Origin: Aquimarina spinulae
Lineage (GTDB): Bacteria > Bacteroidota > Bacteroidia > Flavobacteriales > Flavobacteriaceae
DNA length: 64,000 nucleotides
Assembly (NCBI RefSeq): GCF_943373825.1
Contig: NZ_CALSBP010000003.1
Location: forward strand, 310,001-374,000
Direction of reading: 5' to 3'
Made by a program: the position numbers and the translations under genes. Shown here in pieces: positions 1 to 64,000 of the stretch; positions within the stretch are counted from its first letter, which is position 1; the number at the start of each line of letters is the position of its first letter. The notes under the pieces are model-generated. The model was not told the origin of the DNA, did not search any database, and saw nothing but the letters and a program-made list of their open reading frames with translations.

Positions 1-1275
1 ATTACACCATTAATGTATGCGGTAGCATATAGAAACTATACAATTATTGAAGAACTTATAGATCATAAAGCAGAAATCAATTATGTGAGTAGTAAAAAAC
101 AAACTGCATTGGCAATTGCCATTAAAAGTAGAGATAAAGAAGCGGTTAAAATGCTAATAAACCATGGTGCAGATCCCAATATTAAAATTCATAACGAATA
201 CACAGCTATCGATATAGCAATAGAAGATAACATCAGAGATATTTTAGAAGTACTAAAAGTGCCTTATAAAGAACCTTCTGATGGTCCTTACGTAACCGAA
301 TCTGAAACAGAACGTATTGCTGTTTGGATAAATGAAGGAAAAAAATATACCAAAAAATTCAGCAATAAAACTCCTCAGGTAATTGAATACAAAGGTATGA
401 AAGCCACTTTATGGGGTGACAATCCTGCTGAAGTAGAAATGTTGGAGTACAATGGAGAATTTAAAATTGCTGCTATTAGTGATATTCATGGGCAATACGA
501 CGTATTTATACAATTATTACAACGCAATGGTATTATCGATGAGAATCAAAAATGGAACTTTGGTAATGGTCATTTTATAGTTACCGGTGATATTTTTGAT
601 CGGGGATCTCATGTAACCGAAGTATTATGGTTTTTATATGACTTAGAAAAACAAGCAGAAAAAAGAGGAGGAAAACTACATGTATTACTAGGAAATCATG
701 ATGTAATGGTTCTTAATGGGAATCTACGCTCTGTGCATCCTAAATACAAAGACATCGCAAATATACTAGGTAAACCTTTAGAATCTCTTTTTGCTAAAGG
801 CAGTGTTCTGGGGGATTGGTTAAGAACACGACCTGTTTTAGTTAAAATAAACAACCTTTTATTTACCCATGGTGGATTTCACCCTGATCTCGTATCAAAA
901 GGATTATCAATAGATCAAATTAATAAAGAATTCAAACAACAATTGGTCGTTAGTGAATTGCCCGAAGCACGTAATGATCTTGGTACTTTTCTACATAGAA
1001 ATAATGGTCCCATCTATTATAGAGGATATTTTCAGGGTGAACTGGCTACTACAAAACAAATTGATCAATTACTACAACATTTTGCGGTTACACATATCAT
1101 TGTTGGTCATACTACACATAGACAGATAGAAACACGTTACCAGGGAAAAGTAATTGTAATTGATGCAAATATGAAAAGTGGAAAGATGGGTGAAATTCTA
1201 TTGTGGCAATCTGGTGAATTTACTCGCGGAACTCTTTCTGGAGAGGAGCTCCCTATAGTATCCGAAGAAAATTAA
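1..1275 (+). CDS. Ankyrin-repeat / PPP-type metallophosphatase fusion (5' end outside window)
   Basis: The reading frame is open to base 1 and the codons before the first ATG (base 13) read ITPL, completing an ankyrin TPL motif, so the gene begins upstream. About two ankyrin repeats remain (roughly bases 1-250). A calcineurin-like phosphatase of the PPP superfamily follows: DIHG (481-492), GDIFDRG (about 592), GNHD (about 691), THGG (about 868) and VGHTTH (about 1105). These supply the two-metal ligands of a Ser/Thr or Tyr phosphatase. No signal peptide can be judged because the N-terminus is missing. The ankyrin part probably recruits a protein partner (inference). Bacterial PPP enzymes of the Shewanella-like type are the closest class I can name; the substrate is unknown. 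Confidence 0.85.
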   Translation: MTPLMYAVAYRNYTIIEELIDHKAEINYVSSKKQTALAIAIKSRDKEAVKMLINHGADPNIKIHNEYTAIDIAIEDNIRDILEVLKVPYKEPSDGPYVTESETERIAVWINEGKKYTKKFSNKTPQVIEYKGMKATLWGDNPAEVEMLEYNGEFKIAAISDIHGQYDVFIQLLQRNGIIDENQKWNFGNGHFIVTGDIFDRGSHVTEVLWFLYDLEKQAEKRGGKLHVLLGNHDVMVLNGNLRSVHPKYKDIANILGKPLESLFAKGSVLGDWLRTRPVLVKINNLLFTHGGFHPDLVSKGLSIDQINKEFKQQLVVSELPEARNDLGTFLHRNNGPIYYRGYFQGELATTKQIDQLLQHFAVTHIIVGHTTHRQIETRYQGKVIVIDANMKSGKMGEILLWQSGEFTRGTLSGEELPIVSEEN

Positions 1276-1339
1276 TAGCTAAAAAATAACATAGCATTGT
1301 ATATCTCATTTTACAATTTCAATCAAAAAACGAACACTT

Positions 1340-2239
1340 ATGGAATTAGTCATAAAAAACTTAACAAAGACATATAAAAACGGAGTAAAAGCCATTAACA
1401 ACCTAAGCCTCGAAATAGGTACGGGAATGTTTGGATTATTAGGACCTAATGGTGCTGGGAAATCTACACTAATGCGAACTATTGCTACACTTCAGGAAGC
1501 AGATGAAGGTACAATCACTTTTGGGGATTTGGACGTATTAACTCAAAAAAATGAATTAAGAAAGGTATTAGGGTATTTACCACAAGAGTTTGGAGTATAT
1601 CCTAAGGTATCTGCAGAAGTATTACTGAATCATTTGGCCGTGCTTAAAGGATTAATAAATACTAAGGAAAGAAAAGAGGTGGTTAAGGCACTTTTACATA
1701 AAACGAATTTGTATGAGCATAGAAAGAAGAATATGGGTGGTTTTTCCGGAGGAATGAAACAGCGTTTTGGTATTGCACAAGCATTACTTTCTAACCCAAA
1801 ACTTATTATCGTAGATGAACCTACCGCTGGTCTTGACCCAGCAGAAAGAAATCGATTCTATAATTTATTAAGCGAATTAGGCGAAAACACGGTCGTTATC
1901 CTTTCTACTCATATCGTTGATGATGTTAAAGAATTGTGTACCGATATGGCTATTGTTAATCGGGGAGAAGTACTTCTAAAAGGAAATCCTGTACATGCTA
2001 TCGAGCAATTAAAAGACAGGGTGTATAAAAAGATAATCGAGAAAAATGAATTAGAGAGTTACAAACAGCATCATGTGGTAATTGCAGAAAAATTCTTGTT
2101 AGGTAAACCCATCATTCATGTTCTTAGTGATAACGATCCGGGAGATGGATTTATACCTATTCAAGCAGATTTAGAAGATGTGTATTTCTCACAGATTTTT
2201 GGTGGAGATCAATATCAAAATACATTACCATTATCATAA
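1340..2239 (+). CDS. ABC transporter ATP-binding protein
   Basis: A 299-aa ABC ATPase. Walker A GPNGAGKS is at residues 35-42, the Q-loop Gln near 82, signature SGGMKQ near 136, Walker B LIIVDE near 155-160 and the switch His at 191. The C-terminal ~90 residues form the extension usual in ATPases that pair with ABC-2 type permeases. It lies 44 bp before a very large permease/peptidase fusion, so the two probably form one transporter. The family usually handles lipids, peptides or drugs; the cargo here is not visible. The ATG start fits the length. Confidence 0.93.
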   Translation: MELVIKNLTKTYKNGVKAINNLSLEIGTGMFGLLGPNGAGKSTLMRTIATLQEADEGTITFGDLDVLTQKNELRKVLGYLPQEFGVYPKVSAEVLLNHLAVLKGLINTKERKEVVKALLHKTNLYEHRKKNMGGFSGGMKQRFGIAQALLSNPKLIIVDEPTAGLDPAERNRFYNLLSELGENTVVILSTHIVDDVKELCTDMAIVNRGEVLLKGNPVHAIEQLKDRVYKKIIEKNELESYKQHHVVIAEKFLLGKPIIHVLSDNDPGDGFIPIQADLEDVYFSQIFGGDQYQNTLPLS

Positions 2240-2283
2240 GACAGATCTAATATTTTTCATTTCAATCTAATTTCAACAACATT

Positions 2284-5200
2284 ATGTGGTACGAAATACT
2301 AAAATTCGAAATAAAGTACAGAGCCAAACGGCCTGATACGTATATATACTTTGCTATTGTGTTTTTATTTTCTATTGTGGCAGCAGATGTTCTCATGAAT
2401 AGGAATTCTGGAGCCTTGGGCACAAATTCTCCTCAGGATATAGCAAGAATAATGGCAATTGTCTCAGCTTTTTTTACGATGATTACTTCTATGATCATGG
2501 GAGTAGCTGCTTTAAGAGATTTTGATCATAATATGGAATCTCTGATGTTTATAAATCCTATCAAAAAACGAGATTATCTCATCGGGCGTTTTATAGGGTC
2601 ATTCATCATATTATTATTTATTTTCAGTGGCCTGCTTTTTGGACTTATGCTAGGTCAATTTATGCCATGGCGTGATGTAAATATCATGTTACCTTTCAAT
2701 TTCTGGCATTATTTACAACCTTTCTTGTATCTGGTGATACCCAATATATTCTTTTGCGGGGCAGTTTTCTATGTTGGAGGCGCTTTAAGCCGAAAATTAA
2801 TGGTTGTATATATTCAGGGGGTATTTTTGTTAATGGCGTATATCGTAACGCTTACATTATTACGAAACCCGGATCATCGTTTTTTTGCAGCTCTTCTTGA
2901 CCCATTTTCTTTTCAAACTATTAGTATAGTAACTCAATTCTGGACCAAAACAGAACAAAGTACATTAATGCTTCCTGTAGAAGGAGTACTGCTATACAAC
3001 AGGTTGTTATGGATAGCAATAGGAATAATTACTTTGGCGATAGGGTACTATAAGTTTAATTTCAATTTGATTAGAGGCAAAGCTTCAAAAAAGAAATTAA
3101 TTGCTATTTCTGAGGAGAAAAACAAGTTTACTGTAAACAATATGAATAGTCTAGTTCCTAAGGCTGATTTATACTTTGGTACCAAAGCTAGTATACTTCA
3201 ATTTTGGAAGCACGTTTTATTTAATTTTAAATCAATTCTTAAAGAAACTTCTTTCTGGGCCATTGTTCTATGTGGGATGAGTATAATATTTATTAATTCT
3301 ATTAATTTAGGAACCTCTTATGGTGTTAATAGCTATCCTGCCACATATATTATAGTAGAAGAACTTCAGGAAATGTCGATATATTTCTTCTTAATGATTC
3401 TTTTATTTTATTCTGGGGAACTTGTCTGGAAAGAGAGAGACACGAAAATAAGCGGTATTTATGATGCTATCCCTATGTCTGATCTTATCAATTTGGCTGG
3501 TAAGTTTATTGGGCTTATGCTTATATATGTAGTGTTAATGGTAGTTCTAATACTTTCTGGTATTATTTTTCAAACTCTTAGTGGGTATTACAACTATGAA
3601 TTGGATGTCTATTTTATAGGGTTTTTTATTGAAATTTTCCCTTTTCTTATCCTTTTAACATTTATTTCCTTCTTCTTCCAGGTGTTAACAAATCATAAAT
3701 TCTTAGGACATATCATGGTTGTTATCTTCTTCTTTGTTGCTTTTATTTTATTAGAAGTATTAAAATTAGATCATGGATTATACGCTTTTGGTGGAGGTGA
3801 TTTAGGAACATATTCAGATATGAATGGTTACGGACATTTTTTATGGCCTTATATAAGTTTCAAAATATATTGGATATTGTTTTCTATTATTCTATTTATT
3901 GTTGCAGTTGTTTTTTCAGTACGGGGAACAGAAACACAAATGAAAAAGCGTTGGAAACTAAGTAAACAACGATTGACCAAACCTTTGATAAAGCTAGGAA
4001 CTATTACTATTGTAATCTTTACCTTATTAGGAAGTTACATTTTTTATAATACAAATATTATTAATGAATATTCATTTCCGAAGGAAGAGAACATGTATAG
4101 GGTAAATTATGAGAAAAAACTGAAACATTTTGAGTATTTGCCACAACCAAAGATTGTAGATGTAAACCTAAAAGTAGATCTTTTTCCATCTGATAGAGAC
4201 TATACAGTAGAAGGGTATTATATATTGACTAATACTCATGATACAGCTATTAATGAGGTTCATATTCAAAAATTACCAAATTATCAGGTAGTAATCGAAT
4301 ATATAAAATTTGAAAAAGGAGCTACGATAAATAATGATAATGAAGAGTATAGTTATTATATCTATACATTAAACGAGCCTCTGAAACCTGGAGATTCTCT
4401 TAAAATGGAGTTTAAACAAACATTTACTACAAATGGTTTTGTTGAGAAATCAGACACAAGAATTATTTATAACGGAACATTTTTTGATAATTTTCACTTC
4501 CCAACATTAGGGTATAATAGAAGTCATGAATTACGCGATGATAATGAGCGCAAGAAACATGGCCTAAAACCCAGAAGTAGAAGGGCCAAAAGAGATGATT
4601 CGCACGCGATTAAAGAAGGATTGTCTAAAGGTGATGGAGAAGAAATTAATTTTGAAATGGTTATAGGTACTGATAACGGTCAAATCGCTATTGCTCCCGG
4701 ATATTTACAGAAAAAATGGAAAGAAAACAATCGTAGTTATTTTCATTATAAAATGGATAAACCCATGTCTAATTTTTATTCTATTGTTTCTGCCAGGTAT
4801 GAAGTATTAAAAGATAAGTGGATACCTACTCATGATAGTTTAGGTAATGCTGTTAATCTTGAAATTTACTATCATAAAGGACATGAGTACAATTTGAAAA
4901 GAATGATGAAAGGAATGAAAATGTCTTTTGATTATTTTAGTACCCATTTCGGGCCTTATCAATACAAGCAAATGCGAATATTAGAATTCCCTCGGTATGA
5001 AATTTTTGCTCAATCTTTCCCTAATACAGTACCTTTTTCTGAGGGTATCGGATTCTTGATGGATATTGATGACGAACACGATGTGGATATGGCTTTTTAT
5101 GTAACTGCCCACGAGTTGGCTCACCAATGGTGGGGGCACCAGGTAAACCCTGCCTCTGTGCAAGGAAAATCAATGATATCTGAAGCTTTGGCTCAATATT

Positions 5201-5916
5201 CTGCTATCATGGTACTAAAAGAAGCTTATCCCGAAGAAAAAGTAAGACAATTTATTCAAACACAAATGAACCGTTATCTAACCGGAAGAGCAGGAGAACA
5301 AATAAGCGAAATGCCTTTGTCGCTAGTAGAATCTGGGCAAGAATATATTCATTATGGTAAAGGATTGGTTAATCTATATGCATTGCAGGATTATATTGGA
5401 GAAGATAGCGTAAATCTCGCTTTAAGAAATTTTATTAGAGATTGGAACAGCTACGATGGCTTATTAAAAACAAAGACAGAAAGATATCCAACTACAATAG
5501 ATTTACTTGATTACTTTAGAGAAGTTACACCAGATAATCTGCAGTATATTATTGTTGATTTATTCGAAAAAGTAACGCTATATGAAAATAAGGCAACCAC
5601 AGGAGTATATGAAGAGCTTTCAAAAAATAAATATGAAGTGAACCTAACGTTAGATGTTATAAAATACCATATTGATAGTACAGGAGTAGAAAAATCAATA
5701 CCAATACAAGACTGGATTGATATTGGAGTATATGGAGAAGGGTCTGACGGAAAAGAAGAATTAATCTATTTAGAGAAGCACAAAATTACGGATCGGATAA
5801 TGCAATTAGAAATTCTTGTGGATCAAAAACCAATCAAAGCAGGTATTGACCCATTGAATAAACTAATCGACAGAAAAATTGAAAACAATCTGCAAGAGCT
5901 TTTAGTTAAACAATAA
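2284..5916 (+). CDS. ABC-2 type permease fused to M1-family aminopeptidase
   Basis: A 1210-aa protein. The first ~590 residues hold about 12 hydrophobic segments in two blocks, like two ABC-2 permease halves joined. The rest is an extracytoplasmic M1 (gluzincin) metallopeptidase: HELAHQWWGH at 943-952 gives the HEXXH zinc ligands H943 and H947, and E967 in SEALAQY is the third ligand. The spacing from HEXXH to this Glu is 19 residues, one more than in classical M1 enzymes. No clear GAMEN exopeptidase motif is seen; the corresponding segment reads more like RYEIFAQSFPN. The ATPase partner is the gene just upstream. Fusions of this layout are common in Bacteroidota, but I know of no settled function. 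A strong hairpin follows the stop. Confidence 0.9.
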   Translation: MWYEILKFEIKYRAKRPDTYIYFAIVFLFSIVAADVLMNRNSGALGTNSPQDIARIMAIVSAFFTMITSMIMGVAALRDFDHNMESLMFINPIKKRDYLIGRFIGSFIILLFIFSGLLFGLMLGQFMPWRDVNIMLPFNFWHYLQPFLYLVIPNIFFCGAVFYVGGALSRKLMVVYIQGVFLLMAYIVTLTLLRNPDHRFFAALLDPFSFQTISIVTQFWTKTEQSTLMLPVEGVLLYNRLLWIAIGIITLAIGYYKFNFNLIRGKASKKKLIAISEEKNKFTVNNMNSLVPKADLYFGTKASILQFWKHVLFNFKSILKETSFWAIVLCGMSIIFINSINLGTSYGVNSYPATYIIVEELQEMSIYFFLMILLFYSGELVWKERDTKISGIYDAIPMSDLINLAGKFIGLMLIYVVLMVVLILSGIIFQTLSGYYNYELDVYFIGFFIEIFPFLILLTFISFFFQVLTNHKFLGHIMVVIFFFVAFILLEVLKLDHGLYAFGGGDLGTYSDMNGYGHFLWPYISFKIYWILFSIILFIVAVVFSVRGTETQMKKRWKLSKQRLTKPLIKLGTITIVIFTLLGSYIFYNTNIINEYSFPKEENMYRVNYEKKLKHFEYLPQPKIVDVNLKVDLFPSDRDYTVEGYYILTNTHDTAINEVHIQKLPNYQVVIEYIKFEKGATINNDNEEYSYYIYTLNEPLKPGDSLKMEFKQTFTTNGFVEKSDTRIIYNGTFFDNFHFPTLGYNRSHELRDDNERKKHGLKPRSRRAKRDDSHAIKEGLSKGDGEEINFEMVIGTDNGQIAIAPGYLQKKWKENNRSYFHYKMDKPMSNFYSIVSARYEVLKDKWIPTHDSLGNAVNLEIYYHKGHEYNLKRMMKGMKMSFDYFSTHFGPYQYKQMRILEFPRYEIFAQSFPNTVPFSEGIGFLMDIDDEHDVDMAFYVTAHELAHQWWGHQVNPASVQGKSMISEALAQYSAIMVLKEAYPEEKVRQFIQTQMNRYLTGRAGEQISEMPLSLVESGQEYIHYGKGLVNLYALQDYIGEDSVNLALRNFIRDWNSYDGLLKTKTERYPTTIDLLDYFREVTPDNLQYIIVDLFEKVTLYENKATTGVYEELSKNKYEVNLTLDVIKYHIDSTGVEKSIPIQDWIDIGVYGEGSDGKEELIYLEKHKITDRIMQLEILVDQKPIKAGIDPLNKLIDRKIENNLQELLVKQ

Positions 5917-5938
5917 TAAATAAGCTTTTGTTGAGATT

Positions 5939-5990
5939 ATTTAATAAAGATACCCCATAGATATTTGCTGTGGGAGTATCTTTATTAAAT
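5939..5990 (+). terminator. Long hairpin after the permease-peptidase gene
   Basis: Two 15-base arms (5939-5953 and 5976-5990) are perfect reverse complements, and the stem continues imperfectly inward with CCCATAG opposite CTGTGGG. It starts 22 bases after the stop codon. No clear U-run follows on the plus strand, so it may terminate weakly or protect the mRNA 3' end. Confidence 0.5.
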
Positions 5991-6179
5991 ACCCACTCTC
6001 TTTCTACAATAAATACCTTCTAATGGGTATTTATTTATAACTATAAGTAAAGATCTTTATACATCAAAAATAAGGGGGATTCACCTCTTTTTTTAGATGT
6101 ATATTTTCATTAAATTTAAATACTTCAATCGTTTTGTAATATTACCCCGATTTTATAGTAATAAAAAGTAATTTCTAAA

Positions 6180-7733
6180 ATGAATATACAAGAACAAATC
6201 ATAAGGGGCTTTTCTACTACATCTAATATTTCCCTACATGATGAAAAAAATCTAAAAAGAACAACTCGTTTTTTTACTACAGCAAACGAAATTTTAGAAA
6301 ATGCAATTAATAACCCAAAACGTAAATTAAAGAACAAATTTACTGCTGATGGTCTTATAAAAAAAGAGCTCATATCCGATGCCACTGTTCATGAGAATTA
6401 TGCAGGAAAATCTATAGAAAGATCAGTTGTCGATTTGGTTCAGCAGGGTGGTGGAATGTACGGAATTGCGTTATTAGGGTATACTTACATTATGGAAAAG
6501 ATAGGTATTCGTTTTTATAGTCACGGAGGAACAAGTGCTGGAGCAATCAATGCTTTATTTTTGGCGTCTATTCCTGATGCCATATATACCGAAGATTCAA
6601 AATTTCAATATGATGGTAAATCACATCAGGCTACTAAATCCGAAATCCTTACTCATATCATTGCAAATACAGATTTTAGCAAGTTCATGGAGAAAAATGG
6701 AATAATAGGCTGGTTACAGCAAAAATTACTTAGAAATTACAAGTCTATTATTTTAAAACTTTTTTTAGGAGTTTTTTCTATTGGGTTTCTCGTAGGTATA
6801 TATAGTCTTTTTGGTATTATTTTTAATATAGCAAATGGAATCTCGGGAACAGAACTACGACTTTTTGATTTTATAATAGGAACGCTAAATGTAGCTGCAC
6901 TTCTACTATTTATTTATATCCTTTTTGTAAAAATATTAGACAAGGATTTCGGTATTAATACTGGGGAAAGATTTTATAGCTGGGCAGAAAACCTTCTATT
7001 ATCTATAGAAATAGAAACCAAAAATGACCTCACAAAAAGAATGGAACAGGTGCAATTGGTGAAAGCTAAAAAAGGTGATAAACCAAGATTAGTACTAATT
7101 ACTTCTAATTTGACTCATAATCGTATTGTGAAATTTCCTGAGAGAGCAGATGATTATTGGACTTCTCCCGGAAATATAAAACCAGCAGCTTTTTTAAGAG
7201 CGACAATGTCAATTCCTTTTATTTATAAAAATTTTACTCCAGGTAAAGAACACTACAAAAATGATAAGAATACCGAAAATTCAGTAAAACTTAATGCAAG
7301 GTTTGTAGATGGGGGAATGCTCTCTAATTTCCCTATTCGAGAATTTCATAGAAAAGACAATGTAGTGCCAAGATTTCCAACGTTTGGTGTTCTTCTTAGT
7401 GAGAGAATTGTAGGTGATCAAAAAGAAAATAAAGATCCATCGAAGAGTGTAAAAAAACTAGAAGATATTACATTGATTGGATATATCACATCATTCATAA
7501 GTACATTCAGAAATTTTTATGATAATGATTTTCTATTTAATAATAAAGAAATCGAGAAAAGGGTGGTGACCGTAGATACAAAAGATCATAATTGGTTAGA
7601 CTTTTGGATGGATGATGTAGAAAAGGCAAAGCTATTTAATAAAGGTGTTGATGCTGCGATCAGGCAAATTGAACAATTTGACTGGAAAGCCTATAAAGAT
7701 ATACGTGAAGAAAAAATTAAAAACCTGAATTAA
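6180..7733 (+). CDS. Patatin-like phospholipase with internal membrane hairpin
   Basis: A 517-aa patatin-family acyl hydrolase. It has the oxyanion loop GGGMYG (90-95), nucleophile elbow GTSAG with Ser119, and the catalytic Asp in DGG (Asp377), which together make the Ser-Asp dyad. About residues 190-250 carry two strongly hydrophobic segments inserted inside the domain, so the enzyme is probably membrane-bound. No signal peptide is seen. The stop overlaps the start of the next gene by one base (TAATG), so translation is coupled. Expected activity is lipid acyl hydrolysis at the inner membrane; substrate and purpose are not shown by the sequence. Confidence 0.87.
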   Translation: MNIQEQIIRGFSTTSNISLHDEKNLKRTTRFFTTANEILENAINNPKRKLKNKFTADGLIKKELISDATVHENYAGKSIERSVVDLVQQGGGMYGIALLGYTYIMEKIGIRFYSHGGTSAGAINALFLASIPDAIYTEDSKFQYDGKSHQATKSEILTHIIANTDFSKFMEKNGIIGWLQQKLLRNYKSIILKLFLGVFSIGFLVGIYSLFGIIFNIANGISGTELRLFDFIIGTLNVAALLLFIYILFVKILDKDFGINTGERFYSWAENLLLSIEIETKNDLTKRMEQVQLVKAKKGDKPRLVLITSNLTHNRIVKFPERADDYWTSPGNIKPAAFLRATMSIPFIYKNFTPGKEHYKNDKNTENSVKLNARFVDGGMLSNFPIREFHRKDNVVPRFPTFGVLLSERIVGDQKENKDPSKSVKKLEDITLIGYITSFISTFRNFYDNDFLFNNKEIEKRVVTVDTKDHNWLDFWMDDVEKAKLFNKGVDAAIRQIEQFDWKAYKDIREEKIKNLN

Positions 7734-8272
7734 TGAAAAAGTTAAGATTTTATAGTAACCTATGGAAAATCAGTGTAGTACTAGTTGTAATATTAGGTAT
7801 CTTGTTTGCATATATTCCATCAATACAAGTTGAGAATCTTATCAATATTCAATTTTCTAATTCTTTAATAGAATTTAATGAATTAGTAAAAAATCCACTG
7901 TATTTCAAGAATAATACATATTATGATTTTGTTTTTATTATAGCATATTCATTTCTTTTCTATTATTCGCTGCGAGTTTTTGAGAACACTTTAAGCTTAA
8001 CACTTAACCCTTGGTTTTTTATAATTTGTTTTATCCCCGGGGTATTTGATAGTATAGAAAATGTATCTGGTTTGTATTTAGTGGATATGATTGGTAATAA
8101 CACTAGCAAAAACACATCCAATATGTTTTCTGTTTTTTATTGGTTTGTTAGGCTCAAATGGGTTTTTGTGATCTTCTTTATATTAATGACAGTAACGATT
8201 TCACTTTACTATTTTGTATTAACTATGGAAAGATGGATCGAGATTCTTTTTTTTCCTAAAAAAGCAAAGTGA
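7733..8272 (+). CDS. Four-helix membrane protein coupled to the patatin gene
   Basis: 179 aa, with hydrophobic segments near residues 12-32, 62-82, 90-110 and 135-160, matching four transmembrane helices. I do not recognise the family. The start overlaps the patatin stop by one base, so the two proteins are probably made together and may form a complex in the membrane (inference). No catalytic motif is visible. Confidence 0.72.
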   Translation: MKKLRFYSNLWKISVVLVVILGILFAYIPSIQVENLINIQFSNSLIEFNELVKNPLYFKNNTYYDFVFIIAYSFLFYYSLRVFENTLSLTLNPWFFIICFIPGVFDSIENVSGLYLVDMIGNNTSKNTSNMFSVFYWFVRLKWVFVIFFILMTVTISLYYFVLTMERWIEILFFPKKAK

Positions 8273-8313
8273 TCAAATGTCTTTTATCTACAAATATTAA
8301 CACCGAATCTCAT

Positions 8314-8345
8314 ATCAAAAACACCTTTTTATTGGTATTTTTGAT
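8314..8345 (+). terminator. Hairpin after the patatin operon
   Basis: Arms 8314-8325 and 8334-8345 are 12-base reverse complements with one mismatch and an 8-base loop. The ATTTTTGAT right arm gives a partial U-run inside the stem. It lies 42 bases after the upstream stop and before the next start at 8408. Because TATTTTTG within the right arm also resembles a -7 box, a promoter role is an alternative. Confidence 0.4.
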
Positions 8346-8407
8346 GTAATACACTGAAAACAGTCTAGTAAATTAATAAACCAACTACAAAATATAAATA
8401 TATAACC

Positions 8408-8758
8408 ATGAAAACATTTAAAATGAGTACTAATTCTGAGGTAAAACTTAATCTAAAGATTAGTACCGAAGCCTTGGTAGGTACCAATGTTAAATTAGAT
8501 AGTAAGATCTTAAAAAAGAGTAGCACGTACAACTTCTCTACGAATTTAGGTAATAGTACTAATATCGTAAATAAAAAACTTAATGTAGTAACAAATTGCT
8601 TTGTAACCGATGAAAACATTGATCCAATCTTAGAAAATACAGTTTTTAAGATTACTCTAAAAGATGATGAAAATGAACAAAGTTATGAGGGTAAAAAACT
8701 GAAAATTGACGATGAGTTTTTTATTGTTTTTACTGTTGTTGAATTAGTAAAAAATTAA
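8408..8758 (+). CDS. Small hypothetical protein, beta-rich
   Basis: 116 aa, no signal peptide and no membrane segment. The sequence alternates polar and hydrophobic residues, as in a beta-sandwich, and ends with IDDEFFIVFTVVELVKN. I do not recognise it. It is 4 bases upstream of a predicted outer-membrane barrel gene and probably shares its transcript. A function cannot be given. Confidence 0.6.
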   Translation: MKTFKMSTNSEVKLNLKISTEALVGTNVKLDSKILKKSSTYNFSTNLGNSTNIVNKKLNVVTNCFVTDENIDPILENTVFKITLKDDENEQSYEGKKLKIDDEFFIVFTVVELVKN

Positions 8759-8762
8759 AACA

Positions 8763-9899
8763 ATGAACTACAAATCTATCTTATATATAATTCTATGTGT
8801 ATGCCTATCATTCTCTGGTTGGACACAAGAAGGTAAAACGGATCAAAACTTGAGTGATTTTACGATGAGTAATCCAAGTTCTCCTGCTTTTTTATTAGTA
8901 GGAGAATCTCCAACAGAAATTTATACACCTACTAATCTTAAAGCATTAGCACTACACGTATTCAATAATTTTGGAGAAAGCTTTTCTATAGAAGTAGCTC
9001 CTTACTTTTTTATCAATCGAAAGAGTAAGAACAGAACCTATTATAAATATATAGGTATAGAAGAGGATCAAACTACAGGAGCGGTGAAACAAAAACCATT
9101 TAGAGGGTTAAACACGACAACTTTATCTTTTGCTTATGTTGATAAAGAATTTGAAGGTATTGTTGGTAAAAGAAAAACCTATGCAGTAGGATTACGTACA
9201 ACTTTGTTACGTTTTTATGATAAAGACAAAATATATGAAGAAGCAAAAAAAGTTGGTAATATCCTTAAAAACCTAGATAATCCTCCTGTTGATGTATTAG
9301 CAGATGCTAGCGGAGATGATCCTGTAAAACGAGCAATAGCAGAGAAAGCCATTATCGAGCATTATAAAAAAGAAAAAGAGAGAATACGCCCACAATTAAA
9401 AGAGTTTAAAAAAACAGTTAAACCTTATGTTAGTGTAGATGGTGCTATTGGATATAGTGCATTGTTTAAGGGAGATAAAATAGATTCTGGCACAGCTAAT
9501 CGCTTAGGGAGTTGGATTACAGGACAAGGAAGTTTGGTTCTAAATGAAGGGTCAGATAGTGAACGAAATAACTATCTAAATGTATTAGTAACTGCCAGGT
9601 ATATTGAGGATGAATTTAATATTGATGCGAATGACCAATTCTTTAAAACGTTTTATCGGGATTTGGGGGCAAAAGTAGAACTAGAAATAGATCGATTTTC
9701 ACTGGCATACGAATATATTTCTCGTAACGGAAGCATAAATAGTGAGCGTTCTGTAGGAACTTTAAAATATACACTTTCAAAAGATATTACATTAATTGGT
9801 GGCTTTGGAAAAGATTTTCCTGTAGATGATAATTTGGTTACAGTATTCGGCATCAATTGGGGGGTGAATTTTGGAGGTAAAGTCGCTATGAAAGAATAA
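8763..9899 (+). CDS. Exported protein, predicted outer-membrane beta-barrel
   Basis: 378 aa with a signal peptide (residues ~1-21, cleavage after the GWTQ region). Amphipathic strands at both ends, such as LALHVFNNFG, FSLAYEYISR and LKYTLSKDITLIGG, suggest a barrel. A charged helical insert lies around residues 155-220, rich in K and E. No named family is evident. It follows a small cytosolic-looking protein after 4 bp and is followed by a 121-aa helical protein. The three may be one unit; the role is unknown. Confidence 0.65.
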   Translation: MNYKSILYIILCVCLSFSGWTQEGKTDQNLSDFTMSNPSSPAFLLVGESPTEIYTPTNLKALALHVFNNFGESFSIEVAPYFFINRKSKNRTYYKYIGIEEDQTTGAVKQKPFRGLNTTTLSFAYVDKEFEGIVGKRKTYAVGLRTTLLRFYDKDKIYEEAKKVGNILKNLDNPPVDVLADASGDDPVKRAIAEKAIIEHYKKEKERIRPQLKEFKKTVKPYVSVDGAIGYSALFKGDKIDSGTANRLGSWITGQGSLVLNEGSDSERNNYLNVLVTARYIEDEFNIDANDQFFKTFYRDLGAKVELEIDRFSLAYEYISRNGSINSERSVGTLKYTLSKDITLIGGFGKDFPVDDNLVTVFGINWGVNFGGKVAMKE

Positions 9900-9965
9900 T
9901 GATTAAGATAACTTTTACAAATCGCAAGTAATCAATTTTTCTAATAAAAAAAGAAATAAAACCCT

Positions 9966-10331
9966 ATGAATACTGTACACCAGTTAATTCAAACTATTGA
10001 TTCTGTAATTACCAGTATCCAAAATCGTGTTGATTATAACACTATAAAGTTTAATACAGAGAAAAATGAATTAACAGCTTCAGAAGTTGTTAATTACTTT
10101 AATCAACTCAAACAAACCGCTTTGGTATCACAAGAAACCCAAAAAAGCATATCGAATGCTCAATTACAAGAGGCTTCTATAATTACAACTACCATTATCA
10201 AAAGTAACAAGTTAATAGTATCTGAAGGACAATTAGATCTTAATCGTACAATTTCACCAAGCTCTGCAATAGAAGAAAATCTAACCTTACAAGCTTTGCT
10301 TAGTACTATTCAAGACTATAAAAATGTATAA
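9966..10331 (+). CDS. Small helical hypothetical protein
   Basis: 121 aa, polar, with predicted helices throughout (for example residues 45-75, rich in Q, S and A). It lacks a signal peptide or membrane segment. It lies 66 bp after the barrel gene with no terminator between them, so co-transcription is likely. I do not recognise a domain. The ATG start leaves a normal spacing to the upstream gene. Confidence 0.55.
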   Translation: MNTVHQLIQTIDSVITSIQNRVDYNTIKFNTEKNELTASEVVNYFNQLKQTALVSQETQKSISNAQLQEASIITTTIIKSNKLIVSEGQLDLNRTISPSSAIEENLTLQALLSTIQDYKNV

Positions 10332-10530
10332 CCTTAAATTACTACACATATTTCTTTAATGCTACTCATTCATACAGGTAAAACAGTAATGTGAAATGTG
10401 TTGTTTTAAAACAATAAATAAGTCTGAAAACTAATAATTATATTTTTTTTATACATTTTTCACATTTTATAATCTAAATTGTGGCAACAATTTTAAAAGA
10501 GGCTTATTAAAAACTAATTTTAAATACTTT

Positions 10531-12711
10531 ATGAAAACTAAATTCATTTATTCACTTCTAATTTTTACAATGTTTTTTATGGCATGTAAGACAGAAAAAA
10601 AACCTGATTTAGAACCAGAACCCTATAAATCTATTGAGGCTCCTGTAGCCAAAAAGGTTGCCGAAGAGTTAAAAGCACACGGAGATACCCGTATTGATAA
10701 TTACTTTTGGATGCGCCTAAGTGATAAGCAAAAAAATGCTGAAACACCCGATGCGCAAACTCAGGATGTATTGGATTATCTGAATGCAGAAAACCACTAC
10801 AAGGATGGAGCAATGAAACATACAGAAGGTTTGCAAAAAAAATTGTATGATGAAATTGTAGGCCGCATTAAAAAAGATGATTCTTCTGTTCCTTACAATG
10901 ATAATGGTTATTCATATTATACTCGATATGAAAAAGGTATGGATTATGCTTTATATTGTCGTAAGAAATTAGAAGACAATGGTGAAGAAGAAATTATGCT
11001 TAATGGCCCAGAATTGGCAAAAGAGCATGCTTATTATGCGATAGGAGGCCGATCAGTAAGTCCAGATAATAAACTTTTGGCCTATAGTGTGGATACTGTT
11101 TCCCGACGTCGTTATGTAGTTTATTTTAAGAATCTAGAGTCAGGAGAAATACTTTCTGATAAACTTAAAAATACAGGAGGAGGAGCTGTATGGGCAAATG
11201 ATAATAAAACTGTTTTTTATGCTTCTAAAGACCCGGTAACACTTAGACAAGATAAAATATATAAACATGTATTAGGAACAGATCAATCTGAAGATGAGTT
11301 AGTTTTTCATGAAAAAGATGAAACCTTTAGCTGTTTTATATTTAAATCCAGATCAGATAAATATCTTATGATCGGTAGTGATCAGACGCTATCTTCAGAG
11401 TACCAATATTTAGATGCCAATACTCCTAATGATGAATGGAAGATCATTCAACCTAGAGAAAGAGATTTAGAATATGGTGTTGATCATTATGATGGTCATT
11501 TTTATATAAGAACAAATCTTGATGCTAAGAATTTTCGTTTAGTAAAAACACCTGTTACAGCTACTACCAAGGAAAACTGGGTAGATGTTATTCCACATCG
11601 CGAAGATATTCTACTACAGGGTTTTGTAATCTTTAAAGAACATTTGGTTTTACAAGAACGTGTTAATGGATTACGTACTATTCGTATTATGAAATGGAAT
11701 GGAGATAATGATCATTATATCGAGTTTAATGATCCGGCATATGTGTCATATCCTACTACTAATCTAGATTTTAATACCAATATTTTACGATATGGATATA
11801 CCTCTTTAACGACTCCTAATAGTACTATCGAGTATAATATGGATACTAAAGAACAAAAGGTATTAAAAGAAGAAGAAGTAGTAGACCCTAATTTTTCTAA
11901 AGACAACTACGTATCAGAACGTCTTTATGCAACAGCAAGAGATGGTGTAAAAGTTCCTATTTCTTTAGTATATAAAAAGGGAGTACAAAGAAATGCAAAT
12001 ACTCCTTTATTACTATACTCTTATGGTTCATATGGAAGTAGTACCGAACCGTTTTTTAGATCAAATAGGCTTAGCTTATTAGATAGAGGATTTGTGTATG
12101 CTATGGCACATATTAGAGGAGGGCAAGAAATGGGAAGACATTGGTATGAGGATGGAAAGCTACTTAAAAAGAAGAATACATTTACTGATTTTATAGATTG
12201 TGGAGAATTTCTGGTTAATGAGGGACTTACAAGTCCTAAACATATGTATGCAATGGGAGGTAGTGCCGGTGGTCTATTGATGGGAGCTGTGTTAAATATG
12301 AAACCCGAACTATGGAACGGTGTTGTAGCAGCTGTACCCTTTGTTGATGTAGTTTCAACTATGATGGACGAAACTATACCACTAACCACTTTTGAATTTG
12401 ATGAGTGGGGAAATCCTAAAAATAAAGAATATTATGAGTATATGAAATCGTACTCTCCCTATGATAATGTTGAAGCAAAAGCGTATCCGAATACGTTGAT
12501 CACAACAGGATATTGGGATAGCCAGGTGCAATACTGGGAACCTGCAAAATGGATTGCTAAACTACGAGAATTGAAAACCGATGATAACCTCCTTATCATG
12601 GATTGTGATATGGAAACAGGTCACGGAGGTGCTTCAGGACGTTTTCAACGTTACAAACGTACCGCTCTTTCTTATGCCTTTATGATGGATCTTGAAGGAA
12701 TGAAAGAATAA
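10531..12711 (+). CDS. S9 family oligopeptidase (oligopeptidase B-like) lipoprotein
   Basis: 726 aa. The N-terminus has a lipoprotein signal ending at MAC (Cys near 19), so the enzyme is tethered to a membrane in the envelope. A beta-propeller region (~70-430) is followed by an alpha/beta hydrolase domain with Ser578 in GGSAGG, Asp663 in WDSQ and His698 in TGHGG. This is the prolyl oligopeptidase/oligopeptidase B architecture, which cleaves short peptides; a preference for basic residues (PtrB type) is possible but not proved. It stands alone, followed by a strong terminator. Confidence 0.9.
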   Translation: MKTKFIYSLLIFTMFFMACKTEKKPDLEPEPYKSIEAPVAKKVAEELKAHGDTRIDNYFWMRLSDKQKNAETPDAQTQDVLDYLNAENHYKDGAMKHTEGLQKKLYDEIVGRIKKDDSSVPYNDNGYSYYTRYEKGMDYALYCRKKLEDNGEEEIMLNGPELAKEHAYYAIGGRSVSPDNKLLAYSVDTVSRRRYVVYFKNLESGEILSDKLKNTGGGAVWANDNKTVFYASKDPVTLRQDKIYKHVLGTDQSEDELVFHEKDETFSCFIFKSRSDKYLMIGSDQTLSSEYQYLDANTPNDEWKIIQPRERDLEYGVDHYDGHFYIRTNLDAKNFRLVKTPVTATTKENWVDVIPHREDILLQGFVIFKEHLVLQERVNGLRTIRIMKWNGDNDHYIEFNDPAYVSYPTTNLDFNTNILRYGYTSLTTPNSTIEYNMDTKEQKVLKEEEVVDPNFSKDNYVSERLYATARDGVKVPISLVYKKGVQRNANTPLLLYSYGSYGSSTEPFFRSNRLSLLDRGFVYAMAHIRGGQEMGRHWYEDGKLLKKKNTFTDFIDCGEFLVNEGLTSPKHMYAMGGSAGGLLMGAVLNMKPELWNGVVAAVPFVDVVSTMMDETIPLTTFEFDEWGNPKNKEYYEYMKSYSPYDNVEAKAYPNTLITTGYWDSQVQYWEPAKWIAKLRELKTDDNLLIMDCDMETGHGGASGRFQRYKRTALSYAFMMDLEGMKE

Positions 12712-12729
12712 AACTTGATTAAAAAAATA

Positions 12730-12767
12730 AAACACCGGTAAGAATAAATATTCTTACCGGTGTTTTT
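12730..12767 (+). terminator. Rho-independent terminator, probably bidirectional
   Basis: The stem AACACCGGTAAGAATA pairs with TATTCTTACCGGTGTT, with A-runs before and T-runs after. It sits 19 bases after the S9 peptidase stop. GC pairs in the core and the flanking A/T runs make it convincing on both strands. Confidence 0.85.
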
Positions 12768-12930
12768 GTATAATATATTAAGAAATATAAATAAGCTTTT
12801 CTAAAAATTTGATTATAAAATCCTATAAACAGTAATTCAAAAAAAATTAAAATGATGCTTTTATATTTGTAATCAGTTTTTACCATACTATTTTTATACA
12901 AGTTTATATATTTGATATTTTAGTTTAAAT

Positions 12931-13971
12931 ATGAACTTATATTCTCAAATCTTATTTTTCTTTGGCGCATTAGGGGTTTTTAATAGCTTTCTGGTAAGTC
13001 TATATTTTATAATTATAAAGAAGCCAAAAGATTTTTCAAATATAGTATTTGGAGTCTTTCTCTTATTTTTAAGTGAACGTGCTCTAAGGTCACTAATCTA
13101 TTTTTTTAGTGATGCTACACCAAATTCATATTCTACATTTGGCCCCATTAGCTTTATTTTTATTGGTCCCTTTTTGTTTTTATATGTACTGTCTACACTT
13201 AAATTAAATACTAAATGCATTAGCTATTGGAAATATCATATAGCATTTTGGATAGTTATAGCAATAGGTATACATCTTATATATCCTTTCAGAAGTGATC
13301 CTGTATTTTGGAAAAGATATATTTTGGTTTCTATAAATATTCAATGGTTATGTTATACTCTGGTTTCGGGATATTATTTGGCCAAAAGAATGAAAAACAT
13401 ATCTCAAAAAAAAGAGAAACCCCTTTCTATTAACTTATGGTTAGTCTTTTTACTTTTAGCTGTATTAATCCTATGGTTAATATTTTTCTTTACGAAATAC
13501 TCTTATTTTGTAATAGGATCTATCACCTTTTCAGTATTGTTTTATTCTTTCTTCCTGTATTTTCTTCTTAATAAGAAACAGAAAAATCAAATTTTTGGGG
13601 ATGAAAAAAAGTATGCAGATAAAAAGATTGACAACACAACGGCAAAAGTACTGGTAGGAAAGTTACATCTTCTTATGAGTGACCGAAAGTTGTATAAAAA
13701 TCCAAATTTGAAATCCTCAGATATTGCAATAATGCTTGATATATCTACGCACCAGTTTTCACAATTACTAAATGATAATTTGGGGAAAAGCTTTCCTGCA
13801 TTTGTAAATGAATATAGAATTGAAGAAGCAAAGCTAATAATTAGATCAAATACCAAATATACATTAGATGCAATAGGGAATGAATCTGGATTTAATTCAA
13901 AATCAACATTTTACACAGTGTTTAAAAAGCTTGTGGGTATGACTCCAGCAAAATATAAAGAACAGTTTTAA
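12931..13971 (+). CDS. Membrane-anchored AraC-family transcriptional regulator
   Basis: 346 aa. The first ~215 residues contain about seven hydrophobic helices. The C-terminal ~100 residues form an AraC/XylS double helix-turn-helix (segment SSDIAIMLDISTHQFSQLLN, then the second HTH ending in the SKSTFYTVFKKLVGMTPAKYK region). This seven-helix plus HTH_18 layout is frequent in Flavobacteriia and suggests sensing at the inner membrane. The next gene, a secreted S41 peptidase, starts 100 bp downstream in the same direction and may be a target (inference). Boxes TATATTTG at 12862 and 12907 resemble -7 elements, but no matching -33 box is present. Confidence 0.88.
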   Translation: MNLYSQILFFFGALGVFNSFLVSLYFIIIKKPKDFSNIVFGVFLLFLSERALRSLIYFFSDATPNSYSTFGPISFIFIGPFLFLYVLSTLKLNTKCISYWKYHIAFWIVIAIGIHLIYPFRSDPVFWKRYILVSINIQWLCYTLVSGYYLAKRMKNISQKKEKPLSINLWLVFLLLAVLILWLIFFFTKYSYFVIGSITFSVLFYSFFLYFLLNKKQKNQIFGDEKKYADKKIDNTTAKVLVGKLHLLMSDRKLYKNPNLKSSDIAIMLDISTHQFSQLLNDNLGKSFPAFVNEYRIEEAKLIIRSNTKYTLDAIGNESGFNSKSTFYTVFKKLVGMTPAKYKEQF

Positions 13972-14070
13972 GTTCATATTTATAAATTCAAACCAAAACA
14001 GTCTAGTTTCTTAACCAATAATTATAACAAAACTCTGTTTTTTGTAAAAGAATTTATCAATCAATACAAA

Positions 14071-15801
14071 ATGAAAAAACAAATCAAAATTCTTTTTAAT
14101 GTGTTTATATGCACATGCCTATTAACAAGCTGTATCTCACAAGAGAAAAGTAAAACAGATGCTTTATCAAATAATGATTCTTCTACGGCTAAAAAATCAA
14201 TTGTAGAAACGATTTCTAGTATTTCTGCCACAAGTATTGAAGAAATCATAGCGCATTATCACAAGCTTAAGAGGGAGAACCCCAAAGCTTATAATTTTGA
14301 TGATGAAAATGAGCTTAATAATTATGGTTATCAATTACTAGATAAGGGCAAAATAAAAGATGCTATTAAGATTTTTGAACTATTGGTTGCAGAATTTCCA
14401 AATTCTTCAAATCCATATGATAGTTTAGGAGAAGCTTATCATGCAGATGGCAATAAAGAATTAGCAGTTCAAAACTATGAAAAATCTCTTAAACTTAATC
14501 CTAAAAATATAAATGCCGAAGATTGGATAAATAAAATTAAATATGCAACATATGATTCTACAAGGTTTCATAAAGTGTATTCAACAAAACAATATAAAAA
14601 TGACTTAGACGAATTAGGTCGCCGATTAACAGAAGTTAATCCTAATGCCTATAAGTTTATTGCTAAAGATGATTTCTGGAAAGCAATAGAAGTAAAAAAG
14701 AATCTGATAACAGAACGTACAACTTTTAGTGAATTTATCTGGCATTGTAGTGAGATTATAGCAAACATTAGTTGTAGTCATACATCAATGGGGTATTTTA
14801 ATCAAGAAAGAAAGATGATGCCTATAGATTTACGCTTTCCTATAGAAGTAAAATTAATTAATGATAAATTATACGTGTCAGATCCGCTAATCAATAGGGA
14901 GATCATAGCTCATAAAAGTGAAATTATCTCAATTAACGGAATTGAATTTAAAACTATCAAGAACGAAATCTATAAACATATCTCATCACAAGGTAATATC
15001 GAAACGTACAAAAAGAACTTCATTAATTCACATTCTACATCGATCATTCCTTATGCACTGGGTTTTCCAAAATCTTATGTAGTGACTATAAAAGGAAAAT
15101 CTAAACCTGTTGAATTAAAAAAACTCAAAAACTACCAAAATAATTTTCAAGAACTCCCTGAATATTTGTGCAAAGAGCGGTTGTGTTTACAGTATATAAA
15201 TGATAATACATCTGCAATAATGACAATACGTTCTTTTGCCTATTATGGAAGTAAATTTCCAGAATTTAAAGCATTCATGGATACTAGTTTTAAAGAACTG
15301 GAACAAAAAAAGATTAAAAATTTAGTAATTGACGTAAGAGGTAATGGCGGTGGACCATCGGATGCAGGTATCTATTTGCTTAGATATCTTGCGCAAAAAC
15401 CATTTGTATACTTTTCGAATTCTCAGTTTAATGAAAAGTTAGATCCATTTCAACCTTTTGAAAATGCATTTGACGGTAATTTATATTTTACCATTGATGG
15501 TAATGGCGGTTCTACCACAGGACACTTTATGTCGTTGGTAAAACACTTAAAGTTGGCAACCCTAGTTGGAGAAGAATTGGGCTCAAATCAATTCTGCACA
15601 GGTGGACAAAAAAGACTTAGGTTACCAAATACGGGTATTATTTATGCCGTGAGTAGAAACACCTATGTAACCACAGCAACTTCACTTCCTGTTGATCGTG
15701 GTATCATGCCAGATTATACTATTACACAATCTATAGATGATTATCTAAATAATGTAGATACTGTTATGGAATATACTCTAAGACTAATTAAAAAAATGTA
15801 A
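14071..15801 (+). CDS. S41 family peptidase lipoprotein with TPR repeats
   Basis: 576 aa. A lipoprotein signal ends at LLTSC (Cys near 17). Two tetratricopeptide repeats lie at about residues 85-160. The C-terminal part is a tail-specific (S41) protease fold: VIDVRGNGGG near 420 and GGSTTGHF with Ser481 as the likely nucleophile. No PDZ domain is evident. It may degrade or process envelope peptides. It follows the AraC-type membrane regulator and could be controlled by it. Retention of the GGS motif argues for activity, although S41 homologues without activity exist. Confidence 0.84.
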   Translation: MKKQIKILFNVFICTCLLTSCISQEKSKTDALSNNDSSTAKKSIVETISSISATSIEEIIAHYHKLKRENPKAYNFDDENELNNYGYQLLDKGKIKDAIKIFELLVAEFPNSSNPYDSLGEAYHADGNKELAVQNYEKSLKLNPKNINAEDWINKIKYATYDSTRFHKVYSTKQYKNDLDELGRRLTEVNPNAYKFIAKDDFWKAIEVKKNLITERTTFSEFIWHCSEIIANISCSHTSMGYFNQERKMMPIDLRFPIEVKLINDKLYVSDPLINREIIAHKSEIISINGIEFKTIKNEIYKHISSQGNIETYKKNFINSHSTSIIPYALGFPKSYVVTIKGKSKPVELKKLKNYQNNFQELPEYLCKERLCLQYINDNTSAIMTIRSFAYYGSKFPEFKAFMDTSFKELEQKKIKNLVIDVRGNGGGPSDAGIYLLRYLAQKPFVYFSNSQFNEKLDPFQPFENAFDGNLYFTIDGNGGSTTGHFMSLVKHLKLATLVGEELGSNQFCTGGQKRLRLPNTGIIYAVSRNTYVTTATSLPVDRGIMPDYTITQSIDDYLNNVDTVMEYTLRLIKKM

Positions 15802-15912
15802 TGGAATCCTGTTGTAAAAATCATGATATAGGAAAGAGGTGTTAAAGTTTGTGTTAAAAACAACTGTGTTACAGATAACTAATTACTCTAAATAGATACT
15901 TTTGTTGATACA

Positions 15913-16290
15913 ATGAATCTTTCCTTTGTTAAATATTGTTCATTAAGAGTACTAATAACTCTGATATTTGCACTTTTTTTTGGTAATAAAATTAGTGCAA
16001 ATAGTACTACTTCTTATCACAATTTAGTAGTTGAATCTTTTTCTATACATAGTATAGATAATGATACAGATTATGAGAATGGTGATCAAACGTTTATTGA
16101 TAGCATAGACTTAAATGAAGTTGAAGAAAGGGAAGAGGAAGAAGAATATGTAAAAAGCGCTTTTTGTGTATTTCAAGACAAAAAGAGTATTATTAAAAAC
16201 AATGATAATTTTAATCAAAAGAATTATCAATTTTCTACTGTAAAAGGCAAGTACTATATTCTGTACTGTTGTCTAAAAGTATATTCATAA
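15913..16290 (+). CDS. Small exported acidic protein
   Basis: 125 aa. A signal peptide (about residues 1-29, ending near SANS) is followed by a strongly acidic stretch, EVEEREEEEEY, near 73-83, and a C-terminal basic/aromatic segment. I do not recognise it. TACTTTTG at 15897-15904 matches the -7 box pattern, although no good -33 box is seen. The next genes (DUF2490, carbonic anhydrase) follow in the same direction, so this may be the first gene of a small operon. Confidence 0.55.
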   Translation: MNLSFVKYCSLRVLITLIFALFFGNKISANSTTSYHNLVVESFSIHSIDNDTDYENGDQTFIDSIDLNEVEEREEEEEYVKSAFCVFQDKKSIIKNNDNFNQKNYQFSTVKGKYYILYCCLKVYS

Positions 16291-16372
16291 AATTATTATT
16301 TATAAATCATAAATGTTAGGGATTGACAAAAGTTAGTCCCTGATTTTGATATTTAATTTTAATAATAATATT

Positions 16373-17080
16373 GTGAAACATATAAAAATAATACTGTTTA
16401 TTATTCCAATAACAGTATTTAGTCAAAACATGACTACAGAAAAAAGTTATAGCTCCTGGAATTCTATAATTGTCGATTACACTATAAACAATAAAGTTTA
16501 TATAAAAAATGAAGCACATTTTAGAAGAACCCGTTTTTTAAAAGATTGGCAACAAATATTAATTAGACCTTCTATACATTATAAATCCAATGAAACTCTG
16601 GATTTTGCAATAGGCTATAGTTTTGCTAAAAACTATAAGCCTACATATAATTTTAATGAAAACAATGTTTGGGAACAAGTGACATTATCTCATACATCAG
16701 GAAAGTCTAATTTCAAACATCGATTTAGATTTGAACAACGTTTCATTGAACAGTTTGTAGAAGTAACTCCTACAGTTTTCAAAACAAATGAAACAGATTA
16801 TAAAATGCGATTTAGATATCGTTTTACATTTCAGATTCCTTTGTTTACAGTATATAATAATACAAAAATAAAAGCAGTTGTTTTTGATGAAATATGGTTG
16901 AATACAAACTCGGGGATTGTTCCTAAATCTTTAAATCAAAACTGGTTTTATGTTGGGGTATCCTATCCAATATTAAAAAACACATCTATAGGACTTGGTT
17001 ATATGAATGATTATATGCCAATAGCAGATCATTTTAGAAGTAACCACATTTTACAAACAACACTTAAGTTCCACATTTAA
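16373..17080 (+). CDS. DUF2490 family protein, predicted outer-membrane barrel
   Basis: About 235 aa. The GTG at 16373 is preferred because it gives MKHIKIILFIIPITVFSQ, a clean signal peptide. An in-frame TTG at 16346 would add nine residues rich in Asn in front. Mature features match DUF2490: SSWNSIIVDYTINNKVY, alternating strand pattern, and R/F-rich motifs such as FRFEQRF and MRFRYRFTFQIP. The family is thought to form beta-barrels; its function is unknown. It precedes a carbonic anhydrase by 11 bp, a linkage suggesting joint expression. Confidence 0.78.
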   Translation: MKHIKIILFIIPITVFSQNMTTEKSYSSWNSIIVDYTINNKVYIKNEAHFRRTRFLKDWQQILIRPSIHYKSNETLDFAIGYSFAKNYKPTYNFNENNVWEQVTLSHTSGKSNFKHRFRFEQRFIEQFVEVTPTVFKTNETDYKMRFRYRFTFQIPLFTVYNNTKIKAVVFDEIWLNTNSGIVPKSLNQNWFYVGVSYPILKNTSIGLGYMNDYMPIADHFRSNHILQTTLKFHI

Positions 17081-17091
17081 ATATAAAAGAA

Positions 17092-17922
17092 ATGAAAACC
17101 ACTAATAATATGGTGTTTATAGCTGTAATTATGACTATAATAGTATCTTCTTGTACGAATACAAAAGAAAAAATTAAAGGAGAACATTCTATAGAAGTAG
17201 CTAAAGAAAAAACTACTTCAACCACTGATCATGTAAAAAAACATTGGAGTTATGTTGGGGAAACAAGTCCAGAACATTGGGCCGAAATTGAAAAGAACTC
17301 AGAATGTGGAGGAAAATTTCAATCTCCTATAAATATTGTGAGTTTAGATGCAATCGTTGATACCAATTTAAAGCCTTTAGCTATTCATTATGTATCTAAT
17401 ACCAAAATACATGATGTAGTTAACAATGGTCACTCCATTCAATATAATTTTGAAAAAGGAGATTATCTTATGTACAAAGGTGATAAATATGATTTGAAAC
17501 AAATTCATTTTCACGAATCTTCAGAACATACCATAAATGGTATTAGATATCCAATAGTAATACATATGGTACATACCAATTCTAAAGGAGAATACTTAGT
17601 ATTTGCTGTAATGGCAAAAGAAGGAAAAACCAGTGCCCCTTTTAGATTCTTGGAAAGCTATTTACCTCTTAGAAAAGGAGAAACTAAAGCTATAGGAAAA
17701 CCATTTAATCTTAGTTATAACCTTCCTAAAAATAAAGGATATTATACCTATATGGGATCATTAACCACACCACCATGTACTCAAGGTGTAAACTGGGTTA
17801 TTTTCAAAGAACCCATCACAATATCTTTAGAACAAGTAAATATCTTAAGAGATCTGATGCCTTTAAATAATTATAGAAATGAACAACCATTAAATGGAAG
17901 AGAAGTGAAAATGACAAAATAA
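17092..17922 (+). CDS. Alpha-class carbonic anhydrase lipoprotein
   Basis: 276 aa. A lipoprotein signal ends at VSSC. The catalytic domain starts at HWSYVGETSPEHW with the QSPINI motif. Zinc ligands are His139 and His141 (HFH) and His158 (IVIHMVH); GSLTTPPCTQGV near 223 forms the substrate pocket. The enzyme hydrates CO2 in the periplasm or at the cell surface. It follows a DUF2490 gene by 11 bp. All catalytic ligands are present, so activity is expected. Confidence 0.95.
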   Translation: MKTTNNMVFIAVIMTIIVSSCTNTKEKIKGEHSIEVAKEKTTSTTDHVKKHWSYVGETSPEHWAEIEKNSECGGKFQSPINIVSLDAIVDTNLKPLAIHYVSNTKIHDVVNNGHSIQYNFEKGDYLMYKGDKYDLKQIHFHESSEHTINGIRYPIVIHMVHTNSKGEYLVFAVMAKEGKTSAPFRFLESYLPLRKGETKAIGKPFNLSYNLPKNKGYYTYMGSLTTPPCTQGVNWVIFKEPITISLEQVNILRDLMPLNNYRNEQPLNGREVKMTK

Positions 17923-18242
17923 TAGGGTCGAAATAAAAAACAGAAAAGGACTTGTCATTATAATAAGGAATGAGACCAGAATCCATCAATTTTGCATATC
18001 GCTAAAAATGGATTTTGGTCAAAATTCATGCTAAAACCTATAAACGAAGGTTATGAAATAAACCATACACATATCGAGTGTAAAACATTGAAAATTAAGT
18101 TTTTTATAAGAGTTGTATATATAAAAACTTGCTTTGTTTTTTGTATATTTATAAGTGGTTCATTTCATTTCGTATTAATTAAGATTGTTTTTTTGATATT
18201 GATTATCAAAAACATAATAGAATATTACAATGACCTTCGGAT
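17923..18242. other. 320-bp intergenic region with a stem-loop
   Basis: No convincing gene. Arms 17975-17986 and 18008-18019 form a 12-bp stem (ACCAGAATCCAT against ATGGATTTTGGT, one G-U type mismatch) around a 21-base loop. No U-run follows. An 84-codon frame at 17992-18246 overlaps the stem and looks non-coding. The rest is A+T-rich and presumably holds the promoter of the porin gene at 18243, but no clear -33/-7 pair is seen. Confidence 0.5.
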
Positions 18243-20006
18243 ATGACTACTCTTTTAAAACCAAACCTATTAAACTGTCTTAGTAAACAATTCGATTTAT
18301 TAAGAATTACAGTTTTTATTTTCACACTTTCATTTGGCACCACCATTGCGCAGGGTGTCGGAGATGTTGACCCTTATCATAATAAAAGAATTGAAGAAGT
18401 TAACATCATAATTACTAATCCATCAAATGATTCTATACTTAATAATCGGATTCGTGACAAAATACGTCAAGATTTAAAGACCTTTCCTGATAATAGATTT
18501 TCAAGAAATCATATCGAATTTTCTTTATCTCGATCACGTCAAGATCCTAAGATCGCTACGACCAAAATAGAAGTAGGATTTGGGTCAATCGGGGGGATTA
18601 TACTTACTATTAATGTAACTTTAGGAGATCAGGTTGGTGAATCGACAAAAACCGGATTTGTAACGTCAGGAAAAATTAATGATCTTCCAAAACTATACAA
18701 TTTTGGATCTACATTTATTCGCTTAAAACTTGAAGCCCTTGCAATTCATTATAGCAATACGAATGCTTGGTACGGTAGACCCGATGCACTTCTTGATGGT
18801 AACCCATTAGTCTCGGGGATACCCTCGGGGGATGGATATGACGATTGGGTTGAAGGATTTACTCATTTGGGAACTTATGGAATTACTCCATTACATAATA
18901 ATCTTCATATATATGCCGGTCTTAGTGCAATAGTAAGTGGCTCTAAAGGACAAGAGCTATTCACAAACAAAACAAGAGGTTATATTGGTGTTGAGGATGC
19001 ATATATTGGTTTAATTACAGGAAAAACCTGGGAAAACGGTAATCGACTTGTAGTAAATGCCTCTATTGGTCGACAACGTTTTACCCTTGGAGATGGATTT
19101 CTTATCGTAAATACCTCTGCAAATGGTAGTAAAAGAGCAGCATTGCAATCTAATCCTCGTTGGGCAGCAGATATGCTGGCTCGTGGTAGTGTAAAATACA
19201 ACAACACATTATTAGAATTATTCTATCTCGATCCAGATGAACTACCAGTAGTAGATTCTAAAACAAGAATCACAGGAATTAATGTAGAAGCACAACCTGC
19301 AAAAGGGCTCTCTGTAGGAGCAAGCTTATTGTATGTGCCAAAGTCTGAGTTTGGTTATTTTACGTCAACAGAAGTTCTTAGTCGAGAAGGCCTACAAGTT
19401 GTAGATGCACGTTTTCGTTGGCAACCTAAACCGGCAGGGAATTCAGGTTTTTTTATTGCAGGAGAAGGTGGATTGCAAAGAAATGAAAATTTTCCGATGC
19501 GCGCATACGGCTACTTTGGTGAGTTTGGCTGGAGTTTTTCAAAACTTCCCTGGACACCAACTTTAAGTTATCGGTATGCTCATTTTTCTGGTGATGATTT
19601 AAGTACTGATCGATTTGAGCGATGGGACCCTCTATTATCTGGTGGAAACGGAGAACAATGGGTACAAGGAATAAATCATTTTAAAGTCGTGCAGATTTCA
19701 AATGTAATTGCACACAGGTTTCAATTACGTGTACGACCAATCTCAAAACTTGAACTGGTACCCCAATTTTGGTTATTTAAAGCAGATGACTTAACAAATT
19801 TGGGAGGAAACCCAGCACTCTCATTTTTAGAATCCAAAGATTATGGGGTAGAGGGCAATTTAACTTTCAAAGTATTTTGGTCGCGTAAGATTTATATCCA
19901 GGGACATGTGGCAGTTACATTTCCCGGTGAAGCCGTAAACAGAACCTTGACAGAAGATCCATCGAATTGGTGGAGTACTATGCTATTTATACGATACGCA
20001 CTATAA
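18243..20006 (+). CDS. Outer-membrane porin, alginate-export-like barrel with N-terminal POTRA-like domain
   Basis: 587 aa with a signal peptide whose hydrophobic core is near 20-36 (cleavage after TTIAQ). Residues ~50-125 show a beta-alpha-alpha-beta-beta pattern (EEVNIIITNP, helix NNRIRDKIRQDLK, strands) reminiscent of a POTRA domain. The remaining ~450 residues are a barrel with RQRFTLGDGFLI, the kind of motif found in alginate-export-family porins, and end in a terminal strand with an aromatic residue (MLFIRYAL). It is probably a channel for an anionic sugar or similar solute; the substrate is not shown. An SDR gene follows 46 bp later. Confidence 0.72.
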   Translation: MTTLLKPNLLNCLSKQFDLLRITVFIFTLSFGTTIAQGVGDVDPYHNKRIEEVNIIITNPSNDSILNNRIRDKIRQDLKTFPDNRFSRNHIEFSLSRSRQDPKIATTKIEVGFGSIGGIILTINVTLGDQVGESTKTGFVTSGKINDLPKLYNFGSTFIRLKLEALAIHYSNTNAWYGRPDALLDGNPLVSGIPSGDGYDDWVEGFTHLGTYGITPLHNNLHIYAGLSAIVSGSKGQELFTNKTRGYIGVEDAYIGLITGKTWENGNRLVVNASIGRQRFTLGDGFLIVNTSANGSKRAALQSNPRWAADMLARGSVKYNNTLLELFYLDPDELPVVDSKTRITGINVEAQPAKGLSVGASLLYVPKSEFGYFTSTEVLSREGLQVVDARFRWQPKPAGNSGFFIAGEGGLQRNENFPMRAYGYFGEFGWSFSKLPWTPTLSYRYAHFSGDDLSTDRFERWDPLLSGGNGEQWVQGINHFKVVQISNVIAHRFQLRVRPISKLELVPQFWLFKADDLTNLGGNPALSFLESKDYGVEGNLTFKVFWSRKIYIQGHVAVTFPGEAVNRTLTEDPSNWWSTMLFIRYAL

Positions 20007-20052
20007 TTAGATGTAACAAACATATTCTAGTAACTCAATAAAACAAAAAATC

Positions 20053-21078
20053 ATGAATCGAAGAAACATGTTAAAAAACACAACGCTTGCTACTATAGGT
20101 GCCAGTGCTGGTATTGCTTGCGCTAACGACTCTAAAGAATCTGAAACTGCATCTGCATTATTAGCCTCAGAAAAGACAGTAGGAAAAAAAGATGTTAGCC
20201 CGGTTAATCCAGCATATTTCATTCCAAATCGCTTTAAAGACAAAACAATTATTATTACCGGGTGCGCAAGAGGAATGGGTAAAGCAGCAGTAAAAAGAGC
20301 AGCTCTAGAAGGTGCAAATGTTGTAGGTGTAGACTGGCTTAAAGAAGAAGGAAATGCGGTTATAAATGAAATTGTTAAAGAAGGTGGTTCTGCAAAATTC
20401 GTTTATGGTGATGTTTCTACTAATGAGACCTGTAAAGAAATGGTTAAAACAGCAATAGATTCTTATGGTAAACTAGATTACGCCATAAACAATGCTGGTG
20501 TAATGGATGCAATCTTTCCCGGAGACCCTATAAACTATGAAAAACAAAAACACCTTACATTTAGTCGATGTCATGAAGCAACAGATGAGTATTGGGATGT
20601 AGTGATGCGAGTAAATACAACAGGAGTATTTAAATGTATGCGTGAAGAATTAAAACAAATGGTAGCACAAAATCAAGGTGGTGCAATCGTTAATGTCGCA
20701 TCAGTCGCAGGGCTACGGGGTTTTTCGGGAACTCCCTCATATGTTGCAAGTAAACATGCCGTTAACGGGCTAACAAAAAATGCAGCTATAGATTATGCAG
20801 AATATGGTATACGAATCAATTCTGTGTGTATGGCCAATACTGCAACACCAATGGTAGAGCGAGCTTATCAACTTGTTATGGCTAAAGTAAAAGCTAGTGG
20901 AGGTAATGCTGGCATGGGAAATATTAAAACCAAAAGTCTTCTGCAGTATACAGATTCTAACCATCGAGACGCAACACCAGAAGAACAGGTAGCGATTATG
21001 TTATTTTTATTGTCTAAAGAAGCATCTAATATCACTGGAGCAAATTATGCCACTGATGGTGGATTTACTGCGTATTAA
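20053..21078 (+). CDS. SDR-family oxidoreductase with twin-arginine-like leader
   Basis: 341 aa. The N-terminus NRRNMLKNTTLATIGASAG resembles a Tat signal, and a Cys follows in IACAND, so the protein may be an exported lipoprotein. The Rossmann motif is GCARGMG (~residues 74-80), an atypical Cys replacing the first variable residue of TGxxxGxG. Catalytic Ser lies in NVASVAG and Tyr/Lys in SYVASK (Y-x3-K). These are classical SDR features for NAD(P)-dependent alcohol/ketone chemistry. Export of an NAD(P) enzyme is unusual, so the leader may also be a remnant. It follows the porin gene. Confidence 0.86.
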   Translation: MNRRNMLKNTTLATIGASAGIACANDSKESETASALLASEKTVGKKDVSPVNPAYFIPNRFKDKTIIITGCARGMGKAAVKRAALEGANVVGVDWLKEEGNAVINEIVKEGGSAKFVYGDVSTNETCKEMVKTAIDSYGKLDYAINNAGVMDAIFPGDPINYEKQKHLTFSRCHEATDEYWDVVMRVNTTGVFKCMREELKQMVAQNQGGAIVNVASVAGLRGFSGTPSYVASKHAVNGLTKNAAIDYAEYGIRINSVCMANTATPMVERAYQLVMAKVKASGGNAGMGNIKTKSLLQYTDSNHRDATPEEQVAIMLFLLSKEASNITGANYATDGGFTAY

Positions 21079-21149
21079 AGCAGTTGTACTCATGTCGATA
21101 ACCGATAACTATAAATAAAAACTAATATTAATTTTAAAAGTATTAAATA

Positions 21150-21455
21150 ATGGAAACATTAACTATTTCACAATCACTTCTAGAAGACATTTCTGAAGGA
21201 ATTGGTTCTAAATTAGAAAAGGAAACTAATCGAGAGAAAGCTGCAGATTCTTTTATAAAGAAACTTGTAGAAGACTTAAAAGAATTAAAAGAAGATCAAG
21301 ATCATGCCATCTCTTTATCTGTTCAAAAAAGGAGTGCTGGAGAATATGTTAATGAAAGACGTTATCATAGCGTACGAAAGGGTTCAGATGGAAAACCACT
21401 ATATTGTGCAGTTTCCAATACTCATTTCAATTTTCAAATAGCACTTTTAGAATAA
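21150..21455 (+). CDS. Small hypothetical protein
   Basis: 101 aa, soluble, no signal peptide. Its first ~60 residues are helical and highly charged (EKETNREKAADSFIKK); the C-terminal half has a GSDGKPLYCAVSN turn. I do not recognise it. It follows the SDR gene by 71 bp. Its last codons lie inside the upstream copy of the 89-bp repeat, and a degraded copy of the same 3' end is found at 23137-23160. Confidence 0.6.
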   Translation: METLTISQSLLEDISEGIGSKLEKETNREKAADSFIKKLVEDLKELKEDQDHAISLSVQKRSAGEYVNERRYHSVRKGSDGKPLYCAVSNTHFNFQIALLE

Positions 21456-21518
21456 CAAAAAACTACAAATCAGATATATTCATTTTGTAATTTTCTCCTG
21501 TAGGGATTTCAATAGCAT
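21430..21518. repeat. 89-bp direct repeat, copy 1
   Basis: Matches 23137-23225 at a constant offset of 1707 bases with six differences over 89 positions; the last 66 bases differ at only two. This copy includes the intact 3' end of the 21150 gene plus a dead fragment of the LytTR gene end (minus strand, encoding AIEIPTGENYKMNISDL and a stop). Confidence 0.92.
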
Positions 21519-21578
21519 ATTTAGAAAAGCATAAAAAGTCTAAAGCTTAGTAAGTTAGTAATAACACACTTCAATTAT

Positions 21579-22907
21579 TTAAAAATAATGTTTTAGTATC
21601 TTTCCATTCGCTATAACCCAAAGTGTATCCTCGTTGTATAAAATTCCTTTACAGTCTGTATCATTAGTATAATAAAGTTCCCATGATGCTCCTCCGTCTA
21701 CAGTTTTAAAAATATTTTTTCCTGAGATATACCAGCCAATGTCTTTGTTTTTAAAAGCAAAAGCTTCTACTTTAGAGCTGCTTTCATGAATAATACTCCA
21801 GATATCTCCTTTTGTTTCTGATTTAATAATCACATATTTTTCATCACCACTAAGGTTCTTAATATAAGCGATCGCATATCCTGTAGTTGCATCTACAAAA
21901 CGAATTTTCTTGATATATTCATAATTACCCGCTTTATTTTCTATTTGTATTTCTTTATTAGTCCAGTTTCCATCTTTTAAGTATAATAGCTTAGCAGGAT
22001 AGTAAGACTTGTTTTCAGGGAATGGGTATGTATATCCTCCTAACCAAACCTGATTTGAAGAAAGTGCGAAAAAAGTATCGAATTCGAAATTTGAAGGATC
22101 ATTTTCATGTACTTTATCAAATGTACTACCAGTATCAGTAGATTTATATATTCTTCCTTCTGATGTTGCAACTATGATATTACTTTCATCATTATCAACA
22201 AAAAAGTCTAAACCCCAAGAACCATTTTGAGTAAAATCATTAAGTAACTTGCTTTCTTCTTTTTCATTTTTACGATATAGAGCCAACGATCTTAACGAAT
22301 ATTCATTGTCTTTTGAACTTAAAAAGAATCCTCCATCAAGAAAATTATGATCTTGATTAATATTAGAAATACTTGCTCCCCCGTTAAACGATTTGATTAC
22401 TTCAAAAACATCATTAGATGAATTGTTTTGTATCGAAAAATAAACCTTTTCTTTATCAACTCCTCTAAAATCCTTTATACTTTCAATCGAATTATAATCG
22501 TGACCCATTGTTATCCACTTATTTTTTGTATTGTCTAATACAGCTAAGCTTTTATACGAATCATTAAAAGAAACATTGGTGTTTGGAATTTCTATTTTTA
22601 ATTCTGGAAGCACACTAACTCCCTCAGGCACCTTTATTGTTATTGTAGTATTGTTAGCAGTAGTAATCTCAACCGCTTTATTATCGAGATATACTTTTGT
22701 ATCGGTTATATCACTACCAAAATTTTCTCCTAAAATAGATACTAGATCGTTAACATAAGCATACTCTGTAGAAAAAGAAGTAACCTTGGCGTCTATCGTT
22801 TCTATTTGTTCATTAAGATCTTGGCTATCTTCTGAATCTGAACCGCAACCAAAGGCTGTAACTAATAGTAATGTAATTAATGGGTAATTCAAAAATCGTT
22901 TTTTCAT
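21579..22907 (-). CDS. Lipoprotein with IPT/TIG domain and BNR/YCF48-like repeats
   Basis: 442 aa from ATG at 22907; in-frame codons further upstream would hide the signal, while MKKRFLNYPLITLLLVTAFGC is a textbook lipoprotein signal (Cys near 21). An IPT/TIG-like immunoglobulin domain follows (about 35-120: VTSFS, LGENFGSDITDTKVYLDN). The rest contains beta-propeller-type repeats with the pattern YKSTDTGSTF and FKTVDGGASWELYY, as in BNR or YCF48 proteins. It is a surface-exposed protein of unknown binding target. The gene and its flanks lie exactly between two copies of an 89-bp direct repeat, so it looks like an insertion between a convergent gene pair. Confidence 0.8.
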   Translation of the reverse strand: MKKRFLNYPLITLLLVTAFGCGSDSEDSQDLNEQIETIDAKVTSFSTEYAYVNDLVSILGENFGSDITDTKVYLDNKAVEITTANNTTITIKVPEGVSVLPELKIEIPNTNVSFNDSYKSLAVLDNTKNKWITMGHDYNSIESIKDFRGVDKEKVYFSIQNNSSNDVFEVIKSFNGGASISNINQDHNFLDGGFFLSSKDNEYSLRSLALYRKNEKEESKLLNDFTQNGSWGLDFFVDNDESNIIVATSEGRIYKSTDTGSTFDKVHENDPSNFEFDTFFALSSNQVWLGGYTYPFPENKSYYPAKLLYLKDGNWTNKEIQIENKAGNYEYIKKIRFVDATTGYAIAYIKNLSGDEKYVIIKSETKGDIWSIIHESSSKVEAFAFKNKDIGWYISGKNIFKTVDGGASWELYYTNDTDCKGILYNEDTLWVIANGKILKHYF

Positions 22908-23016
22908 TTTGTTTGTATTCCTTTTATTTTTCCAATTAAAATTAGACCATAAACACGTACTTATCAGTTTGTATATCCACAATCTTACTTAAATCAGTGT
23001 AAGTCTATTCCTAGGA

Positions 23017-23024
23017 CAAATATA
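23017..23024 (-). promoter_or_regulatory. Possible -7 box for the IPT/BNR lipoprotein gene
   Basis: Plus-strand CAAATATA reads TATATTTG on the minus strand, fitting TAnnTTTG. A CTTG at 23046-23049 (minus strand) is a weak -33 candidate with a 21-base spacer. It would give a leader of about 100 bases before the start at 22907. Confidence 0.3.
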
Positions 23025-23136
23025 GTATTATGAATAACTAAAAAACAAGAAAGGGTGGTCAATATTTATAAATAGAGGATGTTAATTCATGTGTTTTTAC
23101 TCAGGATTCAAGGAGCTCTAATACTACCCAATAAAC

Positions 23137-23225
23137 ATTTTCAAATTGTACTTTTATCATAACAAAAAACTACAAATCAGATATATTCATTTTGTAATTT
23201 TCTCCGATAGGGATTTCAATAGCAT
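23137..23225. repeat. 89-bp direct repeat, copy 2
   Basis: Partner of 21430-21518. This copy contains the intact 3' end of the LytTR-domain frame and a mutated version of the 3' end of the 21150 gene. Each copy therefore preserves a different one of the two convergent gene ends. Confidence 0.92.
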
Positions 23226-23490
23226 CAATCTCGATATCTTGTTTTGTATACGCTGTAATTTTATCTCGATTTACGATGTAGGAACGATGTGTTCTTATAA
23301 ATCGTTCATCTAATCTATCTTCAAATGCAGTTAGGCTATATTTTATAAGCCGGGTTTTATTAGACAAATGAATCTTAATATAATCTTTTACGCTTTCTAT
23401 ATATAGAATATTATCATAGAAGACTTTTACTTGTTTTCGATCCTCGCGTATAAAAATAAAATCATCCTTTTTGAGGGTGGTTTTTTTCAA
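23170..23490 (-). CDS. LytTR DNA-binding half of a frameshifted response regulator
   Basis: 106 codons from a TTG at 23490. The domain (IREDRKQVKVFYDNILYIES through THRSYIVNRDKI to GENYKMNISDL) is a complete LytTR DNA-binding domain. In LytR/AlgR-type regulators it is fused behind a receiver; here the receiver lies in the other frame and overlaps it by 29 bases. The TTG start may be artificial: the natural reading is continuation from the receiver after loss of one A in a run of seven. It may be translated separately, as a fusion by slippage, or not at all. Confidence 0.7.
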   Translation of the reverse strand: MKKTTLKKDDFIFIREDRKQVKVFYDNILYIESVKDYIKIHLSNKTRLIKYSLTAFEDRLDERFIRTHRSYIVNRDKITAYTKQDIEIDAIEIPIGENYKMNISDL

Positions 23491-23866
23491 CCTCGGTAGA
23501 GGTTGATCGCGTATTTTGTAGCGAAATGAATTTTTCGGTTGCCATAAAAAACCTACTAAAAGTTATAGGTTTTAAAAGATAATCCACAGCATTCAATTCA
23601 AATCCATCAAGAGCATAATCTCTATACGCTGTTGTAAATATTACATGAGGCTTAACAATAAGATTTTTAAAAAAATCTGTACCTTTTAATACAGGCATTT
23701 CTATGTCGAGAAAAAGTAAATCAATTGATTGTTGCTGTAATATTTTACTAGCTTCTATTGCACTATTGCAAGATGCCACCAATTCAAAACCATCTAACTG
23801 TTTCAAATGCGTTTCTATTAGCTCTCTGGCTAATTCTTCGTCATCTACTATTAAACACGTATACAT
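23462..23866 (-). CDS. Receiver half of a frameshifted LytTR response regulator
   Basis: 134 codons: a REC domain with the acidic pair near IVDDEE (8-9), phospho-acceptor Asp54 in LFLDIEMP, Thr in FTTAY and Lys in LLKP. Past residue ~125 the frame runs into NHPQKG and stops, whereas the +1 frame continues as EKTTLKKDD into a LytTR domain. It starts within the stop of the sensor kinase gene (one-base overlap), so kinase and receiver are translationally coupled. Expected role: phospho-receiver for the adjacent LytS-type kinase. Confidence 0.75.
   Translation of the reverse strand: MYTCLIVDDEELARELIETHLKQLDGFELVASCNSAIEASKILQQQSIDLLFLDIEMPVLKGTDFFKNLIVKPHVIFTTAYRDYALDGFELNAVDYLLKPITFSRFFMATEKFISLQNTRSTSTEVEKNHPQKG
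23481..23487 (-). other. A7 homopolymer at the frameshift between receiver and LytTR domains
   Basis: The minus strand has seven A in the receiver-LytTR linker. Six A would join both domains in a single frame of about 232 codons (23170-23866). Indels in homopolymers arise by real mutation, phase variation, polymerase slippage or sequencing error; the sequence alone cannot distinguish these. Confidence 0.8.
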
Positions 23867-24927
23867 TATTTAGCTTTCAAAATTAAACGAACACAATATT
23901 TATCACTTTCTTCCTCAATATCCAAAGAATAATCATCTCCATACAGTAAATCTAATTGTTTTTGAACATTACTCAATCCTATACACTTCTGATTTTTATT
24001 TTCAGCAGATATTGTTGATTTAGAATTTTCAATATTAAAAATAATATGGTGGTTATCCGAACTAATTGTGATTGAAATAAAAGCTTCCTTTAGTTCCTGA
24101 GTCACACCATGTTTAAAAGCGTTTTCTATAAAAGTTAATAGCAGTAAGGGAGCTATTTTTGAATCCTCTGTGCTATTATTTTTAAAAGAAATACGAACTC
24201 TGTTTCCGTACCGTATTTTTTCTAAAGCAATGTAATTCTCAATCAACTCAATTTCTTTTTGGATGGATACAAATTTGTTATTACAGCGATACAACATATA
24301 ATCCAAAATATCAGATAGTTTTTCAATCACTTCTGGTGCATGATCTGATTTTTTTATGGCCAGAGCATACAAATTATTTAATGTATTGAATAAAAAGTGC
24401 GGATTTAATTGATTTTTCAAAGCAGTTAATTCAGCTATTTTTTTTTGCTCATTGAGTTTTAAATAATTCTGCTGATTTTTATAAAACCTAAACATTAAGA
24501 GCAGGGCAGTAGGAGTTAAAAATTTAATACTCTTACTCAAAAAAACCGAAAAATTTAAAAGCCTTTCCCAAAAAGATTGTTTTGCATAATGTTGAACTAT
24601 TGGACTATAGTAGTCAAAGTACCTTACATCATAATAATATATTCTATAATATATATATATGGCATACATAACAAACAATAAAATAATCAACCATAGAATA
24701 AACCAGCCCGTTTTCCCTTTATTTAAAAAATTTGGAACCAAATAGTATAGACAAGTGTATGCTATTAGTATTTGTATGGCAATGAAGATGATATAAGATT
24801 CAAATAGTTGTAGATAGTTATTATAGTTATCGATATTAGCAGATAATGTAAAATAGAGGAATATACCTATCCAGAACAATACGTGTCGTACTTCTGATTT
24901 ATCAAAGTATGTTTTTAAAGACTCCAT
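23866..24927 (-). CDS. LytS/YehU-type sensor histidine kinase
   Basis: 353 aa. Four hydrophobic segments occupy roughly residues 16-150. A short coiled linker (LNEQKKIAELTALK) leads to the His_kinase domain with His177 in NQLNPHFLFNTLNNL, followed by a HATPase domain with N-box FIENAFKHG and a GLSN segment. It lacks a separate periplasmic sensor domain, so it probably senses within the membrane. Its partner is the LytTR-type regulator downstream, which overlaps by one base but is frameshifted. CAAATATA at 24939-24946 could be a minus-strand -7 box very close to the start. Confidence 0.92.
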   Translation of the reverse strand: MESLKTYFDKSEVRHVLFWIGIFLYFTLSANIDNYNNYLQLFESYIIFIAIQILIAYTCLYYLVPNFLNKGKTGWFILWLIILLFVMYAIYIYYRIYYYDVRYFDYYSPIVQHYAKQSFWERLLNFSVFLSKSIKFLTPTALLLMFRFYKNQQNYLKLNEQKKIAELTALKNQLNPHFLFNTLNNLYALAIKKSDHAPEVIEKLSDILDYMLYRCNNKFVSIQKEIELIENYIALEKIRYGNRVRISFKNNSTEDSKIAPLLLLTFIENAFKHGVTQELKEAFISITISSDNHHIIFNIENSKSTISAENKNQKCIGLSNVQKQLDLLYGDDYSLDIEEESDKYCVRLILKAK

Positions 24928-25127
24928 ATACCAAATTGCAAATATAGCTTATACAGCTTGTATAAAGATTATTTATCTACCAAGCTCGTGTTTAAAGTTA
25001 TAAACGGGCAAAAATCAGCTACCAAAACCTAAAAAGATCTTAATAGACTAAATTTCTTCTTCGGTCTACTTTTAAAAAAACGTAAGAATATCAACCATAG
25101 TTTTGATTAAACTTAAAATATAAATCT

Positions 25128-25634
25128 ATGAAACGTCTATTTTTTACTACGTTCCCTTTTTGTTTTTTACTTGTTTTATCACAATACAAGATGATGAACC
25201 ATGGTAAAACTATTATAAACAACGATACACTTCTTTATAAGAGTACAAACGAAATAGTCAAAACAAACCATTCATTTTCAGAAAAGGAAATGATTGAAAA
25301 AACGCTTAATAATTATATTCAAGGGAGTTCTTATAATGAATTAGAAAAACTAGAAAGTGCTTTTGCTGCAGATGCATCTTTATACCTTACAGTAAAAGGT
25401 ACCTTTAAAAGATTAACTCCAGTAGATTATCTCAATTATTTTAAGAATAAGAAAAAAGGAGTCTATAACGGACGAACAGGAAATATTCTATCAATCGAGA
25501 TATATCGTGATATAGCCACAGCCAAAGTCGAAATTTTTATTCCGGAGAGAAAAACAAAACTAATGGATCTTTTTCTATTAAAAAAGCTGAAAGGTGATTG
25601 GAAAATAATTACTAAAACAGCTACAAAGCTATAG
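25128..25634 (+). CDS. NTF2-like / lumazine-binding-like exported protein
   Basis: 168 aa. A hydrophobic N-terminus (residues 3-20) is a signal peptide or anchor. The body, KTLNNYIQGSSYNELEKLES through YLNYFKNKKK to the WKIITKTATKL end, matches the SnoaL/NTF2-like (Lumazine_bd_2) pattern. The family often has no known substrate. The gene is divergent from the kinase gene and 17 bp before the DUF5916 gene, so it is probably its operon partner. TAGTTTTG at 25098-25105 is a -7-like box without a clear -33. Confidence 0.75.
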   Translation: MKRLFFTTFPFCFLLVLSQYKMMNHGKTIINNDTLLYKSTNEIVKTNHSFSEKEMIEKTLNNYIQGSSYNELEKLESAFAADASLYLTVKGTFKRLTPVDYLNYFKNKKKGVYNGRTGNILSIEIYRDIATAKVEIFIPERKTKLMDLFLLKKLKGDWKIITKTATKL

Positions 25635-25651
25635 GTTTCTAAATTTTATAT

Positions 25652-27814
25652 ATGAAAAAAATATTTTTGATAGCACTTTGTTTTTTATCTGCTTTGCATA
25701 CTCAGGCACAAACAAAAACCATTCAATTTAAGAAGGCTACAATTACAATAGATGGCCAGTTAGATGAATCTATCTGGAAAGAGCTTCCTGAGTATTCGGG
25801 TTTTTATAATTATATGCCAATAGACGAAGGCTTAGCAGAAAATCAAACATCTGTACGACTATTTCATAATGGAGAATATTTATACGTGAGTTTAATTTAT
25901 AATGATACTACACCAAAAACACAGGTTAGTTCTTTAAAGCGAGATGTTCCTATTGGGTTAAGTGATGGGTTTGCCATGGTTTTAGATACACAAAATCAAC
26001 AACAAAACGCATATTATTTTTCTGTAAATAGTTACAGTACACAAATAGATGGTATTGTTGAACGTATTAATGAAGGATATGATTTTAGCACAAGTTGGAA
26101 TACGATATGGAAAGCTAAAGCCTTTATGAATGGTAATCAAAAACAATATGAAATAGCTATTCCTTTAAAAGCATTAAATTTTGATACGAATAATGCTGTT
26201 TTCGGAGTTCAGTTTTATGTTAGAGATATTAAAAATAATTCCTGGACTATTTTAAAAAATGTAAAACGTAATTATCGCCTTTTTGATTTACGATTTACCG
26301 AAAAAATGACCGTTGAAGATTTACCCAATACATCAACTTCACGTTTTACAACAACACCATCTATTACCGCAAACTATCAGACCGATGTGGTAGAGGATGA
26401 TACAGAGACTACATTTAAACCAAGCCTGGATGTGCAATACAATGTCACCTCTTCTCTTCGATTAGATGCGACAATAAATCCTGATTTTTCACAAATTGAT
26501 ATCGATCAACAAGTAACAAATCTAACTCGATTTTCGGTTTTTTTCCCCGAAAGACGTAATTTTTTTCTTGAAAACTCAGATCTGTTTTCAAATCTAGGAG
26601 TCGATGGTGTAAACCCTTTTTATTCAAGGCGTATAGGAGCAAATTCAGATATCCAATTTGGGTTAAAATTATCAGGAAATGTATCCCCAAAAACTAGAAT
26701 TGGAGTTTTAGATGTACAAACCGATAAAGAAAATGAAATCGCTTCAGAAAATTTTGGAGCCCTTGTTGTCGAACAACAATTATCAAAAAACTTTACCACA
26801 ACTGGTTTTTTTATCAATAGACAACAAACAGATAAATTTAAATTGATCAACGACTATAATCGAGTAGCAGGTGTCAATATAAATTATAAATCTGATAATA
26901 ATAAATGGCTTGGTCTGGCCAATTTCGGGAAAAGTTTTAATGATGGAATTTCTAAAGACAATAATTTTTATAACGCAGGAATTTGGTTTAACAAGAGAGG
27001 TTTAGAATGGAATGCTGCAATCAAAAATGTAGGTAAAAACTATATAACCGATGTTGGTTTTACGCCAAGATTATATAATTATGATGCTATCAATGATGTT
27101 GTAGTAAGAGAAGGGTATACCCAAACTACAGCGGGAATAGAATATCAGAAATTTTATGAAAAATCCAAAATAGTAAACTCTGTTCGTTATTTGAATTATA
27201 GTAATGACACTTATTTAGATGAACATGGTAAATTGAATCAGTCATCGCATTTCTTAAATTCAGCTATATTCTTTAAAAACCTATCAGCTTTATATTATGT
27301 ATTTAGATATGAGTACGTGGATTTAAGGTATGGTTTTGATCCATTAGGAAATGGTAATTCATTAATCCCAAATGAATATCGCTTTGGGATTTTAAAAATT
27401 GGATACAACTCTGCAAATAATCAAAAATTTAGATATCGTTTCAATATGCAAGCAGGAAATTATTATAGTGGAAAAAGAACAGCTGCAGGAACGTATCTAA
27501 ATTATCAGTTATTACCTTTTGCAAATTTAGAACTAAGATATGATATTAATAAAATTGATTTGAATCTGTTAGGAAAAGAAACTTTTCATTTGGCTCGTTT
27601 TACGGGACAAATTTTCTTTTCTAATCGATTAAACTGGACAACCTATGTGCAATACAATACACAACGAGATAATTTTAATATCAACAGCAGGTTACAATGG
27701 GAATACAAACCTTTATCATATGTTTATTTGGTTGTTTCTGATAATTATAACAAAGATATTGCCCGCACAAATTGGGGAGTTGCCTTTAAAATGAATTATC
27801 GTTTTGATTTTTAA
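25652..27814 (+). CDS. CBM9-like / DUF5916 outer-membrane protein
   Basis: 720 aa with a signal peptide ending near TQAQ. Residues ~25-215 form a carbohydrate-binding family 9-like beta-sandwich (ATITIDGQLDESIWKELP, then SVRLFHNGEYLYVSL). The remainder is DUF5916, a predicted barrel with PDFSQIDIDQQ and FFPERRNFFLEN motifs typical of the family. The C-terminus ends in a strand with Phe. Such proteins are widespread in Bacteroidota; a role in binding or uptake at the surface is likely but unproved. A terminator follows. Confidence 0.88.
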   Translation: MKKIFLIALCFLSALHTQAQTKTIQFKKATITIDGQLDESIWKELPEYSGFYNYMPIDEGLAENQTSVRLFHNGEYLYVSLIYNDTTPKTQVSSLKRDVPIGLSDGFAMVLDTQNQQQNAYYFSVNSYSTQIDGIVERINEGYDFSTSWNTIWKAKAFMNGNQKQYEIAIPLKALNFDTNNAVFGVQFYVRDIKNNSWTILKNVKRNYRLFDLRFTEKMTVEDLPNTSTSRFTTTPSITANYQTDVVEDDTETTFKPSLDVQYNVTSSLRLDATINPDFSQIDIDQQVTNLTRFSVFFPERRNFFLENSDLFSNLGVDGVNPFYSRRIGANSDIQFGLKLSGNVSPKTRIGVLDVQTDKENEIASENFGALVVEQQLSKNFTTTGFFINRQQTDKFKLINDYNRVAGVNINYKSDNNKWLGLANFGKSFNDGISKDNNFYNAGIWFNKRGLEWNAAIKNVGKNYITDVGFTPRLYNYDAINDVVVREGYTQTTAGIEYQKFYEKSKIVNSVRYLNYSNDTYLDEHGKLNQSSHFLNSAIFFKNLSALYYVFRYEYVDLRYGFDPLGNGNSLIPNEYRFGILKIGYNSANNQKFRYRFNMQAGNYYSGKRTAAGTYLNYQLLPFANLELRYDINKIDLNLLGKETFHLARFTGQIFFSNRLNWTTYVQYNTQRDNFNINSRLQWEYKPLSYVYLVVSDNYNKDIARTNWGVAFKMNYRFDF

Positions 27815-27910
27815 TCCCTGATTTTTATAAAGAAATCTAATTACAAAACCAATACACCAAAATTTGAAATAATAGAAGCAATTAAAGAAAAGAAATAAGG
27901 AAATGCATAT

Positions 27911-27951
27911 AAAAGGTTACAAGTTAAACTCTAATTTGTAACCTTTTTTTT
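27911..27951 (+). terminator. Rho-independent terminator after the DUF5916 gene
   Basis: AAAAGGTTACAA (27911-27922) pairs with TTGTAACCTTTT (27936-27947), followed by a run of T. It lies about 100 bases after the stop codon. Confidence 0.85.
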
Positions 27952-28016
27952 AATCGTCTTGTCAAATACATGTGAATTCACAATACCATAGTTACTCACA
28001 TTTAAAATTTGATAAA

Positions 28017-29123
28017 ATGAATCAATTAAAACAAATTTCTATAGTATATATATTGTTATTCATAACAATGTCAGGAATATCTTTCGGACAAACTAATTCT
28101 GAATTTATAAGAGTTCCCGATGGTAGAAATATTAATGTCTTTAAACTTAACCAACATATAGGAAAAGCAATGGACTCCATAGGAGTACCAGGCCTTTCTA
28201 TTGCTATAGTGAACAATAACAAAATTGTATATCATAATACATTTGGAGTTGTAAATAATAAGACACAGGAACCAGTAACCAAACAAACTATCTTTGAAGC
28301 AGCCTCTCTCTCTAAACCATTGTTTGCATATTTCATAATGAAAATGGCAGAAATGGGTAAGATTGATATAGATAAACCAATTTATCCATATCTTAAAGCT
28401 ATATTTCCTACAGGAGTTATTGCTAAAGAATCTTTTGAAGCATATCAAACTTTAACTCCTCGCATTATAATGTCTCATGGAACAGGAATTCCTAATTGGG
28501 TCAAAGGGCCTATCAAAATAGCCTTTAAACCTGGAACAGATTTTTCTTATTCTGGTGAAGCATATCAACATTTAGGAGCCGCTTTTGGGACAAAACTAGG
28601 TATTGGATGGGGCAGTGCACTAGATTCTCTTTTTCTTAAAGAAGCAGCCCATCCCATTGGTATGAATAAAAGTTTTTATACTTGGAATGATATATTAGAA
28701 AACCATGCAGCTAAGGGACATATGAAAGGTAAAGTAAACCTGGAAATGCATAGGGATAAAAAAGTAGGACCTGGATATAGTTTGCAATCTGATGCCCAGG
28801 ATTATGCTTTATTTTTGATAGAAATGATGAATCCCAAGAATATAAAAAAGCATACTCGTGATGAAATGCTTAAAGAGCATAATCATTTTAAACCTGATAG
28901 CAAACTTTTAAAAGAAACAGGGCAAACAGGTTGGGGACTCGGTTTTGCTCAGAAGCCTACACCATATGGAATGATGCATTTACATACAGGAAACAATCAA
29001 GATTTTCAAGCGTATACCATGTTTATCCCCGATCAAGAATACGGGTTTGTAATGTTTGGAAATTCGGATAATTTGTTTCCTTTACTAGAAACAATAGAAC
29101 AACTTTTAGGAGAACATTTTTAA
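28017..29123 (+). CDS. Serine hydrolase, class C beta-lactamase-like
   Basis: 368 aa from ATG at 28017, chosen because it yields a signal peptide (MNQLKQISIVYILLFITMSG); a GTG 15 codons upstream does not. The SxxK motif is SLSK in EAASLSKP, the Tyr motif is YSG in FSYSGEAYQH, and HTG occurs in LHTGNNQD, the layout of penicillin-binding/esterase family XII proteins. It is exported. It may be a D,D-peptidase or esterase rather than a true beta-lactamase. It is the first gene of a run that includes an ECF sigma factor. Confidence 0.86.
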   Translation: MNQLKQISIVYILLFITMSGISFGQTNSEFIRVPDGRNINVFKLNQHIGKAMDSIGVPGLSIAIVNNNKIVYHNTFGVVNNKTQEPVTKQTIFEAASLSKPLFAYFIMKMAEMGKIDIDKPIYPYLKAIFPTGVIAKESFEAYQTLTPRIIMSHGTGIPNWVKGPIKIAFKPGTDFSYSGEAYQHLGAAFGTKLGIGWGSALDSLFLKEAAHPIGMNKSFYTWNDILENHAAKGHMKGKVNLEMHRDKKVGPGYSLQSDAQDYALFLIEMMNPKNIKKHTRDEMLKEHNHFKPDSKLLKETGQTGWGLGFAQKPTPYGMMHLHTGNNQDFQAYTMFIPDQEYGFVMFGNSDNLFPLLETIEQLLGEHF

Positions 29124-29132
29124 GATAATCAT

Positions 29133-29462
29133 ATGAACAATTTAAATGAATTTTTAGGATTTATTACCATTATTATAGCAGCAATACTTCTTGTTTTTAT
29201 AATTGCCAGATATAACTACCTCATTAAAAAAGCAATGATAGAGAAAGGAATGTACCTGGATCAAAAAACTAATAAATTTAAATACCTGGATATTGGGTGT
29301 ATTGTATTTGGATTAGGAATAGGGTTGTTGGTTTCATCTCTGTTTACTACAATGAATTTATTAGAAGACACTGCCGATTTATTAGTTTGGGGCACGATTT
29401 TAATTTTTGCTGCTGGTGGATTAGTAGTTGCTCATTTTATAAGAAAAAAACTTGAGAAATAA
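29133..29462 (+). CDS. Small membrane protein upstream of the sigma factor
   Basis: 109 aa with three hydrophobic segments (about 8-26, 52-72, 82-102) and a short polar loop. It may belong to the DUF6249-type membrane proteins often found beside ECF sigma factors, but I am not sure. Its last codons overlap the sigma factor start (TTG at 29452) by 11 bases, so translation is coupled. Confidence 0.75.
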   Translation: MNNLNEFLGFITIIIAAILLVFIIARYNYLIKKAMIEKGMYLDQKTNKFKYLDIGCIVFGLGIGLLVSSLFTTMNLLEDTADLLVWGTILIFAAGGLVVAHFIRKKLEK

Positions 29463-30024
29463 TCCTACACAACAGGATTACGAGCTAATTCGTAAGACAA
29501 ATAAAGGTGATACATCTGCTTTTAGACAACTTGTCTATATATATAAAGATGTATCACTTTCTTTGGCGTCTTCTATTATAAAAGATTCAAGTATTGCAGA
29601 GGATGTAGTGCAAGATGTATTTATTAAAGTCTATCATAAATTAGATACATTTAGCTTCAAATCTTCATTTGCCACTTGGTTGTATCGTATTGTTGTTAAT
29701 ACATGTTATAATCAATTAAAAAAACAAAAACAGAATGTACCCCTAAACGTTATTGAGGATACAGCTATTATCATTTCAGAAGAAAAGAACATATTAAGTG
29801 AAGCCGACCAAAAGAAATATATCAATCTGGCATTACAAAAATTACGTCCGGATGAGTCTTTATTATTACGACTTTTTTATCTCTGCGAGTTAAGTATTAA
29901 AGAAATAGAAGAGATTACTGGTTTTAAACCTTCAAAAATCAAAGTCGATTTACATAGAGGTAGGGAAAATGTACATTTTCAATTAAAACGATTACTAGGA
30001 AACGATTTAAAACATTTACTATGA
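29452..30024 (+). CDS. ECF-type RNA polymerase sigma factor
   Basis: 190 aa. Region 2 is RQLVYIYKDVSLSLASSII followed by DVVQDVFIKVYHKL and FATWLYRIVVNTCYN; region 4 is LRLFYLCELSIKEIEEITG plus a helix binding the -35 element. The only start that preserves region 2 is the TTG at 29452, inside the upstream gene. It overlaps the next gene by four bases (ATGA). It should direct transcription of a small regulon, likely including its own operon. Confidence 0.9.
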   Translation: MRNNPTQQDYELIRKTNKGDTSAFRQLVYIYKDVSLSLASSIIKDSSIAEDVVQDVFIKVYHKLDTFSFKSSFATWLYRIVVNTCYNQLKKQKQNVPLNVIEDTAIIISEEKNILSEADQKKYINLALQKLRPDESLLLRLFYLCELSIKEIEEITGFKPSKIKVDLHRGRENVHFQLKRLLGNDLKHLL

Positions 30025-30374
30025 AAGAAGAAGAATTTAAAAAAATCATAAGTAAGAGTACCATAGAAACCTCAGATGATTTTATAAATACACTTATGAA
30101 TACTATTGAAGTAGATCAAAAAATTAAGGCAACGTCGTTTTGGTGGTCATTTAAGCCTATTTTGATTACATGTTCAGTATTAATATTAACCATAACATTT
30201 ATTCTTTTTAAATTTTTAAACTATAGTAATATTTCTTTAAATGTACTAGCCAAAATTCCTAAAACACCAGTATTTGTTGTTGTTACATTAGTACTCTTAT
30301 TTTATACAAATTCTATTATAAGATTAAACGAATATCGCAGTACAAAAAACAGATTTGATAATGAATTTAAATAA
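30021..30374 (+). CDS. Likely anti-sigma factor (two-helix membrane protein)
   Basis: 117 aa. An N-terminal charged helix (residues 1-35, probably cytoplasmic) precedes two transmembrane helices (about 43-66 and 78-98). It overlaps the sigma factor gene by four bases. Short membrane proteins directly following ECF sigma genes are commonly their antagonists; no ZAS zinc motif is visible, so the assignment rests on position and topology. Confidence 0.65.
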   Translation: MKEEEFKKIISKSTIETSDDFINTLMNTIEVDQKIKATSFWWSFKPILITCSVLILTITFILFKFLNYSNISLNVLAKIPKTPVFVVVTLVLLFYTNSIIRLNEYRSTKNRFDNEFK

Positions 30375-30597
30375 TGTCTAATTAAGATTGGTAGCTAACG
30401 AAGAATAAATGTGCATAAAAGAAAATTATTCATTTTTGGTGTACGAATAATTACTATTTTTTATAAATAGTTACTTGTTAAAAGTATGTATATTTACCCC
30501 ATCCTACATTTTTAAAACTACATATTATACCTCAATTTAGAATATTTAGGAATCATTTTCAATATAGTTAAGTATTAAGAATAAGAAAATTGCACTA

Positions 30598-31491
30598 GTG
30601 AAAGTATTTATTTCTCTAATTTTATTGGTTTTTACCTATTCTTTTAGTTTAGGACAAACCATGATTCACGATCCGGGAGGAAATTTGTCCCAACGCTGGC
30701 AAATCAATAATGATACTATTAAACTTTTTAAAATAGTGCCTTATAAACCCGTTTATTTTTTACTGGCCAATTATACTAGCGATATAAATAATCAACCTCT
30801 AAGTGATAATCCAATAAATTCTGTAGATGAACCTTCTGATTTTACTAATACCGAATTAAAATTTCAACTTAGTTTTAAAACCAAGGCAATACGAAATATA
30901 TTAGGTAAAAAGATTGGTGGGGATTTATGGGTTGCCTATACGCAATCCTCACGCTGGCAGTTATATAGTGCACATATTTCAAGACCTTTTAGAGAAACTA
31001 ATTACGAGCCAGAATTTATGTTAACCTTTCCTACAGCTTATAAAATATGGGGATTAAATGGTGTATTTGCGGGCATTGGTATTAATCATCAAAGTAATGG
31101 GAGATCAAATCCCTTATCCAGAAGTTGGAACAGGGTTATTTTACAGGTTGGATGGGAGACACCTTCTTTAAGCATTGTCTTGAAGCCCTGGTGGCGTGTA
31201 CAAGAAACTCCCATAGAAGACAACAACCCGGGAATAGAGAATTATGTAGGACGTGTTGAACTTTTGTCTGCATTCTCAAAAGGAAGACATGATATAAGTA
31301 TAATAGCAAGGCACTCATTACGAGGAGGGAGTAGAAATCGAGGCAGTATTAGGTTGGACTATGCAATTAAAGTACTAGACCTATTACAAATTCATGCTCA
31401 GGTATTTCATGGGTACGGAGAAAGTCTTATTGATTATAACCATAAACAAACTACTGTTGGGGTAGGACTATCCCTTTTGCAATGGAGGTAA
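30598..31491 (+). CDS. pldA: Outer-membrane phospholipase A (OMPLA)
   Basis: 297 aa from GTG at 30598, which starts a clean signal peptide (cleavage near SLGQ). The barrel carries the OMPLA active site: His164 and Ser166 in NHQSNGRSN and Asn178 in SRSWNR. Ser-to-Asn spacing (12) equals that of the E. coli enzyme (Ser144 to Asn156). The protein hydrolyses phospholipids and lysophospholipids misplaced in the outer leaflet, and is normally activated by dimerisation with calcium. It stands alone. Confidence 0.93.
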   Translation: MKVFISLILLVFTYSFSLGQTMIHDPGGNLSQRWQINNDTIKLFKIVPYKPVYFLLANYTSDINNQPLSDNPINSVDEPSDFTNTELKFQLSFKTKAIRNILGKKIGGDLWVAYTQSSRWQLYSAHISRPFRETNYEPEFMLTFPTAYKIWGLNGVFAGIGINHQSNGRSNPLSRSWNRVILQVGWETPSLSIVLKPWWRVQETPIEDNNPGIENYVGRVELLSAFSKGRHDISIIARHSLRGGSRNRGSIRLDYAIKVLDLLQIHAQVFHGYGESLIDYNHKQTTVGVGLSLLQWR

Positions 31492-31699
31492 TGTTTTTTT
31501 AGAGTAGTGTATGTAATGATTTAATTACTGCAATTAATTGAAATATAAATTGTTGGATTTTTTTGATAAAAACCTCTATCTCTGGAGTATACTTATATGA
31601 AACTATAAAGTAGTTGATAGGAGCTCTTTTACTTTAAAATAATTTACTATCTTTTCATACGTTTATAGATCATCTAATATAATCAACCAAGACCTCCCT

Positions 31700-33016
31700 A
31701 TGGAAATTTTCTCTTCTTACAATGTTATTATAGGAATTTCGCTTATTATAATCTTATCCTTTATTTTTAATGGAGTTGCCAAAAAAACTAATGTTCCTGC
31801 GGTACTATTATTAATTATTCTGGGGATTATCATACAATATATTCTTAAAGCTTTTGGTGGGGATACGATTGATTTTTTCCCAATGCTCGAAGTATTAGGC
31901 ATTGTCGGATTGATTATGATCGTTCTCGAGGCAGCCTTAGAATTAGAGTTAAAAAGCGATAAACTCATGCCTATTCTCAAATCAATGGCAATTGCTTTAA
32001 TTGGATTAATTGCCTCTACATTTATAGCAGCTGTAATTTTAAAAGCATTAGTAAAAGGAATGACAATGCAATCTGCATGGTTATACGCAACACCATTATC
32101 GATATTATCCAGTGCAATTATTATACCCAGCGTATCATCACTACCCATTGCAAAAAAAGAATTTCATATCTATGAAAGTACATTTTCTGATATTCTGGGA
32201 ATTATGTTGTTTTATTTCCTTACCGGAAGATTAAACCCGGCAGAAGATTCGGGAGTAGGTGGTTTTTTCCTTAACCTAATACTTACGATTGTAATTTCAT
32301 TAGTAGCTAGTTATGCTATTATTCTAATATTTCAGAAAATTAAAAGTCAGGTAAAGTTGTTTTTACTTATTGCTGTACTATTGCTATTGTATGCTTTAGG
32401 GAAAAAAATGCATTTATCATCATTAATAATTATTTTGATCTTTGGATTAGTAATTGCCAATATGAAATTATTTTTTCAAGGAAAACTTAGAGGATATCTT
32501 CATCTCGAAAAAGCAAAATCTATCTATCATGAGTTGCACGTGATTACTGCCGAAACAGCCTTTGTAGTACGTACATTATTCTTTGTGATTTTTGGGATAA
32601 CCATTGTACTTTCTTCTTTATTAAGTCTAAAAGTTACACTAATTAGTCTTTTGATATTAATCTCTATTTATGTTATACGATATGGGTTGCTACGCCTTTT
32701 TATGGGAAAAGATATTTCACCTCAATTGTTTATAGCACCAAGAGGATTGATCACAGTACTCTTATTTTATGCTATTCCTGCAGAAGCTATGATTGAAGGA
32801 TTCGAACCAGGAATATTGTTATTTGTTATTATAGGTACTAGTTTGATTATGACAGGAGGGATGATAAGAGATAAAAAAATGAATCCAACTCAAGAATTGG
32901 AAACAGCAGACCCCAATGAAAGTATAGAAGAAACCGAATACTTTATTAATAACACAACAGATCTAAGTGAAATTGATGATGCTTTACCATCATCTGATGA
33001 ACATGAAACCGAATAA
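31700..33016 (+). CDS. CPA1-family cation:proton antiporter
   Basis: 438 aa with about 12 hydrophobic segments to residue ~395, then an acidic polar tail (ELETADPNESIEETEY). The first helices and the LLIILGIIIQ region match sodium/proton antiporters of the NhaP/KefB-like type. No C-terminal nucleotide-binding (TrkA-N) domain is present. The last base of its stop overlaps the WYL regulator start, so the two are translationally coupled. Ion specificity cannot be read from the sequence. Confidence 0.85.
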   Translation: MEIFSSYNVIIGISLIIILSFIFNGVAKKTNVPAVLLLIILGIIIQYILKAFGGDTIDFFPMLEVLGIVGLIMIVLEAALELELKSDKLMPILKSMAIALIGLIASTFIAAVILKALVKGMTMQSAWLYATPLSILSSAIIIPSVSSLPIAKKEFHIYESTFSDILGIMLFYFLTGRLNPAEDSGVGGFFLNLILTIVISLVASYAIILIFQKIKSQVKLFLLIAVLLLLYALGKKMHLSSLIIILIFGLVIANMKLFFQGKLRGYLHLEKAKSIYHELHVITAETAFVVRTLFFVIFGITIVLSSLLSLKVTLISLLILISIYVIRYGLLRLFMGKDISPQLFIAPRGLITVLLFYAIPAEAMIEGFEPGILLFVIIGTSLIMTGGMIRDKKMNPTQELETADPNESIEETEYFINNTTDLSEIDDALPSSDEHETE

Positions 33017-33732
33017 TGAAACGTTTACATCGATTAACAGCCATATTAGTAAAATTACAATCCAAAAAAGTGGTTCAGGCAGCAGAACTCGCGAATAAGT
33101 TTGAGGTGAGTTTACGTACCATATATAGAGATATGCAGGCTCTTACTGATGCCGGAGTTCCAATCGGAGCCGAAGCAGGTACAGGATACTATCTGGTAGA
33201 TGGATATTCTTTACCACCCGTTATGTTTACAGAAAAGGAGGCAAATGCGTTACTTACTGCTTCTAAGATCATAAAAACTAACAATGACCAATCCCTGATT
33301 AATGAATATCAGGAAGCTATAGATAAGGTAATTGCAGTACTTAAAACTACACAAAAAGAAAAACTCAAAATTCTCGAAGAACGCGTTTTTACATATAACA
33401 GGACTGCAATTCACACAAGTACTTCTTTATCCGTTATTCAACAAGCAATTACAGACTTTAGAGTGCTCGAAATCCAATATACCAAAGCATCTGGAGAGTA
33501 TAGTAAAAGAGTGATCGAACCACTTGGAGTATATTTTACTAACAATACCTGGATCATGATTGCACATTGTAGATTAAGAAAAGATTATCGTGAATTTAGA
33601 ACAGATCGTATTCTTAATCTTATTGAAACTCAAGAGCTTTTTTCTCCAAAACATTTTAGCCTCGAGGATTATTATAAAAAAAGAGCCGAAGAGTGTAATT
33701 TTTCAACTTTTCCAAAAGAAAAATACTACTGA
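33016..33732 (+). CDS. YafY-type HTH/WYL transcriptional regulator
   Basis: 238 aa. N-terminal winged HTH (residues ~1-60: LTAILVKLQSKKVVQAAELA, then SLRTIYRDMQAL), then a WYL ligand-sensing domain (~135-220), with YREFRTDRI near its end. WYL regulators often respond to nucleic-acid or metabolic ligands. The gene begins in the antiporter stop (TAATG overlap), and its own stop codon TGA lies inside an inverted repeat that could be its operator. Confidence 0.92.
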   Translation: MKRLHRLTAILVKLQSKKVVQAAELANKFEVSLRTIYRDMQALTDAGVPIGAEAGTGYYLVDGYSLPPVMFTEKEANALLTASKIIKTNNDQSLINEYQEAIDKVIAVLKTTQKEKLKILEERVFTYNRTAIHTSTSLSVIQQAITDFRVLEIQYTKASGEYSKRVIEPLGVYFTNNTWIMIAHCRLRKDYREFRTDRILNLIETQELFSPKHFSLEDYYKKRAEECNFSTFPKEKYY

Positions 33733-33754
33733 CATAGGGTTGTCACAGGTGTGA
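33730..33754. promoter_or_regulatory. Overlapping inverted repeats, candidate WYL operator
   Basis: TGACA-N6-TGTCA (33730-33745) and TCACAGGTGTGA (33743-33754) are two perfect dyads sharing three bases. They sit between the WYL regulator and the small lipoprotein gene, ten bases before its ATG; TAGTTTTG, a -7-like box, follows at 33757. Repressor binding here would block the downstream gene. The regulator's identity as binder is inference. Confidence 0.4.
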
Positions 33755-33764
33755 TTTAGTTTTG

Positions 33765-34172
33765 ATGAAAATCATAAATCATAAACAATTAATCCTGATC
33801 ATTATGATAAGCCTATTGTTTAATTGTGCAACAAAACCAAATCAAAACCCTGTATTAATGAAAACTAGAAGTAAAGTAGTAGAAGTTGTATTGTTTGAAG
33901 TCAATCCCGGATACTCACAGAAAGAAGCTGAAAGAGCATTAGCTTCTTTAAATGATGTATTAAAATTATATTACGGATTTATAGAAAGAACCACAGCAAA
34001 AAATGGAGATGGGAAATACATCGATATTGTATATTGGAGCGATATGAAATCTGCCAAAGATGCCGCTACAGGTATTATGAAAAACGATATAGCAACTTCT
34101 GCTTTTAGTATCATTAAACAAGAATCCGTTCAAATGCATCACTTTGATACATTTAATCACTTTGAAGAATAA
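33765..34172 (+). CDS. Small lipoprotein with dimeric alpha/beta barrel-like (ABM-like) domain
   Basis: 135 aa from ATG at 33765; an in-frame TTG three bases upstream is less likely. A lipoprotein signal ends at LLFNC (Cys near 21). The body VVEVVLFEVNPGYSQKEAER plus later IDIVYWSDMKSAKDAA resembles ABM-like dimeric barrels (Trp-Ser pair after a beta strand), as in small monooxygenases or EthD-like proteins. Being downstream of the WYL regulator and its dyads, it is the best candidate target. Function is unproved. Confidence 0.68.
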   Translation: MKIINHKQLILIIMISLLFNCATKPNQNPVLMKTRSKVVEVVLFEVNPGYSQKEAERALASLNDVLKLYYGFIERTTAKNGDGKYIDIVYWSDMKSAKDAATGIMKNDIATSAFSIIKQESVQMHHFDTFNHFEE

Positions 34173-34252
34173 TATCAAAAATCGATCATGCCAATATTTA
34201 TTTTGGATATGATTCTTTTTAGCAAGATTTTCTAAATCAAAGATTAAAACGG

Positions 34253-34298
34253 TTTAAACAATAAGGCATTATAAATTTATAATGCCTTATTGTTTAAA
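34253..34298. terminator. 46-base perfect palindrome (likely terminator)
   Basis: TTTAAACAATAAGGCATTAT on the left arm is the exact complement of the right arm, with no unpaired loop in the DNA sense and flanking A/T. It lies 81 bases after the stop of the small lipoprotein gene. The left-arm 15-mer CAATAAGGCATTATA occurs again at 44319-44333 without its partner arm. Confidence 0.6.
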
Positions 34299-34816
34299 TA
34301 AAATTATTACCTAAAAACAAATAAAAGCAGAATAAAATTCTTTTATTGATTAAATAAGTGGATTTAATACCTGATCATGGAGGTTTGTTAGAGCTTCATG
34401 TTTTCATAAAATATTATAAACAAGTGTTTTATACAAATACAATGATATGCTTTGTTTGCTTGTTTTTTAGATATTGGTCGTTGGTTTTAGTAGTATAAGG
34501 TATTATTATATTATGACTTCTTCTCTCATCAAAAAGTAAGTAAAATGCTGTTTTACCTGAAAAAATAACATTCCAATTTATAAATAAAATAGAAAAAGAC
34601 TGAAAAGTGTTTATGTGATCATAAGAGATTATATAGAATTGCACACATGTCTTATGGCATATATTTAAGTATCTTAAGGGAAGTGTTTGCGATTTTTTAT
34701 GACAACTTATTGTATTGTTTTTTTATGTTTCTAAGGAATAATAATGATGATAATAAAGGTTATAATAATGTATAAGAAAATGAATGTATATATGTTTTTT
34801 ATTTATAATTAATTTA

Positions 34817-34828
34817 GAATATTTTTCT
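34817..34828 (+). repeat. Direct repeat GAATATTTTTCT, copy 1
   Basis: The 12-mer recurs at 34848-34859, 31 bases downstream (about three helical turns). This copy ends ten bases before the -33 box. Confidence 0.55.
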
Positions 34829-34838
34829 AGATAGATAA

Positions 34839-34869
34839 TTTGTATTGGAATATTTTTCTTTTAGGTTTG
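34839..34869 (+). promoter_or_regulatory. Bacteroidota promoter TTTG-N19-TAnnTTTG before the monooxygenase gene
   Basis: TTTG at 34839-34842, a 19-base spacer, TAGGTTTG at 34862-34869. This equals the -33/-7 consensus known for Flavobacterium and Bacteroides. A start about seven bases downstream would give a leader near 20 bases to the ATG at 34896. A second copy of the 12-base direct repeat lies inside the spacer. Confidence 0.65.
34848..34859 (+). repeat. Direct repeat GAATATTTTTCT, copy 2
   Basis: Inside the spacer of the promoter at 34839-34869; occupancy here would interfere with RNA polymerase binding. Confidence 0.55.
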
Positions 34870-34895
34870 CTTTGTAAATAGCTAAAAGAAAAAAA

Positions 34896-36032
34896 ATGAA
34901 TACATATAGAGATGCAAACCAGATTTTAGATTCAATAATAATAGGGGCGGGGCAAAGTGGATTAGCAGCTGCATATTATCTTAAGCAATTAAACAGAAAT
35001 TTTGTTGTAATAGATAGCAATTCTGAAATAGGAGAATCTTGGTTAAAAAGATGGTCATCATTAAAACTATTTACACCTTCTCAATATAATAATTTACCTG
35101 GGTATGATTTTCCTTCGCCAAAGGGGCATTATCCAAATAAATATGAAGTAGCCGAGTATCTAAAGATGTATGCAAAAAAATTAGAGTTGACCGTGTTGTT
35201 CAATAGAACGGCTTCAGCTATTAAAAAAGAAAAAGATGTTTTTGAGATATTTTGCCAGGACGAAATATTTTATGCACAAGAGGTAATTGTAGCAAGTGGA
35301 CCATTTCATATCCCATTTGTGCCAGGTTTTTCTAAAAATGTCTCTAATGATGTTATTCAAATACATAGTAAACAATATTTGAATCCGGATCAGTTAAAAG
35401 AAGGAAATGTATGTGTGGTGGGCTCAGGAGATAGCGGTGTTCAAATCACTAAGGAAATTGCTGAAACAAACCGCAAAGTATATCTGTCATGTGCAGAAAA
35501 TACTTTTACGATATTTCCTCAAGAATTTTTAGGTAAAACACTATGGTGGTGGTTGAAGATATCGGGATTACTTTCTATAAGAACAGGTTCATTTCTGGGG
35601 AAATATATTCAAAATAGACAACAACCAATTATTGGTACAGATGTAAAAGCATTACTCAATAAGTCCAATGTTTTCAAAGTTGGTTTGACTACAAATTATA
35701 AAGATAACAAACTTCATTTTCAGGACACTTCTGCAGAAGTATCTAATATAGTATGGGCAACGGGGTATAAACCAGATTTTGGTATGCTGAAATTTCCAAA
35801 CATTTTGAATGTCAATGGATATCCAAAAAACAAAAGAGGAGTTTCAGAGATTTACGGCCTTTATTTTATAGGGTTGCCCTGGATGCAGACAAGAGGTTCT
35901 GCGACTCTTGGGGGTGTGAAAAAAGATGCTAAATACCTCTTTGAGTATCTGAAAAAACAAAATTTAAAACCTATAAAATCTACAGTGTCAGTTGATAAAA
36001 AGAAAGAAGAAGTATTAGAAGTTGTGAATTAA
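34896..36032 (+). CDS. FAD/NAD(P)-dependent flavin monooxygenase (CzcO-like)
   Basis: 378 aa. An FAD-binding Rossmann motif GAGQSG (17-22) and a second NAD(P)-binding motif GSGDSG (near 173) flank an oxygenase-type body with WLKRWSSLKLFTP. ATGYKP near 290 is the usual segment of this family. No membrane segment. The family oxidises small thiol, amine or ketone substrates with NADPH and oxygen; the CzcO name reflects homology, not a metal role. It has its own promoter and appears to be monocistronic. Confidence 0.88.
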   Translation: MNTYRDANQILDSIIIGAGQSGLAAAYYLKQLNRNFVVIDSNSEIGESWLKRWSSLKLFTPSQYNNLPGYDFPSPKGHYPNKYEVAEYLKMYAKKLELTVLFNRTASAIKKEKDVFEIFCQDEIFYAQEVIVASGPFHIPFVPGFSKNVSNDVIQIHSKQYLNPDQLKEGNVCVVGSGDSGVQITKEIAETNRKVYLSCAENTFTIFPQEFLGKTLWWWLKISGLLSIRTGSFLGKYIQNRQQPIIGTDVKALLNKSNVFKVGLTTNYKDNKLHFQDTSAEVSNIVWATGYKPDFGMLKFPNILNVNGYPKNKRGVSEIYGLYFIGLPWMQTRGSATLGGVKKDAKYLFEYLKKQNLKPIKSTVSVDKKKEEVLEVVN

Positions 36033-36154
36033 AGTGAAGAAAACTCATATATCCCTTCTATGCATAAAGGAAAATCTATTAAGGAAAATCGTATGTGTTC
36101 TGTTTTTCTTTTTTTATTAATTTTGATAACACTTATCGTTTGATACTTATATAG

Positions 36155-36955
36155 ATGATCCCAGAACATATTCTTAATAGAAAAGGAGCCAGAAGTTTTA
36201 AAGACCTTGATGATGAAGTTATATCTTATTTAAATAAAGGATTGATCCAAACAGCAAATCTTATGGAGTGGCTTACCGTAGACCAGTTGGCACTCTTAAA
36301 AAAAATTCTTAATGATATAAAAAAGCCAGATTGGTATGATAATTTTTATGAAGCGGTATCTGCCCAAAAAAAACCTTCTGCTAATGCTAATACCAAAGTT
36401 ATAGGAACGACGTTTCTAGAACTAACCAATGATCAAAGTATTATTGATTACCTTTCTAATCATATTTCTGATGTTCCCAGATGTTGGGCTGCCTATTGGG
36501 TAGGTCTTAGAGAAAGTAAAATTGATAAAAAACTCGAAACCATTGCTCCTTATGCAGCAGATGTACACTTTGGAGTTAGAGAAGTAGCTATATTTTCCTG
36601 TAAAGAAGGAATTATAGAACATCTTGATATGGCTATTGATGTTTTATCAGAATGGACTTCTAGTACTGATGAAAATATTAGACGATATGCAGTAGAAGCT
36701 ACACGTCCTATTGGAGTGTGGACTAAAAAAATAGACGAACTTAAAGAACACCCAGAAAAAGGAATCTCACTATTAGATCCTCTTAAATCTGATCCTTCTA
36801 AATACGTTAGAGATTCTGTGGGTAATTGGCTCAATGACGCCAGTAAATCTAAGCCAGAATGGGTTAAAAATGTATGTTCAAGGTGGGAAAAAGAATCTAC
36901 TACCAAAGAAACAAGGTATATTCTAAAAAAAGCATTACGAACTATTAATAAGTAA
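36155..36955 (+). CDS. HEAT-repeat DNA-alkylation-repair-like protein (AlkC/AlkD type)
   Basis: 266 aa, all alpha-helical HEAT-like repeats with no membrane segment. Motifs typical of the AlkC/AlkD-like group are seen: NIRRYAVEATRPIGVW and DPSKYVRDSVGNWLNDASK, then CSRWEKE and TRYILKKALRTIN. These proteins remove alkylated bases, although several family members have other roles. Catalytic residues cannot be assigned with confidence here. It stands alone with 122 bases upstream and 277 downstream. Confidence 0.78.
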   Translation: MIPEHILNRKGARSFKDLDDEVISYLNKGLIQTANLMEWLTVDQLALLKKILNDIKKPDWYDNFYEAVSAQKKPSANANTKVIGTTFLELTNDQSIIDYLSNHISDVPRCWAAYWVGLRESKIDKKLETIAPYAADVHFGVREVAIFSCKEGIIEHLDMAIDVLSEWTSSTDENIRRYAVEATRPIGVWTKKIDELKEHPEKGISLLDPLKSDPSKYVRDSVGNWLNDASKSKPEWVKNVCSRWEKESTTKETRYILKKALRTINK

Positions 36956-37232
36956 AGTTCTTTATTGCGACAAAATAGCTGTTTTTTACTTTTTTACAGA
37001 ACCTGATTTTGAATATATCAATAGTTAGAAAATGATATAATCTAACCCGTTCTATTGCGAATTCTTCATCGAATGTTGATAATGAAATTTTTTGGTTATT
37101 TTTTTATTAAATAATCATTAACACTGCTTGTTTTTGAGATAACTTCAACCGGTATCTATTGGGTTTTTCATAGTTTTAAATGATTTTTAAATCAATAAAA
37201 ACAGATTAAAAAAAAATAGGTTCGTTTTATTC

Positions 37233-38642
37233 ATGAATATTTTTCATATAAGTTTTGAATGTTATCCCATTGCCAAAGTTGGAGGGCTTGCAGATGTTGT
37301 AGGTGCTTTGCCAAAATATCAAAACAAAATGGAGCTTACAACTAGTGTAATAACTCCGTTTTATGACAATCGGTTTGTCAAAGATTCGAAACAAAAAACT
37401 ATATATAAAAGCACAATACGGTTAGGAGAAATTACATATCCATATAGTATAGAAAAAATAAAATCTCCTGATATTGGGTTCCATGCATACTTGGTATACA
37501 TCAAGGATATATTAGATAGACCTAATGTGTATAATTATGAAGATGATGCAGAACGATGCATTACTTTTCAATTAGCGGTTTTGGATTGGATAACTAGTCT
37601 AGAAGAAATGCCTGATGTAGTTCACTGTCATGATCATCATACGGCATTAATTCCGTTTTTGATGACTCATGCAAACCCATATACAAATCTTCAGGAAATA
37701 CCTACGATTTTAACCATTCATAATGCACAATATCAAGGGCAGTTATCGTATGATAAATTACATTATTTACCTGCTTTCGATAGAGATAAAATAGGACTAC
37801 TAGATTGGGATAATTGTATTAACCCTCTGGCTTCGGGAATAAAATGTGCCTGGAGAGTGACTACGGTTTCCCCAAGTTATATGGAAGAACTGCAAGAAAA
37901 TGCAAATGGTCTGGAAAGGCTTTTAAGACATGAAAGAAAAAAATGTATCGGAATCCTCAATGGAATTGATACGTATACCTGGGATGCCGAGACAGACCCA
38001 ATGATAATCAGTAACTACCAAAGAGCCAATGTAGTTTCTGGCAGAAAGGAAAATAAAAAATGGCTTTGTAATCATTTTGATCTAGATATAAGCAAACCTC
38101 TTTTTGGCTTCATAGGACGATTAGTAGGAGAAAAAGGAGCAGATCTATTACCAGATATCATAAAAGAATCACTACATACTACCGATATAAATATTATGAT
38201 TTTGGGTTCAGGAAATTCTGAAACCGAAGAACAATTGCAGGTATTACAAGAAAAATTTGCTGGTAGATATAATACATATATAGGGTATGACGAAAAATTA
38301 TCTCATATCATTTATGCAGGAGTAGACTTTTTATTAATGCCATCTCGTGTAGAACCTTGTGGCCTTAATCAGATGTATGCATTACGATATGGGGCCATTC
38401 CTATAGTTAGAAAAATAGGAGGGCTTAAGGATACGGTTATAGATATAGGAGAAGAAGGTTTTGGAATATGTCATGATAATGCTTCTGTACAAGAGGTTTG
38501 CTATGCGATAAAACGTGCGGTAGTTCTATATGAGGATCAAAAAAAATATAAAGAAATACAAAAACAGATTATGAAAATCGATCATTCATGGGATCGATCT
38601 GCTCATCAATATATCGCCATATATGAATCACTAATATCATAA
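37233..38642 (+). CDS. glgA: Glycogen synthase (GT5)
   Basis: 469 aa. The ADP-glucose-binding motif is KVGGL at 15-19 in AKVGGLADVVGALP; the C-terminal GT5 donor site reads MPSRVEPCGLNQMYALRYG. Length fits the family. It elongates alpha-1,4-glucan using ADP-glucose. The stop is one base before the start of glgC, so it is the first gene of the glycogen operon (glgA-glgC-glgB-GH31). Confidence 0.95.
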   Translation: MNIFHISFECYPIAKVGGLADVVGALPKYQNKMELTTSVITPFYDNRFVKDSKQKTIYKSTIRLGEITYPYSIEKIKSPDIGFHAYLVYIKDILDRPNVYNYEDDAERCITFQLAVLDWITSLEEMPDVVHCHDHHTALIPFLMTHANPYTNLQEIPTILTIHNAQYQGQLSYDKLHYLPAFDRDKIGLLDWDNCINPLASGIKCAWRVTTVSPSYMEELQENANGLERLLRHERKKCIGILNGIDTYTWDAETDPMIISNYQRANVVSGRKENKKWLCNHFDLDISKPLFGFIGRLVGEKGADLLPDIIKESLHTTDINIMILGSGNSETEEQLQVLQEKFAGRYNTYIGYDEKLSHIIYAGVDFLLMPSRVEPCGLNQMYALRYGAIPIVRKIGGLKDTVIDIGEEGFGICHDNASVQEVCYAIKRAVVLYEDQKKYKEIQKQIMKIDHSWDRSAHQYIAIYESLIS

Positions 38643-38643
38643 A

Positions 38644-39915
38644 ATGATCAACAAAAAAATTCTTGCCATTATTTTAGGAGGCGGCCAGGGAACCCGATTA
38701 TCCCCTCTTACAGATCAACGATCTAAACCTGCAGTATCTATAGCTGGAAAGTACAGATTAGTAGATATTCCAATTTCTAATTGTATACATTGTGATATAA
38801 AAAGAATGTTTGTGCTTACCCAGTTTAACTCTGCATCCCTAAATAGGCATATTAAGAATACTTATATTTTTAGCAATTTTAGCGATGCTTTTGTTGATAT
38901 TCTTGCAGCAGAACAGACTCCGGATAATAAAACATGGTATCAAGGTACTGCGGATGCAGTACGCCAATCGATGTATCAACTATTAAATCATGAGTTCGAA
39001 TATGCATTGATCTTATCTGGTGATCAGTTATATCAAATGGATTTTAATGAGATGCTAGATGCTCATGTAGATAAAGGAGCCGACATATCAATTGCAACTA
39101 TACCTGTTAAATCGAAGGAAGCTACCCAGTTTGGAATCCTAAAAACAGATGAGAATAGTTTTATCTCTTCTTTTGTAGAAAAACCAGAGCTGAAAGAACT
39201 TTCTGGATGGGAGTCTGAAGTTAGTGATGAAATGAAAAATGAAAACAGGCACTACCTGGCATCTATGGGGATTTATATATTTAATAAACAACTCCTGGCT
39301 GATATTTTATCTAATCCTGATACTATTGACTTTGGAAAAGAAATTATTCCTCAGGCAATTTCAAAAAATAAAGTATTGGCATATCAATATGAAGGATATT
39401 GGACAGATATCGGAAACGTACCCGCTTTTTTTGAAGCAAACATTAACTTAACCGATGATATTCCTCAGTTCGATTTGTTTAACAAAGAAAATTCAGTTTT
39501 AACCAGGCCACGTATACTTCCTCCTTCAAAAATTTCGGGTACCCGATTAAACAAATCCATGATTGCCGAAGGCTGTATTATTAATGCTAAAGAAATAGAA
39601 CGCTCTGTAATTGGTATTCGCTCAAGAATTGGAAACGATACAATGATCAAAAATACCTATATGATCGGAAGTAACACGTATCAAAATATGAGTGAATTAG
39701 AAAATGATCATAACAATGGGATTCCGCCAATCGGTGTAGGGGACCGATGTATTATTACTAATACTATTATCGATAAAGATGCCAGGATAGGAAATGATGT
39801 TGTTATTAATGGAGGAACTCATCTTGAAGACACCGAGCAAGATTCATATGTAGTGAGAGAAGGTGTTGTTGTTATAAAAAAAGGGACTGTAATCCCTGAT
39901 GGATTTAAATTATAG
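38644..39915 (+). CDS. glgC: Glucose-1-phosphate adenylyltransferase
   Basis: 423 aa. N-terminal nucleotidyltransferase motif GGGQGTRLSPLT with SKPAVSIAGKYRLVD, and FVEKPE near 178; C-terminal left-handed beta-helix (INAKEIERSVIGIRSRIG). It makes ADP-glucose from ATP and glucose-1-phosphate, the committed step of glycogen synthesis, normally under allosteric control. Spacing of one base from glgA and five from glgB supports an operon. Confidence 0.96.
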   Translation: MINKKILAIILGGGQGTRLSPLTDQRSKPAVSIAGKYRLVDIPISNCIHCDIKRMFVLTQFNSASLNRHIKNTYIFSNFSDAFVDILAAEQTPDNKTWYQGTADAVRQSMYQLLNHEFEYALILSGDQLYQMDFNEMLDAHVDKGADISIATIPVKSKEATQFGILKTDENSFISSFVEKPELKELSGWESEVSDEMKNENRHYLASMGIYIFNKQLLADILSNPDTIDFGKEIIPQAISKNKVLAYQYEGYWTDIGNVPAFFEANINLTDDIPQFDLFNKENSVLTRPRILPPSKISGTRLNKSMIAEGCIINAKEIERSVIGIRSRIGNDTMIKNTYMIGSNTYQNMSELENDHNNGIPPIGVGDRCIITNTIIDKDARIGNDVVINGGTHLEDTEQDSYVVREGVVVIKKGTVIPDGFKL

Positions 39916-39920
39916 TATGT

Positions 39921-41831
39921 ATGGATAGTGTAACTCCTTGTAGTTTCTTTTCAGAATTTGATATAAACCTTTTCAAAACAGGTAAACACTACCGTTTATA
40001 TGAAAAATTTGGTTCCCATATCACTACAATTAATGGAGTAGAAGGTACTTATTTTTCTGTTTGGGCACCTTCAGCAAAATCTGTTTCTGTAATCGGAGAT
40101 TTTAATCATTGGGTAGAAGGAAAACATCCATTATATGTACGATGGGATAAGTCCGGAATATGGGAAGGCTTTATCCCGAGCATAGGAAAAGGAACTGTCT
40201 ATAAATATAAAATTCATTCTAATCATAATGATATTAAGACAGAAAAGGCAGATCCTTATGCTAGGCGGTGCGAACATCCTCCAAAAACGGCTTCTGTTGT
40301 CTGGGATGATAGCTATAAGTGGGAAGATGCAGCATGGATGAAGAAACGTAAAGAGTACAATGCTCTTGATGCTCCTTATTCTATTTATGAAGTGCATTTG
40401 GGTTCCTGGAAAAAAAAGATAGAAGAAAATCGATCTTTATCATATATAGAACTGTCTGATGAATTAGTTTCTTACGTTAAAGAAATGCAGTTTACTCATG
40501 TAGAATTGATGCCAGTGATGGAGTACCCTTATGATCCCTCATGGGGATACCAGGTTACCGGATATTTTGCACCTACATCTCGTTTTGGATACCCAGAAGA
40601 ATTTAAAGTATTAATTGATAAACTCCATCAAAATGATATTGGAATTATCTTAGACTGGGTACCATCACATTTTCCCGAGGATACTCATGGTCTTGGTTTT
40701 TTTGATGGAACATGCCTCTATGAACACCCTGATAAGAAAAAAGGGTATCATCCGGATTGGAAAAGTCTAATATTTAACTACGGAAGAAATGAGGTAAAAA
40801 GCTTTCTGATTAGTAATGCCATTTTTTGGCTGGATCAGTATCATGCTGATGGATTACGAGTAGATGCTGTGGCCTCTATGTTATTTCTTGATTATTCTCG
40901 TGAAGATGGAGAATGGGAACCCAATATATATGGCGGGAGAGAAAACCTCGAAGCTATTGCTTTCATGAAAGAATTAAATGAAGAAGTATATCATAGTTTT
41001 CCTGATGTACAAACCATTGCAGAAGAATCTACATCGTTTCCTTTGGTTTCTAAACCTACCTATCTGGGAGGGTTAAGTTTTGGGATGAAGTGGATGATGG
41101 GGTGGATGCATGATACATTACAGTATTTTGCAAAAGAACCAATTTACAGAAAACACCATCAGAATGATCTTACCTTTAGTATGACCTATGCCTTTACCGA
41201 AAATTTTATGCTTCCATTATCACATGATGAAGTTGTTCATGGTAAAAGCAGTATAATTGGAAGAATGCCAGGAGATGAATGGCAGCAGTTTGCTAACCTT
41301 AGACTGCTATATGCCTATATGTTTACACATCCGGGAGCAAATCTGCTTTTTATGGGAGCAGAACTAGGACAACGAGAAGAATGGAATTTTCAGAATAGCT
41401 TAGATTGGTATATACTTCAGTATACATATCATTCTGGAATTCAGAAAATAATAAAAGATTTAAATATATTATATAGAAAATACCCAGCATTATATCAAAA
41501 ACAGTTTAGTACTTCTGGTTTTGAGTGGATAAGCTATGATGATCATGAAAATTCTGTTATCGCCTATATGCGAAAAGGAAATGAAAAAGAAACCCCATTA
41601 ATTATTGTTTGTAATTTTACGCCAATACCAAGAACAAATTATCGCATAGGACTTCCAGATAAAGGAAAATTAATACCATTATTTAATAGTGATGCCAAAG
41701 TATATGGAGGTAGTGGTGTTTCTAATAAAAAGGAATTGATTATAGTATCAAAAAAATGGCACAATCAAAAATATTCTGTAGCGGTTGATATTCCTCCTTT
41801 AGGAGCCGTTGTATTTAAGATTAATAAGTAA
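39921..41831 (+). CDS. glgB: 1,4-alpha-glucan branching enzyme (GH13)
   Basis: 636 aa. N-terminal CBM48 (about 30-125, YFSVWAPSAKSVSVIGDFNHW), then the GH13 barrel with nucleophile Asp315 in LRVDAVASM, acid/base Glu368 in AEEST and the transition-state Asp in PLSHDEVVHG. A C-terminal beta domain closes it. It introduces alpha-1,6 branches. It lacks the longer N-terminal extension of E. coli GlgB, as is common in Bacteroidota. Confidence 0.95.
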   Translation: MDSVTPCSFFSEFDINLFKTGKHYRLYEKFGSHITTINGVEGTYFSVWAPSAKSVSVIGDFNHWVEGKHPLYVRWDKSGIWEGFIPSIGKGTVYKYKIHSNHNDIKTEKADPYARRCEHPPKTASVVWDDSYKWEDAAWMKKRKEYNALDAPYSIYEVHLGSWKKKIEENRSLSYIELSDELVSYVKEMQFTHVELMPVMEYPYDPSWGYQVTGYFAPTSRFGYPEEFKVLIDKLHQNDIGIILDWVPSHFPEDTHGLGFFDGTCLYEHPDKKKGYHPDWKSLIFNYGRNEVKSFLISNAIFWLDQYHADGLRVDAVASMLFLDYSREDGEWEPNIYGGRENLEAIAFMKELNEEVYHSFPDVQTIAEESTSFPLVSKPTYLGGLSFGMKWMMGWMHDTLQYFAKEPIYRKHHQNDLTFSMTYAFTENFMLPLSHDEVVHGKSSIIGRMPGDEWQQFANLRLLYAYMFTHPGANLLFMGAELGQREEWNFQNSLDWYILQYTYHSGIQKIIKDLNILYRKYPALYQKQFSTSGFEWISYDDHENSVIAYMRKGNEKETPLIIVCNFTPIPRTNYRIGLPDKGKLIPLFNSDAKVYGGSGVSNKKELIIVSKKWHNQKYSVAVDIPPLGAVVFKINK

Positions 41832-41897
41832 GTATATAATAATTTTATAAACAATTAGGAGTTTCCCAAATCTAACTAATCGAAAAAAGAGAACAGT

Positions 41898-44303
41898 ATG
41901 ATTATCAATACAGAACTAGAACAAAAAGGAAATTTGTTTCCTGGTAAGATCATTTCCTTTTCGCAACATGTAGATACTCTAAATTTTACCACAGAAAACG
42001 GAGTAATTCTACAGGTTACTATTCTTAGAGGAAGTGTAATTCGTTTTCGATATGCTACCGATAATAATTTTGAAAAAGACTTCTCTTATGCTATAAGTGA
42101 AACAGGAGCCAGGGGGTATAGTATGCTAAAAGTGATTGAGACTGATGCAGAATATACTATTACAACTTCAAAAATTAGTATTTGTATTACTAAAGCAAAT
42201 ATTCATGTAACTATTTATGACAATGAAAGCAACATAATCTGTAAAGATGATTGGGGTTTTCATTGGGAGCAAAGCTATGAGTATGGGGGGAATATTGTAA
42301 AAATGAGTAAATCTGCACCACAGGGTGAGTGTTACTACGGCCTTGGAGATAAACCAATGCATCTTAATCTAAAAGGAAAACGTGTAGAAAATTGGGCAAC
42401 CGATCAATATGCCTTTGGCAAAGACCAGGATCCACTATATAAGAGCGTTCCTTTTTATATCGGGATGTACGAAGAAAGAGCCTATGGGATATTTTTTGAC
42501 AATACCTTCAAAACCTTTTTTGATTTTTGTCATGAGCGACGTAATGTAACTAGCTTTTGGGCTCAGGGAGGAGAGATGAACTATTATTTCTTTTATGGCC
42601 CTAATATGCAAGATGTGGTTACACGATATACAGATCTAACCGGTAAGCCCGAGTTACCACCACTATGGGCTTTAGGATATCATCAATGTAAATGGAGTTA
42701 TTATCCAGAGAAAAAAGTAAAAGAAGTAACTCACAAGTTCAGAGAGCTTCAAATCCCTTGTGATGCCATATATCTTGATATTGATTATATGGATGGTTTC
42801 AGGTGTTTTACCTGGAATAAAGAATATTTCCCAGATCCAAAACGTATGGTTGCAGAGCTGGCAGAAGATGGGTTTAAAACAGTAGTTATCATTGATCCCG
42901 GAATTAAGATTGACGACGAATATTCTGTATATCAGGAAGCGATGAAAAATGATTATTTCTGTAAAAGAGCCGATGGTCCCTATATGCGAGGAAAAGTATG
43001 GCCCGGAGAATGTTTCTTCCCAGATTTCACTAATCCAAAAGTAAGAGAATGGTGGGCTGGATTATTTAAAGAAATAATTGATGAAATAGGAGTAAAAGGA
43101 GTGTGGAATGATATGAATGAACCTGCCGTGATGGAGGTTCCCGGAAAAACATTTCCAGATGATGTCCGCCATAGTTATGATGGTAATTATTGCAGTCATA
43201 GAAAAGCACATAATATATACGGTACTCAAATGGCTAGAGCCACTTATGAAGGAGTAAAACGATTTGCATATCCTAAGCGACCTTTTATCATCACACGATC
43301 TGCATATTCTGGAGCACAACGTTATACTTCTTCATGGACAGGGGATAATGTGGCTACCTGGGAACATCTGTGGATTGCCAATATCCAGGCACAGCGTATG
43401 AGTATGAGTGGTATGTCATTTACCGGTAGTGATATTGGGGGGTTTGCAGAGCACCCAACAGGAGAACTATATGCCCGATGGATTCAACTGGGAGTATTTC
43501 ATCCGTTCTGTCGTACACACTCCTCTGGAGATCACGGTAATCAGGAACCGTGGACTTTTGGAGAAGAAGTTGTAGATGTAACCAGGAAATATGTAGAATT
43601 GCGATATCAACTATTGCCATATTTATATACCATGTTTTGGGAATATGCAGAGGCAGGAATCCCCATGCTAAAATCTTTGGTATTGTATGACCAGGAAGAT
43701 TTGCAAACCCATTATAGGACCGATGAGTTTATATTTGGAAACCAAATTCTGGTATGCCCGATACAAGAGCCTAATGCCAAAGGTAGAAGAATGTATATCC
43801 CTAAAGGATATTGGTATAACTACTGGACCAGAACATATGTAAAAGGAGGAAAAGAACAATGGGTAGATGCTGATCTGGATAGTATTCCATTATTTATTAA
43901 AGAAGGAGCAATTATACCTAAATATCCAATACAACAGTATGTAGGAGAAAAGAAGATAGAAGAATTAAAACTAGAAGCATACTATAAACTGGGAAATAAA
44001 GAAGTTTCCAAAGTTTATGAGGATGCCCAGGACGGGTATGATTATGCCAAAGGAAGATATAGTCTTAGAAGTTTTTCCTTTACAGGGAAAGAAAATGAAG
44101 TAATTATTCAGCAGCATAAAGATGGTAGTTATATTACCGAATATGAAACGATGCAAATAGAACTGATAGGGCTTCCGTTTAAAATAAATGAAATCGAAAT
44201 TGATAATGTTGTAGTTTCATTTGAAAGTGTACGTTTTAATGCCAAAAATAATATACTAAGTGTTCCTAAAAGTTTTACAGAACTTCATATTATAGCTAAG
44301 TAA
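41898..44303 (+). CDS. GH31 alpha-glucosidase
   Basis: 801 aa. An N-terminal beta-sandwich is followed by a (beta/alpha)8 barrel with nucleophile Asp405 in WNDMNEP and acid/base Asp483 in WTGDN. No signal peptide is seen, so it is probably cytoplasmic. It hydrolyses terminal alpha-glucosidic bonds and likely releases glucose from glycogen or maltodextrin, in line with its place behind glgA-glgC-glgB (66 bp after glgB). Exact substrate preference is not visible. Confidence 0.93.
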   Translation: MIINTELEQKGNLFPGKIISFSQHVDTLNFTTENGVILQVTILRGSVIRFRYATDNNFEKDFSYAISETGARGYSMLKVIETDAEYTITTSKISICITKANIHVTIYDNESNIICKDDWGFHWEQSYEYGGNIVKMSKSAPQGECYYGLGDKPMHLNLKGKRVENWATDQYAFGKDQDPLYKSVPFYIGMYEERAYGIFFDNTFKTFFDFCHERRNVTSFWAQGGEMNYYFFYGPNMQDVVTRYTDLTGKPELPPLWALGYHQCKWSYYPEKKVKEVTHKFRELQIPCDAIYLDIDYMDGFRCFTWNKEYFPDPKRMVAELAEDGFKTVVIIDPGIKIDDEYSVYQEAMKNDYFCKRADGPYMRGKVWPGECFFPDFTNPKVREWWAGLFKEIIDEIGVKGVWNDMNEPAVMEVPGKTFPDDVRHSYDGNYCSHRKAHNIYGTQMARATYEGVKRFAYPKRPFIITRSAYSGAQRYTSSWTGDNVATWEHLWIANIQAQRMSMSGMSFTGSDIGGFAEHPTGELYARWIQLGVFHPFCRTHSSGDHGNQEPWTFGEEVVDVTRKYVELRYQLLPYLYTMFWEYAEAGIPMLKSLVLYDQEDLQTHYRTDEFIFGNQILVCPIQEPNAKGRRMYIPKGYWYNYWTRTYVKGGKEQWVDADLDSIPLFIKEGAIIPKYPIQQYVGEKKIEELKLEAYYKLGNKEVSKVYEDAQDGYDYAKGRYSLRSFSFTGKENEVIIQQHKDGSYITEYETMQIELIGLPFKINEIEIDNVVVSFESVRFNAKNNILSVPKSFTELHIIAK

Positions 44304-44430
44304 TTACCTTTTATCGAGCAATAAGGCATTATATAGATTTTTTGAAATAAATATTAGTAGTTGTTTTTTGAAGGTAGCCTGTTATTTTCGTAATTTTAAC
44401 AAAATGAAAATTCAAGATTAATATTAATAT

Positions 44431-45252
44431 ATGAACATGCGAAAATCTATAGTCCTATTAGGAACTGTTTTATTATTTATGTCCTGTGCGACAAATCCAT
44501 TTACAGGTAAACAGACATTGGCATTAGTGCCTAACTCTCAGATTTTACCAATGGCTTTTCAGCAGTATAACCAATTCTTAGGAGAGAATAAGGTTATAAA
44601 AGGGACATCTGACGCACAAATGATTACTCGAGTTGGCCAAAAAATAGCAAAAGCCTCAGAACGCTGGTTAAATGCTAATGGTTATCAAGGGTACCTTAAA
44701 GATTATAAATGGGAATACAATCTTGTAGATGATAAAACTGTGAATGCCTGGTGTATGCCAGGAGGTAAAATTGTATTTTATACTGGGATTTTACCGATTG
44801 CAAAAAACGAAACTGGTATAGCCGCAGTAATGGGGCATGAGGTTGCTCACGCATTAGCGAATCATGGTCAACAGCGAATGAGTGCTGGTCAAATCCAACA
44901 AGTAGCAGGAGCAGCAACTGCAATTGCAGTAAGTGGGAAAGATCAAAAAACACAACAAATCGTTGGTACGGCATTTGGTTTAGGAAGTCAATTCGGAGTA
45001 ATGCTGCCTTTTAGTAGAAGCCATGAAACAGAAGCAGACCGTATAGGATTACAATTAATGGCAATCGCTGGTTACAATCCTGATGAAGCTGCAGAATTGT
45101 GGAAACGTATGAAAGCAAATAGTGGCGGACAAGCCCCACCGGAGTTTATGAGTACCCATCCATCAAGTGATACGCGTATTGCTAATCTAACAGCATGGGC
45201 CCCTTCAGCAAGAGCTGAAGCCAAAAAATTTGGAGTAACCTCTTTTAAATAA
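44431..45252 (+). CDS. M48 family metallopeptidase lipoprotein
   Basis: 273 aa with a lipoprotein signal ending at FMSC. The zinc site is HEVAH (His136, Glu137, His140) followed by the third-ligand motif ETEADRIG. Gly/Ala-rich and Gln-rich segments follow. The layout resembles outer-membrane M48 proteases such as LoiP/YggG and BepA (without the TPR part). Probably acts in envelope protein quality control. A terminator follows. Confidence 0.9.
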   Translation: MNMRKSIVLLGTVLLFMSCATNPFTGKQTLALVPNSQILPMAFQQYNQFLGENKVIKGTSDAQMITRVGQKIAKASERWLNANGYQGYLKDYKWEYNLVDDKTVNAWCMPGGKIVFYTGILPIAKNETGIAAVMGHEVAHALANHGQQRMSAGQIQQVAGAATAIAVSGKDQKTQQIVGTAFGLGSQFGVMLPFSRSHETEADRIGLQLMAIAGYNPDEAAELWKRMKANSGGQAPPEFMSTHPSSDTRIANLTAWAPSARAEAKKFGVTSFK

Positions 45253-45293
45253 TTGTAAAGTTTATAATCTTAAAAAGATTATACTTACTTTAG

Positions 45294-45328
45294 AAGCTGT
45301 TCTGAGCAAATTCAGAACGGCTTTTTTT
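45294..45328 (+). terminator. Rho-independent terminator after the M48 gene
   Basis: AAGCTGTTCTGA (45294-45305) pairs with TCAGAACGGCTT (45312-45323; one G-U pair), followed by a T-run. Short loop, GC in the stem. Confidence 0.85.
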
Positions 45329-45346
45329 ATATAAATTGTTATATTA

Positions 45347-45366
45347 AATCACTACTCGAAGTGATT
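45347..45366. promoter_or_regulatory. Short inverted repeat before the UMF1 transporter gene
   Basis: AATCACT-N6-AGTGATT, 35 bases before the ATG at 45402. Seven-base arms with a six-base spacer suit a dimeric regulator or a weak hairpin. Function unproved. Confidence 0.25.
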
Positions 45367-45401
45367 ATAATCTGATGGATATATCTTAACTTTATAAGTA
45401 A

Positions 45402-46721
45402 ATGAGTAAACTACTACCAAAAGGGCATAAAAAATTATTAAATGCCTGGGCTTTCTACGATTGGGCAAATTCAGTATATAATTTAACGATTTCTTCAGCG
45501 GTTTTTCCCATTTTTTGGGGAGCACTCACTATAGTTAGAAATGATCAGGGAGAAATTGTTAATGATACAGTACGCTTCTTAGGGTACGATTTTAATAATG
45601 ATTCCTTAATAAGTTATGTCACTGCTTTAGCATTTCTAACCGTATCTATAATTAGTCCATTACTTTCGGGGATAGCAGATTATGTGGGAAATAAGAAGAA
45701 CTTCCTTAAATTCTTCTGTTATTTAGGCGCATTATCGTGTATTGGTCTTTATTGGTTTAATCTCGAGCACCTTTGGTTCGGATTGCTATGCTACTTCTTG
45801 GCTCTAATTGGTTTTTGGGCTAGTTTGGTATTTTATAACTCGTATTTACCAGATATCGCATTTCCAGAGCAACAAGACGCTATTAGTGCCAAGGGATATT
45901 CTCTTGGATATATAGGAAGTGTAATTTTATTGATAGTTAATCTTGTTATGATCTTAAAATATGAATGGTTTGGTTTTGAAAGTGAAGGTGTACCAACCAG
46001 ATTATCTTTTGTTATGGTAGGAGTTTGGTGGATCGGATTTAGCCAATACACATATTATTATCTTCCGAAAGGGAATAAGAAAGATGTACTAACCAAAGCT
46101 GTGGTTTTTAATGGTTTTAAAGAACTGAAAATGATATGGAAAGCACTTCAGAATGATATAAAACTTCGTAGATATCTAAGTGCGTTTTTTGTGTATAGTA
46201 TGGCAGTACAAACGATTATGCTTATTGCTACGTATTTTGGAATCGAAGAATTAGACTGGGGAGAACAAAACCCAACTACCGGATTAATCATAAGTATTCT
46301 GTTAATTCAGCTTGTTGCTGTACTGGGAGCATATCTTACTTCTAAAGCTTCTTCTAAATTCGGAAACATACAAACATTGATTGTAATTAACTTTATCTGG
46401 ATTGGTATTTGTGTGTATGCCTATACAATTACCACACCATATCAATTTTATGTTACCGCAGCAATTGTAGGCCTTGTTATGGGAGGTATTCAAGCATTAT
46501 CAAGATCTACATACTCAAAATTATTACCAGAAGATGCAGTTGATACGGCCTCATACTTTAGTTTTTATGATGTATCAGAAAAAATAGGTATTGTAATCGG
46601 AATGTTTTCGTATGGGATTATCGCTCAGGTAACCGGGAGTGTACGATATTCGATTCTTTTCTTAATCCTTTTCTTTGTGGTTGGTCTTGTCTTATTATTC
46701 AGAGTACCAAAAACAAAATGA
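45402..46721 (+). CDS. MFS transporter of the UMF1 type
   Basis: 439 aa, about 12 hydrophobic segments. The N-terminal AWAFYDWANSVYNLTISSAV motif is diagnostic of the UMF1 (Atg22-like) family, and the loop ADYVGNKKNFLKFF resembles the MFS signature. Atg22 relatives in fungi export amino acids from vacuoles, but the bacterial substrates are not established. Monocistronic, with a weak hairpin downstream. Confidence 0.88.
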   Translation: MSKLLPKGHKKLLNAWAFYDWANSVYNLTISSAVFPIFWGALTIVRNDQGEIVNDTVRFLGYDFNNDSLISYVTALAFLTVSIISPLLSGIADYVGNKKNFLKFFCYLGALSCIGLYWFNLEHLWFGLLCYFLALIGFWASLVFYNSYLPDIAFPEQQDAISAKGYSLGYIGSVILLIVNLVMILKYEWFGFESEGVPTRLSFVMVGVWWIGFSQYTYYYLPKGNKKDVLTKAVVFNGFKELKMIWKALQNDIKLRRYLSAFFVYSMAVQTIMLIATYFGIEELDWGEQNPTTGLIISILLIQLVAVLGAYLTSKASSKFGNIQTLIVINFIWIGICVYAYTITTPYQFYVTAAIVGLVMGGIQALSRSTYSKLLPEDAVDTASYFSFYDVSEKIGIVIGMFSYGIIAQVTGSVRYSILFLILFFVVGLVLLFRVPKTK

Positions 46722-46730
46722 TTACATATT

Positions 46731-46750
46731 AAAACCTTGTAAGGTTTTTA
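46731..46750 (+). terminator. Weak hairpin after the UMF1 gene
   Basis: AAAACCT-TGTA-AGGTTTT, seven pairs, then a short T/A run. It lies nine bases after the stop. Weak but in the right place. Confidence 0.5.
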
Positions 46751-46921
46751 TAATAATAAGAAGAAGGGTAAAGGCAAAAAAAAATCTTTTATCCATTTTT
46801 TGTGTATTTCACCTAGTTTTTAAGATTATTTAGTCTGTGATAATTAAATATCATTTTGAAATATAATAATATTGGAAACGTTATCGTTATTAGCTATTTT
46901 TATATAATAAAACTCACGACA

Positions 46922-47401
46922 ATGAAAAAACTTATGTTAGTGTTGGTAGTTGTACTACTGGCTTCCTGTAATACTACTCAACAAACCGTTATTGCAGCAA
47001 AAAAGACCTTGAAAGGGGAGTGGTCTCTTGATAAAATCTCTTATGACCGTCAGGGGATATTTGAAGTAAACCTGTATAATGATGCCTCTGCCGAATGTTT
47101 CACAGGAAGTGTCTGGAAATTTATCCCAAATAATAATACCGGAAAATATGAAGTAAATCAAAGTAGTTGTGTTTCTACAGGAGCAAGAAACTTTAGATTT
47201 ACAATTCCTAAGCCAGAGGGTAATGGAGCCTATTATTTTATGTTTAAACCCATAAACGAAAAGAAAAAAAGCACAAATAATAATGCTGGTTACAGAATGC
47301 TTTTGGATCACCTTGATGATACTACTATGACATGGAAAATGACTGTGAGCCTAGAAGGGAAACCTTTTGTAATCACCATGAATTTTAATAAATTACAATA
47401 A
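46922..47401 (+). CDS. Lipocalin-like lipoprotein
   Basis: 159 aa from ATG at 46922, chosen because it gives a lipoprotein signal (MKKLMLVLVVVLLASC); in-frame codons further upstream would bury it. The mature protein has the pattern of a lipocalin-type barrel: KGEWSLDKISYDR at the start, then alternating strands ending in VITMNFNKLQ. Such proteins in Bacteroidota are of unknown ligand. It is 14 bp before an OmpA-family gene and probably co-transcribed. Confidence 0.75.
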   Translation: MKKLMLVLVVVLLASCNTTQQTVIAAKKTLKGEWSLDKISYDRQGIFEVNLYNDASAECFTGSVWKFIPNNNTGKYEVNQSSCVSTGARNFRFTIPKPEGNGAYYFMFKPINEKKKSTNNNAGYRMLLDHLDDTTMTWKMTVSLEGKPFVITMNFNKLQ

Positions 47402-47415
47402 ACTCAAATCGATAA

Positions 47416-48111
47416 ATGATGAAGACAAATCTTAAAAAAATAGTGGTTGCTGTAATGGCTGTTACATTTTTAACAAGTTGTGAAGCTGTTAAAAACTCAA
47501 ATAACACACAAAGAGGAGCAGTAATTGGTACTGCAGCTGGAGCAGTGATAGGAGGAATTATAGGAAATAATGTAAAAAACAAAAACTCTGCACTGGGCGC
47601 TGTCATCGGTGGTGTCGTTGGAGGTGTTGCTGGTGGTGTAATCGGTAAGCAAATGGATAAACAAGCTCAGAAAATTGAGTCAGAAATACCAGGGGCCGAA
47701 GTAACAAGAGTAGGAGAAGGTATAGATGTAGTATTTGATGAGAATAGTGGAGTATATTTTGCTACAAATAAATCTACTCTTAATTCGAAGTCTAAAACTA
47801 ATCTTAATAAATTAGCTGGTATTTTTAAAGAATATCCAGATACTAATATTATTGTAGAAGGACATACAGATAGTACAGGTGATGATAGTTATAATATGTC
47901 ATTATCTCAAAAAAGAGCAAATGCTGTTACAAACTATTTAATATCTCAGGGAATAAGTAAGAGTCGTTTAACGACTTATGCTCACGGAGAGACACTTCCA
48001 AAATATGATAATGCAACTCCGGCAGGAAGAGCTAAAAATAGAAGAGTTGAGCTTGGTATTGTTGCTAATGATAAGATGAAGCAAGATGCACAAAAGCAAG
48101 TAAAGCAATAA
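47416..48111 (+). CDS. OmpA-family lipoprotein with glycine zipper
   Basis: 231 aa (an ATG three bases downstream is equally possible). A lipoprotein signal ends at LTSC. A glycine-rich zipper (GAVIGTAAGAVIGGIIGNN, ~34-80) is followed by the OmpA C-terminal peptidoglycan-binding domain (VEGHTDSTGDDSYN, then SQKRANAVTNYL and RAKNRRVEL). It resembles YiaD. It probably anchors the outer membrane to peptidoglycan. A terminator follows. Confidence 0.92.
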   Translation: MMKTNLKKIVVAVMAVTFLTSCEAVKNSNNTQRGAVIGTAAGAVIGGIIGNNVKNKNSALGAVIGGVVGGVAGGVIGKQMDKQAQKIESEIPGAEVTRVGEGIDVVFDENSGVYFATNKSTLNSKSKTNLNKLAGIFKEYPDTNIIVEGHTDSTGDDSYNMSLSQKRANAVTNYLISQGISKSRLTTYAHGETLPKYDNATPAGRAKNRRVELGIVANDKMKQDAQKQVKQ

Positions 48112-48132
48112 ATTTTTGTAATAAAACATTTA

Positions 48133-48162
48133 AAATCCCGACTATATAGTCGGGATTTTTTT
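48133..48162 (+). terminator. Rho-independent terminator after the OmpA-family gene
   Basis: AAATCCCGACTATA pairs with its mirror across 48133-48158, with T-tract to 48162. It separates the OmpA gene from the biosynthetic cluster that begins at 48177. Confidence 0.88.
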
Positions 48163-48176
48163 ATGCTTAATTTTTA

Positions 48177-49322
48177 ATGTATCTTCAATACTTGGACACG
48201 TATTCACACATAATAATCATTGGCGGAGGGCTTGCCGGACTAACCAATGCTATTCACTTAGCTAAGGCAGGTATTCCTGTTACACTTGTCGAAATGAACA
48301 CGTATCCAAAACACAAAGTATGTGGCGAATATATATCTAATGAAGTACTACCATATTTTGAATTTTTAGATATAGATATCAATGCTTTACAGCCTACCAG
48401 AATTTCAAAATTCATTATAAGTACACAAAAAGGAAAATGTATACAAAGTACATTGCCTTTAGGAGGTTTTGGAGTTAGTAGATATGCTCTTGATCATTAC
48501 CTATGGAAAAAAGCAGCGGAGGCAGGAGTACAGCTAATACAAGATCAGGTAACCGATGTACATTATCACAATAATCGTTTCCAAATTAAAACAGCGGGCG
48601 ATCGTGTCCTAACCAGTGATTATGTTATTGGTGCATATGGAAAACGGACTCAACTTGATAAAACTTTAAAACGAGATTTTAGTTATAGAAAATCTCCCTG
48701 GTTGGCTGTTAAGGCTCACTATAAGGCTGATTTTGATTCAAATACAGTCTCGTTACATAATTTTGAAGGAGGATACTGTGGTCTTTCTATGGTAGAAAAC
48801 AACATCGTAAATGTATGTTATTTGGCTACTTATGACAGTTTTAAAAAATATAAAGATCTAGATAGCTTTCAAAAGGAGGTTCTGTGTAAGAACCCACATT
48901 TAAGTACATTCTTTAAGAAAGCCGAATCATTATTTGATATTCCTATTACGATAAGTCAGATAAATTTTGATAAGAAAAACCCTGTTGAAGATCACGTTTT
49001 TATGACCGGAGATGCTGCTGGTTTAATTCACCCCCTTTGTGGTAATGGTATGGCAATGGCAATACAAAGTGCTCAGATACTTAGCGAACTACTAATACAT
49101 AATTATAATCAGGGTTTAATAACTCCCCGAAAAATAATAGAAATAGAATACACCAAACAATGGAATAAAGCATTTTCTAAAAGATTGTATACCGGTAGAG
49201 CATTACAAAAAATCTTATTAAATGATAGATTACAACAGCTTTCTTACACAATAACTAATATTATACCAGCTATTGTACCCAGAATTATAAAACAAACCCA
49301 TGGAGAGCCTTTGATATGTTAG
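48177..49322 (+). CDS. FAD-dependent oxidoreductase, geranylgeranyl-reductase/hydroxylase-like
   Basis: 381 aa. Dinucleotide-binding motif GGGLAGL starts at 16; a VCGEYIS segment near 44; and a second FAD motif MTGDAAGLIHPLCGNGMAMA near 278. This resembles the group that includes geranylgeranyl reductases, tryptophan halogenase relatives and lipid/aromatic oxidases. No membrane helix. First gene of the polyketide cluster: it overlaps the methyltransferase by 7 bp. A role in oxidising or reducing the polyketide product is likely; the direction of the redox step is not shown. Confidence 0.88.
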   Translation: MYLQYLDTYSHIIIIGGGLAGLTNAIHLAKAGIPVTLVEMNTYPKHKVCGEYISNEVLPYFEFLDIDINALQPTRISKFIISTQKGKCIQSTLPLGGFGVSRYALDHYLWKKAAEAGVQLIQDQVTDVHYHNNRFQIKTAGDRVLTSDYVIGAYGKRTQLDKTLKRDFSYRKSPWLAVKAHYKADFDSNTVSLHNFEGGYCGLSMVENNIVNVCYLATYDSFKKYKDLDSFQKEVLCKNPHLSTFFKKAESLFDIPITISQINFDKKNPVEDHVFMTGDAAGLIHPLCGNGMAMAIQSAQILSELLIHNYNQGLITPRKIIEIEYTKQWNKAFSKRLYTGRALQKILLNDRLQQLSYTITNIIPAIVPRIIKQTHGEPLIC

Positions 49323-50035
49323 CAAATTTACAATATAGGAGTAATGAGGTAGAACTCATGGATAATCCAGAGATTGAAGAAAAGGCTTTGCAAATAGCAT
49401 TATCCGATATTTCTAGAGTAAACAAATGGTTGGGAGGCAATGCAATTACTAGTAAGGCCGTACGCACTTTGGTTAAAAATCTTAATCCTTCACAAGAGAT
49501 TACAATTCTTGATTTAGGTTGTGGTGATGGTGAGATGTTAAGAGCAATTGCTGATTCATTCAGAAAAGAAAAAAAGAATATAAAACTCATAGGTATTGAT
49601 CTGAATAATAAATGCTTAGATTATGCTATCGAAACAAGTACTTCATATCCTGAAATATCCTTTTTTAACAAAAACATTTTAGAAATAGAAGCTTCAGAAT
49701 TTTCTTGTGACATCATTATTTGTACGTTAACATTACATCATCTTAGAGACGAGGAGATTAAAAAAATTATTAAAAAAGCTGTTAACCTGGCAAAAACTGC
49801 AGTGGTAATCAACGATCTTCATCGTAGTGCATTGGCATATTATCTTTTTAAGATGTTTAGCTTCTTTTTTATTAAAGGGTATGTAGCAAAAAATGACGGA
49901 TTGATTTCTATAAAAAGAGGATTCAAAAAACAAGAGTTGTTATATTTTGCTAAATCACTTCATCTACAAGAGTATAAAATAGATTGGAAATGGGCTTTCC
50001 GGTATCGGTGGATTATAAAAACTGCAAGTAAATAA
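49316..50035 (+). CDS. Class I SAM-dependent methyltransferase
   Basis: 239 aa. Motif I is ILDLGCGDGEML (about 62-73), the acidic end of strand 2 is GIDLN, and motif III is DIIICTLTLHHL. The fold is a standard Rossmann methyltransferase. It overlaps the preceding oxidoreductase gene and is 19 bp before the type III PKS, implying O- or C-methylation of the product, as the methyltransferase of the srsABC phenolic-lipid operon of Streptomyces does (analogy only). Confidence 0.9.
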   Translation: MLANLQYRSNEVELMDNPEIEEKALQIALSDISRVNKWLGGNAITSKAVRTLVKNLNPSQEITILDLGCGDGEMLRAIADSFRKEKKNIKLIGIDLNNKCLDYAIETSTSYPEISFFNKNILEIEASEFSCDIIICTLTLHHLRDEEIKKIIKKAVNLAKTAVVINDLHRSALAYYLFKMFSFFFIKGYVAKNDGLISIKRGFKKQELLYFAKSLHLQEYKIDWKWAFRYRWIIKTASK

Positions 50036-50054
50036 AATTAAAAAAGTAAGAAAA

Positions 50055-51107
50055 TTGAATGTAAAAATAACTGCTGTAACCAAACAACTCCCACAATACA
50101 TGCGGGAGACAAAGGAAATATTACCCTTTGTCTCTGAATGGTTATCAGGCCAGAATGAACGTTTCAGACGTAAGGTGATTAAGATTTTTGAAAATGCAGC
50201 AGTAGATCGGCGTTATGGGATCATGAGTATCGAAGAAGTATTTTCGGCAACTTCTTTTGAGGAGAAAAACGATATCTATATCAGAGAAGTAAAGAAATTA
50301 GGGACTTCTGTTTTAAAAAAAGCTTTAGAAAAAGTCGATTGGGATCCTAAATCTCTTGATTATATCATTACTGTAAGTTGTACGGGTATTATGATTCCTT
50401 CTATTGATGCATTTATTATTAATGATCTTAATCTTAAACAAGATATTGTGAGATTGCCTGTTACAGAAATGGGATGTGCAGCGGGTGTTTCGGGGATTAT
50501 TTATGCAAGAAACTTTCTGCAGGCTAATCCGGGAAAGAGAGCTGCGGTAATTGCCATAGAATCTCCTACGGCAACATTTCAGTTAGATGATTATAGCATG
50601 ACTAATATGGTAAGTGCTGCTATTTTTGGTGATGGAGCGGCGTGTACATTATTATCATCAGAAGAAGATGCTACAGGTCCAAAAATTATAGGAGACGAGA
50701 TGTATCATTTTTATGATGCAACAACAATGATGGGTTTTAAACTAACCAACGGAGGCTTGCAAATGATATTAGATCCTAAAGTACCAGAGACCATAGCGGC
50801 CCATTTTCCTAATGTTATCCATCCCTTCCTTGCAAAATATAACAAAACTATTGAAGAGGTAGATCATCTTATTTTTCATCCCGGTGGAAAAAAGATAGTA
50901 CAGACAGTAGAAGAACTTTTTGGACATTTAGGAAAGAATATTGAGGATACAAAAACTGTTCTGATGGAATACGGTAATATGAGTAGTGCTACTGTGTTGT
51001 ATGTATTAGAGCGATTCATAGAACAAAACCCGGAGCCAGGAGAAACAGGACTTATGCTTAGTTTTGGGCCAGGATTTTCTGCACAAAGAATATTGCTGGA
51101 ATGGTAA
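50055..51107 (+). CDS. Type III polyketide synthase (chalcone/stilbene-synthase-like)
   Basis: 350 aa from TTG at 50055; no ATG is available before the conserved region. The catalytic triad is Cys141 (in GCAAG), His275 (in FHPGG) and Asn308 (in YGNMSS). The GPG loop SFGPGFS near 338 is also present. The enzyme condenses malonyl-CoA onto a CoA or ACP starter, cyclising to pyrones or resorcinols. Placement next to a fatty-acid-type gene set points to a long-chain starter. Confidence 0.95.
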   Translation: MNVKITAVTKQLPQYMRETKEILPFVSEWLSGQNERFRRKVIKIFENAAVDRRYGIMSIEEVFSATSFEEKNDIYIREVKKLGTSVLKKALEKVDWDPKSLDYIITVSCTGIMIPSIDAFIINDLNLKQDIVRLPVTEMGCAAGVSGIIYARNFLQANPGKRAAVIAIESPTATFQLDDYSMTNMVSAAIFGDGAACTLLSSEEDATGPKIIGDEMYHFYDATTMMGFKLTNGGLQMILDPKVPETIAAHFPNVIHPFLAKYNKTIEEVDHLIFHPGGKKIVQTVEELFGHLGKNIEDTKTVLMEYGNMSSATVLYVLERFIEQNPEPGETGLMLSFGPGFSAQRILLEW

Positions 51108-51158
51108 AAAAGACTATTTTTCATTTCCGAGAAGGCGAAACTTTTTTAAATAAAACGT

Positions 51159-51950
51159 GTGAATAAAGATTTTATAGATAAAAATGAATGGGCACTCATC
51201 TTGGGTGGCAGTAGTGGTTTGGGCTTAGCCTCTGCCAAAAAACTAGCTTTACATGGCATGAATATTATCATTGTGCATCGCAATCGTAAAAGCGAAATGA
51301 ATCATATTGAAGCTGATTTTGAAACAATAAGAGAAATAGGAGTTGGTTTTCTTTCATTTAATATAGATCTTTTGAAACCAGAAAAACGAATAGAGGTTAT
51401 TGCCGAAATAAAAGATGCTATAGATGAAGGGCGCATAAAAACAATTGTACATAGCGTTGCAAAAGGAAATCTAAAGCCTATGATTGATGCCGAACATGTA
51501 TTAAAGAATGATGATTTTCATTTAACTATCGATGCTATGGCAATTAGTCTTTATGATTGGGTTACATCGATTTTTAAAGCAACGTTGTTTGCAGAGGATA
51601 CAAGAATTATTTCTTTTACCAGTGAAGGAAATACCAAGGCCTGGAGAAATTATGCAGCTGTTTCTGCTGCCAAAGTAGCCCTCGAAGCCATTACCAGAAG
51701 TATAGCGCTAGAATTTGCGCCTTACGGCATTAAAGCCAATTGCCTGCAACCTGGAGCAGTAGATACTCAATCATTACGAATGATCCCCGGTCATGAACAG
51801 ATTGTGGAGCATAGTATAAAGCGTAACCCGTTTAATCGAATTACAACACCAGAAGATGTAGCAAATGTAGTGTATTTGCTATGTAAAGAAGAAGCCTCCT
51901 GGATTAATGGTTGTCTAATACCTGTAAATGGAGGCGAACATTTAAACTAA
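51159..51950 (+). CDS. SDR reductase, FabL/FabI-like enoyl-reductase type
   Basis: 263 aa from GTG at 51159. The Rossmann motif reads GGSSGLG; the active-site Tyr165 and Lys172 are separated by six residues (Y-x6-K), which is the pattern of enoyl-ACP reductases (FabI, FabL), not the Y-x3-K of ketoreductases. VHSVAKGNLKP is also like the FabI VHSIA segment. It probably reduces enoyl-ACP in the cluster's fatty-acid line. A ketoreductase role cannot be excluded. Confidence 0.85.
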   Translation: MNKDFIDKNEWALILGGSSGLGLASAKKLALHGMNIIIVHRNRKSEMNHIEADFETIREIGVGFLSFNIDLLKPEKRIEVIAEIKDAIDEGRIKTIVHSVAKGNLKPMIDAEHVLKNDDFHLTIDAMAISLYDWVTSIFKATLFAEDTRIISFTSEGNTKAWRNYAAVSAAKVALEAITRSIALEFAPYGIKANCLQPGAVDTQSLRMIPGHEQIVEHSIKRNPFNRITTPEDVANVVYLLCKEEASWINGCLIPVNGGEHLN

Positions 51951-51964
51951 TTATAGAAATAGAT

Positions 51965-52447
51965 ATGAAAAACATGTTAATTCTGTGTCTCCCAATTATG
52001 CTTTACATTCTGTCTTGTAAAGAAGATAGTAATAATACAGGAGATGTAGTTACCGGCGCAGATGATAATAAAGCAGAGATTATCAGTGTCGAAGTAACAG
52101 GAGAAGAGGGTAAGTATTCTTTTAATGTTGGCATTAAGAGTCCGGACAAAGGCTGTAATCAATATGCAGATTGGTGGGAAGTTATTTCTGAAGATGGAGA
52201 ATTGTTTTATAGAAGAATTTTAGGGCATAGCCATGTGAGTGAGCAACCTTTTGTACGATCAGGCGGGCCAGTTCCTATTAAAAAAGATCAAATAGTATAT
52301 GTGCGTGCACATATGAACACAAGCAAATATGGTGATAAAGTGTTTAAAGGTAGTGTAGCTATAGGGTTTACAGAAAGTACTTTGGAGAGCGAATTTGCAG
52401 ATAATTTAGGAACAAAACAACCGCTTCCGAATGGATGCGCATTTTAA
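51965..52447 (+). CDS. Hypothetical lipoprotein inside the polyketide cluster
   Basis: 160 aa from ATG at 51965, which makes a lipoprotein signal (MKNMLILCLPIMLYILSC); an in-frame codon further upstream would spoil it. The mature part is polar, beta-rich, with CNQYADWWEV and HSHVSEQPF segments. I do not recognise it. It lies 14 bp after the reductase and overlaps the dehydratase gene by 17 bp, so it belongs to the operon. It may take part in transport or surface placement of the product (inference). Confidence 0.7.
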   Translation: MKNMLILCLPIMLYILSCKEDSNNTGDVVTGADDNKAEIISVEVTGEEGKYSFNVGIKSPDKGCNQYADWWEVISEDGELFYRRILGHSHVSEQPFVRSGGPVPIKKDQIVYVRAHMNTSKYGDKVFKGSVAIGFTESTLESEFADNLGTKQPLPNGCAF

Positions 52448-52898
52448 AACTCATTTAATTTTGATTATAGAAGATATTATACGAGAACTACCCTACAGCA
52501 AACCCTTTTTGTTTGTAGATGAAATTCTGGAGATTGATGATGATCATATAACAGGTAGTTATACATTTCTAAAGGATGAATATTTTTATGAGGGACATTT
52601 TAAAGACAATCCCATTACTCCTGGAGTAATACTTACCGAATGTATGGCTCAAATCGGGATGGCATGTTTTGGGATTTATCTTTTGAAAGGAGAATGGAGT
52701 AAGACCAATTTTGGAGTAGCAATGACCAGTAGTGATGTTAATTTTTACCACCCTGTTTATCCTGAAGAGAAAGTGACTGTAATTGCTACTAAAGAATATT
52801 TTAGATTTAATAAGTTAAAATGTAAGGTTGCTATGTATAATTCTGAGGACGTGTTGGTTGCTAAAGGAATTGTAGCAGGAGTAGCTTTTAAAAAATAA
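52431..52898 (+). CDS. FabZ-like 3-hydroxyacyl-ACP dehydratase
   Basis: 155 aa hotdog fold. Catalytic His56 and Glu70 lie in EGHFKDNPITPGVILTECMAQ-type context, which matches FabZ (HFP...PGVLIVEA). It dehydrates 3-hydroxyacyl-ACP. It overlaps the upstream lipoprotein gene by 17 bp and is three bases before the hydrolase. In the cluster it supplies the dehydration step of the acyl chain. Confidence 0.9.
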   Translation: MDAHFKTHLILIIEDIIRELPYSKPFLFVDEILEIDDDHITGSYTFLKDEYFYEGHFKDNPITPGVILTECMAQIGMACFGIYLLKGEWSKTNFGVAMTSSDVNFYHPVYPEEKVTVIATKEYFRFNKLKCKVAMYNSEDVLVAKGIVAGVAFKK

Positions 52899-52901
52899 AA
52901 G

Positions 52902-53804
52902 ATGAGTAGTATAGGATATTCGTTAGTGAAATTAGTACTTAGACTGAAAGGAGAAAAGAAATCCTGGTCTCAAGATCCTATTGAATACTATAAAAAAAGA
53001 AAACAAGATATACACACCCCTAATACAAAGCTTTTATTAGGTAGCACCTTTGAAACTAAAGAGGTATGCAATAGTAAAGTGACCAATATTGTCCCTAAAA
53101 ATACCAATACAGATTTTTTGTTATTGTATTGTCACGGAGGAGCCTTTGTTTATGGCCCTACTCGAGAAAATTGGATAGCAATCGCTAAGATCGCAAAACA
53201 AGCACATTCTCATGCCTGGATGGTAGATTACCCAAAAGCACCAGAAAACACTATTAAAATAATAACAGAAAACATATATCAAGTATATCTCGAAGCGATA
53301 AAAGCATACGATCCATCCAAAATCATTCTAATCGGTGATTCTGTAGGCGGGAATTTGATAATGACTCTTACGCAACGATTGCTAAAAGAAGAATCTAAAT
53401 TACCAAATAGGTTAATAGCGATTACACCAATGATGGATGCCAGCTTAACAAATCCAAAAATTAAGGAAATTGATTTGATAGATCCTATTCTTAGTGTGAA
53501 AGGAGTGAAATCTGCAAAGAAGATGTGTGCGGGTCAATCTTCGCTAAAAGATCAGATAATTTCCCCTGTATACGGTGATTTTGATAATTTTCCGCCAATA
53601 CACCTGTTTACTGCTACAAACGACATATGTAGTCCGGATCAAGAGGTGCTAATAGATAAAATAAAAGAGGCACAAGGTAAAATAGAAGTTATTAAAGGAA
53701 AAGGAATGCCACATATATGGCCAATACTACCTATACTATCTGAAGCTAAAATTGCTATAAAGAAAATAGTATCGATTATTAACTCAGCTATAAATAATGA
53801 ATAG
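52902..53804 (+). CDS. Alpha/beta hydrolase (HSL/esterase type)
   Basis: 300 aa. Oxyanion HGGA near residue 78 and nucleophile Ser147 in GDSVGGN match hormone-sensitive-lipase-type esterases; an Asp near 241 (TATNDIC) and His near 270 (GMPHIW) could complete the triad. No signal peptide. In this setting it may release or transfer the acyl chain, or act on the finished product. Overlaps the next gene by eight bases. Confidence 0.85.
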   Translation: MSSIGYSLVKLVLRLKGEKKSWSQDPIEYYKKRKQDIHTPNTKLLLGSTFETKEVCNSKVTNIVPKNTNTDFLLLYCHGGAFVYGPTRENWIAIAKIAKQAHSHAWMVDYPKAPENTIKIITENIYQVYLEAIKAYDPSKIILIGDSVGGNLIMTLTQRLLKEESKLPNRLIAITPMMDASLTNPKIKEIDLIDPILSVKGVKSAKKMCAGQSSLKDQIISPVYGDFDNFPPIHLFTATNDICSPDQEVLIDKIKEAQGKIEVIKGKGMPHIWPILPILSEAKIAIKKIVSIINSAINNE

Positions 53805-55071
53805 AAGGCGCGTAGTTATAACAGGTTTAGGTGTGGTTGCTCCAAATGGAACGAACGTTTCAATTTTTGAAAAGCATATTCGTGATGGAGTAAGCGGTAT
53901 ACAGTATATGGCTAAATTAAATCATCTTAATTTTTCTTGTCAAATAGCTGGTTTTCCAATATATAGTAAAGATTATTTAAATAATTACTTTAACCCTATT
54001 CTACAACGAGGATTAAATGCTTCTGGTATGGAATATGGAGTTATTGCTGGTATTGATGCTTGGAAAGATTCCAAGTTACCTATCAATGATTCTGAAACAC
54101 CACTTTGGGATGCTGGTGTTATTTTTGGAACCGGAATATTGGGTGTAGATAAATTTCGAGAAGCTATTTATAAAGTAGACGAAGGTAAAGTAAGAAGGTT
54201 GGGTAGTACCACAGTTGTTCAAACTATGGCCAGTGGTATAAGTGCTTTTTTAGGAGGTATGTTGGGATGCGGAAATGTGGTTACTACTAATTCTTCGGCT
54301 TGTAGTACAGGTACCGAAGCTATTTTGATGGCTTATGACCGTATAAGCGATGGTAAAGCAGAAATCATTCTGGCGGGTAGTACAAATGATAGTGGGCCTT
54401 ATGTATGGGGAGGTTTTGATGCTATGCGTATTCTTCCATATAAGTATAATGATAATCCTACCAGTGCTTCGCGCCCTATGAGTGCTACAGCTAGTGGTTT
54501 TGTTCCTGGGAGTGGAGCAGGAGCTTTGGTTATCGAAAGCCTGGATAGTGCCCAAAAAAGAGGAGCTACAATTTATGCAGAAATTTTGGGAGGGCATGTA
54601 AATAGTGGTGGGCAACGTAAAGGAGGGAGTATGACAGCTCCTAATAGCGAAGCGGTACAGCATTGTATTCGTAAAGCGGTAGCGGATGCAGGAATAGATC
54701 CGGGAGAAATAGATGCAATCAATGGTCATCTAACTGCTACAACGATGGATAGTGTCGAAATACAAAATTGGTGCATCGCCTTAGGACGAAAGGGGCAGGG
54801 TTTTCCATATATCAATTCACTTAAGAGTATGGTAGGGCATTGCTTGGCAGCTTCTGGTAGTATAGAAAGCGTAGCAACTGTATTGCAATTAAAAGAGGAC
54901 TTCATCTTTGGGAATATAAATTGTGAAGATTTACACCCCGAAATAGAAAATTTGGTATCCAGGGATCGAATTCCTACCAAAACATTTGACTATTCTCCCA
55001 AGATTATTGCAAAAGCTAGTTTTGGATTTGGAGATGTAAACGCTTGCGTTATCTTTAAGAAATACACATAA
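53797..55071 (+). CDS. Beta-ketoacyl-ACP synthase
   Basis: 424 aa condensing enzyme of the FabF/FabB fold. Active site Cys169 (SSACSTG), His311 and His348 (KSMVGHC, with Lys343) are in place. The first His motif is NGHLTATTMD instead of the common NAHGTSTP, a recognisable departure. It extends acyl-ACP with malonyl-ACP. It overlaps the hydrolase by eight bases and precedes an ACP by 41 bp. Confidence 0.92.
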   Translation: MNRRRVVITGLGVVAPNGTNVSIFEKHIRDGVSGIQYMAKLNHLNFSCQIAGFPIYSKDYLNNYFNPILQRGLNASGMEYGVIAGIDAWKDSKLPINDSETPLWDAGVIFGTGILGVDKFREAIYKVDEGKVRRLGSTTVVQTMASGISAFLGGMLGCGNVVTTNSSACSTGTEAILMAYDRISDGKAEIILAGSTNDSGPYVWGGFDAMRILPYKYNDNPTSASRPMSATASGFVPGSGAGALVIESLDSAQKRGATIYAEILGGHVNSGGQRKGGSMTAPNSEAVQHCIRKAVADAGIDPGEIDAINGHLTATTMDSVEIQNWCIALGRKGQGFPYINSLKSMVGHCLAASGSIESVATVLQLKEDFIFGNINCEDLHPEIENLVSRDRIPTKTFDYSPKIIAKASFGFGDVNACVIFKKYT

Positions 55072-55112
55072 AATAGTATTAAAATAAGTATTGAATCAAC
55101 TCAAATTAGATT

Positions 55113-55367
55113 ATGACAAAAAAAGAATTACTTTCTAAATTAAAAACAATCATAACGCCGTATGTGCAAAATGAAGAAGGGCTTGATACCCTTACCGAAA
55201 ACACTGATTTTATAAAAGATCTGGAAATTAATTCTGCAAATCTGGTAGATGTAGTACTTGATGTTGAAGATGAATTCGATATTGAGATTGATAATGAATC
55301 GATGGAGAAAATGTTAACTATTAAGGCTTCAATTGCTGTAATAGAAGATAAATTAGCGTCCAAATGA
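55113..55367 (+). CDS. Acyl carrier protein
   Basis: 84 aa, acidic, four-helix ACP. The phosphopantetheine-bearing Ser41 sits in LEINSANLVDVV, a variant of the usual DSL motif (NSA). It overlaps the next gene by four bases, a phosphopantetheinyl transferase that should activate it. It is the dedicated carrier for the cluster's acyl chain. Confidence 0.93.
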   Translation: MTKKELLSKLKTIITPYVQNEEGLDTLTENTDFIKDLEINSANLVDVVLDVEDEFDIEIDNESMEKMLTIKASIAVIEDKLASK

Positions 55368-55906
55368 TCGGTAATGATATTGTAGATCTTCAATTGGCCA
55401 AAGCCCAGAGTAACTGGCAGAGAAGAGGGTGGCTTCAAAAAATATTTACAATTCAGGAACAACAGTATATTTTTGCTTCAGAAAAAATAGAATTGCAGCT
55501 CTGGCAGTTTTGGAGTATGAAAGAGGCGGCATATAAAGCTCACCAGAGGCGATTTAATCTTTCTCGCAGGTATAACCCCCAAAATTTTGAATGTACACCA
55601 AATAGAGAGGTTTATGTGGGTAATTACAGTTATAAAACACGTACAGAGACGCAAAATGAATATGTATATAGCATTGCAATGGTATCTGATGTAGGTTATC
55701 ACTCTTCAGTATATGATAAAGCAATGAATATACGTTCTAAGTTAAAAGAAACAATTTCTAAAAAACTAAATATAGATTCGTCTCTCATTTATTTTACTAA
55801 AGATAGTAGAGGAATTCCGATAGTAAATATCAACCAAACAACAATGCAATTGCCAATATCTATAACACACCACGGAAAATACTCGGCATTTGTCGTTTCA
55901 GTTTAA
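55364..55906 (+). CDS. 4'-phosphopantetheinyl transferase
   Basis: 180 aa. Begins with GNDIVDL (metal-binding Asp) and has WSMKEAAYKAH near 52, the two diagnostic motifs of the AcpS/Sfp superfamily. It loads CoA's phosphopantetheine arm onto the adjacent ACP. It is the last gene of the cluster; no strong terminator is seen before the convergent gene. Confidence 0.92.
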   Translation: MIGNDIVDLQLAKAQSNWQRRGWLQKIFTIQEQQYIFASEKIELQLWQFWSMKEAAYKAHQRRFNLSRRYNPQNFECTPNREVYVGNYSYKTRTETQNEYVYSIAMVSDVGYHSSVYDKAMNIRSKLKETISKKLNIDSSLIYFTKDSRGIPIVNINQTTMQLPISITHHGKYSAFVVSV

Positions 55907-55993
55907 CAATTTGTCGTTAATTGAATTAGATTTCAACAGTAATAGGATCTAAAAAAACAATTAAGCATTGTTTCCTATTCTTTTATACACAAC

Positions 55994-56542
55994 TTACTGA
56001 TAAAATTTACCCATATCACACCATTTATCCCGTTCTTTTTTATCAAAAAAGAGGGTTAATTGTGGAAATCCTAATATTGGATCGGTGTCCTTATCAATAA
56101 TTTTGATAGCAGCCATACTTACATCTTTTTCATTCCTGAAATGCAGTTCTACATCATGAGGGTAATCTGTATTCGATTTTGGGTTTCCAAGTGTAAGTTT
56201 ACTTTTATAAATAAGCTTCCAGTTTAAAAAAACCGATGTTATTTCCTCTCCAAGATAGGGCTGCCAATGAAGTGATGCATCATATATCTTTTTAAAGTAT
56301 TTCTTTTCTCTTTCCCAATACCTGATTCTCTTAATATATACACCTTGTAAAAATCCAAGTTTTAATTCATCTGCGGTATAGATGTGAAATACCTCACCAT
56401 CGGTACACTGTATAAAAATTCCTTCCTGTATCGCATGATACGTTGTATTGATACTAAACACACCTTTGTACCACACTTTCTTAATAGTGGTATGTTTCAA
56501 AGCCAAAAAAGCAATTTCGAGATCTGTTTTAACCTTACTCAT
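55994..56542 (-). CDS. Hypothetical protein overlapping the WGR-LRR-DUF4132 gene
   Basis: 182 aa, soluble, no signal peptide. It has repeated aromatic strands (VWYKGVFSINTTYHA, RIRYWEREKKYF) and a C-terminal FDKKERDKW segment. I do not recognise it. Its start overlaps the upstream giant gene by eight bases, so it is translationally coupled and probably a partner of that protein. Confidence 0.7.
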   Translation of the reverse strand: MSKVKTDLEIAFLALKHTTIKKVWYKGVFSINTTYHAIQEGIFIQCTDGEVFHIYTADELKLGFLQGVYIKRIRYWEREKKYFKKIYDASLHWQPYLGEEITSVFLNWKLIYKSKLTLGNPKSNTDYPHDVELHFRNEKDVSMAAIKIIDKDTDPILGFPQLTLFFDKKERDKWCDMGKFYQ

Positions 56543-59500
56543 CAGGTTCCATTATAAATCTGATATCTGCCAAAGCTTCAGAATATACAATTGGTGGTAC
56601 ATCTTTAAAAGGTATTAATCTTTTATCTGTTGCCGATGCAGGGTTGTCATAAACATAACTCCCGGTTTGCACAGCATCTTTAACTACAAAATAAAATGCT
56701 CCTGAATCCATATTCTCTTGATAACTTTCTCTAACCGGAAGATGATTGGTATCTATAAAAGCATCGATGTTATCTGCAGAAAATGTTTTCTTATACGAAG
56801 TTACACCACCACCGTCTGTTACAGATCCTCTTTTCCAGCCTTTTTTCATCACTCGGTATCTAAAAATACTTACTTGTTGGTGTTTTTCGGTAAATATTTT
56901 GGATAGAGTTGTTTCTTTATGGTCTTCTGTGAGTTTTTCAATAGTTCTTTCTAATTGTTTAAAAGTTGATGTAATATTTTTAGTATTAAAATACGCTAAC
57001 CAACTTTTGGTAAGATCTACACCTAAAAGTAAGGGGTGTGCTAACATTATTTTATCGGTATCTTTTAGTAAAATGGTGTTAGAATATACATCTGCAAAAG
57101 AACCATCTTCGAGAACAATGAAACTTTCTTGGGTATCATTCTTAACCCACACAGAACTTTGAGAAAAGGCAAAAGCAACGGGATTCTCCATAAAAAATAC
57201 TTTCCAGTCGGCTGCGGGCCAATGTCGTTGTGTAACCAAATGCATCTCCATCGACTGTGCGAATTGTTTTGCTACATCATTAAGTATTTTTGTTTTTTCT
57301 TTTATAACTTTCTTAAAATCAGCAGAAGCTTTAGGTATTGTTTGTATAATTTTTCCTGTATCATTTCTAAATTTAAATTGAAGATTTACATCAATGAGCA
57401 TAGTGTACGTTGCTCTGCCTTCATGTATCTGTAGTTCGCGACCAGAAAAATCAAAATCAGGAATCATACGTTCTTGCAATTCAAGGAAGGTTAGATCCAA
57501 ATGATCAGCAATGGTTATAAGAGCTTCCTCTGCCGTTGCAGCAACACTATATCTATCACGGTATTTTTTCATGATTTTATCTAGTACCAGTGCAGCATCA
57601 TATGAACTCATAAGGCCAAGTAATTCACAAGCAGCATCACTTCGTTTTTTTAATCCTTCTTCTCCCAAAACCTTAAGTATATCGGCTCCTCCAAAAAGTC
57701 CTATTGCAGCAAAAGCAGGTCTGTTTTTGGCAACTAATCCTTTATTTTTCTGTATCTTATACCATACTACAGTAGCAAATTCCTGGGATTTTCTTTTGTC
57801 TACAAGTAGATACAATGGTAAGGCTTCAATATCTGGTTCTATAGTATTACTACACTTTTGTTTATAAAAGATATAGTCTATTTCTTTTTTTGTAAACTTA
57901 GAACCATCAGCCCAATAAAGAGCCGGAAGTTTGTTTGTCCAGGTAAATACTGGTTTTTCAAGTTTACCCAACGCCTGCATGTCTTTAATTCTATTCTTCA
58001 TTTCTAGAATAGTAACAGTACTTGGATTTTGCTCTTTATAAACAAGTTCTATTACAATCCCACGTATAGTATCATTTTTCTCGGTTTTAAGTAATTCTGA
58101 AAAGAGAGTACCTAATGCAATATTTTTTTGTTTGTCTTCCAAACATAGTAAAGCTTTAACCGCTATTAGTCTATCTGCGTCTTTTTTGGATTTCAACAAT
58201 TGTAAAGCTTCATTTATGATAGTGGTATTCTGATACAATCGAGATAACTCCAGGGAAGCCATTTTTGAGATACTTTCATTTTTTGCCTTTACAAGTTGCC
58301 ATACCTTTTGGTGATACTTAGCATAGTCTATTTTACTAATAATCTTAAAAAGATATCTAAAATGTTCTTCAGAACGTGAACTATCAGGATTTATGTTTAG
58401 CGCCTCTCCAACAATGTCTACAGCGTCCTGACCAAAATGTTGTATTGCTATTCTTGTGATATTAAGATCGATCACTTTTACATTTTTAACATACTCAAAA
58501 ACAGTATCCTTAAGCTCTAATCCAAATAATTCTAATGCCCAATCAATAAATTCTGGTGTGCAATCAAAATACCGACGACCTAATGACCATGAAAATTTAA
58601 AACTTGTATCATTTTTCTTTTCTGCAGAGATGATCTTTAGTGTTTCCTGCACTTTTATAAATGTTTCTGCTTGGTATTTTTCTTTGGCATGGTAGATCAA
58701 TATTCGATAGCATTCCATAATGCACTCATGACAATCTGTTTGCTGTAATAAATCATGAATATAATGTTCATATGATTCGAAATCAAAATCACATAATATC
58801 TCCAGTAAATAGAAGGGGATATGACGTTTTGCTCCACCAGAACCTTTATACTCCCCAATACATAGAAGTTTAGAGAGGTGAATATCTAGTAATGCCCTAT
58901 CATTTTTTAGCATGAAAGAGATAAACGGAGTTCGTATACCATATGTAATTACCTGATCAAAAACAGAATTAGCATCCTCTTCTAATCTTGCCAAAAGGTA
59001 TCTGCCAACAGAGTTTGGGGTTTCATTAGAGAGGTTAAACGAAGTTTCGGAAGACATTTCTGATAAAAAAGCAGAAAAGGATGTTTGCTCATTAATCCCT
59101 ACAGTTGCTAAACGTTCTAGTATTGCGCTAAACAAATCCTGATCTGGTTGTTCTTTCTCTAATTGAGGAATAAACCATTTAGAGAAAAAATCTTCATGGT
59201 AGCCTCTATATGAAGGCCCATCAATAAAACGGTTTTGTTTCTCAAAATAAAAGGCGTCCTGACTAATAAAACACAGGATTCTGCAATCGATAAAATTCCA
59301 ATCAGTAATAGGAGCAAGAAGGGTAATAATAGGTTCATGATCACGATAATTACTTCTCTTTGCTTTTGGTAATTCATCAGATTCACCTAGTATAAATTTT
59401 TGTAATACCTCTACATTAGTCTGTTCACTTTCATAAACATCATCCTTTATCTCATCAAAAACTTCGGTTATTTTATCTAATCTTTCTGAAACTAGTTCGG

Positions 59501-60587
59501 ATTTATTAGCTGGGACTTCTGGGATATTGATTATTTTCTCTTCTTTCTCTTCTTTGGATAAAAATTCTCTAATCCCTGAAATATTTATAAAAAAACTACT
59601 CCCAATAATATCCTTCGGAATATTCTTAATATTATCTATCTCTATTTCAAAATCTTCTAATTCGGTAAGATTGACAAATTCCTTTGGGATTGCAGTTATT
59701 TTTTTACAGTAATCCAATTCTAATGTTTCTAAAGCGTCTAACTCACAAATGCTGAGCGGAAAATGATCAAAGTGGTTTACATTAAGTTTTAATTCTGTAA
59801 GATTTTTAAGCTTTCCGATTTCTGTAGGCAAAGCGGTTAAACAATTTCCTGACAGGTCGAGTGATTCTAAAGCTGTTAAATCTCCTATTTCTTTTGAAAT
59901 TATTGGTGCTTGAGGAAGCGGAGCTCCATAGGTTTCTGTTCTGTTACTCTTAAAAACTAACAATTTTAGTTGCGATAATTTACCGATCGATACGGGTAAT
60001 CCTTCAATATTAGGAAGGCCATCTAACTTTAATATAGTTAATTTAGAAAGTTGATCTATTTTAGATATACTAGAATAATTAGCACTTCTTATAGATAGTT
60101 CCTCTAAATTTTTGAGTTCCATAATAGTATCAGGAATCTTGACTTTTTGAAAATAATCACCTTCTATATCAAGTATCCTTAAATTTGTTAAGTTTCCTAT
60201 TTCTTTAGGAATATTATCTTCAAATCCACTTATTCGTAATTCTTCTAATCCTGTACATTTACAAATTAGCGGAAGCAATCTTTGATCTCTTTTTTCAAAC
60301 ACATTTTCGGTTAAATCCAGAGTTTTACTATTTCCGTGTAATGCCTGTTGGACTTTAAACAAAGTATCGGGTTCTACACCGGGAATATGAAGTGTAAGTT
60401 CGGTATATCCTCCTTTTATTTTTGATTTTACAGCTTTTTCGGCTTCTTTTTTGCATTTTTCTTCAGACTCAAAATCTTTCTTATTTGTGCGTAGTGTGTT
60501 TCCAATACCCCCATAAACTACTTTATAAGATGTACCACTAGTTTCTATTTTCCAGATTTTGGTATCATTAACCAATTGTTTTTTCAT
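56535..60587 (-). CDS. WGR-LRR-DUF4132 protein (MolR-like)
   Basis: 1350 aa, no signal peptide. The first ~65 residues form a WGR-like domain with the VYGGIGN core. Residues ~70-345 carry about ten leucine-rich repeats (for example SLDLSGNCLTALPTEIGKLK). A long helical HEAT-like section reaches ~950, and the C-terminal ~350 residues match DUF4132, as in MolR. The role is not established for the family; WGR domains elsewhere bind DNA ends and the LRR part suggests a protein interaction. Its only partner in sight is the small overlapping gene. CAAATATA at 60623-60630 could be the minus-strand -7 box. Confidence 0.85.
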   Translation of the reverse strand: MKKQLVNDTKIWKIETSGTSYKVVYGGIGNTLRTNKKDFESEEKCKKEAEKAVKSKIKGGYTELTLHIPGVEPDTLFKVQQALHGNSKTLDLTENVFEKRDQRLLPLICKCTGLEELRISGFEDNIPKEIGNLTNLRILDIEGDYFQKVKIPDTIMELKNLEELSIRSANYSSISKIDQLSKLTILKLDGLPNIEGLPVSIGKLSQLKLLVFKSNRTETYGAPLPQAPIISKEIGDLTALESLDLSGNCLTALPTEIGKLKNLTELKLNVNHFDHFPLSICELDALETLELDYCKKITAIPKEFVNLTELEDFEIEIDNIKNIPKDIIGSSFFINISGIREFLSKEEKEEKIINIPEVPANKSELVSERLDKITEVFDEIKDDVYESEQTNVEVLQKFILGESDELPKAKRSNYRDHEPIITLLAPITDWNFIDCRILCFISQDAFYFEKQNRFIDGPSYRGYHEDFFSKWFIPQLEKEQPDQDLFSAILERLATVGINEQTSFSAFLSEMSSETSFNLSNETPNSVGRYLLARLEEDANSVFDQVITYGIRTPFISFMLKNDRALLDIHLSKLLCIGEYKGSGGAKRHIPFYLLEILCDFDFESYEHYIHDLLQQTDCHECIMECYRILIYHAKEKYQAETFIKVQETLKIISAEKKNDTSFKFSWSLGRRYFDCTPEFIDWALELFGLELKDTVFEYVKNVKVIDLNITRIAIQHFGQDAVDIVGEALNINPDSSRSEEHFRYLFKIISKIDYAKYHQKVWQLVKAKNESISKMASLELSRLYQNTTIINEALQLLKSKKDADRLIAVKALLCLEDKQKNIALGTLFSELLKTEKNDTIRGIVIELVYKEQNPSTVTILEMKNRIKDMQALGKLEKPVFTWTNKLPALYWADGSKFTKKEIDYIFYKQKCSNTIEPDIEALPLYLLVDKRKSQEFATVVWYKIQKNKGLVAKNRPAFAAIGLFGGADILKVLGEEGLKKRSDAACELLGLMSSYDAALVLDKIMKKYRDRYSVAATAEEALITIADHLDLTFLELQERMIPDFDFSGRELQIHEGRATYTMLIDVNLQFKFRNDTGKIIQTIPKASADFKKVIKEKTKILNDVAKQFAQSMEMHLVTQRHWPAADWKVFFMENPVAFAFSQSSVWVKNDTQESFIVLEDGSFADVYSNTILLKDTDKIMLAHPLLLGVDLTKSWLAYFNTKNITSTFKQLERTIEKLTEDHKETTLSKIFTEKHQQVSIFRYRVMKKGWKRGSVTDGGGVTSYKKTFSADNIDAFIDTNHLPVRESYQENMDSGAFYFVVKDAVQTGSYVYDNPASATDKRLIPFKDVPPIVYSEALADIRFIMEPDE

Positions 60588-60698
60588 GAATGCGCAATAT
60601 TTAAAACTCTATCTAAGAGCTTCAAATATATAATTAAAGGTAAGAAATAGTACCACTGTTTTCAGTGAAAAAATGGAGGTAATTAAATACTAAAAAAA

Positions 60699-61286
60699 CT
60701 ATCTAAGTATCGGAAAATAAAAACGAATATCTAATTTGTTTTGCTCTCGTTTGTCGTGAATATTAACATCAAAATCACTAGAGTGAATCGTAGTTTTGCC
60801 TAATAGTTTTTTGTCATCAAGAGAGAACGTAATAATCACTTCTTTTTGTATTCCCTTAATAGTAAGGTTGCCAATAACTTTATAAGTATTGGTGTCAAAA
60901 GCAACTACATCTGTACTCACAAATCTTATTTTTGGGTACTTTTTTCTATAGAAGAATTTTTCCCACATTAAATGCCCATCACGCAAAAAATTATCAGTGT
61001 CTAGTGTATTAATAAGGGCAGTCCCTTTAAAACTTGCATTCTCAGGGTCCTTAGGGTTGAAATTAATCTTAAAGTCTAAACCTGCAATAGTGCCAGAAGT
61101 TTTATCTTTTATAAAATCAAAAGAAACTCTTGACTTTTCTTTATCGAAAACGATGCCTTGATAGTCATTGATTAATGCATAATCAGAAGTCGGGCTGGTT
61201 GGTAATTGTGTAGGGTTAGGAATAATGTCTTGCCCAAATCCTTGAGCGTACAAAATACCAATCAATATGTAGAGAAAAGTTCTCAT
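60699..61286 (-). CDS. YceI-family exported protein
   Basis: 195 aa with a signal peptide (residues 1-19). The YceI lipocalin-like barrel is evident: SRVSFDFIKDKTSGTIAGLDF at the start, then DGHLMWEKFFYRKKYPKIRF and GNLTIKGIQKEVIITFSL. The family binds polyisoprenoids or similar lipids in the periplasm. It is divergent from the protease gene (61540) and follows the giant gene's promoter region. Confidence 0.9.
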   Translation of the reverse strand: MRTFLYILIGILYAQGFGQDIIPNPTQLPTSPTSDYALINDYQGIVFDKEKSRVSFDFIKDKTSGTIAGLDFKINFNPKDPENASFKGTALINTLDTDNFLRDGHLMWEKFFYRKKYPKIRFVSTDVVAFDTNTYKVIGNLTIKGIQKEVIITFSLDDKKLLGKTTIHSSDFDVNIHDKREQNKLDIRFYFPILR

Positions 61287-61420
61287 AGGGATAATTATAA
61301 TGTTACTAAGTTAGAAATAATCAAGAACCATTCCAAGGGTTTATTTACCCCAATTGTATACCATCATTCAACTATACAACCAACAGGTGTTTAACCTTTT
61401 GATTTACAGCTTTTTAACTC

Positions 61421-61451
61421 TTTACAAAAAGTATGGTTATTTATACTTTTG
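61421..61451 (+). promoter_or_regulatory. Candidate promoter for the trypsin-like protease gene
   Basis: TACTTTTG at 61444-61451 fits TAnnTTTG; TTTA at 61421-61424 with a 19-base spacer is a three-of-four match to the -33 box. The leader to the ATG at 61540 would be about 80 bases. Confidence 0.35.
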
Positions 61452-61539
61452 CTCTTAATAAAATTGCAATTTTAAAAGAAGTAGAGGGAAACTATGCATA
61501 AGAACTCTCGATATAACAAATTTTATAAAAACACAGATC

Positions 61540-62631
61540 ATGAAGAAAAATGGAATATATGAAGATCAGAATACAGATGAAACAACGGTTATCGAAGAGG
61601 CTTTTGAAGGAACTGGAGATATAATAGAATCTGAAGAATTTGATGATACCTTGGGAGAGGAAACAGAAGAATCTGCCAACGACTACTTAGAGGTGAGTAG
61701 TGAAAATAGTGGGGGTGATCAGGATTTTGAAGACCTTGAAACTCCTTTTGAAGGTAATGAAAGTGGCATAACAGAAGGTTCTCAAACCGAAGAAGGAACT
61801 CTGGAAAAAGTTTCGGGGTACGATTACTCGGTGTTAGAAGAGCAAGAAAGCGAAGAAGAGAATGAAGAAAATCTTTTGGATGCATATTATGCAGAGTTTG
61901 GAGATCCTACTGCAGCAATGTTAATGCGTAGCGAAAGTGGTAAGAAAATGATGCAGGAAGTTGTTATCGGTAAAGATGATCGTAAACAAATTAAGGGAAC
62001 AACCAAGTATCCCTGGCGTGCTATCTGTTCTTTAAGAATTAAAGCGAAAGATGGTACTAATTGGATTGGCACAGGATTTCTTATCGGTCCCAGAACAGTT
62101 ATTACGGCGGGCCATGTGGTCTATATGCATAAACATGGTGGCTGGGCCAAGAGCATCGAAGTAATCCCAGGAAGAAATGGTGGTAAAAAACCATACGGAT
62201 CATGTAAGTCTTCTCATTTCCATTCGGTTAAAGGATGGACCAAGAGTAAAAAGAGAAGTCATGATTATGGGGCTATTATACTGCCAAAAAACTGTAAGTA
62301 TGGTAACAAAGTAGGATATTTTGGATATGGAAACTATGGCTTCTTTGATTTATTAGGATTAAAAGTAAATCTTTCTGGATATCCTGGGGATAAACCAGCA
62401 GGTACACAATGGTGGCATGCCAGAAAAATTAAAGCAGTTACATCCAGAACATTAGTATACAATATTGATACTGCAGGAGGACAAAGTGGTTCTCCGGTAT
62501 GGCGAATCAAAAATGGTAAACGCTATGCTGTAGGAATCCATACCAATGGATATTCTTTGGGTAACTCTGCTACTCGAATTACAAAACCAGTGTTTAAGAA
62601 TCTCAAAAACTGGAAAAACAAATACAAATAG
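61540..62631 (+). CDS. Trypsin-like (V8/S1B-type) serine protease, leaderless, with acidic prodomain
   Basis: 363 aa. No signal peptide: the protein starts MKKNGIYEDQNTDETTV. Residues 1-~110 are extremely acidic (E/D-rich), followed by a helical segment (LMRSESGKKMMQEVVIGKDD) and an S1-type protease fold. The triad is His192 (TAGHVV), Asp242 (HDYGAI) and Ser316 (GGQSGSP). The domain matches glutamyl-endopeptidase-like enzymes. Absence of a leader means it is cytoplasmic or leaves by an unusual route. It is followed by two very small genes. Confidence 0.87.
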   Translation: MKKNGIYEDQNTDETTVIEEAFEGTGDIIESEEFDDTLGEETEESANDYLEVSSENSGGDQDFEDLETPFEGNESGITEGSQTEEGTLEKVSGYDYSVLEEQESEEENEENLLDAYYAEFGDPTAAMLMRSESGKKMMQEVVIGKDDRKQIKGTTKYPWRAICSLRIKAKDGTNWIGTGFLIGPRTVITAGHVVYMHKHGGWAKSIEVIPGRNGGKKPYGSCKSSHFHSVKGWTKSKKRSHDYGAIILPKNCKYGNKVGYFGYGNYGFFDLLGLKVNLSGYPGDKPAGTQWWHARKIKAVTSRTLVYNIDTAGGQSGSPVWRIKNGKRYAVGIHTNGYSLGNSATRITKPVFKNLKNWKNKYK

Positions 62632-62703
62632 TAAGTAAAACAAAAAGGATGAGCATTTTTATAAGAGAGAATGCTCATTCTTAAAAAACAAATATAAGTA
62701 CTA

Positions 62704-62964
62704 ATGGCGGCTACAATTAGAGGAAAAATAGTAGATCAAAAATCTAAAAAACCTGTAGAAGAAGCAGTAATAACTTTAACGATCACCGGGATGACACGGT
62801 TAGTAGATATAGCGCAAGTAACCGATGATGCTGGAGTTTTTTTCTGGAATGATCTGACTCCTGGAAAATACGATATACTCATTATCGCAGGGGGGTATGC
62901 AAACAGAAAAATTTCAATCCTACTAAATACAAACGAAGAGCAGGAAATTTTTATTGAACTCTAA
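62704..62964 (+). CDS. Small carboxypeptidase-regulatory-like beta-sandwich protein
   Basis: 86 aa with no signal peptide. The whole protein is one CarboxypepD_reg/SdrD-B-like domain (IRGKIVDQKSKKPVEEAVIT, then LTPGKYDILIIAGGY). In larger proteins these domains are adhesive or structural spacers; a lone leaderless copy behind a protease is unusual. Shares direction with the protease and lies 72 bp after it. Confidence 0.72.
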   Translation: MAATIRGKIVDQKSKKPVEEAVITLTITGMTRLVDIAQVTDDAGVFFWNDLTPGKYDILIIAGGYANRKISILLNTNEEQEIFIEL

Positions 62965-63101
62965 ATCTTAAAAGAAGGATTGTTCGTACGTATCTTAAAA
63001 TAAATATAAAGTACTACAAATGAGTAGACTAAAATTAAAAAAAATGATAACTTAGAAAGAGAATTAATTGTTAGTCGCGTGATTCACTAAAACTTTCCAC
63101 T

Positions 63102-63263
63102 ATGAGTAGTAAAGAAAAAACCACTAGAAAAAGACGATTCGCAGATTTCCAGAATAAATACCGTAGGTCTTCAAATTTTGGATACGGATCAAAGAGAGAC
63201 CAGTTCGCCATTGCCGGAAATGGTGATCTATCTATACCAGATGACCCTAAAAAAGCATCGTGA
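63102..63263 (+). CDS. Putative 53-aa basic protein
   Basis: ATG at 63102 to TGA at 63261-63263. The N-terminal half is rich in Lys and Arg (SSKEKTTRKRRF, then YRRSSNFGYGSKRDQ), the C-terminal part is mildly acidic. It lacks homology I can name. It is too short for automatic detection, follows two genes in the same direction, and a competing frame on the other strand (63071-63280) shows no protein-like features. Coding status is a reasonable guess only. Confidence 0.4.
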   Translation: MSSKEKTTRKRRFADFQNKYRRSSNFGYGSKRDQFAIAGNGDLSIPDDPKKAS

Positions 63264-63288
63264 TCAACGCAAGTAATCACTCTGTTAA

Positions 63289-64000
63289 TTAAGTAGCACG
63301 TTGTTGTTTTACAGATACTTTTAGATATACCAGAATTATAATTGAAAGTAGTGCACAGACCAAAAACCCTATAAATAGAGGTAGGGTAGTACCCAAAACA
63401 AATCTTCCTATATAAGTGCTAATAGGAACTGCCATAATAGTAGAAATAAAACCTGTGATTGCAGCACCTATCCCCGCAATATGACCAATAGGTTGCATGG
63501 CCAACGCCCTTAAATTTCCAAATAAAAAACCAATAGCAAAAAATTGCATTCCGAAGAAAAGCAATAATATACTTACGCTTGGATTTGAAGAATCATAAAA
63601 TAATACAATATATAAAAGTGAAATCGCAAAAAATGCGAGTAGAGAGGTGGTAACCAGTTTCTCCATACCATATTTTAAAACCAGTGTTCCGTTTAAGAAA
63701 ATAGCAGAACCTATAGAGATTGCTAAAAGACCAAATATATACGGAAATTCTTCTTTTAATTGATATTGCTGTTCAAAAATTTGTTGAGAAGTACTAAGAT
63801 ATACCATAAAAGACCCCACAATGAAGCCCGAAATAAGCGTATAACCCATGGTTGTTTTGTATTGCATTAATTCCTTTAGGCCATCTATAAAAATAGTAGA
63901 TGTAAATTTTATACGTTTAGATATTTCGAGGGTTTCGGCTTGTCGTTTCCAAAACCAAAAAGAAACTAGTATACTAAAAAATACTTGTACATAAAAAATA
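63289..64000 (-). CDS. Bcr/CflA-like MFS transporter (N-terminal part outside window)
   Basis: The frame is open to base 64000, so only the last ~237 residues are visible. The fragment holds about six hydrophobic segments. A polar loop (FWFWKRQAETLEISKRIKF) before the second helix set resembles the PETL/R loop between the two halves of Bcr/CflA drug exporters. The ATG at 63867 is internal to this frame, not the start. Drug or metabolite export at the inner membrane is expected. Confidence 0.82.
   Translation of the reverse strand, partial: IFYVQVFFSILVSFWFWKRQAETLEISKRIKFTSTIFIDGLKELMQYKTTMGYTLISGFIVGSFMVYLSTSQQIFEQQYQLKEEFPYIFGLLAISIGSAIFLNGTLVLKYGMEKLVTTSLLAFFAISLLYIVLFYDSSNPSVSILLLFFGMQFFAIGFLFGNLRALAMQPIGHIAGIGAAITGFISTIMAVPISTYIGRFVLGTTLPLFIGFLVCALLSIIILVYLKVSVKQQRAT

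Follow-up and report, generated by a model that had tools for sequence, protein, structure and literature searches.

A conserved flavobacterial operon combining a type III polyketide synthase with discrete type II enzymes, a candidate source of an aromatic lipid

What does a type III polyketide synthase (T3PKS) make when its gene stands among those of a ketosynthase (KS), a dehydratase and an acyl carrier protein (ACP), and is it primed by a chain built on that ACP? This question arises from an operon in the window, a 64,000-nucleotide stretch of the Aquimarina spinulae genome. Type III PKS clusters account for 10.74% (PMC10734526) or 9% (PMC7440613) of the predicted clusters in Flavobacteriaceae, as given in the consulted parts of these two sources, and the parts of the literature examined give no product for the type III PKS clusters of this family. 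Likewise, among the literature matches listed, whose coverage leaves out most subscription journals, we recognized no paper that describes this gene set.

The locus consists of ten tightly packed ORFs on the forward strand (48,177-55,906), as a previous sequence-only reading had described; its naming of the genes also agrees with the Pfam assignments, with the exception of a lipoprotein that falls into no Pfam or NCBIfam family. The first gene encodes an FAD-dependent enzyme, a probable ring hydroxylase (48,177-49,322; FAD_binding_3, 57.8 bits, over cut-off), which the NCBIfam models for QhpG and GG-reductase match below their cut-offs. It overlaps the gene for a class I SAM methyltransferase (49,316-50,035; Methyltransf_25), which is followed after 19 bp by the T3PKS (50,055-51,107) and, another 51 bp downstream, by an SDR (51,159-51,950; adh_short_C2). 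The predicted lipoprotein (51,965-52,447), which most likely starts with the ATG at 51,965, 14 bp past the SDR stop, overlaps a FabZ-like dehydratase (52,431-52,898; FabA-like Pfam family). After a gap of 3 bp, an alpha/beta hydrolase of the hormone-sensitive-lipase type (52,902-53,804; Abhydrolase_3) overlaps the KS (53,797-55,071; ketoacyl-synt), and 41 bp further on, the ACP (55,113-55,367; PP-binding) overlaps a phosphopantetheinyl transferase (PPTase; 55,364-55,906; ACPS). Between an OmpA-like gene and the operon, a palindrome followed by a T run (48,132-48,163) resembles a terminator, and a script scan of the forward strand from 47,001 to 49,400 for TAnnTTTG returned a single site, located within the FAD gene.

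A T3PKS with at least 58% identity is present in 142 of 397 Flavobacteriaceae genomes. We examined 144 loci, drawn from 59 of these 142 genomes, from a phylum search (five loci, two of which also belong to Flavobacteriaceae) and from the best 80 of 264; four of them duplicate others, which leaves 140 distinct loci. Six genes form a core, namely the FAD enzyme (142/144 loci), the methyltransferase (143/144), the T3PKS, the dehydratase, the KS and the ACP. In each of the 137 loci in which all six were found, they have the same strand and order, so that their grouping is not a matter of chance. The type II genes thus stay with the T3PKS in relatives, the point on which the earlier reading had staked its proposal in advance. 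The SDR (105/144 loci) and the PPTase are facultative; the latter is missing in 55 loci and, being present in just 89 of the 144, was rejected as a defining part. Core genes are missing in seven loci: L083, an 18 kb stretch in which no dehydratase, KS or ACP turned up, as well as L136, L137, L138, L166, L192 and L194. The flanks of the latter six are short. In six named Chitinophaga loci, eight operon genes lie adjacent to one another, which suggests that they moved there together by transfer. Carriage by plasmids was considered and discarded: 226 of 72,556 plasmid records match, none with an identity as high as 60%.

Within the type II set, the catalytic residues of KS, dehydratase and ACP are intact. 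The KS has Cys169, His311, Lys343 and His348 in 139/139 sequences, and the dehydratase His56 and Glu70 in 143/143 (142 loci with a dehydratase and the window). The KS is FabF-like but diverged, scoring 277 bits against the fabF model, below the cut-off of 494, and has a GFGDVN loop with D413 and V414 in all 139 sequences. The ACP has Asn40-Ser41 rather than Asp-Ser in 138/138, and both proteins show near-invariant departures throughout the clade. They form a pair distinct from the AcpP-FabF pair encoded elsewhere in the genome. As stated earlier, the SDR has a Y-x6-K motif (Y165 and K172 in 106/106); it appears to be of the enoyl-ACP reductase (FabL-like) type, with the enoyl-ACP reductase 3oic as its best match among solved structures (105.9 bits) and a score of 157 bits against the NCBIfam FabL model, below the cut-off of 328. 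Since this SDR is the only one in the operon and no ketoreductase is encoded there, the type II line is partial, and a complete dedicated line is unsupported. No malonyl transferase was found in the operon either, and no CoA-to-ACP loading enzyme was recognized in it with Pfam and NCBIfam. The idea that the operon carries its own acyl-ACP assembly line therefore survives in part: KS, dehydratase and ACP are co-conserved and separate from AcpP-FabF, but the ketoreductase is lacking and the SDR is absent from 39 of the same 143, its changes having been counted on a quick tree. In some loci without the PPTase, a 143-residue membrane protein with no Pfam match is encoded 3' of the ACP.

The T3PKS belongs to its superfamily by both Chal_sti_synt domains (N and C), which score over cut-off, and by the Cys141-His275-Asn308 triad, which had been noted before and is invariant in 145/145 sequences (the 144 loci and the window). 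All 145 also share Pro171 and Phe228, whereas among 40 comparison T3PKSs, a set that stands apart from five solved reference enzymes, Cys occupies position 171 in 40 and Trp position 228 in 39. Column 171 corresponds to the tunnel Cys of PKS18, and column 228 to a Trp which, in the consulted part of PMC5916927, is linked to resorcinol formation and is present at this cyclization position in SrsA, the T3PKS of the srs operon, in contrast to the Phe of the operon enzymes. The meaning of Phe228 is ambiguous, as the solved references PKS11, THNS, CylI, EnPKS2 and PKS18 differ at this position (Trp, Tyr, Leu, Gly and Leu, respectively); at position 171, they have Cys, Cys, Ser, Thr and Cys. With the resorcinol-linked Trp replaced in every operon sequence, the alkylresorcinol that had been named among the likely products loses weight, yet it stays a candidate because CylI has Leu at the same position. 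Given their location at the starter tunnel and the cyclization pocket, we read the altered residues as a putative adaptation to an unusual ACP-bound chain; they also offer a direct experimental handle on starter choice and ring closure. Compared with solved chains, the T3PKS scores 177.6 bits against PKS11, and CylI is the fourth-listed match with 135 bits. Identity with DpgA, the best NCBIfam model, was rejected at 174.6 bits against a cut-off of 425.

Like the operon, ten Bacteroidota triads (L122-L131) feature a T3PKS, a class I methyltransferase and an FAD enzyme side by side; KS, ACP and dehydratase were not recognized at these loci. Six of these triads have an FAD enzyme with 36-44% identity, and a methyltransferase with 30-35% identity, to the counterpart in the window; the FAD enzymes of the remaining four are only distantly alike. 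In contrast, the triad T3PKSs, with Cys171 and Trp228, are of a different lineage. Holding operon and triad T3PKSs as one group, which we had picked after seeing a first tree, was rejected by the AU test (p = 2.1e-6). The tree underlying this test comprised 11 operon, 10 triad and 19 lone rows (including L091) and three solved sequences, with EnPKS2, L115 and six lone rows left out. By phylogeny, the operon T3PKS is thus placed outside the lineage of ordinary FAD-methyltransferase triads. It clusters with THNS and L091 at a weak support of 92/58; L091 (28%, THNS-like) was left out of both the operon count and the set of 25 lone T3PKSs. CylI clusters with PKS11 and L109 (100/98), apart from the operon clade. 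By gene content, not by protein comparison, the triads resemble planctomycetal and hierridin hidABC operons.

How does the operon relate to known systems? The sequence-only reading had likened it to the Streptomyces griseus srsABC operon with an addition. srs-type operons lead to a long-chain alkylresorcinol, which is converted to an alkylquinone. srsABC encodes a T3PKS, a methyltransferase and a flavoprotein, a gene content that the operon shares; it is not known to have a type II set. SrsB is an ICMT-type O-methyltransferase, whereas the operon encodes a class I Methyltransf_25 enzyme. Together with the Bacteroidota-triad relatives of its tailoring enzymes and the AU rejection of a triad lineage for its T3PKS, this argues that the operon is not simply an extended srsABC. 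T3PKS-ICMT pairs, found with the lone T3PKSs L099 and L107 and at the plasmid loci L235-L237, likewise join a T3PKS to a methyltransferase, but one of another family than that of the operon; neither an FAD enzyme nor a type II set was recognized in L099 and L107 or annotated in L235-L237.

Two other systems have a dedicated line. In Azotobacter, a FAS/PKS dedicated to this purpose lies beside the type III PKSs and provides their starters (PMC3098273), and in cyanobacterial (7.7)paracyclophane clusters the T3PKS CylI receives its substrate from a polyketide line of its own (PMC8086630). The ars line of Azotobacter vinelandii is a type I FAS/PKS that works iteratively, and the paracyclophane line is also type I; in the operon, KS, dehydratase and ACP are discrete, single-domain type II proteins, with no ketoreductase. 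If the T3PKS is indeed coupled to them, it would differ in this respect from these two couplings.

With moderate confidence, we interpret the locus as a conserved flavobacterial operon whose product would be an aromatic lipid, either a phenol or a pyrone, and in which an ACP-bound chain primes the T3PKS and the ring is methylated and hydroxylated. KS, dehydratase and ACP, in some lineages with the enoyl-reductase-like SDR, would build a particular acyl chain on their own ACP, complemented by a housekeeping ketoreductase and malonyl transferase. The T3PKS would then take this chain as a starter, add malonyl units and close the ring, which the methyltransferase would methylate and the FAD enzyme hydroxylate. 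While we infer the transfer from ACP to T3PKS, the order of the steps, the ring type and the product, the wide conservation of the core in flavobacteria and the changed T3PKS active site make a phenolic or pyrone lipid the probable product. In favor of this interpretation, we count the core order, the invariant catalytic residues, the apparent transfer into Chitinophaga, the distinct ACP and KS, the clade-wide departures, the exclusion of the T3PKS from the triad T3PKSs despite related FAD enzymes and methyltransferases, and the Azotobacter precedent (PMC3098273, consulted in part). Against it stand the lack of a ketoreductase and a malonyl transferase in the operon, the absences of SDR and PPTase, locus L083, the variation of the solved references at position 228 and the planctomycetal T3PKSs, which, in the consulted part of PMC10896814, yield alkylresorcinols when expressed in a foreign host that offers them no dedicated line. 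If this interpretation is correct, this conserved operon makes an aromatic lipid in roughly one in three genomes of the family (142/397). More tentatively, a distinct Pro171/Phe228 subfamily of T3PKSs may have replaced the original T3PKS beside an old pair of FAD enzyme and methyltransferase and been remodeled to accept chains directly from its own Asn-Ser ACP, with repeated gain or loss of the enoyl reductase setting saturated versus polyene chains; the product might then be an undescribed class of aromatic lipids in about a third of Flavobacteriaceae.

Four alternatives have to be weighed against this interpretation. The T3PKS might still be coupled to the ACP but halt at the triketide, giving an O-methylated alkyl or alkenyl alpha-pyrone with a ring or side chain oxidized by the FAD enzyme. 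The invariant Phe in place of the resorcinol-linked Trp fits such an outcome, and Tyr at this position has been argued by docking to restrict the product to triketide pyrones; this argument, in the consulted part of PMC5916927, concerns Tyr, not Phe, and includes no experiment on operon T3PKSs. Moreover, PKS11, an alpha-pyrone enzyme by its PDB title, retains the Trp, and a ring hydroxylase would be a better partner for a phenol; we regard this outcome as unlikely. Improbable, in our view, is an absence of coupling. The T3PKS would then draw on the housekeeping pool of acyl-CoA or acyl-ACP, and the products of the KS, dehydratase and ACP genes would make something else under a shared promoter. 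Planctomycetal T3PKSs do function with no dedicated line (PMC10896814, consulted in part) and the transfer from ACP to T3PKS is itself deduced; the six genes, however, stand together in every complete locus, and T3PKS, KS and ACP alike have changed clade-wide.

DpgA-type T3PKSs make a thioester from malonyl units. With DpgA as the top NCBIfam model, the order could be reversed, the T3PKS supplying an aromatic or malonyl-primed starter that KS, dehydratase and ACP extend to an aryl-acyl chain. The match to DpgA, however, falls far short of the cut-off, PKS11 scores as well, and no loading enzyme from CoA to ACP was recognized in the operon, which makes this order quite improbable. Lastly, that the T3PKS is a THNS/RppA-like enzyme, making a naphthol from a malonyl primer, is very improbable, for although the tree places the operon T3PKSs with THNS and L091, that support is weak, and the THNS Tyr, which has a role in malonyl priming, is Phe228 in the operon clade.

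Two further genes, which the earlier reading had included in the unit, are lineage-specific Aquimarina additions: the lipoprotein occurs in 29 and the hydrolase in 20 of the 144 loci, and both were rejected as working parts of the core. Among 149 genomes searched, six from outside Aquimarina have the lipoprotein (the window's own genome being a seventh), and in these six, which represent six other genera, it lies on a different contig from the T3PKS every time.

Ten open reading frames at 48177–55906 share the plus strand and overlap or lie at most 51 bp apart, and family scans (Pfam, NCBIfam) concur with the names that the sequence-only reading had given them: an FAD enzyme, a methyltransferase, a type III PKS (T3PKS), a Y-x6-K reductase (SDR), a lipoprotein, a FabZ-like dehydratase, a hydrolase, a ketosynthase (KS), an ACP and a phosphopantetheinyl transferase (PPTase). 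The operon is real and conserved; as far as our searches show, it is uncharacterised and represents a variant, new within the searched literature, of those T3PKS clusters that bring along dedicated enzymes for chain building. One study reports a type III PKS cluster in all Aquimarina genomes studied and calls its products likely novel (PMC9323603). A terminator-like palindrome (48132–48163) between the upstream OmpA-type gene and the FAD gene ends 14 bp upstream of the latter's ATG, and a 1350-aa protein on the minus strand (56535–60587), with leucine-rich-repeat-like stretches by eye, is convergent with the operon.

A T3PKS at least 58% identical to that of the window occurs in 142 of 397 Flavobacteriaceae genomes, and a 143rd has only a relative of 28% identity. 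In a phylum sample of 395 genomes, 33 have a T3PKS of at least 64% identity, three of which (G472, G524 and G631) are outside the Flavobacteriaceae. Among the loci fetched (60 from Flavobacteriaceae, 40 from the phylum search and 80 named, the best 80 of 264), 144 carry an operon-type T3PKS (59, 5 and 80, respectively; 140 distinct). Among these best 80 named loci, T3PKS identity to the window's enzyme is highest in Aquimarina sp. AU58 (98%), A. macrocephali (97%) and A. atlantica (96%). In one of the 142 Flavobacteriaceae genomes, G150, the T3PKS gives two adjoining matches (G150:C1:841123-842162) and may be broken or misassembled.

A core of six genes (FAD enzyme, methyltransferase, T3PKS, dehydratase, KS and ACP) is complete in 137 of the 144 loci, with strand and order constant in all 137; six of the seven incomplete loci have short flanks, and at L083 no dehydratase, KS or ACP was found. 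Individually, the FAD enzyme is present in 142 loci, the methyltransferase in 143, the dehydratase in 142, the KS in 138 and the ACP in 137. The SDR (105/144), PPTase (89/144), lipoprotein (29/144) and hydrolase (20/144) require at least 9, 6, 3 and 7 changes, respectively, on a quick T3PKS tree. As 42 of the 59 family loci share a relative of the OmpA-type gene at equal distance, the evidence points to a long-held position. In six named Chitinophaga loci the set runs from FAD enzyme to PPTase with eight genes, lipoprotein and hydrolase being absent; these eight are therefore probably a unit able to move. At the SDR position between T3PKS and dehydratase, we noted by eye a 153-aa transposase-like frame in Polaribacter septentrionalilitoris (L195) and protease-like frames of 368–377 aa in two Aquimarina (L151, L153). 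Loci lacking the PPTase within L038–L079 (e.g. L044, L050, L065) have a conserved membrane protein of ~143 aa directly after the ACP; a Pfam scan of one found no family.

With the window sequence added to those of the loci, the catalytic residues are invariant: Cys141, His275 and Asn308 of the T3PKS (145/145), Y165 and K172 of the SDR (106/106), His56 and Glu70 of the dehydratase (143/143), Cys169, His311, Lys343 and His348 of the KS (139/139) and Ser41 of the ACP (138/138). In the simplest account, KS, dehydratase and ACP would, aided by housekeeping functions, assemble the starter chain of the T3PKS, presumably transferred to it from the ACP; methylation and hydroxylation would follow. Help from elsewhere must be assumed, since the operon contains no ketoreductase: its sole reductase, the SDR, is enoyl-reductase-like, with enoyl-ACP reductase 3oic as top match among solved structures, although it scores 157 bits against the NCBIfam FabL model, below the cut-off of 328. 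Thirteen further SDR matches lie elsewhere in the genome. The operon SDR is present in some loci and absent from others against a constant core; were it to act on the elongating chain, the degree of saturation would be expected to vary between related species.

In ten loci of other Bacteroidota (L122–L131), T3PKS, methyltransferase and FAD enzyme lie side by side in stretches that contain no recognisable KS, ACP or dehydratase. Six of these triads have an FAD enzyme clearly related to the window's; against them, the window shows 36–44% identity for this enzyme and 30–35% for the methyltransferase, compared with 40–51% and 34–54% between triad L131 and the other five. For the T3PKS, however, the values are 25–29% for the window and 41–51% for L131. 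Operon T3PKSs fall outside those of the triads in the tree, and an AU test with a grouping picked after the first tree was seen rejects the two as one group (p = 2.1e-6). We read this as a FAD–methyltransferase pair that was retained while the T3PKS was swapped and the type II set gained; alternatively, the T3PKS may have changed very fast rather than been exchanged. The operon T3PKSs themselves group tentatively with THNS, at a support of 92/58. The 28% relative (L091), from a Flavobacteriaceae genome that lacks an operon-type T3PKS (G072), groups with THNS at 100/100. An ICMT-type methyltransferase adjoins the T3PKS in the lone T3PKS loci checked (L099, L107) and in the plasmid loci L235–L237. 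Upstream of triad L131 lies a UbiA-type prenyltransferase gene (L131:6821-7684), which suggests prenylated products; at its place before the T3PKS, L125 and L127 have frames of similar size (287 and 289 aa).

The operon T3PKSs are set apart by Pro171 and Phe228 (each 145/145), together with Ser170 (131/145) and Ala173 (141/145). By comparison, 40 other T3PKSs (25 lone and 10 triad enzymes from Bacteroidota, 5 plasmid-borne from other phyla) have Cys at 171 (40/40) and Trp at 228 (39/40). Pro171 aligns with a PKS18 Cys, changed to Phe in entry 1tee, which we take to have a role in the acyl tunnel. Phe228, positioned via PKS11 in the alignment, occupies the column of a Trp that PMC5916927 links to resorcinol formation by ArsB and also places in FtpA, SrsA, PKS10 and PKS11. 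The alkylresorcinol first proposed as a product is possible, but Phe228 does not favour it; the ring may instead be a triketide pyrone or of another type. Solved enzymes differ in this column (THNS Tyr, CylI Leu, EnPKS2 Gly, PKS18 Leu), which counts against a simple rule linking residue and product.

The partner enzymes are altered as well. Operon ACPs carry Asn-Ser (138/138); five other ACPs of the window's genome, out of its 28 carrier-domain matches, have D-S (four) or E-S (one). Operon KSs have Leu312 (138/139) and a GFGDVN loop with D413 and V414 (139/139); the corresponding motifs in the genome's FabF are HGT and GFGG, and this FabF scores 240 bits with the operon KS model, versus 727–794 for named operon members. 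The same genome contains two further clusters (L214, L215) in which KS, ACP, dehydratase and SDR are encoded by discrete genes, and a large modular PKS region (G000:C2:3206000-3283000) with 15 KS matches in frames of 1273–6158 aa.
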